64,000 nt of DNA, taken from positions 6,725,135-6,789,134 of the forward strand of contig NC_135255.1 in the NCBI RefSeq assembly GCF_964204865.1. Direction: 5' to 3'. A model generated the notes under the pieces. It did no database searches. It was not told the origin of the DNA and was given only the letters and a program-made list of their open reading frames with translations. This document shows positions 1-64,000 of the stretch, one piece after another (position 1 is the stretch's first letter; every line of letters starts with the position of its first letter). Source of the stretch: Styela clava. Lineage: Eukaryota > Chordata > Ascidiacea > Stolidobranchia > Styelidae. The position numbers and the translations under genes were made by a program.

Positions 1-3000
1 AACGCACATACAAATTGGCATGACCAAAACGTTGAAGATCGATCGATTCCAAATAAGATAGGCAGAGCGCAAACTAAAATCGACCGAGCAAATTCATCAA
101 TTGGTGTTGGCTGGTAAAGCATCATTCGATATGTACCCACTAGGATTAAAGCATTTCATATTTAACAACAACGTTCATGGCGCAAATAATTAATGAAAAC
201 GGCTTGCTGTCGACAAGGCCGTCGTCGCTCGCTCGATAAAATCGATAGAAGGGAATCAAATAACTCGAAGTTTTACTGTTTGGTACCAAATACAAGAATT
301 ACAAGTTATGTGCAGATTAAGAACATTGAACAAAAAAATACCATGCGTTTTCATGTTTCTCGCTATAGCAATAATCCTTATTCTAAACATTCAGGCCTTA
401 CATTTATCCTTGAAAATATAAATATGGCACAAAATAATGAAGATGACCCAACAAAAGATATATTCTGAGGCCGTCGTGAACGTAATTTCGATTTAGTGTG
501 TACTAAATCGATCCACTCATCCGAATTTTACTTTGTGATATAGACATAATTAGTAATTACACTGAGAATATGAAAAAGACTATGAATGAAAAACTGTATA
601 CATGTGTCGTCATTCTGAATTTCGTTATCTGAATACCAAATGCAGCCAATTTTTGCGCCTCGCGAAAGGCATTGATAACTATTATAGGGAAAATAGGAGG
701 ACCATTCAGACTGGTCGTGGTATTCATAAGAACACTTGACAACATAGCACCCTTTTGTTATCAGAGTAGTCCGTACGAACAGCGACGGAGAAAGAAGACA
801 ATCGGTCCGGGTGGTTGAATAAACACTGATACCTATTTCTGTCAGTTATTACAGACCAGAAATATGCTGCTTGTTTGTACCAGGCAGTCGCAGAAACAAT
901 TTCAAAATATTCCACCGTGTTTTATTACAAAGAATCGCGCACCAAGGTAGTTGAGCCATGCTCCACCTCATTACTATTTATAACCGGATAAACAGTATGC
1001 TATTCGATGAAAGAGAAATTCAATTAGGATATTTGCAGAACCACGTTTAAAGTCACCCTTGGCTGATTCCGAGAACAGGAATACCATTCATAAAGTCATC
1101 AATACAGTGAGGCTTATATGCTGAACAAAAGAATGTCTACAAGTTCGAAAAAATCACGTCAAAATTTAAAAACAACAGCAGCTGCGTTTTGTTCCATTTA
1201 AATATAATATATAAAAATAACAAAATCAAGATTACTATCAAATAACCACAATCACGAAATTAACGACTATAGCTTTACAATGCTCCAAATATGGCAAATA
1301 AAACCCATTCCGTAATATTTCAACTCATTTGCATAAAATTGGAAAATGTATGCAATATGCCAAAAACTATGCCAATATCTTTGAAACGCACAATATTGCG
1401 ATAATATCATGAAATTAGGAGATCTAAAAGTAAGAATTCTACCGCGGTAAACAAGCGGTTCAAGTTCACGTACGTTCAAATTTTATGACATACCAAGATG
1501 TAACATTATATTTCTCGGATGTTCATGTCGCCGGAGGCTACATTACGCTACAGTAACGTAGAAAACAAAATAAAGTAAATTCAATAGATTCGTCTTATCA
1601 AAAGCCTTTGTCTGGTTCGCTCGACCGGTCATTTCGGCTTTCGGAAATTACGCAAGGAGTGCTGGACAGTCGGAAAATTTTTAAATAGCTTCGTGAGCTA
1701 TTTATTTTAATATGGTACATATGCATAATTACCATAACAATCGGCGCGAATATAAAGTAGTCTGAACTCCAAACACATTTCTATTGAATATTGCGATTTC
1801 AGAATTCATGTTTTTACCCCGAAAAATTGCATCGCACTAAAAGCGCACTCCGCCATTTTGACGTGTCTGGTGGGTTTTTATGTGAGTATAAAAGACCGCG
1901 ACATTCGTCTATGGAAAAACAAAGAAGTGTTTTTAAATATCCTACGCCGCATAACAGCGGGAGTCTGTGAGTAAAAGCAATTTTCATTTTGGCTTGATGC
2001 TGAACGTAACGAAGTAAATATGCTTGCTGTTGAGAGATACAATAAACAATATAAATCCTCTTTCAGCACGTAATAAAAATGTATTAAACGGTTTTAGGAT
2101 CAATATCCGCGTAGGAAATTACATAGATAATAGGACGAGCGCGGAAACACAAGAGGAGGTTGTAATATGTTTTCCATCGAATAATCTGCTCCTTTTAAGA
2201 TTTAAGAGTCATTCAATTTCACATAAATCGAAGTCTCAAAGCTTTATCAAAGTGAGTCACAAATAGAAATGATAAATAGCTAAAAATGAAATGAAACTAC
2301 CATTAGAGCCTAAAGTAGAAAACAATTGGTCAGTCGGTCGTCAGATGAAATGAATACACACCAATACGAAAAGTCAATCGAAGCGCACGTAGCCTTGGAA
2401 GTACTTATAGATTGCTTTATATAGTGTATATAGCTCTCACAAAAAACGCTTGATAAAACACCGTGAGAATCATACAAATTATGTACAAATTAAACAAGGA
2501 GTTACATAAAATTGCTGACAACTGATAACAACGTAGCGCTTCGCAGAAACTGGTAATTAAGTATACAAGGTAGTTCTTGTTTTTGAAATAAGGCAGTGAA
2601 TATTTTTATCAAGCCCAAAGGTACTTTGCGAATCACTAAGGCAGAAAGATTAAAAATATTTCGAAAAGCTAGACAGTTATAAATTCAACCTTTACTAACG
2701 CTACCTTGAAAGATTTGTGAATGCCAAACAATTTTTTGAAAATTTACGCGGATTGATTTGGAATGAAACAATCTTAGTAATAAGTACTTCTAATTGCCAC
2801 ATTTTGATGAAATATAGATTTTAGGTGTTTCACTCATATCGAAATAACGGGAAACAGAATAAAAGAAATAATAAAACGTTTCTTTCAAAAGAATAAATCC
2901 TTTCATGTATCATTAAAACAAAAGGCGATGTTACAAAAAGCTATTTATCATCAAAAGTGCCATTCCCACTAAAGTAAAATAATGCCAAGCTGTGTAACAA

Positions 3001-4380
3001 ATGATAATATAAAGATAGAACAAAGGTGTTCTTGGAGCGAGACAAATGAACAGAAAGAAAAAAAACCAATACAAATGAACGACAACCAAACGAGGGTAAA
3101 CAACGCGATTTTACAACAGCGTAATGGAAATTTGAGTCGCCATTGGAGAAATTATATCAGTGGTGGAAGGCGACGGATCCTAAAATAGATATCATAAGGG
3201 AGGTTACACCAAACTACACGAAAGACCATGACAAAATTTATACTATATAAATGTAGCATATCACAAATAACAATTACTGGATATCAAATTAAGTGCACAT
3301 AAAGGAATATAACAAACTCCATCCATTTTCAACCGCAAATTGGTCAGTGACACAAGCGTAAGCCAATTGCTCGATACGCCGTTCCAAAGGTCTAGTTACA
3401 CATTAACCCAAAGTACACAAAAATATGGTACAGTAAACATATGGACATATAGATAACAGTGTTCTGAAACACATACCACGGAGTCGTGGTCAAAAATACT
3501 TTTGAAATTAGAAGTCACAAATGCGAATTGTGATGATGAATTCTAAACTAGTTCGCGAAAGCGATGTATCGGCGATACCGAGTTCTCTACAAAATATCAT
3601 TTAGGTGTTACACAATTTATGAACACAATGTCGCAAAATAGTTGCATGATTGATTAACAGCTGTATATAGGTAACTATAATATTAACAAGACCACATTAT
3701 CCTTTCATTCAATACAATTCGAATAAATTAATACAGAAAAATTTTATAGCAAGTAGAATAGATTTATGTCCGGTTTTTTGAAAATGCTTCAACTGGGATA
3801 TGTGAAAAAGAATCAATCCTCATTTGAAATCCTTTTGTATCACTAAATATAATATTAATTATTGTGACACTGACCAGTCATGCAAGATGACTGTGACAGA
3901 AGTAGTGTATTATTCTTGTGGCAAATGAAAATATCAATAGCACATCTACATTTTATTCAACAACTTGTACACAAAAATTTTCTGGGTACATAGCAACCAC
4001 AAAGATATACAAAAATCCTTAAACTAATCTACTATGGTTAAGATGTAGTGCTTCATAAGCATTTAATCACATGTTCTGAGAAAATCAAGTTATTCATCAT
4101 GATTCAAACCATACAATATAATTGAGGCATAATATCTATCAGGTAAAGATAAAACTTTTCGCAACAAAAGGACCAGAAAGGCAGGGTCTGATGATTTCAA
4201 TAGAAAAAAATTTAAGTGAATCAGGTCTCGCACGCCAACTCAGAATGGCAGCGAAGCGTTGACACAACAAGCCCTCCAGGCATTGATTAAAGGTTAAACA
4301 TTCGTAAGATAAATAGCAAGTCACGTAGCCCAATAATTTAACTGGCAACCTCCATTACAAAAACCAAACAACCTACACTT
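1..4380. other. Non-coding stretch, no supported gene
   Basis: I see no exon chain, protein family or RNA gene here. Open frames are under about 95 codons, lysine/asparagine-rich and without matching splice phases, as expected by chance in AT-rich DNA. A TATA-like word (TATAAAAG) sits at 1887-1894, followed by a somewhat GC-richer stretch to about 2000. It could be a promoter or an old LTR fragment, but nothing else supports either. Confidence 0.5.
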
Positions 4381-5655
4381 AAGATCTTTATTTATTTTTT
4401 TATTAAAAACAATACAGAATAGTGTTCGCTTTTAAACAGTAAAAGAGAAAGTGCTGAATACTTCTAAATTGTATTGAATAGATCAATTATTACTGTAAAT
4501 ATTCCCCTATCCAGATATGAGTAGATCTATTTGATGCTAAAAGAACGTACCGAACAATTAATGATATGCTTAAATGATAATGACTATGGAACTCATTAGT
4601 AAAAAAAGCTCCAAACGTAAATACAGTAAAAATTCCCTAAAAGCACTTCCTCATATGGAAAGAGTCCTAAACTGAATATTAAATAAATACCAAACACTGT
4701 GTACAGCATAAGGTACATAAATAATTTCACATTGAGGGTAAATAAAATTGCGAACTGCACGACTTCAACTACCTCATAAGATTTTATCAATATAAGAATG
4801 GGTATTCCTACTGGTAAAATTTATTTTTTCAACATTGAAATTCAACTTAGCACTAATTTGTTGATTGTAACATTGCGTATAAAACCACTGAAGGTAAGTT
4901 GAAAGACCAGTCAAAAATATTCACCCTTATTGTACACAGCTGGGTATGCTATCAGAAATGATCCATGTAGAACCTATTCTAAGCAAGAAATATTTTTTAA
5001 CTGGGATCACCTTATTAAAAACGGTAAGCACAATACTTTATGGACGGCCATTGACCAAGCAATGCGAATCGCTATGTCTTGAAGAGAGATTTTATACAAG
5101 ATGTGCGAAAATAATTTTAAACACACAAATGCCACACACATACGTGTGGTCGAGTGTATATAAAATTATCAATCTAATCTAATGAAAGCTTAAAAAATAT
5201 GTACAAGCTCGATACAAGTAAAAATATAGACAACATACAGGGAGAGGTTTCGAATGTTTAACATTTGTACCATAAATAAGTTGAAGTTGAGACTTGACAT
5301 CTAACTGCACCCTTTCTACTATTGATCAAGCATGTCTAACTTGTTTAAAGTTAGAACGTATACCAGTAGGTTAAGAAACCTAGATGTTATATAATAGTTA
5401 CTATGATCAACTAATATTTTCAGTCCTTGGGTGAACATAGTAATCAGGCATAAAATAGTATTTAAACCTCTTTTTTTCAATTGTAGAGAAGAAACAAAAG
5501 CTAAAGATCGAAAATAAAAAAAAACTTGAGGGCAGAATCGTTGAGTCAAAATCAAATACAGCAAGTCTCTTGAATGTTTTTCAGTATACCACTGTTATTT
5601 GACACTTTCAGACCATTTATCGCTTTTAACATCCGTAAGACTTTCAGGTTCCACA
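4381..5655 (-). other. Probable 3' untranslated and flanking DNA of the syndecan gene
   Basis: This lies downstream of the syndecan stop and has no coding signal. Candidate polyadenylation signals (TTTATT on the plus strand, so AATAAA on the minus strand) occur at 4820-4825 and in the T-rich run near 4387-4400. Which one is used cannot be told from the sequence. Confidence 0.35.
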
Positions 5656-8600
5656 TTATGCAAAATATTCTTTACCACCAGCCACACCTTTAGTGTATTC
5701 ATAATTTCCCTGTGGCTTCTTTCCGTCCACACCATATTCCAAAGCATAACTGCCCTCATCTTTTTTTCGCATGCGATACACAAGAAGCATAATGACGCAT
5801 ATTGCGAATAGAAGGCCTATACAGGCCCCAGCAATAATTGCACCCAAAAATGATGGATCTTTGGTTGGTGAGGCACCAACTGGTTCCATTTCTTCATCCT
5901 CTAACTCAGTTGTTTTTACATTCTTCTGCTCTGGTTCATCCTGTTGGGGAAAGAGTTTTATGTCAAAAATTCATTTAGGATTCCAGCCAGGGAAATATTT
6001 TTTTATTTAACAAAACAACAGAAAATTATACCTCCTCGGCTAAGACTCCTTTCGTTCCGACTCCTTTTGTTCCTTTGTTCAGGTCTTTTGGCAGTTCATG
6101 AACCTGAGGAAAACAAAGAGCATTAATAAGTAAAAAATATTGCTCATTACCCAGAAATTGTTACATTAGATGAGATGCATCGCTTCATAATAGTTATTCA
6201 TAAACTCACAGCACAAGTGAGATCAGAATATTCAATAATATAGTATTTAAGTGATACTGATACATACAAAAATAAAGTCATATTGAAGTATTGAAGGATA
6301 TGACAATTTACCTTGATAGGTGTTTTAGCTTTCTCTCCATTTACTTCAGGTTCTTCCTGTAATAAGAAAAAACTAAAATGAAAACCATTGGAATTCGCAA
6401 TAAAAAAAGGTTCGACATGTCGCCAAGTTGAAGACAAATTAAGATCAATTAAGTGTTTTAAACAACCAGTTACTGGTGAAAAAAAACTTACACCAACATC
6501 TATTTCTTCAATGTCAGCATCATCGTCATTTTCACTTGTTGGAATGGGTGCACCTGTTGTAAAAGATTTTCATTAATTGAGATTTCAAAATATATGCTTC
6601 AAGTATGTCAATGACAAGCACATATCACATATAAAATGTTAGGACTAAAAGCACCTAACAAATGCCTTCATTCCCACCATTCTAAATATTGAAACAAAAT
6701 GATAAATGTTATCATAATATAGATTGATAAAAATATATGTTGCTGAAAATTGACAAGTTAATACAATGAATAACAAACGTGTGAAATGTAAAAACAATAA
6801 TCTACATCACCACATCAAATTACTACAGTTCAAAAATCAAAAAACAACGTCATACAAAAATTGATTAGTGGCGTAAAAGATTAGGTGGCTTGCATTTTTA
6901 AATGCCCGTTGAAGCTTAAAACAGTACAATTTCTCATTTATATATCAGTGCCCAAAATAAGACATCAAATTTAAAAATTTATGTACCGGTAATTGGAACA
7001 TTTTGTGCTAAAAAATGTCATAAAATACAATATTTATGAAAGATATGAATATTCTTTAAAAAAGCTAGTTTTATATATATATATATGTGTGTGTAAAATG
7101 AAGATGATTCAATTCACACCAAACAAACACATGCTATGAAAAAAATATGAACAAAATAATATAATGTGAAACTAATTAAACATAACATCATCATTAATAA
7201 TTAAAACAGCTATTGCTGATGTCTCAATAAGTGCAAAGATGAAAACTTGTTACTTAGCAGTCATGTAACACTGTTGAGAATCTTAGAGACACTGCCGAGA
7301 ATTTTCCTTGGTTAAATTTTAGGAAGTATAATTTGTGGTATATCACAATTTTACTTTCACAGTAAAACTGAATGGTAAAAGATAAGAGGGCAGGTTGATG
7401 CAATTTATTCCATCTAACTTTACCTAAAAGATTGATGAAAGCAATTCATGAATCTAATCGAGTGTATTATATATTACTTCTTAGGGCACATGAAATATTG
7501 TGGCAGACAGTGGCAACAAAAGTAAATATGTGTGATGAAATATGATAAATATTCTTAGTCAAAAATGAAAATTTTCACAAAGAGACAATACCACACAATG
7601 TTTCATACTTCAAGCATGCATAGAAACAAAAACAAAAATCCATTCCGATTGAAAACAATAATTTCAAAATGTATTAGATAGACAAAACTATAAAATGAAA
7701 CTGTTAATGTAATATCTCACATCAACGTAGAAAAAGTTAAATAAGTTTCATATTCAAGATTTCTTAACAAAAAGCTTGATTGTGTTAATTCCATTACTGG
7801 TACTTTAATTTAAAGAAATCCAACAAAGCACACTCGATGAGCTTTCGTACCTTTAAATTTATTTTATTTCAAAATATACTCTTTCTTGAACATGGACTAT
7901 TCAAGTACATTTGATAGGCCCGTTTTTTTAATATTTTTAAAACATTTCCAGAAAATACTTATGCAACTTTTTGTTCATGGCTATAAATGAAATAAAATCC
8001 AGTTTTTTTTTAGCATTCTGTACCCAGTTGAAATTATTTTCAAGTCTAAATATGACCCATGAATCGAATGTATCATGCATTGTACAACAAGCAACATCGG
8101 TTTGTTGTATTGTCTACTAAGACATCACTACCAGTCACTGCTTTAGCACCTGAATCTGTCAAAATGCTGGATACTTCATGCAACTTCGGAATTTCCGTGC
8201 TTGTCATAGAATGTATTTCTCCTTCTTCAGCAAATACAGGTGCGATCGTCTCGGTTATAACAGTAGAAGACATAGTGGTTGGATGTGTTTCAATAAATGT
8301 AGTGGTTGTCGCTTGATCGTCATCAATTGGTATAAAGCCTTGGAATTAATTATATACTGCAAGATGACTTCCCAATAGTTTGAGATAAATTAATATCTCC
8401 AATACAGTAAAACAACACTTTATATTATTTAACATAATTCACAATTTCAATTGTCACATTAAATTGGAGTAGCCAGTAAAAGACTATTCAACTATAGAAA
8501 TAGACATATTATTCTGGAAGATATTAAACTATACTACTGGTACAAACCCACATACCAAAGATATCAATGATAGTAAAACGAGGAGTGGATCAGAATTTAT

Positions 8601-9625
8601 ATTGAAAATGCACTGATTGTATACTAGGCAAAGTCTCAATATTATGACAGGCTTTAATGGTGAAATATAATATGGTAATAGAGGAAATGAACTACTTCCT
8701 AATCTGGAATTGAAACCATGTCAATCATGGATACAAATTACAACGCTAGTATAAGGATCCATCATCTAGGCTTGACAGAATTTTCAAAACAATGGCACAT
8801 GAACGTTATTTCTTGTACAGTAAGCTAAACTGCAGTTATGTACTTGTGTAAACAATGAATAAAAGAACTTGAAGTAAATAACAAAAAAGGTATATTATAG
8901 ATATATAACAATTAAAAATTGGTGCACTAAAGTTTAAAAATATTGAACAACATTGATATTCTAAGCTAAATGAAATGAATAAAACACCATATGCATGATG
9001 CCAAATAAAGTAAGCAAATCAATTTAAAACCTTTTTAAAAATGTGCAGAGAGCAACAGAGGCAAGCAACATGAATTATTCAGGGGAAAAGAAATATTCAA
9101 TACACAGGCGGACACAGGGTGCAGGATAATAGCTAATACATATGTATGCTTGTCAATTCAAAATGCATCTCAGTACTTACAATCAGAGATAGCACTATAT
9201 TTCAACAACACCACCAATTTTTCAAGTAATATTAATAACGCAGTCAAATAATGTGGTTGCTCATGCATATTTCCTGTTTAAAACCACATTGAATACATTC
9301 CAAAATACAGCCTTAAAATTCTGCATACATTGAAAATTGAAAAGAGGCTAACATTACTTCCACTGAAATTCATACCTGAGCCTTCATCATCATCTGTGTC
9401 TTCATCGTCAATAGGCAAGTCTGGATTTACGGTATGTGTCGCTCCATCTCCAGATGATTCTTCAGGTTCGAAATATAAATCCTGGCAATTGAAATAATAG
9501 CCATAAGCTGGGTAAAAGGTAATCAGAGAAACTACTTAAAGTATATAGAATATAGAACTTACCATTTGGGCATGACTAATGCCTATTAGACAGATACAGA
9601 AAATTAATAATTCCACAAACTTCAT
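5656..9625 (-). CDS. SDC: Syndecan, transmembrane heparan sulfate proteoglycan (7 coding exons)
   Basis: Coding exons in reading order: 9625-9563, 9481-9376, 8338-8150, 6553-6492, 6356-6312, 6103-6032, 5940-5656. All have GT/AG borders and matching phases, giving about 273 residues. Exon 1 is a 20-residue signal peptide. Exon 2 has the syndecan start DLYFEP followed by SSGDG, an acidic Ser-Gly glycosaminoglycan site. Exon 3 is Thr/Ser-rich and mucin-like, and exons 4-6 are short acidic stalk exons. The last exon has a transmembrane segment with a GxxxG motif, then RMRKKDEGSY (the C1 region), a variable part, and a C-terminal KEYFA. Syndecans bind matrix and growth factors through heparan sulfate and link to PDZ proteins and the cytoskeleton. 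The tail is family-diagnostic. Exon 3 could instead end at 8132 (+6 residues). An AATAAA complement at 4820-4825 is a possible polyadenylation signal. Confidence 0.93.
7072..7094. repeat. (TA)n(TG)n microsatellite
   Basis: Short dinucleotide run in a syndecan intron, between the exons at 6492-6553 and 8150-8338. Confidence 0.8.
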
Positions 9626-9679
9626 ACTTCCAATTTTTGTGATACCGAATACTTCCACAGATGAAATCCGAGAGTAAAT

Positions 9680-12640
9680 GTACGTCCTGAAACCACCTGT
9701 TATTATTTATTTGATGGTACCACAAGTATAATCCAAAAAATATAAGTGAACTCTCCAAATCTGGTAGCAAAACCAATCAAGTGTTAAATATATGCGTTTC
9801 AAAGTAGTGCAATGTAGATTCCTTAAATTAAGTGAACTAAAGAAGGGTTGAAAGTGCAAAATAAGTTATATTACAATATTTTGAGATTTTAGGATAGGGC
9901 TGTGCTTGCTACATTTGGTTACCATATTCTAATACTGTACTATAAAGATCAAATTAATAACAATTTCTGCTGATTTTTTTTTCAATATTATTATTAAGTG
10001 TGATTGTTTATAAAAACCGGAACTGAGTACTACTTTTTTTATTCAAAATAGTAAATTGGTAGAACACTATGTAGACTTAAATATCAGAATATAGTAGTAT
10101 TCATAATTAGTTATAGCACGCTGGCATTAGTATATGGTATGATATAGCAGGAATAACACACAATAAACGATAATTCCACATGTATATATGGTTATATATC
10201 ATAACTCTTCCCGATAGTAATCCATCACAGCCCTAATGCTGTAATATTTTGTCATCTTTGCCAATGTTTATAATACAGCAGCCTACAATAAGCAATACCT
10301 GACAAACACTGTAGTATACTTATGACAGCTGGTTTTAAAAAATTTTATTTCTTTTGAACCAGGCTTCTCACACAGGTGCTAAAACGTTAATAGAATTAAA
10401 GATAATGTGAACTAAAAAACTTAATGTCTGAATGTTACTCTACAAAAGCATCACTGCAGTATAACCGATGCATAATGCTATAATGTTCTCAAATTTATTA
10501 AATTTTGAAGCGAGCCGCGGGCTAGCCTACCGATACGGCGATCGCCAGCGTCTTTTCGCCAACAGCCAGACAACCAAAGAACAGTGTCAGCGATAGCCGA
10601 TTACTCAAATTTATCAATTTACAACACTTATAGTCTGATAGTATACTACAGTAAGGTACTTTTGAGTAACGTTATCACATTAAGATTAAGATAAAACTAT
10701 ACGCTGATATCTGACGTTATATATCTACTGTATAAGTTAGATATATACAGTACAGCAGTACCCCTATACTGCTATAAACTATCGATTTAGATAGATACAG
10801 TTACTCAAAAAGCAGATAAGAGCGTACCTAGAGCGTACAGCAATACAGAAACATAACAGACTCTAACAGAAAACAATATGAATTCCAATTATTAACCAAG
10901 CAACTTAGATATCGAAAAAGAAATACCCCGCCGTAAAAACTCCGAAACTACGGAAGCCGTTTCGGCGGCGACGAGCGAAAACAATGATCACGCGACGGCT
11001 GGCAATTGTATTCATCCGCCAGTTGCGTCACTTTCGACGCTTTTCTCCTTTCTCGTTGACGAGAACGTCGCAGATAAGGGGAATATACGCCTGGACATTG
11101 GACTGCATACACGATGATTAAATTTTGAGAACAAATCTCGCCCAAAGAAATGTGCTTTCTATATCTTTAGTAGTCAAAATGCAATTGTTTGTTTACAACC
11201 GCAGCACTTTGCATGGGCATCAGTTCAATTACCATAAAAGGCATCGTCGCGCTATTGTCTTGTGTTGTAGCCTATTTTATTTAACATTTTACAATGCTTG
11301 GCCCGTTAATTGGCACATGTAAAGTGATATGTGTATATCTTTCACTCGCACCCCGCGCGTCGATATTAGCTCGAAAAGTGGGGGCACATGGGGCTGCGAA
11401 AGAAGAACTGAGATAACAGTCATGCATAACTGATAAGAAGCAAACGATATACTGAAATTGGTAGGCTACTTTATATTTCGAGATTTGAAAAAAATATATA
11501 TATTTGAAATTGATGTATCTTAGAGGTGAACTTCCCGTCACATATGTCGCCATTTCGTTTTCAGTGCTTTTGATGAGTTGGGGGGCTACTAACTTCAAAA
11601 ACGATTGAACAGTTTTAATTTGGCTTTTCAACACATTAAAATTTGACGACGCCATCAAATGTGTTACTGCAATAACGCCACATCTATGAAAGCACCGTCC
11701 CATCTGGGTAGTGGATGTGACCAACCTGCTTACGACCGCGATCGACTGAAATCTCGGCTCTGTGGGCGCATTTTAAACAAAATCGTCACAAAAATTTGTA
11801 TTCATTATGTTCCATTTAATTTGTTAATTCAATCATGTAATTGTACCCGGAGTAAATTTTCATAATTTATTTAATATTTATTCGAATCATACAATTCAGA
11901 TCTAAGGTCTGCGTAATTTTTAGTCGTAAAAGTTGGAAATTCTCAAAAATCTTTGCCCAGTCGGCTATAGGCTAGGGCATAGGCCTACATATTATCTAGA
12001 CAGCGAAGAGTAAATATTCTCAAATCATGAATGTTACATGACTGCTCAAACTTCAGTATCTAATTTATCGTGGCGATCGACGTGTTGGCCATCCCTGTTA
12101 TATAGGATTTAAACGGCATATTTACAGTCATACTGCATTGCGACTTTAAATTCTGAATTTAAGGCTATGCACCCCTGACCACGAGAATTTTGAGAAGGAA
12201 AAGTACATGTTGGTTCCCATTTTTCCATCGTTCTACCATATATTAAAGTTATAAAGCACTATGTGGGCTACCTCATACCTCAGATTTCTACGATCAAAAA
12301 ATGGATTCTTGAATCTCACATTTTTGATTATTTAATTCTACCTTCTTTCCCACCGTATACACCCCAAAAAAACAGTCAGAATATTCTGGAAACGAATTTT
12401 ACAACGAGAAGGAAGTTGCGGCAAATAAATAGAAACATGGATGATAACTATAATAAAAGATTAAAAAAAAGCAAATACAGTAGTAAAAGAATATTGAAGA
12501 TAAAGAATAGAAAAGGAGCATCAGCGAATGGCAACGGAAGAAACATTACAAGACAATTTACAGATAAATAAAAATGCAACGGATGATGTAAATAAAAACA
12601 ACGCATATTTGTTTTTGTGTAAATGTCACATGACTCGAAA
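9680..12640. other. Intergenic region between the syndecan start and the Ras-like gene end
   Basis: It holds no supported gene. It should include the syndecan promoter and any upstream untranslated exon; candidate minus-strand acceptors lie about 35-70 bases upstream of the syndecan ATG. Two stretches are GC-richer with several CpG: about 10510-10570 and 10930-11100. The second is open on the plus strand from about 10897 to 11117 without an ATG. On the minus strand a 147-codon frame covers 11281-11724 but resembles no family and has no partner exons. Confidence 0.4.
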
Positions 12641-12671
12641 ACGAGAAAAATGGAATGAAACATGTTTATTT

Positions 12672-15600
12672 TCAACAAAAACAAGAATGCCAGCACGATT
12701 TTTTGCCCGACTCACTGCCATCTGGAGTAGATTGTCTGCTGCTGCGTAGAATGCTCAGCACCGAGTCCAACCGTTTTCTGGGTGTTTGCGGCAAAGATTT
12801 ATTTTTTCCTTTCGATGTTCTTCTGTGTATCACACGAGTAGTCAAATGTTGGAAAACACGATGTAATCTGGCAACACTATTATTCGAAACCTCAGCAAAG
12901 CCTACACACTCTTGCCAAGAACCAACGATTCCTCGAACATATTCAGAAGAGACTTGCGTCCCTCGCGATTTATGAGTTTGATTTAGAACTTCGGCCGCTA
13001 AAGACATTTGCTTTTGGAATACGTTCCTCCTACGTGACCCATTACTTCGAGGACTAAACGAAAACGCAGAACTCAGCAAATGATCATTGCTCGCTTTTCT
13101 TTCCATAACTGGACTTTCAGACCAAGGGGATGCAGTAGGAGCAGTCACATCCTAAAAAAAAAAAAAATATTGTAAATTTGATGGACGTTTTTCCCGCCTT
13201 CATCACTGAGAAAATATTTTTAGATGTCATTTATCATATTGGCCAGGTCATTTATTGCACTGAAATAATCGGCCTAATTGAAGTTCAAAACTACGTATTG
13301 TCTGTCTCCAGGTGTAATTTTATATTCATTTTCAAATCAGTTTTCAGGAACTACATCAACTTACAATGTGGGTTCCAACTACTGCAATTGGAGGTAAAGA
13401 ATCCTCTCCAACTAATCCTGTCATTCGTTTGTTGCTGTTTGTCGCAAGATGATAAGATGGGTCAACTCTTTTCTTCCTGCCGTTGTCCGGAGAGGGTGAT
13501 TGTGACCTCTCCATACTAGCACAAGGGTGCCCTCTGACGGACAAAATTTTATCTCTAATTTGTTGCACGGTGTCAAAAGAACGTCCGTCTTGAACTGAGT
13601 AAACTAGAATGAATGCGTCGGCAGCTCTAATGGCTTCATCGTGTATTGTAGATTTCCCGTCTTGCTTCCGATAAATGAACGAAGGTACAACATTCCTGTA
13701 AAATGTGGAAAATGTTATTGTCTGAATTTTCCATGCCCCTTTCATGCCATATTACCAAGAGAGCAATGCTCAAGTATATGGGCACGAAAGTCAAACATAT
13801 TAGTACGGGTATACAATTCACACAGAAGACTACGGGTATTGCATTCTTCGCCTGACTATCAGATAGCAGCAGACATGAGGGCGGAACCACCACAGGGTGC
13901 GCAATTTTTAGGTTTGATGCCTTTTTCACACCAATTTTATTTCGCCAATAGTAAAACGAGAATATCGGTCGGAGATCGAATACTTATCGATCTTAGATCG
14001 GTAATTAGTTAATAACTCGCTAATTATACGACATAATTAACCCAAAATCTATAGGCTTCTGGTCCGAGGTAAGATGCATGCACATGCAAAATTTGGAGCA
14101 GATTCAAGCACGCGTTCGCGAGATATCGCGTTCATCTAACAGACACACACACAGACACACAGACAGACATACATACATACAGACAAATACCTATCAATAT
14201 ACTTACCGATCTTAAGATCGATAAGTAACAAAAGAGCGCGGTAAAAAGGCGACAATGCTGTGGCAACGAAAAAGCGGTGTTTCGACGATGCGTTTCGGAC
14301 ACGTTTATGTGATTTATCTCTTTATTGAATTTATGGATATCATATATATATATATAATGCATATTTGATGCCATAAAAAATATACACAATCTCATTCTTT
14401 TCGGAGAGAAAGGTTTGTTAATTTTATGCGTAATAGTAAAATACGTACAGGGCCGTCACGTATGTACGAGTGACGCAAAACATTAAATAAAATTTTCAGG
14501 TCACGGAAAGTTGCGCCGATTTATGTACCGCGTGTTAATTTAGCAGTTTCAATCGATATGAGACGCATGACGATATGGTATAGAAAATGAAATCCTAATT
14601 TTTATGCTAAAATATTTTAGAATCATTTTACATTTCATCCTTCTTATATTTCCCTTTTCATTTCATAACTACAGTTTTAGTAGAAAGCCAATCAAGTAAA
14701 ATGTTTCGTGAACCATTTTTTGAATGTTTCATTGTTACTGACAAGGATACACTGACCACTTCGGCTTGACCACCGCCGAGTACTAAGGCAACGTAAAACT
14801 AAACTGATAGATAATCCTATCTGAATCCGCTGTAATAAAACGGTAACGTAACATGCCATTCAGCCGAATTGATATCAATAAATCTATTTTGCTGCACGCC
14901 TCAATACCGAATATCCAGAAATAGATATTTTTCGCAAAACAATGCAACCGGAAGTAGACGTGTTTTCTGTTTATTTGACCTTCCGCCGACAAAAATGAGG
15001 AAATTTTCAAGCGTAATTCAGCGTTGGTAATATTAGGTCATTGTTATAAAATCGGAATAGGTAATAGGTGATGAACACGCTATTTAAATATTAACAGCAG
15101 TATCAAATAATTTTCACTATGGACTTTCTTAATTTGTTTATAAACTAATAGAGTGTTGCATCCATGTTAGACATCTTACTTATTCATTTTACATTTATAA
15201 AACCTAAATACTTCGGCAATTTATCTCTTGCTGAAACAGCATTAAAAGCTCTGAAGAATTGTTGTTGTTTTGTATCGTAACTCAGATGCATTTTCACAAT
15301 GGAGAAGAAACTCCGATGTCACCTATTCTGCATAATGCAGCTAATGCAAACGTGTCAAATTTGCAAGCATTATACCTAGTGAATAGAATTGGATGAAATT
15401 ATATATTTCCACAAAACGTTGGATTTGTACAACTACAGGTTGATCTCGTTCGTGACTGAAAGCTGTTATTTTTGCTATCAGGTCAGACCTTCCTGATTGC
15501 TGGAATATCACAAATAAGTTTATGTGTGGATTTTCCATTTAAATTTGTTTTATTTAGAAATAGGAATTCTGCTCGTCGAGACTGATTTATTTTGGTAAAT

Positions 15601-18293
15601 TAATGCATTTACATTTGTTACTTATTGAACATCGTACTCATGAAATAAGGTGTAACAAAAAAGTCTAAACCTGGGTTTCTCAAACTGGGAACTCGAAAGA
15701 AGGGCACGAGCAAATGACCCCGTTAAGTACGTAAATTGACTGCAGTTTGTTCAATTATTTAATTATATTGCGCGCTGTAACAGTAAATGCCAAGCAGGGC
15801 CTTTGTCAACACTCGGATTTTCCCCGATCAAATCCTAATCTGACAGTTTATGTTTAAAAAGGTGCTCACATAATTAAAAATAGACATATTGTTTGTCTGT
15901 CAGGTAAGGGTTGCCACAACTTCTGTAAAAGCTGATTTCAACAAACTATGCAAAAACTCGAAATTTTAATAATCCCACTAAAATGTTAAATCAATAAAAT
16001 TTTGCGTTGTGAGAACTTTTTAATTCGTTGTGTACACTGAAAAACTAAATTTTATGTGCGGCCCAGCTAAATGTCTGTTATAAGTTGGTTATATGACCCA
16101 CCGACAAAGTATGTTGCACACCCCTGGTCTGAACAATCAACAATCTCCGTTGTATATGATTCTAGTATTGCATTTCGGGAAAAGAAGATAATTATCTTGA
16201 TAACACCGCTAAATTAACATAAGGGTTATTATCAATTTATAACAAAATTACTCAAGATCGTATGGGCGCACTAAGGTCATGAAATCACCATAAATGTATA
16301 ATGATACTGAGGTATGAGTGTATGCTGAGCATAAACCACGTTAAAAATAAATTGTTGTTACCGTGTAATCTAAGGTGAAAGTCCACGAAAAACACAGTTT
16401 CCTGGTAATCTAGCTCAAAAACAACTCCAATGCGTTTCATACGTGTTTATGTAATCTATATATAATCTGTGACGGAAGTCAGATTTAGGTTTCAAGTTTA
16501 TCTAATTTTACAATAAACCGCTACAAAATAAAACCTCAAATGTTGACAAAATACTAAGCATTTAAACTCCATTTTGAACAGAATAATGAATATTAAAATG
16601 ATCGTCTCATTCACCCATTCTAGTTCATTGCATTTTATTTATTACTTGGATCTTTGAAAATATTTTAGACGTAGCTTACATGGACTTGTTCGACTCTACA
16701 AAATTTTTCTTGTATCTTCTAGTTATGGGACTTTTCAACGTCGATACTGGGGGCCTTCGTCGTGGTGTCAGTCGTTGGGCAAGCCGTTGCCTCAAAGATT
16801 TACGTGGTGCGTACGTTCGTTTAAAACTGAAATTAAGAAATGTAGTAAGTATGGAAGGCTTTGAGCGCTCTTCAAGTTAAAATAAAATTAGGTATCAAAA
16901 TTGTTGTATTTCGAAAATACAGTGAGGGGGTTTCCGCATATTGCAAACGACCAAACTTAACTATTATCAATGGCCATTGAAAATGTGAAATGAATGATTT
17001 GGCAAGTTTCGTATGAATACAGAAAATTCAGCTTAAAAGCATTTTTACATTGAATAGTATGTATGATAGATATATATAGGTGTACATACCTTGCAGTATC
17101 AGTGACTTTGATCATAGTCTTGAATTCATTGGTGTCTAATTCATTGTTATTTGAATTTTTTCGTTTATGATGTTTACCTTGTGCATTACGGAGTAACGTA
17201 GAGTTTTGCTGAAAAATTATATTTGAAATATAAGTAATAATAAAATCCCGTTAAACTAATGTAAATAGTGAAAATTTTGTATACAATTTTTGTTTGCAAT
17301 ATTTGAAACAAGCAGCATTTGGATTACATCAACTGAAAACATATTTTTAACTTTAACTACTGAAAATTTAAAATCAAATGTTCAATGAAAAAAACAGATT
17401 TTTTCATAATAACCACAACACAACCAACAACTATAGCAACAAGAACTATTCAGCAAATTGATTGACTTGAATTACTTCTAATCTATCGTCAGTCAGCATT
17501 TACGAATAATCTCAATGCTGATATTTTAATTTCTAAATTCATTTAATTATGTAAATCTAATATACACAATTTTCTTTTAGTTTGGTAGTAGTTGTATTCA
17601 ATTACACGCCTTTTATGACAAAAACAATCTAATTAGAGACGAGACAGCAAACCTGAATGGCTTTAGTAATTTAGCACATTTTTAATCTTATTTTGTTCAT
17701 AATTTCTTGTGAACAAATAATTTATCGATCCCGTAGAAATTGAAATAAACTTACTTGATCAGAAGAGTTGATGTCCATTTTCCAAAGGCATTCCACGCCT
17801 TCTTCTTTTGCTTCCGAATCCCATTTTTCTGATAGTTCTGTCAGATTCAACTCCTTGTAAAAGGAAGCTTCAATTGTGGGTGGACAACTCCCTCTGTAAG
17901 AATTAAAAAAATTGGGTGATTATTGTGACATAACATTACGAGAAAAAAACAGAGCAATGCGCAAATAAAGAAAGACAAAATACCGACACCGCACCTGTAG
18001 TATATATAAGTTATAGCTTTCATGGAGACCCTTTCATTTTTATTTACTGGAAATTCGGATGGGAGAATACGAAGAGAAAATATCTTTTGTTTTAAAAAAA
18101 TAAACAGAAACAAATTAGCAGTAGACCGACCCTCTTGTAGTCAAATATAATACAATAATCATACTTACGCTTCGACTTTCTTCTCGTTTATAAACTGCAG
18201 GGTGACTGCGGTCTTCCCCACAGAAGAGCCGCCCAATATGACAATATTTACTGGCAACTTTGCTGCTTCAATAGATTCCCTGAAGGGCGCCAT
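12672..18293 (-). CDS. Divergent Ras-like small GTPase-fold protein with large insertions (5 coding exons)
   Basis: Exons in reading order: 18293-18169, 17893-17755, 17208-17090, 13695-13365, 13151-12672. Borders are GT/AG and all phases fit, giving 397 residues. The P-loop GGSSVGKT is at 21-28, a switch I-like PTIE at 47-50, a G3-like DTARN at 125-129 (Ras has DTAGQ), and strand 4 LVYSV at 158-162. The G4 position reads THID at 236-239 (Ras NKxD), the G5-like EVSNN is at 325-329, and a final amphipathic helix follows. Extra stretches sit between switch I and G3 (about +55 residues, Lys/Asn-rich), before G4 (about +40) and between G4 and G5 (about +60, Ser/Arg-rich). The tail is basic and ends CWHSCFC, suggesting lipid attachment without a standard CAAX box. 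The P-loop is intact but base recognition looks degraded, so GTP binding may be weak or altered. The subfamily is not recognised. Its largest intron holds two transposon copies. Confidence 0.8.
13981..14227. mobile_element. Small inverted-repeat element with internal CAGA/CATA microsatellite
   Basis: The left end reads TACTTATCGATCTT-AGATCGG. The right end, read on the other strand, begins TACTTATCGATCTTAAGATC, so the termini are inverted copies of about 24 bases. Each end is itself nearly self-complementary around GATCTTAAGATC. A simple repeat of CACA/CAGA/CATA units lies inside near the right end (about 14141-14185). No coding capacity. It lies in an intron of the Ras-like gene. I could not define a clear target duplication. 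Confidence 0.6.
14141..14185. repeat. Compound CACA/CAGA/CATA microsatellite
   Basis: Tetranucleotide and dinucleotide runs inside the inverted-repeat element in the Ras-like gene's largest intron. Confidence 0.8.
15671..16126 (-). mobile_element. Non-autonomous hAT-like element
   Basis: The right end is GCACACCCCTG, a typical hAT-type terminus (CAGGGGTGTGC in reverse). The flanks GTCTAAAC (15663-15670) and GTCTGAAC (16127-16134) match at 7 of 8 positions and look like the target duplication. Internal sequence around 15800-15850 is the reverse complement of sequence near 46097-46150 in the element in the TMEM216 intron, so the two are one family in opposite orientation. No transposase frame. 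Confidence 0.65.
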
Positions 18294-19194
18294 TAGTGAA
18301 ACACGTATTTTGCAAATATTCTTCTCTTTTGTAAAGAGTATGAGAATTTATCCAGTATGAATATCTGTATAAAAATATTAAAATTTTATAATTCAGATTA
18401 AAAATTTTTTTGAACACATCCTTTTCGATATTTTCACATATATATATGTTCAATTTTATATAACCACTATTTATTGGCGTCTCAATCGAAATATATATAA
18501 TAATGTAGCGCATCAGTGAACCTGCTTGCAAATATTGTACTATTTGATTCTCAACATTTAGGAAGGATTCGTGTCCTTGGTCTGATCCTTTCCTAACTTA
18601 AAAATACTTCATTTCTCCCAAAACTTTTTGTCTATATCACGTTATTGTTTTCCTCTCACTAGGGTATGTAAATAGTGTAGTTTATGCAATAGATAACCCC
18701 ATGTGCTATTAATAATCATGATAATCATGTGCTATTTGTACAGTAACGTCAATTAAAAATAGATACAAATTGCAAGTTCATGTTGACCATGTAATGACAA
18801 TACTTCTATTCTGATAGTTTCCGGTTCAGTCAGTAGGGTTCCATACCTAATAAAGTGATCAGGATATTTCATAACATGCAGCCGTACGCGAGTATCAATT
18901 AGGAATTGAACAACATATACACTCCTTTCGTTTGACATAGAAGGATAGACAAGGCCAAGTAAAATCGCAAATCTAACGTGACCTAAGCATGCCATAGCTT
19001 TCCCTCGTGTCATGCACATATTGTTACATCTCAAAAAGTGCTTATTATGCCTTTAAGTCTTTTACGTCTTAAAAGTTCTGTAAATAAAGCGGAAGAATGC
19101 ATCATGACATTGTTTTAGTCGTTTTTATGCGATTCTGGTGTATTTGTCTTGACAAGTCAGGAATTTGCGTCATTGAGTCTTTGTTGCCTATTTC

Positions 19195-19318
19195 TCATTT
19201 CTACAACAATGTATGGAAATATATTTGATGATCGAAGCCCGGAAAGTCGACGTGAGTCATTTCTACAACAATGTATGGAAATATATTTGATGATCGAAGC
19301 CTGGAAAGTCGACGTGTT
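19195..19318. repeat. 62-bp tandem duplication (2 copies)
   Basis: The unit starting TCATTTCTACAACAATG at 19195 repeats at 19257 with a 62-base period. Over the first 60 bases the only difference I see is one C/T at the CCCGG/CCTGG site. It is a recent local duplication with no clear function. Confidence 0.85.
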
Positions 19319-22300
19319 TCGAAGATTATAACTTGGATATTGTGCAAATCATATTCATTTTTCAAAACACAGACTGAATAACATGTCTTTAGGTACGTTA
19401 CGCATATTCGTAATGGCGATTGAACGTAAGTCACGCAACGAAAATCCCATCATGGACAACAATTGCAGATATAACCTTCCAGTCCGCTACACTAACTTAA
19501 TCAAATCGACTACAATCACAGCTAAACGTATGAAGCACACCACATATATATATATAAGTTTTCACATATAAGTTTTTTCTCGACTGGGCCACAACATACT
19601 GATCGGAAACACTGCGGACAACATAACAATTTGCCTCCATACAAGAGAGATCCGTTCCGTCCATCATTGCTATATATATAAATGAAGACAAGAACGTGCT
19701 ATTACCCACAGTGGTGTGATCTGCAGCTATTATTAAGTCATTAATATGTAAATTTATGAATAAGAACTGTATGAAATTTGAACCTGTTTTATAACAATCT
19801 TAATTACAGTCAACACTCAGATGTGCTTGAAACTGAGCCTGAAATTTACGACTATGCTTATTGATTGAAATTTCGTCTGAATATGCTTCTTCAGTCACCT
19901 GCATAACTGTCAAGACGCTTAATTTCTTAGTAAAACATAAATAAGGAAATCTTTTAATTATAGTTACTCATATCACGAGTAATAATGTTGTGAAATGCGC
20001 ACGAGGTGGTGTAATACGATTTGGAGTCGTTACATGAGTATTTTATCTAAGTTGCGAACTTCTATGAATTATATAACCCTAGCTATACCTGTTGGTGTTG
20101 ACTAAATACATCACTGAGTGGATTTTTCATATTTGATTCACAATTTTTGCATTTAATTTAAACCACATGATTGGTCAACTGACTTTATTTAATCATTTCC
20201 TGAAAGCCAATATCTAACCAAAATGGCCGTGCTTCAATGACGTCACCAACGAATGAAAACGTCTAGAAATATCTGCATAATAATAACATCCCTGACTGAG
20301 TAGTCACAGCAGACTGCAAAAAATAGAAACTGGTTTTCAAAGTCCAAAAGAAACTAACACAACAAGAACGGCCTACTTTCATTTTTTTTTTCAATTCTAT
20401 AGAAAAAATATGATATATTTAAACGTTATTCAATATATGGATGGGTATCATAACTAAATGACAAAAATAATGAAACACCGCGATATCGCATCCCCCGTCT
20501 TCAAATTTATAGATAAAACGCGCATCTGGTACAATTTATCTTTGGATAATGCTTGGCAATGTCCAGATTCTGTTGAATAATATTCTTGAAACTAATTCAC
20601 GTTGATCGATTAAGAATACCTTGCATCAGGAAATGTGACGTCAGTTGTTTACCACAAGATGTCTGCAAGAATGAATACCGAGGGTCACAGTTTTACCTGA
20701 AAAATCTGAAGATAATGATGTCACACATCCTTAACTTGAATGAATGAAAATTTCACAGGTAATTCAACTGTTCTCGCATTTCGAATGAACCAAAGAAAGA
20801 AATTTACCCAACAACCATGTTCAATGAAAGCTGGAAATGAATTGATTTTTAACTTGGAGCAGAATAAGTATGTATATCATACTATTTGATTATTCGCTCA
20901 TATATATATATGTAGTCTAACTTTTTCAATCTAACATATACTTTCACTACATAAAAAAAATATGGTCCTACGGTCTTCGTGGCCACTCCGACATTCCACA
21001 GTAGCATCATTTTGAAGGGTTATTGCCCAACTTTTCCCCTAAATTTTTAATTGTTGGGTTTTTAGAATATTGCTCAACAAAATGAATGTAAAAGACAAAT
21101 ATCTTAATATTCAAAATAGTTTACTTTGATTTTACAAAGTGAATATCTTCCATACCAATATGACACCTAGAAACGAGATGCAATTTCACTCTCTTCCCTT
21201 TATCGATGTGACTGACAACAAATTAATTTCAGTTTTTTTTTCTTTTTCTATTGACTCTCATCCCTCGCTTGTAGTTATTTAAAACAGGTCTCATATTAAA
21301 TTATACACTATTTTATTATTTCTGTCATCTCGGATACAATTTGAGTTTCAACTTGTATCTGACATTTTAAACTTAATCAAGGTAACTCGAAGATACTTGA
21401 TTTAAAGCCATGTGGTGACCTAACGGCATAGAATATTTATCTGAATAACCTGCGTATATTGGACCTTAATTCAAGCGATTCTATTTCGACTCGTATCAAA
21501 CCAGGTTAAGTTGCGACTATAAACGTTATTAAACGTGCCGCCCTCCACGCACAGGTACGTGTGGCTTAATGAGCGAAATTTCCCTCGTACAGATTTGACG
21601 TCGTTTCGTTAATTTTGATGGGAATAATAGAAAATGGTTACGTGTGTATTTCATCAACCAAGCACAAAAATTGATAAGCCAAACAGTTTCATTGCCTGTT
21701 TCAGAGGCATGGCAAAACTAAATTTGTGCTATATATAACTCTATGTAATATTAGAGGAAATTTCATTGGCGTATTTAATTTAATGTTGAAGCAATATTTT
21801 GAAAGTTACACGTCAGATGTTAATAACGCACCAAAGCATCCATTATCATAACGTCAAAACTCGATATACTAACATAGCAGACATATATTGGTGATGGTAA
21901 TACCACAAATGATGACGTCATAAATACAAAATTGCAGATAAGTGGAGACTACCGATTGTTCCAGACAAAGTTTCAATGTTCTATTTCTTATGTATTTTAC
22001 CTGGGATTATTTCCAGAAATATCGGTCATTGCACTTTTTGCGAATGACCGCTTTTGAACTTCTTCCTCCCTTCAAGGCGATTTCAACATCTGTTCGTGGG
22101 CAGTAATAGATATGTTGGCTTAAACAAAATCTTCTATTGCCCCTGTTTTTTCTCTCGTTCATACTTGTTTATTTATTATTTCGGATTTCATGTTGGGAGT
22201 TTGCCGTTTAATAAAGTAGTGCTAATTTACTTGTGTTTTAGTTAAATGATAGGGCTTGATTCATATTGCGTAATTTAACGTCGCTATTGTTCGCATCTTT

Positions 22301-23391
22301 TGGAATTAAGTATGTTGTTAACCTGCCTGTACTTGTCGTAAACATCAGCTGCCTTCTATAACAGGGGTGAGCAATTACTTTCCTGAGTGGGTCAGTCACA
22401 GATAATAGACTTGGTTACTGGGCCGAAGGCTCAATATGGAACTATGAATAAAATATGATTTATTCACAAATAACTAGCGTAACTGTTGTAGCCTATTTAA
22501 TGCGTCCAAACGCTTATTAAAATCAGGCTCTAAGCTGCTTGTATTGATTCCTTGGGGCTTATACCACTCGTAGGTTTGAATACGTTAGAGAAGACATATT
22601 CTTCATAATTTGGAATACTAATTCCGGTGGGTGAGTATGAAATGAAGTACTGTATATGTGGCACGTTTTATACATCATATTCAAACACTGTATGTATTCA
22701 TTGGGATGTATTCATTTTAGTCGACGATTCGTTATTTTCCTCTATATTCTCAACAACAACAAAAAATATTGTTTTTTAGAAAGCCAAACCTCCAACAGTC
22801 GTTTCCGGTGGATTGTCAACTGTAAGCCCTACATCCGCTGTCGAGGTGCACAACTTTGGTCGTCAAATTGTACAAAATTTCTAGCAAGTAAGTAATAAGT
22901 CAGACGACTGATGTTTTCTTGACTGAAAGAAATAATTGAGAAAACTTCGCCATTGCACCGATCAATCATGACTTTCCGCCCTGAGAGGGGAGGGAGGCGC
23001 TAGTTCATGTGAATTGCGTGATGTAACAAACATTATGGTAACACAATCATGTAACAATGTGGATGACATTCGCTAAATTTATTTCGCATTTTCCCTAAAG
23101 CAGGTGTTCCAAAACATTTTGTTCGTGCGGCTCCAAATTATCAGAGAAAAACTCACGGCGCACTCACACGAAAAAAAATGCTGACCTCAGATAAAACTCA
23201 ATTTTGTGATCGTTAATTTGTATATTATGCCTTTTAAAGTTCGTAAACATGTAGACCTAAGGAATAAAGGCAAACGGTCAACTCTTCCTTTTCTCTCTGC
23301 CTGATTATCCTTTGAAATACTGTAAAAATCACTCTTGTTCGCTAAACTCGGTTCAGCAGAAAAATAAACTGCAGCCTACGAAATTGCAGCT

Positions 23392-23433
23392 AGTGTCTGC
23401 TTTTATTGTTACGTAACAATAGAGGCAGACACT
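23392..23433. repeat. 42-bp imperfect palindrome centred on TTACGTAA
   Basis: The outer arms AGTGTCTGC/GCAGACACT and inner arms TATTGTTAC/GTAACAATA pair fully. Only a 3-base internal segment on each side is mismatched. It could form a hairpin or be the end of a small element. The centre TTACGTAA resembles a bZIP-type site, which may be coincidence. Confidence 0.7.
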
Positions 23434-24129
23434 GCGTTACAGAAAATAAACGATGTAGAAAGGTAAAATGAAGCTGTTGATTTATATATATACAAAACAT
23501 TCAAAATAAGGAACAATAAAACATTCATAATTAAAATAAATACAATGTGTATAATATTCAATCATTTATTAGTCATGTTTAACATAATTCTGATAATTTT
23601 CGGAGCGCACTCAGCAAATCGCCATAGCGGGCGCCTTGATGTATATTTAGTTGATGATAATTTAAAAAAGCAAAACAATGCTGAAAGATATAGACACAAA
23701 AGTTGTGTATCTGTACCGGTAGGTAAGGCCGGACAGCGTCGAGTTCGATAAAAAGATCGGAAGATGAGCAACACGAAAATAGTTTAGCAATACGGAAGTA
23801 GTGTTCCATTTCAATTTAACAGCAATTTTTTGTTTAGATATCGGGTCCCACTGCATTCACGGAAAATTGAAAAGAAAATTAAGGTAATAAGCCTTGTCCC
23901 AAGTATTCAAAATTTAAACTCGATTGGTCTATTAATTAATTGCGGAGTAAAGAATCAGTATGTACCGAGTAGGAATGTGACGGGGTTACTCAGCAATGAC
24001 CGTTTCTCGTAACTATAACATATTTTATCACGTCACATTTACTAGTATATATCATGTTATTGAGACAGAGACATTACAGTTGTGACTTATTTCCAAATTG
24101 TAAGTTATTAACGGAATATACTCCCTGAT

Positions 24130-24390
24130 AGTGAAAGTAAATTTGCACCCGCAAACTACACCCAGAACATTTGTACGTGCACATTTTTCAACCACGGACA
24201 TTCGCACCCATACAATTCCACCCACAGATTTTTGCACCTGCAAAAAATTGCACCCCGGAAACTTGCAGTCATACCTTTCTACCCACAGATCTGAGCACCA
24301 GCATATAGATTGCACCCGCGTACATTTGCACCCATGGACATCTGCACCCATATACATTCACACATGGACATTTGCACCCACAGTCATGTT
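24130..24390 (+). repeat. Degenerate GCACCC-type minisatellite
   Basis: Variants of a roughly 16-base unit built on TTTGCACCCATGGACA recur across about 260 bases. Open frames across it are a by-product of the repetition. A related array in the opposite orientation lies at 26325-26475. Confidence 0.7.
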
Positions 24391-24972
24391 CGCTCTTGAA
24401 TACCTGAGTTGCAGACAAATTTTAATTACCATGCTAAGAACAGTATAATTATATATTGGAAATGAAGACAGATTACAAATTTGCATGTATTCTTGATTAT
24501 GGCGGCTACATTCCATATCTCACTTTTGACGGTCATTTTCTTTCAACAAAATATCGCAAACGTAGTCGAATACAGTGGTTTTTGATTAATAGACAGTGAA
24601 ACTGGTCATGGATAAGTTCAATACGTCAGCGTTGAACCAATTGTGCAAGACAAGCGTGACGTTCTTCGAGAAGGAATATTAGCAGAAAAAAGTAAAAAGC
24701 ATGAAACGACCTCGACATAGCGGAAGCATAATTTATATGTAGCAAGTTGTTTACAACAACTCGTCATAATATTGTCTACCGACGAGGGTTGCCCTTCCCC
24801 TGTTTCGAGCTATTGCTCGATCTGAGTTAATGGATGGAAATCTAAATTATTCGCGTGTAGGTTTGCAGTGAGTTCGTCTTCATTACTATACTAATCAAAA
24901 CATTATCATATGCGTATTTCGGCGCAAAGGGCAATCAAACCTCTTTTTCCTTCAAATGTCCATGGTGTAAAT

Positions 24973-26298
24973 CAGTATTTCCCGACCCGAGTCCGTGATC
25001 TCAAATGAGTCCGCGAAACGTTTGAATGAGTCCGCAACGAGCCAGAAATTCACTGCGAGCCGCAAACGTTTTTGCGAAAGTTGAAAATCAAGTTTATTCA
25101 CATAACATTATTCAAGTCGATTATTACTAGTAACTGAGTATAGCTGGGCATATATTCGAATATTCAACTATTAGAATAGCAATTCACTTTTCGAAAATTT
25201 GGTACCAGGTGACGCGACTGGCCAAAGCGATTGGATTTCACAACTCACTAGCGAGTTTCCGATGAAAACGCGGCCACACGCGTGGTGTTTTTCGCGAGTT
25301 CGAACAACATGAATAAATTTTTTCTAGTAGGTGTCAGTGGAGGCAACCGGAATTTTCTAAATTGAAAAGCGACAATACAAAATACTAAAAATAAAACGGA
25401 GAACACCATAACTTTTGTTTTACGATTGTACGCGACCGATGAAAAACGTTTTTTCAGAAATTGCAAATCGCAAAAATTTTGGTGATACTGTGGTATTATG
25501 TACCAGGGCATTTTCCCTTATAGGCCTCCACATTGGTACGTACCAAATAGTCACTTTGGTAGGTACAGTACTGGAGCGCCGTAAGTGTTGTACGAACAGC
25601 TCAGATTTGTTGAATCCACGAAAATACGAATCAAAACAAAATATAATCGGGCACTTTACAACGCATTTTTGTGTTCACGAATTGTCATGATATTTTATGA
25701 TTAGTGTTGCTTTTATTTCTTCAACACAGCCGCAGATTAAAAAGATCACCATAAAATTAATAATAAAGCAAGGCGGTGAATATGTATTTTTGATTTACTA
25801 ATATACTTTAAAAAATATTTTTAATAAGTAATAAATCAAGTTGTACTTTTGGAAATTTATAGCAGATAGTAGGATTTTTTAACAACGATAACAAATTAGC
25901 AAGATCTCTAAAAAAAATAAGTAACAAAACTAAATATAATCGTGCAATATGTTAGCAGATTGCCGTGGCATTTTAAAGAAGTAATGCTATCATCTTGTCA
26001 TAAGTCGACGCAACCGCGAGTTACCATGAACACAATTAAAATAGAAAGACATTTTAAATTCTCGTCGTTGTCATGAATTGAATATAGTGCGACAGAAAAG
26101 CCATTATACGCAATAAAAAGTCGGCTCTATTAACGGACGCGTAATTGCGTCGAATTTCCGATTTTGAAATTCGTTTAAATTATGTTGTGTTTGGATTTAT
26201 TGCACACTGAGTACGGTTGCAATAAACGCACCTTGAGTCCTCAAAGGTTTTCGTCGGTGAGAAATTAGTCCACGACCAAAAAAGGTAGGGAAACGCTG
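24973..26298. mobile_element. hAT-like non-autonomous element, about 1.3 kb
   Basis: The ends CAGTATTTCCCGACC and, inverted, CAGCGTTTCCCTACC match at 12 of 15 positions. Subterminal GAGTCC-containing sequence is also shared between the ends in inverted form. The flanking 8-mers are only weakly alike, so the target duplication has decayed or the end is slightly misplaced. No transposase frame is present. Confidence 0.55.
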
Positions 26299-28185
26299 TT
26301 TTTATTGCTCATGTAATCGTGGAAACGCTGGTGCAAAAGTACGTGGGTTTAAATGTCCGCGAGTGCAGTGCCGGGGGTGGAGTACAAATGTTTATGAGTG
26401 CAATCTGTATGTTGGTGCTAAAGTCTGCGTGTGCGAACGTCCGTGGGTGCTCAAGTATATAGGTGCAAAGATAATAGAACCCTGCCTGAGGAGAATATGA
26501 AATAAAGTTTGTAAATATCATTCATTCTATTATGTCATGAGCGCCTCAATCACCAACGCTTGGCGCGCTGTTCGACTCGGAAAAGCGATTAAACCTACTG
26601 CTACCATTCCGTTCTGACACTCTTGAAATCTATTACTGGACTCTGGCTGCCAGTTGGATGGGAAATTCAATGACCTACCCTCATTCCTCTCTTTTCAAAA
26701 AAACTAGATGGTGACATTCGACTTCGATGGCCAAGGTACCATTACCATATAAAGGCGTTTCTGACCTAAAGCTCTTAGAATGGTACTATTGACTGAAGTT
26801 GACATGATTTGGATGCAAAAACAGTTTCTATTACAAGATTAAAATTATTAGGATTACGTTTTAAGCATTTAAGGTGAACTTAGCTCAAGTTACATACTTG
26901 CAACAACAATGATTAGCTACACTAGCTTGGTCATACAATGTTTTTCTTTGCATGTTGTATGGTGAGGTAACAACAATGTTTAATTGTATAACTCCCACCC
27001 AATTTATAATGGCAAATCGGGCAAGGGTCTTGATTATTATACTCAATGTATTTTTTGTGTAGATGCGAATTAAATGAAGAATAGACATGTATGGTTGGAT
27101 GCAAGATTGAGCAAACAAAGCTCTCTTCTACTTCAGATCTTCTTCGCAATAATTCTGTATGTTTGAAGTTTGATTATGCGTTTTTTTTAGGTCAGTGGCG
27201 TCCTTAAACATACTTTTCGGATAGTTGGTCCGCCATATTTCCGTCCGTTATTTGCGATCACTGGGTGTATTCACTTTCTTGTGCGCTCATTGTTTGATCA
27301 TAATGGAATCCACTAATCAAATCATTATACGCTGAAAAGCCAGCTCTAGCACTTAATCGCCGTGACTGTTACACACGGTAATTGGAATTTCCGATTTTGA
27401 AACCCCTCCCTTTTGAAAGTCCTGGCTGCGCGCCTGATTACGTAACACCATCGTTCTCAAACTGGGCGTCGCAAAACTTTTCTTCTTTTGCGGATATGTA
27501 CCTGCGGTGCGTGGAAAAAGTCAAAATTTTCGTTAGTCTCGTTAAAATCATACTTGAAAACAGGAAATAACAATATATTTTTTATTGTAACGATCGAAAA
27601 TAACAAGCGCCCGTGCTTGAATAAGGGCCGGTTTGAATAAAGGCCCGGTTAAGGAGTTGGTTGAAAAACATATGGGCCAGGGCTACATAACGAGCATATG
27701 TATTTTTACCCATGCATGAATAATGGGGGAAACTTAGCAGTTATGCGAATTGGCGAGACGCTCTGCGTCCAGTCCAACAGCTGAATCTTGTTTACCACCA
27801 AAGCAATACTAACCCCGAATTCTAATGACGATGTACCCACAGTCTAGCCAACTAATTAGCCGAAAACCGCCGATAAAATTAGTCATACTGCATATTATAA
27901 CCAATGTATTTATCTGAAGTTGAATTACAAATATTGCTCAAATTGTTGATGAACTTGCATAACAAACCCAATTATGTATGAAATATCTCCAAAACGCCAC
28001 CGGTATAGCGCCAGCAGTTCATTTTACCAAAGGCTGTTTCATATACCCTCAGATAAGCAATAAAACAAAATTACCCTCTCCCGTTCATCGATTTTAAAAC
28101 AATTATACCATAGCATACGCGTAAGAAACGCTTTCATACGTCGCGGCAATACGACTGAAATTCCTCCTTTGAAAAATCTTGACTA
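26299..28185. other. Intergenic DNA downstream of SEPSECS
   Basis: This contains the 26325-26475 minisatellite and, near 27445, a hAT-like subterminal motif (GTTCTCAAACTGGGCGTCGC), but no supported gene. It should include the SEPSECS 3' untranslated region. I found no convincing minus-strand AATAAA close to the stop. Confidence 0.4.
26325..26475 (-). repeat. Degenerate GGGTGC-type minisatellite, inverse of the 24.1-kb array
   Basis: Repeated GGGTGCAAA/GTCCGTGGGTGC-like units are the reverse complement of the 24130-24390 array. The two arrays flank the hAT-like element. Confidence 0.65.
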
Positions 28186-31100
28186 TCAACTAGTTTTAAC
28201 GTTATTTTTTCGAAGTTCAGTCAAAACTTTATCCAATCTTTTCACAAATAAATCAACATCTCCTTTAGTCATTCCTATTGCAGCTGCTGCAGTTAAATAA
28301 GCTGTTCTGTAATTGTTACAATGAGATCCATATCCCTGGAACAGATACCCCTCAATGTCCTTTGTTGCATTGGTAGCCACAACCCTATAAAATAATCATA
28401 CCTGTTTCCCTGTACTAATAGAGGGGAAGTTATAAACAAAATGGTAATGAGGAAATGAAGTGGTGTATACCAGAGGACCTAATCCTCGAGTCGCAATGAG
28501 TCCTGGATCATTGGGTCTCAAGTCAGGCCCGACCAAACTGATCGCATGGTAAATCGTTTTCACTGGAATTGATTCCATTCAGCGACTTGTTCGAAATCAT
28601 TTTCACAAACAAAGTTCCTCAATAAGCCATTTTTTGGGGGGCCCGAGATTCCCAACAGTGGTTACTACAAAGAAATAACCAATAATATCCTTTCGAATGA
28701 TTCAAAATATGTATGCTATTTGTGATGATTTTGTTACAGGTTTGGATTTTCATATACCGGTATATCTTGGTTGAGAAATTGGCCGAGAATCATCAGCTCA
28801 GGTAGGATAATAGTTATGATGATTATAGTCGATAAAATTTAAATGTTCCTAATGCATGGACTGAAGAGATTTGATATAGGTTATGAATTTTATTGATTGA
28901 AAAATATTTTTGATGGCCACAAATAAGAAAATGATGGGGCGACCATTAAAAGAAAACCCCTTTCTTTTCACCTACATATACGAAAGGGTGAAATAACAAA
29001 GGGATTCAAATGCAATCAGTCAAAAAAGTCGAATTAAGTGTGTACAAGGAGTTTGACAGCTTTTAAGATAACATTACATACTTTTCTTATTACAGCTCTA
29101 CCCTGAAACAACGATTTATGTCGAATTTTATGAAATAATACAAATAAAGTTGAAATTCTCTTACCTTGTTCCACTGACACACCTTGTGAACAACATAGAG
29201 CCCAATTCTGTGACGTCTTTTTTCTGACTGTTCACCAGGTTTTGTGAGACAGACATTGCTAAAAAGGATGAATTGTTTTAATATCAACAGCCAAAATAGA
29301 GGCTTAAAGCCAGCCTATATTAACAATACAGAGCTAATAATATCTACGGGAGGGTTGGGGGATTCACATCTCTTAAAAATTACAGCTGGTTTATTACAAT
29401 CCATAAATTCATGTCGAAAAAACATAGCAATAAAGTGGAAACGCTACATCTTTATGCTACATGATTCACATTTCTCAACCTCCGAATATCACTTTTATGT
29501 GTTAATAACACAACACTTTCTCAAATGATGTAGAATGGTACGATTCATTAATAATAAAAATTATTTTCTATATACACAATTCCCAGAATCAAAAAAGGAG
29601 TTTTGTGTGTGGCAACAAAAAATTGCATTATTACAACTAATACCCATTGATATAGGATTATGTGGAGTTTCCAGCACAACTTCACCGTGCTTTGTAGCAA
29701 CCTTGGTTAATTCTTCCTTTAGGTACTTGTAGTTCTCCTGAAGTAAAGAAAACCCAAGTATAAAATAGGAGCTTAATTGGACATTACTACAAACCTACAG
29801 AATAATAAGACCTAAGAATATTATAGTGCCTGTGAGGCTCATAAGTGTTGGAAATAACTATGGTGAAATATTAATTAGATATGAAATATGAAGTTTCTAT
29901 CCTACAGCTGGAGCCACTGTGATTTCAAACCAGCTTCCTAGCCCTGGTAGAACAACCATTAATCCGTTAATATTTTCAGTAACATAAAAGTAGCAGTGTT
30001 TTATCTTTTGCAACATTCAGTCTCTTTCTCTTAGATTAGCAGGAGACAACGCAAGATAGTGTAATATTTTTTGCCTCAAGGTCATGAGAACTCACTCAGA
30101 AGAAAAAAAGATACCTCTCTCAGCAAAGGTATGAGTGACCAATGAAATGCCAAGAGTTCCTGAAACTAAATATGGTGACTAATTACACACTAGTAAATGC
30201 TTGGATTACAATCAAACAATAGTAACCACAGGGAAAGGCGATCATACAGAATTCTAACAATCGTAGTAACAATAAAATTAATTTTACCTTTCTTTCTTTC
30301 AACAAAGCTTCATATTTATTCATTCCCATTTCTAGTAAGGTTATTAAAACATCAAGTGAAGGGGCTGCTGATGCCCGACCTGCGTAAGTCTTAGCGATTT
30401 TATCACCAAAATTTTTGTTCATGACACCGATTACTGCTCCACCCACTGGAACCATGAGATTTTTATCACAACTTTGAACAAAAGCATCAAGTCTTCCAAC
30501 TCTGCTCGCCTAAATTGAATGAAGGATATAAACCTAGAAAATATACACTTTAGGCTTGAGTTAAGCATCAGGAACGAACGTCTGGTTCACAGTATTGTAA
30601 TTTGAAACATCAGGAGATAATTGTCTGTAGGTCGATTGCCGGCAATACTGTGGGGTCAAAATTAGAGTTTGGTATATTATTATTGATATTGAATTCAAGT
30701 TGTATTTTTAAACCCCGGTACCCGCCAAAGTATAAAGTCAGATTTGAAATCTTCTTAGTCGGAACTCCAGATTTCTAATTGTAGTAATTGAAGCTAAATA
30801 TCCTGACGAAAACCAGAAGCATTAAATTTACTGAGCATTCCTAATAGATAATTAAAGAAGGATTGCTTACATCGAAGTTTTTGGGACAAGATTTTTTTTT
30901 AGAATTGGAATCGGGAACCAGACTGTAAACTTCCATCAACCCGAAATTAAACCCAAATTTTCGTCAAGCACGAATCAAAGCTGTTTTTTTTTAGTGCCAC
31001 AACAATGTTTGTTGAGAAGGATATCAATTTTTCCAGAGTCCGGAAATTGAATAACTTCTGGTCAGGCGCAGCTCCCTTAACCATTCAATTCTGAGAAACT

Positions 31101-34100
31101 GAGATGAGGAACACTTTGCTAAACATTCAGGTGCCTATCAATAGTTACTCAATACAGAGGCAAATAAACAATTGAGAAGCTCAATTAGTAATTTTCACAG
31201 CTCTATGTATCAGTAGAATAAAAAGGGAACACACCAAATGAGTATTGTAATATAAATTTCAGATAAAAATATGACTCACTTGCTGTATTAAATGAGTACA
31301 TTTTGATGATTGTAAACCATAGGCATTATTGACTATATGTGGAATATCATGCGATTTGCAGATTTTTGCAAGCTCTTCTAACCTGAAAATAATAGATAAA
31401 TATTGGCTATCTTTGTCAAGTATCAAATTGAGGAATTTTATTTCATGAAAATATTAGAACCATATTACCGATCCTATACCAGCGAATGATCAATCACCAT
31501 AATCATTGAAATATAGATACCGGTATATACATATTGGTGATTTCTGTATCTAAAATATTCTAGAATTCTAGCGTTGTTCACAAAACCGCTGGTCAACTAT
31601 AGATTCCTCCACCATCAAGTCTATGCATAAGAAACAAAAAAACTGGTACTGCTCAACTATTTTCATACCCGACATGAACTAGCAACTGAAAGAGAGGTGT
31701 CAACTATAGATTCCTCCACCATCAAGTCTATGCATAAGAAACAAAAAAACTGGTACTGCTCAACTATTTTCATACCCGACATGAACTAGCAACTGAAAGA
31801 GAGGTGTCAACTATAGATTCCTCCACCATCAAGTCTATGCATAAGAAACAAAAAAACTGGTACTGCTCAACTATTTTCATACCCGACATGAACTAGCAAC
31901 TGAAAGAGAGGTGTCAACTATAGATTCCTCCACCATCAAGTCTATGCATAAGAAACAAAAAAACTGGTACTGCTCAACTATTTTCATACCCGACATGAAC
32001 TAGCAACTGAAAGAGAGGTGTCAACTATAGATTCCTCCACCATCAAGTCTATGCATAAGAAACAAAAAAACTGGTACTGCTCAACTATTTTCATACCCGA
32101 CATGAACTAGCAACTGAAAGAGAGGTCATGGTTCACCATATGTGTAAGCCATCTTATCTTCCTCTCCCCCAGGAAAAATACACAAATCCTATCCTATATA
32201 TCTAAGAATCAACTTCATTTTGAACATTTATATGTTTCTACATATAACAGTGGTCGACTTTATGTACTTTGTGTACTACTGAGCCAAATATACACATTTC
32301 AGGTAGCAAGAGGGTCGCACTAATTTTCGCCTAAAAAAACTATTGCCACATTAAACATCATATTTTGACGCACCTGCAACTTTATTTTCTGTGTTAAATA
32401 ACCAACAGTAGCGATATTTGACTAATTACTACAAGACAAACAACAGCGCAGATAACAATAAATTCATGAGCAACTTTTATCTTTAAAAGTAAAGTCGCTC
32501 GAAGACCACAAAAAATTTGATTGCAGCCAGTGGGCTGCAGTTTGCCGAACACTGATATATAACATTGAATCATCATTTCATTTCACACGATGACAATTTC
32601 TATCCGAATTCCTAATATTTATTTTTTTGCCTATTCATTTCAAATTTCCCAACGTCTAGTAAATACAAATTTTTTAGAAGGGAAGTAACTGCAGAACTTG
32701 TTCGTTGATACAAAAAATAATACCTGTCTGGTACTCGTGGTGCGAAACACGACGTTGTTGAAAATACACATAATATTTTTTCAGCACCATATTCCGCGAT
32801 TGCCTTTTCAACTCCATCAAGATCTGTTCTCAACTCATCTCCTTCTAATTGATTTTCAATGATTATTGGTTTAAATCCAGCAGATATAATGGACTGAAAT
32901 TAAGACAATAATTCATACCAATATGTATCATAATCAGAAATAGATAAGGTTTGATTTGAGAGTTTCTGGTCTACTTAGTTATTAATTGGGATCACAGTGC
33001 AGCAACTGCTGACAGTTTGGTGTGTGCCCATAATGGGGTCCAGGTGAGAGCTATGATTATATATATTAGGTTCATAAGCATTAAAAAATATTATTTAGTT
33101 TTATGTATACTAAAAGTGTTGTAGTCAAATAAGCTCAGAGTTAAAAGTTAATATTTCCAAATAACCCAGACGTGCAAAAGGGCGGAATTTTGCTAAAGAT
33201 AGATGATATCTTATTGTGTAAGTCATCTTCAATGATATAGAACCATGGATTATTCGACTTTCGGGGTGATTTAGGATTATACCCAGACCCAGCCAGAATG
33301 TTTCAAATATTAAAAACTCTTTTGATATCCCAAACCTCATCTGTCTCATTGAAACACCATGATTTAGAATTGAAGGGAGAAAAAAGTGTTGTAAAGGGAC
33401 GGCAGAAGGGAGCATAGTAAGATTTATTTTACATAAAACACACAACATGTTACAGTTCTTTGCAAGTAATCCTAGAATAGAATTTACCTTAAAACATGAT
33501 TTTTGATCGATACGAGGCCATATAATATATTCTGCCCCAGGTCTTAGACTTCTCAAAGTAAGAAAACACAAAGTGAGAGTCATTCCAGTTGCCATAGGAA
33601 CAATAATACAATCTGATGTAGACTTCACACCTAGACTGACGAAAACGTAATATAAACTGTATTTAACAAAGTTGAATAAAAACTTATAAGCCTTGAAAGA
33701 ACGAAACTATGAAGAGGATTAATTAATAACCACTCCTGTAGTATGCGAACCAAGATGGCGGACACCGAAGTGTAGTACTATTTTATTCCAATTTTCCTTA
33801 TTTTAGTTCTATTACGAGTTTGGGGACTAGCCAAGTGACTCCCGTAGTATTTGTAACTGAAATTATGGCCTAACCTGGTACACATACTTCGTTACAGTGT
33901 CCGCCATCTTGGTTCACATACTACAGGAATACCAATTATTAAGACACACTTCCTTTTTATTTATGATTATTTTTTAATCAGTTGGATATATAATGATATT
34001 AATCTCATTGATAGTCTTATGAAAAACATTAGCGAAGGGGTGTACTGGCTTGTAACTCATTAAATCTTGAAATAAAAGTTGGAAAGATTTGTGCAGACAA

Positions 34101-36012
34101 GATTCTTAGTCACAAGAATCTATAAAAATATTTTATAAAGCCAGAATCTTACTGATTAAGGATTGCCAACACCTATTCCAATATAGACGTAAGGTTCATG
34201 TAAAAATAATTGACCAGGAATTAAACCAAGATCTTAAATAAATACTAAACAAGAAAATGTATAATTATTTGAGGTCATTCTTTATATAGAACACAGCTGC
34301 GGTGCCTACCTGATGCACGGATTAGATCAAGCATAAGACTTGTACACAGTTGATTTAAAATACTTGATCCTGCTGCTTTTGGTTGGATAGCTGTCACATC
34401 ACCTGATCTGCCAATACCATGAGCAAACCTATATAAATGGAAAAATTGATCGTACATCCATGCATAAGTCATTTAATACTAGGGGTTTTCATAGCAGAAA
34501 AGCCTGTTAAATATTGAACCAGTACATACCCATCTTCACTATATAGTCTATATATTTATATATATTCTTAAAATGTATTATATATAAAAATGAACCAAAT
34601 ATAAAATATTTAAATATTATAAATAAATATTTTACAAAATAAAATGAAAAAAAAATCATTTTGGTAACTTCAGCAAATTGCTTCATCTCAGGACTAAGAG
34701 AGACTGATCTCTGAGAAAGATTACATGCTATTGAACTATTGAAGTGTATAGGATAGTATTAACATATTTATCTCGGGGGAGAGGAAAAAATAACACGATT
34801 TAATCATATGGCAAACAACGAACGGCCTCTCGTCTGGTTACCAGTCAATGTCGGGTATGGGATTAGTTACAAGTTATTCATTTTCGGAAGCATGGGCTTG
34901 ATAAGGGTTATTGAAACTAAATAGAATTATAGAGACGAATCATGTGTTAGCTAGTAGCAACTGGTGCAAGACTTGAAGAATCAGAATTTTATCTATTTGT
35001 CTTCAAAACCTTAGATCTGTATAAATTGTAACACAACTTTACATTTTTTTTTCTTCGTCAAATTGATAGCAAATTCAAGAATCAATATGCAGACTTGATA
35101 AACCTGTAATGTCTTTTAGAAACTGTCTCTGAAAAGATTCTTCCCTCTCTTTCTCCCACACCACAGTTACCAATGAAATTATTGCTATCCATCAAAGCTA
35201 ATTGTGACAACATATACTCCACAGTTTGTGTCTTCCAACCATCCCTTGGAATCTTTTTCTGTCAAATGTTAATATGAAATAAAGGTTAGTTCACTATACA
35301 TCCATCTATAATGAGTTAATAAGCATAATATACACTATCCTTCACCACTGTGTGTGAAAATGATAAAAAGGAAATTTAATGATTATAGATCATCGTCCCA
35401 TGGCAACAGTGTAAGGCGTCAACCTCACCGTCCCAGGATATAATGGTGTGATGAAGCCTTTCTCTTCATCAACACCCAGCAGAGATCTGGTTTGGGCGAT
35501 AGTTGATTTTCATAATACTATAATTTAGGATTTACACCGGTAAGAATATGATGCTTTTTTGATTGTCGAAAACAGGGTCCCATATGCCATGAAAATCACC
35601 AAGAGATAGGTTATGCATGCTAAAATTCTACTTTTCTGATACCATTGTCATAGCTTGAAATCAGAACGACTATTTCTCAATCTCAAAATATTCAAATCTG
35701 CTTGTACAAGCTAAAGAGAGAGTTTTTGTGGTCCAAATTTGTTTCATTCGAACTTGGAAGCTTGAGCCAAAAATTCGCCCAATCTAGAATAGCTGTTTGA
35801 GTCAAAATTTTTGTCAATCAAAATCACTTATAAAAGGCTCAGAATTGAGTATGAATTTTTCTCAAACTAACTATACTAAAAAAATTTTTTTTTCTCACCT
35901 TTTCCAATAGGACTCTTATCAGATTCGATTGAGTAATAAGAGCTTGATTTCCTTGATTTACATAAGACTGAGGAATGATTTTACTGCACAGATCAAATGT
36001 TGCCGCATCCAT
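28186..36012 (-). CDS. SEPSECS: O-phosphoseryl-tRNA(Sec):selenocysteinyl-tRNA synthase (10 coding exons)
   Basis: Exons in reading order: 36012-35899, 35258-35104, 34428-34310, 33630-33488, 32893-32724, 31382-31280, 30509-30288, 29737-29644, 29258-29165, 28384-28186. All phases join, giving 470 residues (human 501; the missing length is mainly C-terminal). The enzyme is PLP-dependent and converts phosphoseryl-tRNA(Sec) to selenocysteinyl-tRNA(Sec) using selenophosphate. Clear family blocks are [18 protein letters not shown] with [54 protein letters not shown] and [16 protein letters not shown]. Lys284 of DKNLM is at the same number as the human PLP lysine. The donor after exon 2 (GTTTAT) is weak, but the HYR/FAHGIG junction requires it. 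A minus-strand acceptor 30 bases upstream of the ATG suggests an upstream leader exon or trans-splicing. Confidence 0.96.
31592..32126. repeat. 107-bp tandem array, five full copies
   Basis: Unit starts (GTCAAC) fall at 31592, 31699, 31806, 31913 and 32020, an exact 107-base period. The copies look identical by eye, implying recent expansion or homogenisation. The right part of each unit (CATACCCGACATGAACTAG...GAGAGGT) is the end of the dispersed element that runs on intact to about 32205. It lies in the SEPSECS intron between the exons ending at 31382 and starting at 32724. Confidence 0.95.
32088..32205 (-). mobile_element. Short dispersed (SINE-like) element, copy 1
   Basis: Reverse-strand sequence with blocks CCTGGGGGAGAGGAA, CATATGGTGAACCA and CATGTCGGGTATG. 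The blocks are shared in the same order with 34745-34862 and 41318-41428. One end has been amplified into the adjacent 107-bp array. Confidence 0.7.
33729..33933. mobile_element. Hairpin MITE, 205 bp, with long terminal inverted repeats
   Basis: The arms contain CCAAGATGGCGGACAC and GTGTCCGCCATCTTGG, plus flanking GTAGTATGCG-type sequence. Flanks AATTAATA (33721-33728) and AATTATTA (33934-33941) match at 7 of 8 positions, the likely target duplication. It belongs to the same family as 41476-41586 and lies in a SEPSECS intron. Confidence 0.75.
34745..34862 (+). mobile_element. Short dispersed (SINE-like) element, copy 2
   Basis: It shares ATATTTATCTCGGGGGAGAGG, CATATGGCAAAC, GGTTACCA and ATGTCGGGTATGG, in order, with the copies at 41318-41428 and (reversed) 32088-32205. 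It lies in a SEPSECS intron. Confidence 0.7.
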
Positions 36013-36055
36013 GACTTTTTTAATTAAAATTTCAAATCAAGACTGAAAAATCACA
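36013..36055 (-). promoter_or_regulatory. SEPSECS 5' untranslated segment with upstream splice acceptor
   Basis: On the minus strand the motif TGATTTTTCAG ends 30 bases upstream of the SEPSECS ATG. It is a good acceptor, so the mature 5' end probably arises by cis-splicing from an upstream leader exon, or by spliced-leader trans-splicing if the host does that. The sequence alone cannot separate these. Confidence 0.45.
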
Positions 36056-36403
36056 ACACAATCATTGATAAATTTCAAATAAAACATAGAACACAGGTCA
36101 ACTCAAAAATACATTCAAACAAAAAATTGGCAATAGAGCATTGGAATTGGTCAAACATACAGGAAAATGAATTAAATTTTTCCAGTTCCCAATTCAAAAC
36201 GGTATTCTTGAAGTGTTGGTTGGCCCCAGAATTTTCAAATATATTTGCATTTGAGACTTCCATTTTTAAAACTAAATATATCATTTTAAATTGAAATGAT
36301 TAACAAATCAAAGATTGTATAACGTATATTTGAATTGGCAAACCTGGCAAACAATAGTCAAAAGCATTGTTTCTTGTATATAAATAAAATGAATATTTGA
36401 CAG

Positions 36404-38196
36404 CAGGGATGGCCAATACCGAATAGTTCACTATTTCGAATACATTCGAAATTATTTTTTTCGAATATGAAATTTCGAATACTTCGAAAATAAAATCCAC
36501 TAATTGAAGCTTACCTAAATGTATGTAGGAATTTCCATACAATAAGCAATGGAATAACTGCTATCTACAAGTTACAACCGAGCTATATAATCAGGCATTT
36601 CATATTTGCAGATTATTGCAGTATATATTTTATATACCATGAGTCATGTTAACAGAATTAAATTAATACGACAATAGTGGTATCGATGATGGATTTGAAT
36701 ATTTGCGCAACACAAAATCATCCTAGTAAAATGCCCATACTTTTAAATACCAACCATTATCCAAATTATTTGTCGAAAAGTGGGATAAAGTATGAGGCAT
36801 TTTTCCGACTAGTGACAATTTTTTCGTGAGTACAAAAATACTAATCAAAAATTAATTATATTTGGGAACTTTACCACACATTTCAAATCCGCAGATCGCC
36901 GTTGTATGTTTGAGTAATAATACTTTTATTATTTCATAAATAGGAAAATAGGAATCAAAAACTATTTATAATCTGGTAGTTTATCATCCATTGTAAGTCC
37001 ACAGATCGCCGTTGTATTTTGTAAATACGAAAATAGGAATCAAAAATTAATATTATTCGCGAGTTTGCCAATATATGTCCACATATGGCCGTGATATTGT
37101 GCCGAATATAATTAGTTTTGATTCTTATTTTCGTACTCACGAAAAATTGTCACGAGTCGGAAAAAGAATTTATATTTTATCCCGCTCTTGGGAACTAATT
37201 TGGAGAATGGTTGCCATTGGTTTGTATTTAAAAGTATGGACTTTTTACTAGGATGATTTTGTGCTGCACAAAATATTCGAATCCATGACCGATACCACTA
37301 CTTAAAATGCCTTACCGTGTTAATTTAATTCTATTATCATAACTCAAATGTTGGTAAATCGGGCAGTTTACCACACATTTGAAGGCCACGAATCGCCGTT
37401 GCATTTTAGAATAATTAGTTTTATTATTTTGTAAACACGAATACGAAATTGATTATAATTGGGCAGTTTACCACGTATTTCATGTCCACAAATACCCGTT
37501 GTATTTGGCATTAATTCGCTAATAATTTTATATGTTTAGAACCAGATCATGTTAGTTTGGTAGAATCATACTCACAGAATTAACTATTTTTAACAATTGA
37601 GCGGTAAATTTAAGTTGTAAAGCGGCAATCATTTTGGACAACCTATTAACCCGAATGTTGAAATAATTTTGGAATGTGATAGGTACTACACTGTACGTCC
37701 ACGTCCACGGGTTATTTCACAGCTGTTTTCCTGTCCCTGTCGTGTTTTGCTGAATCGGCAAAACGAAAAGGTCACAAATCACTTTATCTTGGTGGACGTG
37801 TTTCTCTTTAAAGTAACGATAACCAGCCTGCGATTAAATATCATGATTGGCAGACCCTAAGACCCAAATATAAGGTTACACAAATCATGCTTGAGAAGAC
37901 TCATGCGAATAATAAGCAGGCCACATAGAAATTAAATATGCAAACGTGCAAATGTGTCGCAACACTATGCGACGTACGATCGCACAGAATATAAACAATC
38001 AAAGTGCCGATTCTATTTCATCGTCATTACATGAGACAGCGTAAAAAGTCGTTTAAATATTCCCGTAAAACGAAACACCACGTTTACGGCGAAAAGTGGC
38101 TACTATTCGGAATTATTCGAAAATCAGCCGAAAAGGTATTCGAATACTTTGATATTCGAATACATTCGAATATTCGATTCGTTTTAGACAACCCTG
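36404..38196. mobile_element. hAT-like non-autonomous foldback element, 1.8 kb
   Basis: The ends CAGGGATGGCCAATACCGAAT and, inverted, CAGGGTTGTCTAAAACGAAT are related. The flanks are perfect copies of TTTGACAG (36396-36403 and 38197-38204). Inside, about 36640-36850 and 37110-37350 form a long imperfect inverted repeat. Diverged units of about 100 bases containing GATCGCCGTTGTAT occur between the arms, and two more follow at about 37370-37510. Both termini are rich in ATTCGAATA. No transposase frame, so it must move in trans. Confidence 0.85.
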
Positions 38197-38204
38197 TTTG
38201 ACAG

Positions 38205-39127
38205 TTTCAACGGACAATATTATAAGCTTGGCTTCCACATAAGATTTTTTAAAGTGACAATCGGTAGTACGGTATGTTACTTTAACAGAAATTGTATGAT
38301 GGATCTTTGGTAGCATGAATTAAAGAGCATGCTTCATTGGCATATTGTATCATCAAACTGGGATGCAAGAAACATTACTCCACTATATCATTTTAAAATA
38401 ATTTACACATTTGCACATATTCATGAAGATATTCTAAAATTTTTAATAATTGCAATTCGCAACACAGTACAGCAATGGTCACTAGATTTTACTTTGTAAA
38501 ATTGCCTTGCATTTTGTACTTGCCAGTTTCCAAGAATTGAACCTTATTTCGAGAAATCCAAAAAATCCAATGCCCACATACAAAGCATTTAAATGTATAT
38601 CAATAAAATACCCTAACATATACAGGCAAAAAATTATTACAAAAGCTGTTATAAATGATACAACAAAGCTAATAATAAATACTAAATAGAACATATTAGG
38701 GTTTATATTTTTGACATCGGGATAGTAAGCATATAATATTGCCAGGCTGGGGATGGGAACACCTCATTAAAATGTTGAACACAAGCCTAATAAATTTGAG
38801 AAATCTACTTGCAAAGTGTACTGAATCAATGTATTTCGGTTGCATAAGTTGTCCAAATTAGAACATCGCTCGAAATCATAGACCCATAAAGCATGGACCA
38901 ATTACTATATAGGCCAATCTGTTGTGTTGTGGCCCTATTCTTTCATAAAAAAATCATCTTAACTAAAAAATAAAAACAAAATCAATAGTCCAATGCCACT
39001 AGAATACTTGTGCTTACCAGCAAAATAAAAATAGGGCTATAATTGGAAGATTTTGAAGGAGATTGGCAGACATTATTTCCATTTCAGGTATATTGTATGT
39101 ATTGTTTTTATCATTGCTTAGTTGTAG
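38205..39127. other. Intergenic DNA between the foldback element and SYNJ2BP
   Basis: AT-rich, with no supported gene. Short frames on both strands over 38482-38694 are mutual shadows, hydrophobic by composition only. Confidence 0.4.
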
Positions 39128-39199
39128 TTTATTAATTATTTCTTTCTCATCCATTTTACTTTACAATAAGTATTTGTTAAACTAGTCAATGTCTTTAAT

Positions 39200-39679
39200 T
39201 TAAACTGAAGAACCAAAACCGAGTTTAGAGACAATGTCTTTGAGACTACTAAAGATATTTTTTCTATAATACACGAGTGCAAACACCAAAACAGCTGATC
39301 CCATTGTTGCAAGGATTACTTTTCTTTGTTTAGCAGCTTTCAATTCATCTAGATATCTTGCATATTCATCCATTCGAATTCTTTCCGCACCTCGCCATAT
39401 TTTAAGAGTGACGTCATCACCCGCACTCAAGAATAAATTGACTGCATCGTTATGATTCAAATTTTCCATGTTGGAACCGTTAATTTCAATAATTTTATCA
39501 CCCTCTTCTAATGTGCCATCTTGTGCTGCTGCACCAGTTTCCCTAATTTTGGTCACAAATATTCCGTGATCATTCGGTAAATGTGATTGGTCCTTGCCTC
39601 CCCTGATATTAAATCCAAGCCCACTTGAGCCCCTATGTAGTTGGATGGTAACAACTTCATTTATCTCATTTTCCGCCAT
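39200..39679 (-). CDS. SYNJ2BP: Synaptojanin-2-binding protein (OMP25)-like PDZ protein, tail-anchored
   Basis: Intronless frame of 159 residues. An N-terminal PDZ domain (about 7-97) has the carboxylate-binding loop GLGFNI (20-25), a GIFVTKI strand and the helix [10 protein letters not shown], with His76 at the usual start of the ligand-binding helix. A charged linker with coiled-coil character (about 100-120) precedes one hydrophobic segment (about 120-138) and a short basic tail. The human protein is tail-anchored in the mitochondrial outer membrane and binds synaptojanin-2 and other PDZ ligands; placement here is by homology. The post-membrane tail (about 21 residues) is longer than in human (about 5). 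The ATG fits the human N-terminus. A minus-strand acceptor (TTTATTGTTAG) lies about 40 bases upstream, and an AATAAA signal at 39128-39133 lies just past the stop. Confidence 0.9.
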
Positions 39680-41310
39680 GGTAATTCTTATAATATATCT
39701 ATCGTATATAACTTATTCCTAACAATAAAAGTAAAAATTTCTGGAAAACATACGAAAATTCATTTGTTATATGGCTACCCCTAACATTGTGATACGGTAC
39801 AGTATTGTATCTCAGTACTCTATCTGAACACGTTGATAGTCGAAACACTGGAACTATTACTGTATTAGGTACTACCGGTATCCTGTGATAAGATATTAAA
39901 CTATATTATAAGCAATTTAGAAAATGACCTGAAGATTGAACATCAAATATAGTGACTTATTACAGTTTTATCCTAGCACAGTTTGGTAGCGAAATAGCAC
40001 CTGGGTTACCCTGGTCCCCAATTCTACAAGAAAATGAAGCTTCAAAATAATTCTGTCACTAATGTAACAGTAACACGATGTCATACAGTCATATCAAGTG
40101 CGGATGCCATCAGATCGCTGAGGTGGGATTTGGCCTCAGAAAACAGAATGGGGAAGCATGCATTCAACAGTGTTGTTTGCAGAATTAGTCTACAGCTAAA
40201 AATGGCTTTTCTGTTCTGATTTTGTTTATTTCTTATGTTTCTCAAATTGAATTTTTTGCATTTGAACACTACCGGTATGAGTCCTGTTCTAGAAAAATAA
40301 TCGAGAAAGTATGTTTTAAACTTGCCGTAGACAACACATTTTTGTTTGGCGTTAGGGCATACCGGTACCGTAACATGATACCGGTACGATACCGGTACGA
40401 TACCGTACCGGTAACTGCCTATTTTTATAGCCCAATTCGCACCAGCTGGGCAACTCATACAGCCAACTTTCACCTTCGGCAGACCGCTAACAGTACCGCA
40501 TAATACAATTAAGTTATACCAGCAAGATGATATACGACAAACACCGCTATCCCAGTACCGGTACCGGACTCAATACGAAATGCCATGCTCGCGAAGCCAG
40601 AGGCAGTCAGTCAAGGTTACAACATACAGAAATCGGCAGAACAGCAGAATGGTGTTGATATCGTGACAGTGTTGTTCCTCAGGCATTCGAGTTAGAAAAC
40701 GGTAAACACTTTTTGTAAGATCTTAATTTTTTCCTAATCTCAACGGTAGAGATACCGGTACCGTAAGTCTGTAAATGTTTTATATATCATGAACTGTATA
40801 TCATATATATATCATGAACTGTACGGTATACGGTACTCCTACGGAAAGACAGCCTCTAGATAACGACATGGTATCGGTTCGTGCGCGTTCAGGAACTATC
40901 TACGAATCCCTCGGGCCTCTTATCTAAATTCTAAACCAGGGTCCACTGAATAGCGATAAAAGTTTCGTTGATTTCACAAAGCAGTATTGGCACGTTATAT
41001 ATCTTATCTAAGGTATTGTTTGCTTTAATTCTGTAATCGCTAACCGGTGTTTAGCCTTCTTATTTTTTTACAAATTATTCTATCACCTGATTTGCAGATT
41101 ATGAATTCGAAATATCGGTTACTTTTTTTTTAATACAAACTTTCCATGATACGACCAGAAGAAATCCCTATGCAAGACACCACAAATATGCTAGGAGCTA
41201 TCTATCATTTTGGAAAAACATAATTCATTCTGCACTGAATGTGTACCAGGCAAGTCCTGTCCGCCAGCCTAATTTGTCAAGGCGTAAATATATACTACTA
41301 CGATCAAGGT
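39680..41310. other. SYNJ2BP upstream region, rich in TACCGGTA words
   Basis: The palindrome TACCGGTA and its overlap TACCGGTACC recur many times, most densely at 40270-40410 and again near 40555 and 40753. It is a degenerate low-complexity array rather than a gene. The SYNJ2BP promoter should lie here. Confidence 0.5.
40355..40416. repeat. Tandem TACCGGTACGA-type array
   Basis: Several overlapping copies of ATACCGGTACG in about 60 bases, strongly self-complementary, in the region upstream of SYNJ2BP. Confidence 0.75.
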
Positions 41311-41317
41311 ATATACG

Positions 41318-41428
41318 ATAGAATAGGATTTACATATTTATCCCGGGGGAGAGGAAAGTCGATACGACGGCTTAACCATATGGCGAACCACGGCCTTTTG
41401 TCGGGTTACCATTTCATGTCGGGTATGG
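41318..41428 (+). mobile_element. Short dispersed (SINE-like) element, copy 3
   Basis: It has ATATTTATCCCGGGGGAGAGG, CCATATGGCGAACCACGGCC, GGGTTACCA and CATGTCGGGTATGG in the same order as the copies at 34745-34862 and 32088-32205. It may be the least degraded copy. I see no clear tRNA-type promoter boxes. Confidence 0.7.
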
Positions 41429-41475
41429 ATAAAAGCAGACTAATCAAATAAAATGCATATGTCTATTGAAATATG

Positions 41476-41586
41476 GGACCTCCAGAAGTATGCGCACCAA
41501 GATGGCGCACAGCCTGAACATAGTATGTGTGTACCGGTTAGGATTCAGGCTGTGCGACATCTTGGTGCGCATACTTCTGGAGCCCC
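41476..41586. mobile_element. Hairpin MITE, 111 bp, perfect 8-bp target duplication
   Basis: The two arms are about 45 bases, nearly perfect inverted copies (CTCCAGAAGTATGCGCACCA and its complement, extending through CCAAGATG and CAGCCTGAA). It is flanked by GAAATATG at 41468-41475 and 41587-41594. Same family as 33729-33933. The hairpin produces spurious frames on both strands. Confidence 0.9.
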
Positions 41587-41594
41587 GAAATATG

Positions 41595-43505
41595 AATATG
41601 ACAGCGAAGAAGAAAAACAGGAACAGGTAAGCCATTCCGCCAAATATTGTCGACAAATCAAGATGACGCGGATCGGAATTTTCAAGTCGGCATTTCTTGA
41701 CCTAAATAAGCATATTATACTCATTCCAACTTCTAAAGCAATCACAAAATAGTGCATCGAATGAATGTCTCACTGAGTAATTTTAATATCGCGTGGACCA
41801 CTGCAGTTCTGAACATTCAACTTGTAGTTATTCGACTTGTCCATATATTTAAATTCAAACATTGCCCTCGTGCATTTATCAAATTTAAGTATAAATCAAG
41901 TAACACAGTATTCTTTTTGTCTTTAGATAGTTTTGATGTGCAGTAGTCAGAGAACAGTGCAGCAAAGCAATAAGGCACGATAGACATCGTTGAACGCATC
42001 TGCTTGAGTATTTTGAAACAAAAAGGTGGTGGATAAACAAGTTTCCACACAGAATAGGGGAAACACGTTCAAAATAAGTGTGAAATCTTGGTATTGGTGA
42101 GGTATGTGCAAAAAAGCTGAAAGTATGTCGTATTGGCTACTGCGATAGGTTAGTCGTTGGATAGATCGATCGAGAAGAGAAAAAATATGAAAGTAAAATG
42201 AAGCAGATAATCAAAAAAAACTTTGATAGACGACGGAAAATTAAATCAAATTGAGTTTTTAAAGTGATAATCACTGCGGTCGACTAGGGTTCTAATTTTT
42301 GGTAACAAATTTGTAATTTCGCGATTTTCACTCAACAAAAACTTTGAGAAAAAGTTCAAATATAAACAGAAAATTGCAAAACTACAAAGATTTATTTCTT
42401 CCCATATCTAAACACAAACCGGTGCATACCAAATCTGTTATCATTAAATACAATAATATTTTAATTAGTTTTCACGGTGTGAGCGGGAAAGTAGAGACGG
42501 AAATGGATGTGCACCGAAACAAAGCGGCTCAACGCGTAAGCGGATATGAGAAGGAAAATAAAGACGGAAAAGGAAGCGCGTAATGGGGTTCTAGACCGCA
42601 AAGAGAGTAATGAAAAAGAGATAGGCAAACTCGTTCTGGATTTTCATTTCATATTCGACCGTTATTCTCCTTCTAATATTGTATGTTGTTTGCTCATCTG
42701 ATCCACGTCTTTTTATATTGATTCTTTGTAGTATATTTATAGGTATATTTTATTTTTCTCCAGGGATAGCAGAACTTTTTTGTGTATTCGGTATTTTTTC
42801 ATTCCATTTTATTCACATCATCCCTTTCTGCATTATATCAAATTTCGTTCGTCTCTCCTATGTTTCATTCCCCCCCACTGGCTTATTTCACCCCTATCTT
42901 AACCTGAGCTGATCAATACGCTGCCTCTTCCCTGTTGAATCACTGCACTTCTGCCTAGAATGACACTTATAATTTGCGATATTTTTCAAAGACTTGATTG
43001 AGAGTGTGAAAATACACTCATTGCATAATTTCGATATCTCTCACATACGACCGTAATATTCTAACCTTAATACATAATATATCACATATCCTCACAAACT
43101 CATTTGCAAGTAGGCAATTTCCCTAAAGTAGCTTGACGCGCCGAAGTAAGCTCAATTTTTTATAGAAAATCTCGAATTTAGGCTGCAACATTCCTAATAT
43201 AGACCTATGGCTGTTTCGAAATGGTATTTGAAGCTTTTAATGGAGGTAGTATCATTGCGTATCACATTGCGAAGAATAGTGCTCATGCCTAGAAAGCATA
43301 TAATATATGGTTTATGAAGTCTCTATGGTCAATGTAGGTGTCAATCGCATGGTGGCGTCTTTAGTAAAGTTGCTCTAAATCCACTTTTCTTTTTGCTACA
43401 GCGACAAAAACAAAAGTACTGTCCATAGATACAAAGGGACGCCGGATTCTTGCGACTTAGAGAAATTATAAAATTGAGTGTCGTTTCAAGTGAGTCAGTT
43501 TAAAA
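41595..43505. other. Intergenic DNA and TMEM216 upstream region
   Basis: No supported gene. A plus-strand acceptor (TTTTTGCTACAG, ending 43401) lies about 104 bases upstream of the TMEM216 ATG and may define a 5' untranslated exon or a trans-splice site. Confidence 0.4.
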
Positions 43506-46399
43506 ATGGCAGGTAAGTGAATCGTATGTTAAGCAAGAAACTTCTTATATAGTTGTGGGGTCTTGTTTATGACCCAATATGTCACCGTACATAACGGTAC
43601 AGTAATTTGCTTTCCCCCAAGCTGAAAACATGTTGAAAATTTCTAGTGTAAATTAATGAAATTAGAGAAAAATACAGAAATAAGAAAAATAACATTATTC
43701 AACACGAATTGGCCATTTATGTTTTCCGTATTAAAATGTTTATAAGAAGTAATAATACTGATTTCTAATTACTTGATATGCTCGGGCCCCACCTCAAAAA
43801 TCACTAGCTAACAATAAGTCACAAATAACCAATATGAAGGCGTAAGATAATAGATAGTAAGTTATTTTTAATTAGCTTCACGCCCCCTCAAAAAATAGTC
43901 TATGCCCCCCTTGTGGGGTACGCCCCACCATTTGAGAACCACTGGTTTAGAGATATTTATTACGACTATGAATAATCATCCGTTCCTTCTTTACCAAATG
44001 TATGGTCACTGCTGTTTGTCTATATTAGTATAAAAACTACAAATCAGAGCTCAGCGTTAAACTAGTAACAGGTGAAATCCAAAAATCATCAACTATGCCA
44101 GTATGCAGTATAAAATAATCTGATTTACTGATAAAAAAAAACTAAAAAAAAAGATTTGGATGTAATGGATGTGGATGACATCGCAGGATTGCTTCACAGC
44201 AAATGTTTGTGACAGCAGGTGTTTGCTTGCATCTGACAGCATTTTCAGATGAAACCCCTCATCAGGATAATTTTGAAATTGCCATATCAAGTTATATCTT
44301 CGTCTAGTTTGCCAGTAGTATATTCTTAAAGTAATTCTACTATGTAGTGGAGGCCATTTTTTAAACATTGTAGCTAATTGATTCTAATTTTGAGCAGTTT
44401 GTTTAATTTAAACATAACTGGAGCTATCTGTCTTCTTTTTCAGGTCGGGAAGTTTTGTCTTCTGTTCCGCTGCAGATGCTTTTGTATTTAAGTGGAATAT
44501 ATTTATTGATATTTTTTATTGGAGAAGTATTATTATTCATTTACAAGGTATGTTTCAATAATTTTACTTGCTAGTTTTCTGATCTCATGTGTTATCAAAG
44601 AAGCTATCTTGGGCATTCTAATTCTTAAGTTTGATCAGCCGCATTTATATCTTTTCCAATCAACTTCCATTATAGTTGTGAAATAAAATTGAGTGCTATG
44701 ATTTTATTTGCCGATTTAGTATGAGACGATCAGTTAATGAATTTTTGACAAAGTTACCCCTCTCATTTGGATGTTTTTTCATAGAGCTGTTTTCAAGGTA
44801 TAGCCATATACAAAGAAGTTTTAAAATTATTTCTATATAATGAGAATTACTGTTTAATCATGTCAAATGTTTTTATGTGAGTTTGATGAAAATTGATAAC
44901 TATCCAAAATAAGTTATCATGTATTGGTGATAAATATCTGTATCACACATAGAATTTTCAAAAATAAGATTTAAATTGTATGTCATGTTTGATATTGCCG
45001 GGAATAACATATTGCCAGCTCTGTCCGGAACCAATTTTGTATAAAAACTGAATATTTATTCCAGGGAGAAGTTCTTACTTATCCAAGCGACAACTTAGCA
45101 GTAGATGTAATATTGTTATTTCTACTATGTGGGATGGAAGTATTAAGGATATTTTTTGGTATGAAATCATGTTTTCTGTTATTAAGGAATAGTACATACA
45201 AATTTGAACTTTGTTCAAATGCTACACAATTTTTTCATTGCTCTGAAGTTTTATATAAAATAGTTGTTCCGTTAAATGCTGTTATGTAAACATTCAAAAT
45301 ATGTACCCGCTTAAGTCAATCAAGCTAGACTAAAATAAGCATTATAGTTTATAAAACTAAGTTCTGCTCTGGTCTATCTTTTATAAAAAAAAATATTGAT
45401 TGTTGAACAAAATTGAACTTTTGTTTGTGACCAGTTTGACAAAATTACAGAGAAGCCAGTTTCTATACAATATATTATAACAACATTGAACTGAGATATT
45501 GATGTCTTGATTCCATATTACACTTTTGTTCGTAGTATTTCAAGCTTTTTTAAAACAAACTGTACATACTTTCCTCTTTTCTGCAATTTCGTTTTCGCTT
45601 CCAAATATTACTCAATCTGATGAGCCGCTCATTAATCAGGGATGTTTAATTATTTTTTAGCTTCTAAAGGGAATCTAACAGAACGTACATTGACAATGCT
45701 TGGTTCGGTTATGCTCCTTGTTCCAACCGTCGTCCTTGTTGTTTACTTCCTTGTTTGGCAAACTTACGTCTTGCGGATGGATGTGATTTTGACTGGAATA
45801 TTTTTAGGACTTCAATGCATTGAACTTATATTGTCTCTTGTTTCAATGGTTGTATTTGGAAGGTAAGAATTGAATAGGACTTACGACAGGTTCAGGCCAG
45901 AGGTGTGTTATATTTTTGTTGGTGGGCCATATAACTAACATCAGAATCTAGCTGGGCCACATGCAAGAGGAGAAAATGCGGCTATCGTTTAGCCTTACAG
46001 TAATAAATGCACCAGGCCAAACGTTGAAAGATGTAGCGCAGCGATGACAAAAAAAACGTTATGTATTTTTAACCATATGAGCGAATTGAAAAATAGAAAC
46101 CTGTCAGATTAGGATTTTGTGCTTGATGGGGAAAATATCTGAGTGTTGTCACACTGAATGGCTTGGCGGGCCGGGTTGTGGCCTGCGGGCCGTCGCTGCA
46201 CACCCCTGGTTTAGACACCAATAAATATTGTGTTAGTGATAGTGGAATAATAAAAGCTAAATATAACTAGTTTTTAGCATATCTTTTCTTCTAGTGGTGT
46301 TTTGCAATGTCAGTTATATGGACTGAACTCCATAATATCAAATAAAGGTCACCATTCATTATTGAATATTATTGTTACATTTATTACAGGCATTCATAG
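43506..46399 (+). CDS. TMEM216: TMEM216, ciliary transition-zone tetraspan protein (5 coding exons)
   Basis: Exons 43506-43512, 44444-44547, 45065-45158, 45661-45862 and 46390-46399 join in phase to 138 residues (human about 145). Four hydrophobic segments lie at about 12-36, 47-68, 79-101 and 108-134. The family match is clear: LSS-P near the start, FIYKGEVLTYP (human FLYKGVLLPYP), LAVDVILLFL, GMEVLRIFF then SKGNL, and the block QTYVLRMDVILTGI (human QTYVLRLEVIMNGI). TMEM216 works in the MKS/B9 complex at the base of the cilium, gating membrane proteins; in human it underlies Joubert and Meckel syndromes. The first coding exon is 7 bases and the last only 10 (Arg-His-Ser-stop), so both ends rest on splice sites rather than similarity. 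The last intron holds a hAT-like element. Confidence 0.92.
43787..43944 (-). mobile_element. hAT-like element fragment in TMEM216 intron 1
   Basis: The right end TTTGAGAACCACTG is the inverse of the common hAT terminus CAGTGGTTCTCAAA, preceded by the subterminal GGGGTACGCCCCACC. I could not define the left end or a target duplication; the left coordinate is where C/G-rich element-like sequence begins. Confidence 0.45.
45898..46208 (+). mobile_element. Non-autonomous hAT-like element in TMEM216 last intron
   Basis: It begins CAGAGGTGTG and ends GCACACCCCTG, with subterminal GGCCTGCGGGCC-type sequence. The flanks GTTCAGGC and GTTTAGAC match at 6 of 8 positions, the two differences being transitions. 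Its interior matches, in inverse orientation, the element at 15671-16126. No transposase frame. Confidence 0.7.
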
Positions 46400-49300
46400 T
46401 AATTGGAAAGCAATTGTATGGAGATCAGAATAACAGATTGGTGTAGTGTCATTTGCTGCTGTTAGAGGTGGTCGAGTCGACATATGCTTCCATATTTACC
46501 ACATAAATTTTTTTATAAGCTGATTATGTTTTATAATATATATTTTTCATGTTTTATTGAACTGTGCAATTCTTTATCATACTTGTGCGAATGAAGGGTA
46601 AAACAGACCTATGTGGTACAAGCATATCAAAACTATAGGGATATAATTATAAATGTGGATTGAGTTGTATATGTACAGTGCTTACTACCAAGAAAAATGT
46701 AGGTCGCTACGTTAGGAATGAGGGGATCATATTTCAAGGAATGGCGGAGTAAAGTTTATCACAAAGGAAAAATTGAAAAAACTTATAAGAACGCAAGCTT
46801 TTGGTGAAATTTTCCACTGGGCATCATCTTGCGAATTTGGCGCACTCTTGGCTCTTGCGCATTACGGTCGGTCTCGCAGATTTACACGTGAGAAGTCTCA
46901 CTTAAAGTTTGTGTAAACAAATATCACAAAATTAAATTTACACAGTAGAATGCAGAACACTGAATTATTTCATAACAGTCATCCGTTAAATTTGAGTGAA
47001 ATGTCTGACTATGCACAGTCGATAACTAAACTCTTTCCTTCATTTTACCCGAATGAGTAACTCCGCTGTGGATATCAAAATAGTCTGTTTCTATAAGATC
47101 AATTTTGTACCAGAGTCATACTGTACTAAAAATTGACATGTTGGGTGAAGCCCGTGACACAAAAAGATTTCAATTATTTTTATTCGTTCATTTAAATATA
47201 TTATACAATGTTCAGTAGAGAGTGGTTTGATCAAGATCGACACAAAGGGTGAAATTAAGAAGCAAACGAATATAAAAAATATCCTATCTATGTTTTTGAA
47301 ATATGTCGTTACGCGCCATCGAGTGTCACCATAACTACGTCACGTCTGTGAGAATGTAAATCAAGCGGTTGTCGCCGCAGATCGACTGAGCCAAGCTTGA
47401 GTGTCAGCTTTGTACAGAATAGAAATTTGCGGTGTTGTTCGTATGTGGCTCGTCTTTTCCAACATAAGTCAATTACACTCTACAGAGTAGCCTAAGTTGT
47501 CTCGGGTTCGAGAAGATGTTTATATAAAGCCAGGTGCCAATTTTGGTTCATCGACGATAATGTCAGAATGTGGATTTGCAGTTTTATTCGGTGGCCAACT
47601 TCACGGCAAGGCAGTATCTGTAAATACTGAAACAAGGCGCACTAAGTAACCTTATTTGCATACCTTGTTCCATGGTGTATGTCGTTGATTGGATATAACA
47701 CATATTTGTAGGTTTGTTCATTACCAGTAGTCTACTAGGATATACGGCAAGTTAGGACCGTAAATGCTGAAATACGGTGCACAGGATAAACGTACATCTG
47801 TATTTACAGACATACTCCATAATTCTTGTCATTGATTGGATAGGACGATGTGCAGGCCCATTCAATTGAATACTTCGAAAGGTGTTTGTCGCAACGGACC
47901 CGTTTGCGCGGCTTTAATGTTGTCCAGGACTTGTTCAATAGTAACTGGGTAGCGAGAATACTTGATCAGTACGCAGAGCACATCTCGAAACTCCTGTCGC
48001 CAGATCGACAATATATTTACGCACTCATTGAATACAGAATGTTGCAAATTATCGTTTCATTCCTTATCAACTTGTCTGTAAATGCTATTAGCGTCACGTG
48101 AGTTTCCAAGCATAATATTGACCTTGGAATTTATCGGTCGAGGGTCGAATGCGTTTGTAGCTAAGAATTGTGCTTTAAATACGAATAGCCATCTTCAAAC
48201 AATTTCAAATGGTGCCAGTGTAGCTTCTTTTGTTGCTCGGATTTGTTATTCATACGCTAGTTACTGCATTTTAGCAGTATTTGTGCGGCATACATTAGCC
48301 ACTAGTGCGCAATAGAGGTTCTTATCGAGTCGTTGATAATGGCGCAATAATTCAAGAGCTTCGAGCACCGTCTAAATTGCCGGACTGCATGATTTTAAAT
48401 ACAAATAATATTATTCACAGAGTTTAATATGCACTCATATGCGTGTCTCAACACTGAATACATCGTTTGCTATTTAGTTTTGTGTATAGTAAATGTGATA
48501 AATCTCGATTTATATACAGTACTGTCTATATATGTAGATTGCAAATATTTATGAAGTTTGTAAATTGAATCAATTTGTTTCACCTTCTTATGGCTTGCTA
48601 GCGATATCTGTCTGGGTTAGTCACATTTACTGATCATATATCGCTAAAACAGCGAGCTTGCCCTATTTTTTGCATTTTTTGTCTTATATAGTCCGATTCC
48701 ACAGTATGCGGGAGTCTACGATAAGGAAATTTTTCGACTCTTAGCGGATGAGAAATATGTTAGTTGAGAGAATTTACGGAAGCTTGGTCGACATGTAACT
48801 CACATATCCCGAAACAAATCTTTTAAAAGACCATTTCACCAATTTTCTATAGCCTTACGTATAAGATTTCAACAATGAATAGGGTTACAGAGCTTGGGTG
48901 ACATACCTGTACAATGGAATCGCATTGTGCTAATCGATATTTGGCGCATATAGTTTCTTTGCCTTGTCTCTTCTTGATGACGACTCAAGACAATATGTGA
49001 TGCGGTCATTCGGTGGCATTTTTTAATAATCACGAGCAGAGCAGTCACTTAAAGTACACGAGAACTTATAATGAGGGCATAGTTACGTATTATTTCATAA
49101 TTTCTTAGTTTTTTACATATTCCGATTTATTAGATGTTTATATTTCGTATTTTTTCACTTCTTAGACCACATGTTTGAATTGAATATATAGATGTTGTAG
49201 CCTTTTTGTTGCGATGATTAAGTGAAAGAGAAGATAATACATCTTCACCTGGAATGAAATATTGAAGGGAAAACGTTCGAAATACAGCGTTCCAATCAAG

Positions 49301-52300
49301 AATTACCATTGACATTACATCATTTCCAACGTTAGATAAACCAGGTTAGTATTATCTTATTATATGACTTGTAATGTAGATAAGATGTTACTCCTTTAAA
49401 AAGTGACATATGACTATTTTCATATAAATATATTTTTAATGTACGAAATTTGCAAATCGTCAGTAAGATAGCTAAATCGAGTTGTTTTAATCGAACATTT
49501 AGGATGCCATGTAAATGTGTGAGAATATGTTCTGAATTGTTTTTTAAAAAAGGAACATTTGCCGCAACGGACTTCCCGTAACTGATGAAAATGACCCCAT
49601 TTTGAAACTTAAGTATCAAAAATACATGATGTTTTCTGAGAATTACATGTCATTGTTACCAATCAACATGTCCATAGGCATCAGTCACCACCTGTGTTGC
49701 ACTATGAGTTTGGTACATATTTCTCGGTACTTTGTTTGAAAAAAGTTCAAACCGGTTTGGCAAATTGCAACACATGTTGGGATATTTAAACTATAGTGAA
49801 ACTAACTTGTGATATGGCTTCTCCAACAATTTGAATCGAACAATACTGACGCCTATATGAATGCGCTTTTGTACTCACATATTTTTCATTAGGTTCTTTA
49901 TTGGAAAGCTTGTTAAACTTGAACTTTCATTTATTAATCTCCAGTTGTTCTTACTACCGTAAATTCACAATAAATACGAATTCCGAAAAAAAGATTATTT
50001 AGAGGCAGTGTCATTTTTTGTTCAAATAAAGTTTTATTCATTATTGCCCCTGACGGATAGTTTTATAAGATTTCGGAGAATATGTATCCGTATTCAGAAA
50101 ATGTTTAATGGCGATTTGAGATTTTCGGAATCAATCTAAAATTATGTAATTTCCTTAAGATTGTTTGGATTAATTCAATACTTTAGTTTGGTAAAATTAC
50201 AATTATCAATAATATATATAAATTTAAGGAAGGGCAAAATTAAAAGACAATAATACAGGGTATAGTCACTGTATTATGGTGTTCTATCTCAAGTTTTTAA
50301 TTTATTCTCTAAAAGCTAAAAGATACCACATTAAAGATCCTAAGACCACTATATTTGTAAATTACTCGACGTTCTGAAACTAGACTGAAAATAAATATTA
50401 TTTTATAGTTGAAATATAGTGACATTCATTGACTTGACAGATTACCGTGCAGAATCGTGTTTCAGATATTTACATAGTCCGAAGAACAATTGTCGTAAAT
50501 ATATTTAGGAGTGGAATCGCCATCCTTTTCAATTTGTTTTTAGTAACATTCGTTTTCTTTGCTAATTTGTGACCTTATATTGATAGTGACTTAGCAATTT
50601 TTTTGTTATTTGTTTTCGATTAATAGGTAGAGGTGACTAAAGAAATCTTGGTGTTTTCGTCCAAATTTAGGTGAAAGTTCGTCATTGGCTGGACCACTTA
50701 TTATTATATATATATATCACGTACGATTAGTGAGTTGTTAGTACCGAGCTCGGATTTGAATGTTTATTAATATAAAATAGACATTATAAATTTATCCTAA
50801 GCAATCAACTCTGACTTGGCATTTTTTTTTGTATTTTTTTGTTCGATCTGAAACCAGAGATGACTAAATTAATCTTGGTGTTCTTGTACAGATTTGAGTG
50901 AAATTTGCCATTGGAGGAAGTACCGTAGTTAGATAAATGACTCATTTCAAATTTATCCTAAGCAATGAATACTAAATAGTTGTCGTGGGTATATTTAATG
51001 CTTTTCAATACTGTGGGTTCTGGCGTTTTTTATTGCATAAGGGCTTGTGATAAATTTTGGTGCCTGGATCAGGTTCACAATGAAGAAACAAGGCCCTCTC
51101 AAATCATGACCGCATTTGGGAACTAAACTAGTAGGATCATTTGGGAATAGATTCCTGAGTGTTTTAGGACCTGAGCACTTTAATCCAGGATCACATTGTA
51201 GTCTCTGGCGGTTATATTTTATGGATACTTGAAACTTTGCGATTCCCAATCATTGCGTTATGGTACATCTTGTATGTTGCATGCGCAGTGGTTCGTTTCG
51301 ATGTGAAACGATTAAAAATGCATACCTGTCGCCTAGGATTTAATCATAAAGAGTGAATACCATTTTTTCCCATGGTAATTTTTTCCTTTTGTCATCATAA
51401 CAAATGTGTTTCTATACATGACGTCAAAACATAATAACGACTACTATTTGTAAGAGACGAATCGTCTTTAACAAATGTTTCAGGAAATGTGTTTCTGTCA
51501 TCAACTAAACCAAGGTGATGTGGTTTCGCAATTCTAGGAAACGATTTGTCGGTTTTGCCAATAAAAACATTGAGGTTAGTCGTTTCGACGCCGAACGGGT
51601 TCTTGAAAGCATTCAGACATTGCTTTACGGGTTACATCACTGTTGCTTTGAATTTCAAGTATTGGTCGTGCAATTAGAGTACTAGTCGAACTTAAGCTGG
51701 GGTTTAGCTATTAAATGTGTTTTGAACGCTTTCTTTCTTTAATTAAGCCATTTGTGATCTGAAAATATTTTGCCCGGACTGCTTGTTGTTTGAAGTCCGA
51801 TCGCTCGCCAAGTTGACAAGACGGCACGTTCAAAAGCTTGTGCTTTATTAAACATTTTTTATCTTCAAATATGGGATTGATTAAATTTTCAATATAATAC
51901 AACTGGAATTTAACATAAAATTTTAAAAATTACCGTTTATATATTGTCTTCATCATCACCGATAGTACTAATAGTACTATTACCTACATTTTAACGAATG
52001 GTTCGATAAATATTTAGTTTTTGTCGGTAATCGGTATAGTAGTAGGTGTTCCCCGTTGCTATGGAACGATAATAAGTTAACATCGGACTTACGTCACCGA
52101 TAGCCACATTGTAATCTGTTGTGACGTTTTAATTTTTTTCATTTGTTGGTCTTCCACCATGGAAACGAACTTATTCTTTGACAATGCTTAATCTAGTCAA
52201 GTTATAGGGTAAATCATCTCTGACGAGTCGATGTAATCGCAACGTAATCGTTATATCATTCGAATTTTCATATATTCTAAGCTTTGACTGTTAGGAGTTG

Positions 52301-55300
52301 TGGTCAAACCGCGGAGTTTTGAAGTGGGCAATACATCATGTTACTCATGTGTTTTTTGAAAGATTTATAGCCAGCTTAGCATTTTTTGTGATGACATTGA
52401 TTATTGACACATCATTGATCTTTCAAATTAGATATTAGAACCTTGGTTAATAATCAGCCTTGATTCCTACGACTTTCATTCCCCAGAAAAAAAACTGTTT
52501 GCTTTTTTCTCACTTGATTTGTTTAATATTGATTTTGACTCGTTGGAAAAAATAAATTTGACTTTACCCGGAAACGAGAATATTTGTTAGATAAGTGGAA
52601 TTCCCGACAAAAACTTTGTCTCTGTTTTTCTATCAGACGCATGCTAAAGAATGCACGGTACCAAATAAAAGCCTTTCCTTGAAAAGTTGAGATTTTATAA
52701 AATTTTCTTATAGTTTACGCTTTCCATTAATGAATTTTACTTGAGAATTCATTTTTTATTCTTCATTGTGAATAGCCTAATGATTAATCTATTTCGTAAC
52801 AAATGCAAATTTTGACAGAAAAAATAAAAATACTATACATTAATATTCTATATAATCTGAATATTCGCATTTAAAAACCAAGTTTATTAAAAAGTATGTA
52901 GCCGTATTGTGATTTTCGTTCAAAATTAAATAATTGATCATGCTATCATACTAGTAAAATAAAATCATAGTCATGCTAAAAAAATTCTGATAGTTATATC
53001 GATATACCTAAAAAGCTTCAGTTATGGGAATGGTAAATGCGACTGAATATTACCATATAAGCTGTTTTTTAAATCATAAATAAATATAGGAACAAACAAA
53101 TTGAAGTATTTTTAATGATCATTGGATGTTGGAAAACCATTTATTGCTGATTTACGGTGTAATTTTACAATATCACCCGCATTGTTTCCACGCCTCGGCA
53201 CGATAAAATTTACAATGGTTTACGATGAATGGTTTCGAAAACTCAAAATTTATACGACGTCTTCAATGTTTTGGATAACATTATTTGTCATAATTATATA
53301 CGGGAATTATTTTAATAAGTTACAATTTTATGTCCCCAATTTGACCCTTTTTATTGGTATAAGAATAACTGTCTTTACGAATGTCTGGTTGCCGAGAACA
53401 CACACAAAGTTTGTATATTAGGTATAATATAATCATGACTTTGCTCTTTTGTTTAAGCTCGGGCGCAAAGTAAATCTTGGCCTAACAAAATTTTAACAAA
53501 GCCACAGCACAAGCACTCATGAGAAAAAGATGAAATACCGTTGGCAATGACAACATATGAAAAAAAAAGTATACAAGACAGGAATTTTAACCTCTTAAAA
53601 ATATTCCAAATTAGCTCAAATGTCACTAATGTAATTATCATTTTTGTGTTGATTAGAAAATCTGTACTTTTTATTACAAATGTGTTCAATCAGATCATCG
53701 AAACCAGGAAAGGTCTTTCCTATCTGAGCTAGAGCTTGAGTTTGTAACGAATATCTCCATAAAAACAACACCCATTATTGAGTCATCGAATATTTAACGA
53801 ATAATAAATTGTTATGATTACATGTAAATTGTAAAACCACATAAAATTCAAATAAAATTTTATACCAGTTATTCTATATCATTGTATAAGTTATGTCGTA
53901 TAATATAGAACCGACAGTGTAGTTGTTTTCCTATAGTAAATATATTATTCGAACTTATAGAAGACTATGACACGTATAAATAAATGCATTTAGCAGTATA
54001 ATTTAGGCTATCAACTTGAAGAGAGCTAGTTATACGTTTCGGAGAATATAGGTGAACTCTCATCGGAATCGGTACGTTTGAGTGTAGTTCCGCCACAAAA
54101 GACAAGAAACGGATGAGTAAGCGAAAGTTTCTGGTTCAGTTGAACAGTTGAACATGCTCACGTGGTACCGGGTGGAGTCAGAAACATTCAAAATCAATTC
54201 CGGACTGATATTTTTTTCATTCCGATTCCCCACCTCATGTTAATGGAACTCCCGAGAAATAAAATTTCAATGATAAAAATTAGGTATATGCGAGCCTTCT
54301 TCAAGAGAGTTCTAAAAACGCTTAGCGAACGCTATAGTATTCTAGATTTTGACCGGTGAGTTTGAAAATGTATAATTGAAAAAAATGCTGACGCCCATGC
54401 CCTGTCGTCTAGGAATTTTCGGTGATGAAGCATTATATTTCTGTGGTCGCGATCTTTCATATGTAATTCAGACCAAGTTCTGTGAAAATGTTTCCATTAG
54501 ATCCAGTATCTTCAAAAATACAATGATTAATGGAAATGTAAAACTCGACAAGAAAAGAACTACAAATATGCCGATAAAATGAGGGCAATTTTGATAAAAA
54601 ACTCTTCCAAACATACCTATAAAATATAATAAAAAGTCTAAAAATACGATTTATGCATGTAATATCCTCGGCCAACGAAAAACATTCCGCCACTAGTTTT
54701 GTTTTTAATTTATGATAATTGCATAGTAGAAATAAACCGGTTGACTTCTGGCTCGTGACCCCCACACGAGGACTTGTTTAGGCTTAATACGATGGTGCTC
54801 AAATAGAGCTGAAATTGCAGCTGTGGTATGGAGTGCCCTTGATTTTTTAAATTAGCGTACAAATGAGCTCACTTAGCTTCATAAAAGGTGAAATTGTGAC
54901 CTTGTGAATAAAATGTCCTCAAACAGAAACGAGATTTTTCAAGGGCTCTCCATCTAGTGGGGACGGGCTTAATGGAAAATCACACGATGTCATCCAGAAA
55001 TAACAACTGTTGACTTAAAAGTAATAATCTTTTTTCGTAATTTTGAAGCGGGTAATCAAATTGGAATTTCTCAGACCAGTAAAAGAAATAGTTTCGCGTC
55101 CAGACGGCATTTTTTCTTATAGATGATGGCTACTGTTTGCTGTGTCAATCAATCAAATTAAAAATAGTTAATAATACAGACTACAGAAAATAATTTATTA
55201 CAGCGTTTCCATATTCAAAGTTGTACGTTCTGTGGGTAAATTAATTCCATTGCTGATTTGAGCGAACCAACAGATCAAAATACAAATAGAAAAAGATTTA

Positions 55301-56189
55301 CCAGGGGAGAAGGTGCATGTACCTATTTTCACCAATGATATTCAAATGAATATCTCGGCCAGATCTCTGTCCGAAAATAATCATATGTAGTATAAAACTT
55401 GTCACTACTGCGTAACCTCACCTTCTTTTGTTATTTAATGTATCATTGCACTTTTCAGTATACCAAGACGCCGGATGAGAAAGTGTAATAAAATTCGCAA
55501 ACTATTATTCATGAATAATATTGTGCTAAATATGGCAAGAAATATACATGTACTTGGTAAAACGAATTGTCTGCTAATAAATAGTTACCAAAAATAGTAT
55601 GCTATTCAATTGTTATAGTTACGACATAAACGTCTCCATTTACGAACGCTATAATTCTAGTTTGAATTAAAAAACAGGTGTCGTATAATAGGGGTTATTT
55701 AATATTAAATGTAATTGTTCAAACTTTCAATATATCAAATTTTCAACTGACGTCATTTTGGAGTTTGAAATGCCCTGGAAGACGAATTGCTATTTAGTTC
55801 TAAATGGAAAAATACCACTTTCAATCATTCAAGTGGGATTTGCTTGAAATAAAGGCGGGTATACTTCCTGACATGCTGAACTTTTAGAGGGTATGTTTTT
55901 ATGGGGTAGTATTCACTCCTGCAATTTTCACTATACCTCACTACCGGAAGATGTATCTGAATACGTAACTACTACATTTTTAAAGCGAAAGCAAAATCCT
56001 TGGAAGTGTGCGAATACATTGTCATATCTTTCATTTTAAATCGGTCTTTACTGCTTTGCAAATGTGATAAGAAAAAGTCAATTAAAAATGTCGATTTCTT
56101 CAATAAAATAGTAACATGCTACATCATGATCAAACCATTCAGTTAATAAAAAAAAAACATATAACAATAAAAATGTAACATCTCACAAA

Positions 56190-56393
56190 TCACTGAAGGA
56201 TTGTCATGGTAGATGGTGGCCCATTTGTTGAAACCACATCCTCAGAAATCAGAATATTACCAATTACCATAAATATCGTGCCTCCAGTCGTGATGACAAA
56301 CACAAAATTGAACCCAGCCAAATTAAACCATATTTGTGGCCGTTGTGTAAATCTTTGTGAAGGCGGACGTGCCCGCCTAAATTTTGGCGGCAT
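56190..56393 (-). CDS. Candidate small single-pass membrane protein (unrecognised)
   Basis: A 67-codon frame. The N-terminal half is strongly basic and proline-rich (starts MPPKFRRARPP), followed by one hydrophobic segment at about residues 26-50 and a short polar tail. The charge pattern (positive before, acidic pair after the membrane segment) suits a small membrane protein with a cytosolic N-terminus. I know no matching family, see no splice sites that would extend it, and a longer plus-strand frame overlaps it. It could be chance. Confidence 0.25.
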   Translation of the reverse strand: MPPKFRRARPPSQRFTQRPQIWFNLAGFNFVFVITTGGTIFMVIGNILISEDVVSTNGPPSTMTILQ

Positions 56394-56799
56394 TATTTGT
56401 CTTGTTTGTAAAGTACAAATGGATAGCGCGATTCGTTTTATCCAGCTGCTTCATTTGTATTTAAAAAAAATTTGTCTCGCTTTCACCACATGTGTCTTTT
56501 GTTTTCAGCTTACGTAATGGCAGGAAAATGGATTGGATGCCGTTGGAATGTGTCATTTTAATAGTAATCTCAATGGAGGATCGATTCGTTTTTGACAAGT
56601 TCAAATATACGCACAAATAAGTATCCGGCTTATTGAGCAAACTGCACGTTTTGATTGAAATTCGAAATTTGGGTACCACCTGTGTACTTTATATACGATA
56701 TCTTTCGCTTTGAGCAAGTCACTGTATAAGCTGTCACTAATATGTGAGGGGGTCTTATTATTGGAAAAACCGGGTTCCCTTCAATTCGCCATTGCCTAA

Positions 56800-56850
56800 C
56801 AAAATATTTATGACTTGGGTGAGGTGGTGAGCATGGCATTTGAACCCTTA
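56800..56850 (-). repeat. tRNA-like SINE fragment
   Basis: The minus strand has GGTTCAAATGCC, close to a tRNA B box. It shares the string GGTGAG-ATGG-ATTTGAACC (plus strand) with the copy near 62620, suggesting one degraded tRNA-derived family. Confidence 0.35.
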
Positions 56851-57053
56851 ATCTTTAACCTGTGATGACACTATAAAGACGTTGGGAGCTATATCCTTCT
56901 CACTTTCCAACGTTTTGTAGTTTTTCAGTGGCCACCAATGTATGTATTCTAACAAAGCTCGCAGATATTTATTCAATTACGGTATTTTCCAAATCACGAG
57001 CAAATTATGTCGCTTAGCGCGGAAAATTCGGTAAAAATCGTAACATTCGGCTG

Positions 57054-57412
57054 GGAATAACGGATCAACTGTAGACCCCCCTGCCCCAGAGTACCCAACT
57101 GAAGAATCTCCACCCCAAGTTAGACCAACTGTAGAATCTCCACCCCAACTAAGACCATCTAACCCTAACCCTACCAAATAATTAGTCCAGGTCAAATGAA
57201 GGATCAACTGGTATTATCGGCTTAGGTGGGTTGGGGGAAGGGGATATTCTTCAGTTGGGAAACGGGATGAACTGAAAAATCTCCACCCCAACGAAGACCA
57301 ACTGAAGAATCAGACCCTCCCCCCACCCCAGGTGAGTCCAACTGAAGAATCTCCTCCCCAGTCCAGGCGGGTCCGGGGGGAGGGGGGGATTCTTCAGTTG
57401 ATCCGGAATAAC
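57054..57412. repeat. G/C-rich foldback repeat with internal minisatellite
   Basis: The ends are inverted copies built on CGGATCAACTG(T/A)AGA followed by a C-run. Inside, CAACTGAAGAATCTCCACCCC and variants repeat at about 57096, 57125, 57270, 57299 and 57338, and once inverted near 57240. Long C-runs on one strand and G-runs on the other stand out against the AT-rich surroundings. The minus-strand open frames over it are low-complexity by-products. Confidence 0.75.
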
Positions 57413-59292
57413 TGATATTGCCATAATATTTTATTTGAGCGTTGCCTCGTTTTTGCTTTTTCCACTTGTTTACTACATCCCGCCTTGGAATCTGGCAACG
57501 CGTTTTATCGTATTCTATATATGCCACATTGAAAAAATTGCCTTCAACACATCTTTTGTCACGTATATTTCCTACTTGTCGTGTGCGAGTCTTAATCCGA
57601 TGTTCAAAACAACGTAGTAAAGTGTATTTTTGTTTAGCCTGTTATTTAAAGTAAGATTTGTTAGTATGACCCTAAATACTTCATTGTAATTGGTCAGAAT
57701 CGTCGCCGTGTGAAAAGTGAATGTGTTTGTTTTGGCACTTAACTCGCCAGCGAAGCGACATCCGCCTGACAAAAGGAATTTGAATCCTCAGAACTCTTGC
57801 GGCAATCGTGCTAAAAGCAACATTTGCGCGCGTTATCATGACTTTAAATATCCAGACCATAATAAGGGATGATATTTTTTGGAAATTTGTTCATGGATGT
57901 CTGTATGGCGACTGAGCCGTTCTTTGCTCACATATTTTTTGATCGAATCATAATCGTGATTTCATACTAATACATGCTAAAATTAATACACATTGAGCTT
58001 TTGCGCCACAACTCTTGTCTTGTGAGCATAATTATAATACATGTACGTATATAAATCGTTTGATGTTTCTGCAATGACTACGTAACTATGAAAATAAATA
58101 ATAAAATTCAGTAACGTCTCCAACACACTGATTTCATTCATTCGGCTGTAGTTTCATAATCCTAGGCGATAATCCGATAATCTATTTTTGATTCTATTTG
58201 CCTTTTCAGTGTTTGCAAAAAAGTTTAAAGTTGAGAACTCTTTCTTCTGCGATCTGATAACGTAACCAGCCCTTTACTCTTTCAATGATTGATTTTATCA
58301 TTCGCTTCCCACTCTAATTTCAACAAGCTACCAAAGCGCACTTGGCTGACAAAATAAGGCCACTTTACCTTAACTCTCCTCTGACACGAATGTTGAGATG
58401 GCTAAGCTGGCATTTGGATGTTCCTCTCGAAGTGTTTCTGTTTGAGTAAATAAATGACATGAAGAGATCATCGGATTTGGCCCGCGGGCCGTATTTTGCC
58501 CATGTCTGCTCTAGAGTGAAATAACTAATAACGTAAAAATTCTGGGATTCAGACCTTATACGTTATGCCAGGTGGCTTGATCAATTGATCATCTCTTTGT
58601 CTTGAACTTGCTTCCATTTTGGTATCTGGTTCTCCATTTCCGTTACCATGCATTTTTATTGCTATTTGTATCGTCGTTTCTAGGATTTCATTCCGAAATG
58701 TGTGGCTGAAATTGACACCGATAATAATAGATGATCGATTATAAGAAATTGTCATTTCGTAGGCTGGCATAAAAGTTGTCCGTGTGTGTATACCTATTAC
58801 ATCATAATTGCGCGGTGAAGGGCAAGGTTACCTCCAGTTAGCAAACATTTATTTAATTTCTACTTTTATATTGCCATGTCTTTATAAAGACTAACCCAAA
58901 AAAGTGTCAATTTTGAATCTGCTACAAAGCATTCGTGGTCGTTGCAGAATCTACAGCATCGCTTAACGTGAAGTTTGTTATGTCCTTGAGATGCCATGTC
59001 GTCAAGGACACAAAATAATAGACTTCATTTAAATATGAGCTGGTATTCGATCAAACAATCTTATCAGTACCAACTTCGTCTAGATTAAACCTCATTGACG
59101 TCAATAGATTTATTGACAAAGTTTAGCTTAATGATTGTCGCGACAGTTTAAAATTCAAACCATTGTGTATTTACCAAATGTACTTTTCCATTTGCAAATC
59201 TGTAGTTACCAAATTTTCGGCGGTCAAATGCTTCAAACTGATAATTCGATTAGTACGATTTTAAAATATTGTAAGAGTATATATCTGTATAG
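57413..59292. other. Intergenic DNA with transposon debris
   Basis: No supported gene. A hAT-like terminus on the minus strand (CAGACATGGGCAAAATACGG, then GGCCCGCGGGCC) ends at 58509, but its other end is not evident. A minus-strand frame at 58549-58770 has a possible acceptor but no recognisable protein or neighbouring exons. Confidence 0.4.
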
Positions 59293-59599
59293 CTGATATG
59301 GGCAAACTACGTCCCGCGGGCCAAATTCGGCCCGTTGGGCAATTCAATATGGCCCGCCTGATGCTGCGACAACCTAACTTTAACCAAATTTCGATGTTAT
59401 AGGTAAAAATAACTCAAGGAATTTGTGAAAATTACGATAAAATTTAGTTTCGTCACGAGGCTTATTGTCTTCCACTTTTGCTTTTGTAACTATGTGGGTA
59501 TTGGTAATAAAATGCAACTTTTACGTTATACTCACAACGCCCGCCAGTCTAGATGGGAAAAATTGTTGGCCCCTCGTTCGAAAACCTTACTCACCCCTG
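59293..59599. mobile_element. hAT-like MITE, 307 bp, perfect 8-bp target duplication
   Basis: The left end is CTGATATGGGCAAAC, then CCCGCGGGCC. The right end is TTACTCACCCCTG (inverse CAGGGGTGAGTAA). The flanks are identical: CTGTATAG at 59285-59292 and 59600-59607. The GGCCCGC subterminal motif is typical of many non-autonomous hAT elements. No transposase; short frames inside it are not genes. Confidence 0.88.
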
Positions 59600-59607
59600 C
59601 TGTATAG

Positions 59608-62600
59608 GATGTATCATGATTTTTCGCATTTAGAATATTGGCAATCAAAAAATGATTGCTGAAAGCGTCCAATATTATCTAAATATTATGTCATTGCCAG
59701 AGGCTCAATATGAATAAACTTCGATATTTTTCTACCATTCAAGTTGAATTTCAGTATATTATTTCACCTTGTTTCTTTCAACACTATCTTCGTCGTATTT
59801 TTCATTGAATTTTCAACTTTATCATTTCATGACACTCATATTCACATAGTTCTCACGATATTGGGCACGATATTATTGGAATATCCTATTCAGCATAATT
59901 GCGCAACAATCTATAAGCTATACAAACGGTCGTGCTCTTATCATATGTTTTTATATGTCAAATTCATCCGTCGATTTGTCTATTATACCTATTAATCATG
60001 TAAAAGTAACAAAAATGAACTCAAACGTCATAATAACTAAATCCTCGAACAATAGACCCCGGGAGACCAGTTTATAGAAACGCTGAGCGGTGACGTCACC
60101 CCCAAGACAACCACAAAGAGATTATAATGTACTTTAATGTGATGGGATCATATGGGTCTTTACCCCACCATGTCGATGACGGTGTTCCGATCAACTTGTG
60201 GTCTTATTATTGGAATGTCAATATAAAATAGTATTATCAAATTTGTGCCTGTTTATAACTTTTCACAAAGAAGTTGCTAGATAAATCGAAAATAAACGTG
60301 TTAGTGTAAAACGTGAGGTGACTGGAATTTACCTGAATATCGATGATGGTACTTTTCCTGTTTGGACGATGAAAACATATTTTGATGATAATTTGTAAAT
60401 AAGTGACTCAATATAGATGTTGTTTGCGTTTTAATTTGGAAAGTTCAACACTGGTTATTCTGGTTATTTCTACTCGTAATGGAAATACCATTATAAATCA
60501 TTGGTGACACAACCAAGTTCAGATCTATCACAGAAATCATGAAATGCACCTCCAGAAACAATTACATACTTTAAGTTAAGTTTCGGGTTGAATATTCAAT
60601 TTAATGTAACGTAATCTCAGATTTTTTATTGTCTCTCTGTAGGTCTTACTTGTCATGTTTGTGCTTCTAAGGCCCGTCTAAGAGAATCAAGTTTTGTCGA
60701 AATACGTGGTTATGGTATGCGAAATCCTGCATAGAGATTCGCGCCAACGAAATTTCAAGATTTTTTGCTATTTATGATTTCGAAACTGCGTTTCACCAGG
60801 ATATACTCCTGATGACGATGCATTTGGAACCATGTCACTAAACTATTTACATACTTCGTAAATAAAAAATGTACATAAAAAGTACATAAAAACAAATAGT
60901 TAGCTAATAGTTATTCCTATTCCAAAACTAGGAACACCTTAATATTTTTATTCGCTTAGTAGCTAGGGGGTGTGTTAGCAATAAAAAGCTCACATTTGAT
61001 CACATTTTTATAAGTTTCCGGCATCTTTAAACTAAACCATTGCGAATAATATTTTGAAAAATAATTAAAAAATTGGCTGTTTGTATTTTTCTGTAAGCCT
61101 TCTGAAATGCGCGTATCAAACCATGAATTTCGCATCAAACAAGAGACTTATGATATTTTAATAATGTCCTATTCTCATTACTGACTTATTTGTTGTGGTG
61201 ATAGATATGTATAGTTTAAAGTTATGCGTCCGAAAAAGCTGTTAAGTGAACGTACGCGCCGTTAAATTTTATATTTATTAGCAGGTCTGGACACTCGTAA
61301 AATATCGTACATATTTTTATATTTTATAAAAAATAAACTACGCGGCGTGGGTAGCACTTGATTTATAAGTACTCCCACTTGAATAGGTTTCCATTTTGCA
61401 GGTGTAGATTATATTTGTAGGATGATGCAGAAATATAAAATGTGATTTGCCAAACACTTGACTGAGGTTAAACCTAATTATTCCAATAGCCCATCTCGAC
61501 AGTTCTTTCTTTCCATAAAAAAAAGGTAATTTTTCACATCCGCATATGAGCCCATGCCAAGAAAAAACTATACTATATTGAGAAGTTAATAAACAGTCTC
61601 CCACTGTTTTTTTTTTTCACAAGTATGGTAAGGTATTGTAATAATGTATTGTATAGTTAAAATACGCATCGCACAGTAGACTTTTTACTGTGATATGACT
61701 GCTTCTCTGGACTTGTTGACTTGAAGCATAGCAAGTCCCATGCCATATAGGCATATAATATCGGTTGACATCTATCTAGGGCCAGTGAATCTACCTATGA
61801 CGTATGACAATACACACACACGTGCAAAATGTGAAAATCAACTAAATATGTCATTTCTGCTGCTTACAACTCCTCCATCATAGTATATTTTGTTTCAGGT
61901 GAACCCTCCTCCGGTCATGTTTTTAGCGAACTTGTATAGAAAACCGCCTGAAATTTGGATGCGTTGGGTGCGTTTGAATTGGATGCGTTTATCCAAGAAC
62001 GCAGGTGAACTAACCGATGTTCAGCTGGTCATTGACTCCGACCAAATTCTTTTGCCTTACGCTGTTGTCCGTCAGTCATGATTGTTTAAATTCCAGGAAC
62101 CTTATTGTTGACATTTCATATGAGGCCATGATTCAATACAAGTTGGATGAGCTCTCGACACCGATTTTTAATGTTAGATATCTAGATTCCAGAACATCAA
62201 AAAACAGTGACGTGCACGTCACAAAGGGCACTACAGTACAAATAAAGACTGTAAAAAGCTCCTGTTTCTACGTTGTTCAGATGTCTCTCACTTCGCTTGA
62301 GAGTAGTGATTTGGTTTATTTCTGATATTTTTATTAATTGGCATGCAATGATGCAATAGAATCAATATTTTAATACCATACATATTAATGACATACGTGA
62401 AAACAGAATATTTTTGGGCAATATCTTTCGTTCCGAACTAGGCCCTATACAAGTAGCCCCTGATATCTAACATGGGTGACGGTCCCAATTTAAGGGGTGG
62501 TAGATCTTTTGCTATTGTTCAATTGTATTTTAAGTTAGGAATTAACGTGTAGTGTCACATCGCAAAATTATGAAATTTTAGAGGAGGTTTAGTGTAGGAA

Positions 62601-64000
62601 AGTCATTCACTGGTGAGAATGGGATTTGAACCTAAATGTCTATTTTGCTATGCCAACAATTAACTAGTGACGTTCGCGGGGTTTTGTTTTTATGAAAACT
62701 ATGATGGCGAATTGACTATAATCTAGTTACTTACACGAAGTTTAACAAGTAACTCAATATTTACGTGGACTTTGATTCAAAATATGTTTGAAAATGAGTT
62801 GACAATGTGCCAAAACAGAGTTTAATTAAGATTATAAGTAAAATTAGGATTTTAATCAACATTTATGTTAATTGAGGATCATGCTCGAAACTAGATTTTT
62901 GATTGTCTTTGTACGCCTGCCCATGATTGAAAAAATATAGCGTTACCATTTTGCCATCTTCAAGTGTACGAAATATTTGCAAACATTGGCCAAGTCAAGT
63001 GGATAATCAAAGGTGTGACTATCTGCTTGTTCTGAACAAACGAACATGTACGTCGTGCGTCATTCATTAACCGCAAAGAAAAATCATTATGTTTTGCGGC
63101 TGAATCGTTATTTTATATCAGTGGTGCAACAAGCGCGAACGTACGGTACACCGGGGGAACATTTCTGATTACTTTTATTTCTTCAACTTATTTACGGCCT
63201 GGGTACAATATGGCGTTGTCAAAAATACAAAAAAACTAACAATGATACTAATAACTTCAAAACAATTAATTTGGCATAATCCTTTCCCGACAAACCGATA
63301 GTGTCTGATCAACTTTATGCTATTTTTACTGGCTGTGATAAAAACGTGAATCGTATTAAAATTCGGGTTCGCGCTAAACGTAAAAGAACAATGCGGGCGT
63401 GACAGGAGCGAGGGCATTGCGTGCTATTGTTAAGTTTTGAGCAAATTGAATTTAATTCATAAAGTAAACACACATCTGTCGCGAATGGCAAGAAATCATC
63501 AGTGGCTTAGTAGGCGACACGCCACTTTAGGCTGCTTAGACGAGGTGTGTCGGGGAAAGTTCATGAGAGTTTTTGAAACAGTGTATTTATATACATAATA
63601 TCTATAGACACCGATTGCGAAGTTCACGATCGCCTCCAGATTGACAGGTCTGACAACACTTACGTATTCCTTTGCGCGTTATTGTATAGTAGTCACTTGT
63701 ATATTTTAGCTTCTTAGAGACAGCTTTTTAGATATTTTTGTTGGTGAAGACATAATAGAGTGTAGTCGGATGGGAATGCTGCTGCAGTTGATTAGTAATA
63801 AACTAGTGGTAAAACTTACGAGGCCTCTTTTAAATACTTTCAAACAAAATTTGTGACGCTGCGAGGGTAAAAGTTTTTTCAAACATTTTCATAAAATGAT
63901 TTTTATGCTCGATTGGAATAAGTTATATTGTTTCAAATTGAATTTATGTTTTTGTAATCAAATTTCATGAACGAGAGATATAATATGCAACGGTGACACA
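59608..64000. other. Terminal stretch, no supported gene
   Basis: Mostly featureless AT-rich DNA. An acceptor-like TTTTGTTTCAG ends at 61900 and leads into an open frame of about 60 codons starting VNPPPVMF, followed about 90 bases later by another open stretch (62097-62325). Their phases cannot be joined by GT/AG splicing, so I do not call a gene. A tRNA-like SINE fragment lies at 62613-62685. Confidence 0.4.
62613..62685 (-). repeat. tRNA-derived SINE fragment with A- and B-box-like motifs
   Basis: On the minus strand TTGGCATAGCAAA resembles a polymerase III A box, and GGTTCAAATCC is an exact B box about 27 bases further on. The arms do not fold into a full tRNA, so it is a tRNA-derived repeat rather than a tRNA gene. 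Confidence 0.45.

What the first reader, a model, noticed from the sequence alone, without database searches (positions are those of the whole stretch)
12672..18293. Ras-fold protein with an intact P-loop but eroded G3/G4/G5 and three large insertions
The sequence shows a five-exon frame with GGSSVGKT, PTIE and LVYSV at Ras-like positions. The G3 site is DTARN (Ras DTAGQ, so the catalytic Gln position is lost), G4 is THID (NKxD) and G5 is EVSNN (SAK). Insertions of roughly 55, 40 and 60 residues sit between the conserved strands, and the tail ends CWHSCFC. Known small-GTPase biology predicts poor hydrolysis and weak guanine specificity. I infer a pseudo-GTPase or an altered switch, possibly a lineage-specific Ras branch.
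Basis: partly seen in the sequence, partly recalled or inferred. Interest (0 to 1): 0.7.

Follow-up and report, generated by a model that had tools for sequence, protein, structure and literature searches.

The report
Divergent Ras-like protein with degraded motifs
An animal gene encodes a far-diverged Ras-like switch protein that keeps the residues for holding a nucleotide but has lost those that Ras uses to break down GTP; it is unusual, but of a kind already known.

Summary
Five minus-strand exons with GT-AG introns splice into one 397-aa frame that matches Pfam Ras at E=1.1e-10. The quoted motifs and three inserts (about 55, 42 and 63 residues) are there. No unsplit DTAG or NKxD exists in any minus frame nearby.

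"Weak guanine specificity" is doubtful: D119 is kept and LRRK2's Roc domain also reads VGTHxDV.

It is a Ras-family domain of unresolved subfamily: branch length 2.61, no starred placement, none of 10 finished AU tests rejected. The genome holds separate RAL, MRAS-like, RHEB, RERG, RASL11-like and RASD-like genes. Its RERG and RASL11-like genes also have eroded G3 motifs, and the RASL11-like one has a long insert.

Best reading: a lineage-diverged atypical Ras protein, with no close paralogue found, that binds nucleotide but hydrolyses and switches poorly, like Rnd/RhoH (pseudoGTPase class ii). This is inferred; binding was not tested. New member of a known kind, interest 0.3.

The parts
18169..18293 (-). 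Exon 1 (aa 1-41 and 2 nt): start codon, beta1, P-loop GGSSVGKT (Ser at Ras positions 12 and 13)
   Evidence: Walker A kept; donor GTAAGTAT
17755..17893 (-). Exon 2 (aa 42-88): switch I PTIE (Thr35 kept), beta2, first half of insert 1
   Evidence: donor GTAAGTTT, acceptor TTCTTACAG
17090..17208 (-). Exon 3 (aa 89-127 and 2 nt): second half of insert 1, beta3, G3 DTA-R (Gly60 replaced by Arg)
   Evidence: donor GTATGTAC, acceptor TTTTTCAG
13365..13695 (-). Exon 4 (aa 128-238): rest of G3 (Asn at Gln61), helix 2, beta4 ADAFILVYSV, helix 3, insert 2, beta5 and THI of G4
   Evidence: Pfam Ras best stretch aa 140-182; donor GTAAGTTG
12672..13151 (-). Exon 5 (aa 239-397 and stop): D of G4, insert 3, G5 EVSNN, helix 5, tail with RRTS and CWHSCFC end
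   Evidence: acceptor TTTTTTTTAG
17755..17841 (-). Insert 1, first part (insert about aa 60-114), approximate: between beta2 and beta3
   Evidence: on the disordered side of the charge-hydropathy line; limits set by eye
17131..17208 (-). Insert 1, second part, approximate
   Evidence: as above
13401..13526 (-). Insert 2 (about aa 185-226), approximate: between helix 3 and beta5, Ser/Pro/Lys-rich
   Evidence: on the disordered side of the charge-hydropathy line; limits set by eye
12954..13142 (-). Insert 3 (about aa 242-304), approximate: between G4 and G5
   Evidence: on the disordered side of the charge-hydropathy line; limits set by eye

Best explanation
It is a strongly diverged member of the Ras-domain family in an animal, with no close paralogue found in its genome. 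Shown from sequence: the nucleotide- and Mg-binding residues K16, T17, T35, D57 and D119 (Ras numbering) are kept; Gly12, Gly60 and Gln61 are replaced by Ser, Arg and Asn; and three long hydrophilic inserts sit in loops of the Ras fold. Inferred: it still binds guanine nucleotide and Mg; intrinsic and GAP-stimulated hydrolysis are very low; and switch II does not close normally on the gamma-phosphate. It would then sit for long times in one nucleotide state, probably GTP in an open 'state 1'-like form. Output would be set by expression, by phosphorylation or partner binding at the disordered inserts and basic tail, and possibly by lipidation of the C-terminal cysteines, rather than by GEF/GAP cycling. 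This is how Rnd/RhoH-type atypical GTPases (pseudoGTPase class ii) work.
For: Gene model and coding signal. Pfam Ras 1.1e-10. THxD at G4 occurs in LRRK2 Roc chain 2zej (that this chain binds GDP is recalled). Effects of losing Gly60 and Gly12. PseudoGTPase classes i/ii/iii. Inserts and tail fall on the disordered side of the charge-hydropathy line (4 of 4 segments) and core pieces on the folded side (5 of 5); segment limits were set by hand.
Against: No biochemistry, transcript or orthologue. RGK proteins also diverge at several G motifs and are listed as retaining catalysis, so motif loss alone proves little. N116>T, K117>H, A146>N and K147>N could together weaken binding to the point of class i. 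State 1 also means poor effector affinity, so a classical effector output is not expected. The Gly12/Gln61 rules come from Ras and need not transfer.
Confidence: 0.5

Rival explanations
1. A nucleotide-free pseudoGTPase (class i, as p190RhoGAP pG1 or CENP-M): only the fold survives and the protein is a scaffold.
For: Three of five G motifs depart from consensus (G3, G4, G5). Class i examples exist.
Against: K16, T17, T35, D57 and D119 are all kept, whereas p190 pG1 has substantially degraded G motifs. THxD is carried by LRRK2 Roc.
Confidence: 0.2
2. A fast-evolving relative of the RERG/RASL11/RASL12 group that still works as a slow GTPase; the odd motifs are that group's usual drift.
For: Highest identity in the tree is to an own-genome Ras-like gene, L037 (29% over 104 columns; IRWADAFILVY against IRAADAFILVY), though that gene matches RERG and M-Ras about equally (37.4 and 37.7 bits). 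This genome's RERG G3 reads DSIRQ (also Arg60) and its RASL11-like G3 reads DSAIP, with a long insert before RRLRWADA (exon ends inferred). The group lacks CAAX (PMC2186344 passages), as here, and RASL11b has a natural Ser at the position mutated as S42V.
Against: RERG and RASL11-like genes exist separately. The free tree puts the gene with M-Ras, RAL, Rab and Rho rather than with this group (fork 81/86, not starred). Intron 3 is 4 nt off the RERG-type intron. AU p 0.18 (RERG), 0.24 (RASL11), 0.19 (RASL12) neither reject nor support.
Confidence: 0.25
3. Gene-model error or decaying pseudogene.
For: No RNA evidence; motifs look eroded; long branch; exons 1 and 5 score slightly below zero in the codon model.
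Against: Five open exons, intact splice sites, phases that fit, in-frame codon score best of six in 5 of 5 exons; no unsplit DTAG/NKxD alternative in any minus frame.
Confidence: 0.05

Closest known systems
Classical Ras proteins (M-Ras, RAP, RAL, RIT)
   Same: Ras domain; best sequence scores; K16, T17, T35, D57, D119
   Different: Ser12/13, Arg60, Asn61, THID, EVSNN, three long inserts, no CAAX; 397 aa
RERG/RASL11/RASL12 group
   Same: ADAFxLVYS-type region, no CAAX, RRxS tail motif, eroded G3 in this genome's RERG and RASL11-like genes
   Different: Those genes are separate; G4 NKxD kept in both; tree unresolved and leaning elsewhere
RASD1/RASD2 (Dexras/Rhes)
   Same: Asn61 in both and Ser12 in RASD1 (recalled human sequences); long basic tail
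   Different: Dexras1 has CAAX and NKxD; this genome has three RASD-like copies elsewhere (L027 two, L028)
Rnd/RhoH atypical GTPases
   Same: No Gly12; RhoH also has an altered G3; constitutively active
   Different: Rho family; this gene's core scores 4-9 bits to RHOA/RAC1
LRRK2 Roc domain
   Same: VGTHxDV at G4 and, by eye, non-SAK G5
   Different: Pfam Roc 19.6 bits, under its cut-off 27; no other Roco domain among the Pfam matches of the protein

Membership tests
Ras domain family (PF00071) | Profile match over curated cut-off | tested here: met
   41.7 bits against 21.6
Ras domain family (PF00071) | Closer to Ras than to Rab or Rho | tested here: met
   51.5 against 22.5 and 9.2 bits for the hand-trimmed core (recalled references). 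The AU test does not reject joining Rab or Rho (p 0.12-0.13)
Canonical Ras GTPase | G1 GxxxxGK(S/T) with Gly12 | tested here: not met
   Walker A kept, Gly12 and Gly13 are Ser
Canonical Ras GTPase | G3 DxxG with Gln61 | tested here: not met
   DTARN
Canonical Ras GTPase | G4 NKxD and G5 SAK | tested here: not met
   THID (Asp kept), EVSNN (Ser kept)
Canonical Ras GTPase | C-terminal CAAX | tested here: not met
   Ends CWHSCFC; the CxC end resembles two Rab-like ends in this genome, CAC (L002) and CPC (L005)
RERG/RASL11/RASL12 | Clade in a tree | tested here: inconclusive
RERG/RASL11/RASL12 | No CAAX | tested here: met
RASD (Dexras/Rhes) | CAAX, NKxD | tested here: not met
   RASD-like copies elsewhere
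Roc (LRRK2) | Roc profile over cut-off | tested here: not met
   19.6 against 27 bits
[quoted passage not shown]
   G3, G4, G5 depart from consensus; fold inferred from sequence only; definition
PseudoGTPase class ii | Binds nucleotide without hydrolysis | not testable with these tools
   needs protein

The most novel reading that the evidence does not exclude
A lineage-specific Ras-domain pseudoGTPase, permanently in an open 'state 1'-like nucleotide-bound form. Its three disordered, phosphorylatable inserts have taken over from GEF/GAP cycling as the control, making it a signalling scaffold built on a Ras fold with a LRRK2-like base-binding loop.
Probability: 0.25. Interest if true: 0.5.

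Novelty: new member of a known kind. Interest (0 to 1): 0.3.

Why it matters
Natural Ras-family proteins that combine Ser12, Arg60 and Asn61 with kept Mg/nucleotide ligands are natural tests of which parts of the Ras switch are needed for signalling. Other Ras-like genes of the same genome (RERG DSIRQ, RASL11-like DSAIP, L039) show that G3 erosion recurs here. That makes the case less exceptional but gives a small series to compare.

Tried and rejected
RASD membership was suggested by Ser12 and Asn61. I set it aside because RASD-like copies lie elsewhere in the genome (L027 two, L028) and there is no CAAX. The AU test did not formally reject it (p 0.125).

Alternative exons: no D[TS][AS]G, and no [NT][KQH]xD free of a stop, in any minus frame over 12000-18600. 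A motif split by an intron, as THID itself is, would escape this scan.

Relatives in public collections: none in viral contigs (3 pattern matches, none confirmed). Genome contigs (bacteria and archaea) was not scanned. No eukaryotic protein collection is on hand, so orthologues could not be sought.

Amphipathic helix in the basic tail: not supported. The best 14-residue moment (from residue 372) is not significant (shuffle fraction 0.058).

Clade of the animal: COX1 gave 0 matches. A second marker family (PF01341) did not complete. The clade is left open.

Folding single exons would not answer the question.

Papers: searches (listings, several capped at 12-15 of more hits; no hits). No listed title concerned this protein. 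Seen in part: PMC13236570 outline and section 15, PMC5593906 passages, PMC3979064 passages, PMC2186344 passages, PMC4867591 passages.
Full report
What is there. The window is eukaryotic (GC 0.31-0.38 in 4-kb steps) and lies in a 376.6-Mb genome of 379 contigs. The gene is on the minus strand at exactly the given coordinates. Five exons join in frame with consensus splice sites at 4 of 4 introns, giving 397 aa. Other genes on the same strand are a syndecan (Pfam 4.6e-22), a SepSecS exon (1.6e-23) and a PDZ protein (8.3e-22) that looks like SYNJ2BP (name recalled).

Is it real. The spliced protein reaches Pfam Ras at 41.7 bits, cut-off 21.6, E=1.1e-10, and 400 distinct PDB sequences at E up to 1, of which the best 60 were shown, M-Ras first at 1.4e-7. 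NCBIfam small_GTP is only 14.1 bits, under its cut-off of 42.5. The codon model was trained on 1784 codons outside the gene: the annotated frame is best of six in 5 of 5 exons, and the CDS mean is 0.015 against a null of -0.187 (sd 0.037, maximum of 2000 draws -0.074). Other frames are penalised for stops, so part of this is openness. Exons 1 and 5 on their own score about -0.08. In the PF00071 search of the genome none of the 144 matches (150 of 227 candidates scored) falls on this gene's exons, which shows how diverged it is.

G1 GGSSVGKT: K16 and T17 kept, Ser at 12 and 13. G2: T35 kept in PTIE. G3 DTARN: D57 kept, Gly60 to Arg, Gln61 to Asn. G4 THID: N116 to Thr, K117 to His, D119 kept. 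G5 EVSNN: S145 kept, A146 and K147 to Asn.

Does the base-binding loop fail? Not necessarily. The LRRK2 Roc chain 2zej reads VGTHLDV at G4 and, by eye, has no SAK at G5, against VGTHIDV here. That 2zej holds GDP and that Rho proteins use TKxD are recalled; a TKLD is in the recalled RAC1, and two Rac-like genes of this genome read TKID and TKSD (L013, L014).

Inserts. About residues 60-114, 185-226 and 242-304; limits set by eye. All three and the tail fall on the disordered side of the charge-hydropathy line (4 of 4); the five core pieces fall on the folded side (5 of 5). Similar spacers are not unique here: the genome's RASL11-like gene has a Ser-rich stretch before RRLRWADA and one between helix 3 and beta5, and a Rab-like gene, L024, has one at the latter site.

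Relatives in the same genome. A search with the whole protein found its own five exons and three weak places: E 0.015 (a RAL gene), 0.072 (L035/L037, a Ras-like gene that matches RERG and M-Ras about equally) and 0.51 (RERG, L036/L038); only 7 candidates were scored. Other Ras-type genes, named by best match to the recalled set: RAL L003, MRAS-like L018, RASD-like L027 (two) and L028, RERG L038, RASL11-like L040, RHEB L042. I looked at 39 fetched loci outside the window gene, several overlapping (L001-L008, L009-L028, L034-L036, L037-L044), not at every one of the 144 matches, so a closer relative split over short exons may have been missed.

Subfamily. By pairwise score the core is nearest to classical Ras proteins (one search gives HRAS/RAP2A/RALA). 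In a 26-row tree it is a long branch (2.61) in no starred set; it falls in a fork with M-Ras, RAL, Rab and Rho (81/86, not starred). Ten finished AU tests of joining it to RASD, RERG, RASL11, RASL10, RHEB, GEM, RASL12, Rho, Rab and NKIRAS reject none (p 0.12-0.35); the DIRAS test did not finish. The IRxADAFILVY stretch, the RRxS tail and the missing CAAX point weakly to the RERG/RASL11 group. Against it, the tree leans elsewhere, the G3 intron lies 4 nt before the RERG-type one, and a helix test on the tail was negative.

How it probably works. Loss of Gly12 is given as the reason why Rnd and RhoH are constitutive (PMC13236570, section 15). H-Ras G60A is held mainly in state 1, a form with poor effector affinity, and its GTPase is drastically impaired (PMC4867591 passages). 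With Mg and nucleotide ligands kept, a nucleotide-binding, poorly cycling protein (class ii of PMC5593906) is the best reading, about 0.5. A nucleotide-free scaffold (0.2) or a slow GTPase of the RERG/RASL11 sort (0.25) remain open. None of this was measured.

Novelty. Atypical and pseudo-GTPases of the Ras superfamily are an established kind, and this genome shows several Ras-like genes with eroded motifs. I did not meet the exact combination in the parts of five papers that I saw or in the listings of searches, which is a limited look.

Noticed in passing
L038 (own genome C10:14784000-14793900), about 4400-4530 minus: The RERG orthologue's G3 reads DSIRQ (exon end inferred), so Gly60 is Arg there too.
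   Followed up: partly
L040 (C19:16133000-16142900), 4027-4630 and 6468-6527 minus: The RASL11-like gene has G3 DSAIP and a long Ser/Asp-rich insert before its RRLRWADA helix.
   Followed up: partly
L039 (C3:25496000-25504000), 4219-4560 minus: Another degenerate Ras-like protein: P-loop GSLNSGKS, VRNEGG where G3 should be, VGTQGNM at G4.
   Followed up: no
G000 C10:13933811-13959170: Tandem cluster of at least four Rab-like genes (four first-exon and four middle-exon matches; two copies read in L041).
   Followed up: no
L027 (C8:15259376-15268346): Two tandem RASD-like copies with nearly identical P-loop exons about 7.8 kb apart.
   Followed up: no
window 31592-32126: Five perfect tandem copies of a 107-bp unit.
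   Followed up: no
window 5656-5970 minus: Syndecan exon whose cytoplasmic tail ends EYFA where EFYA is usual (usual form recalled).
   Followed up: no
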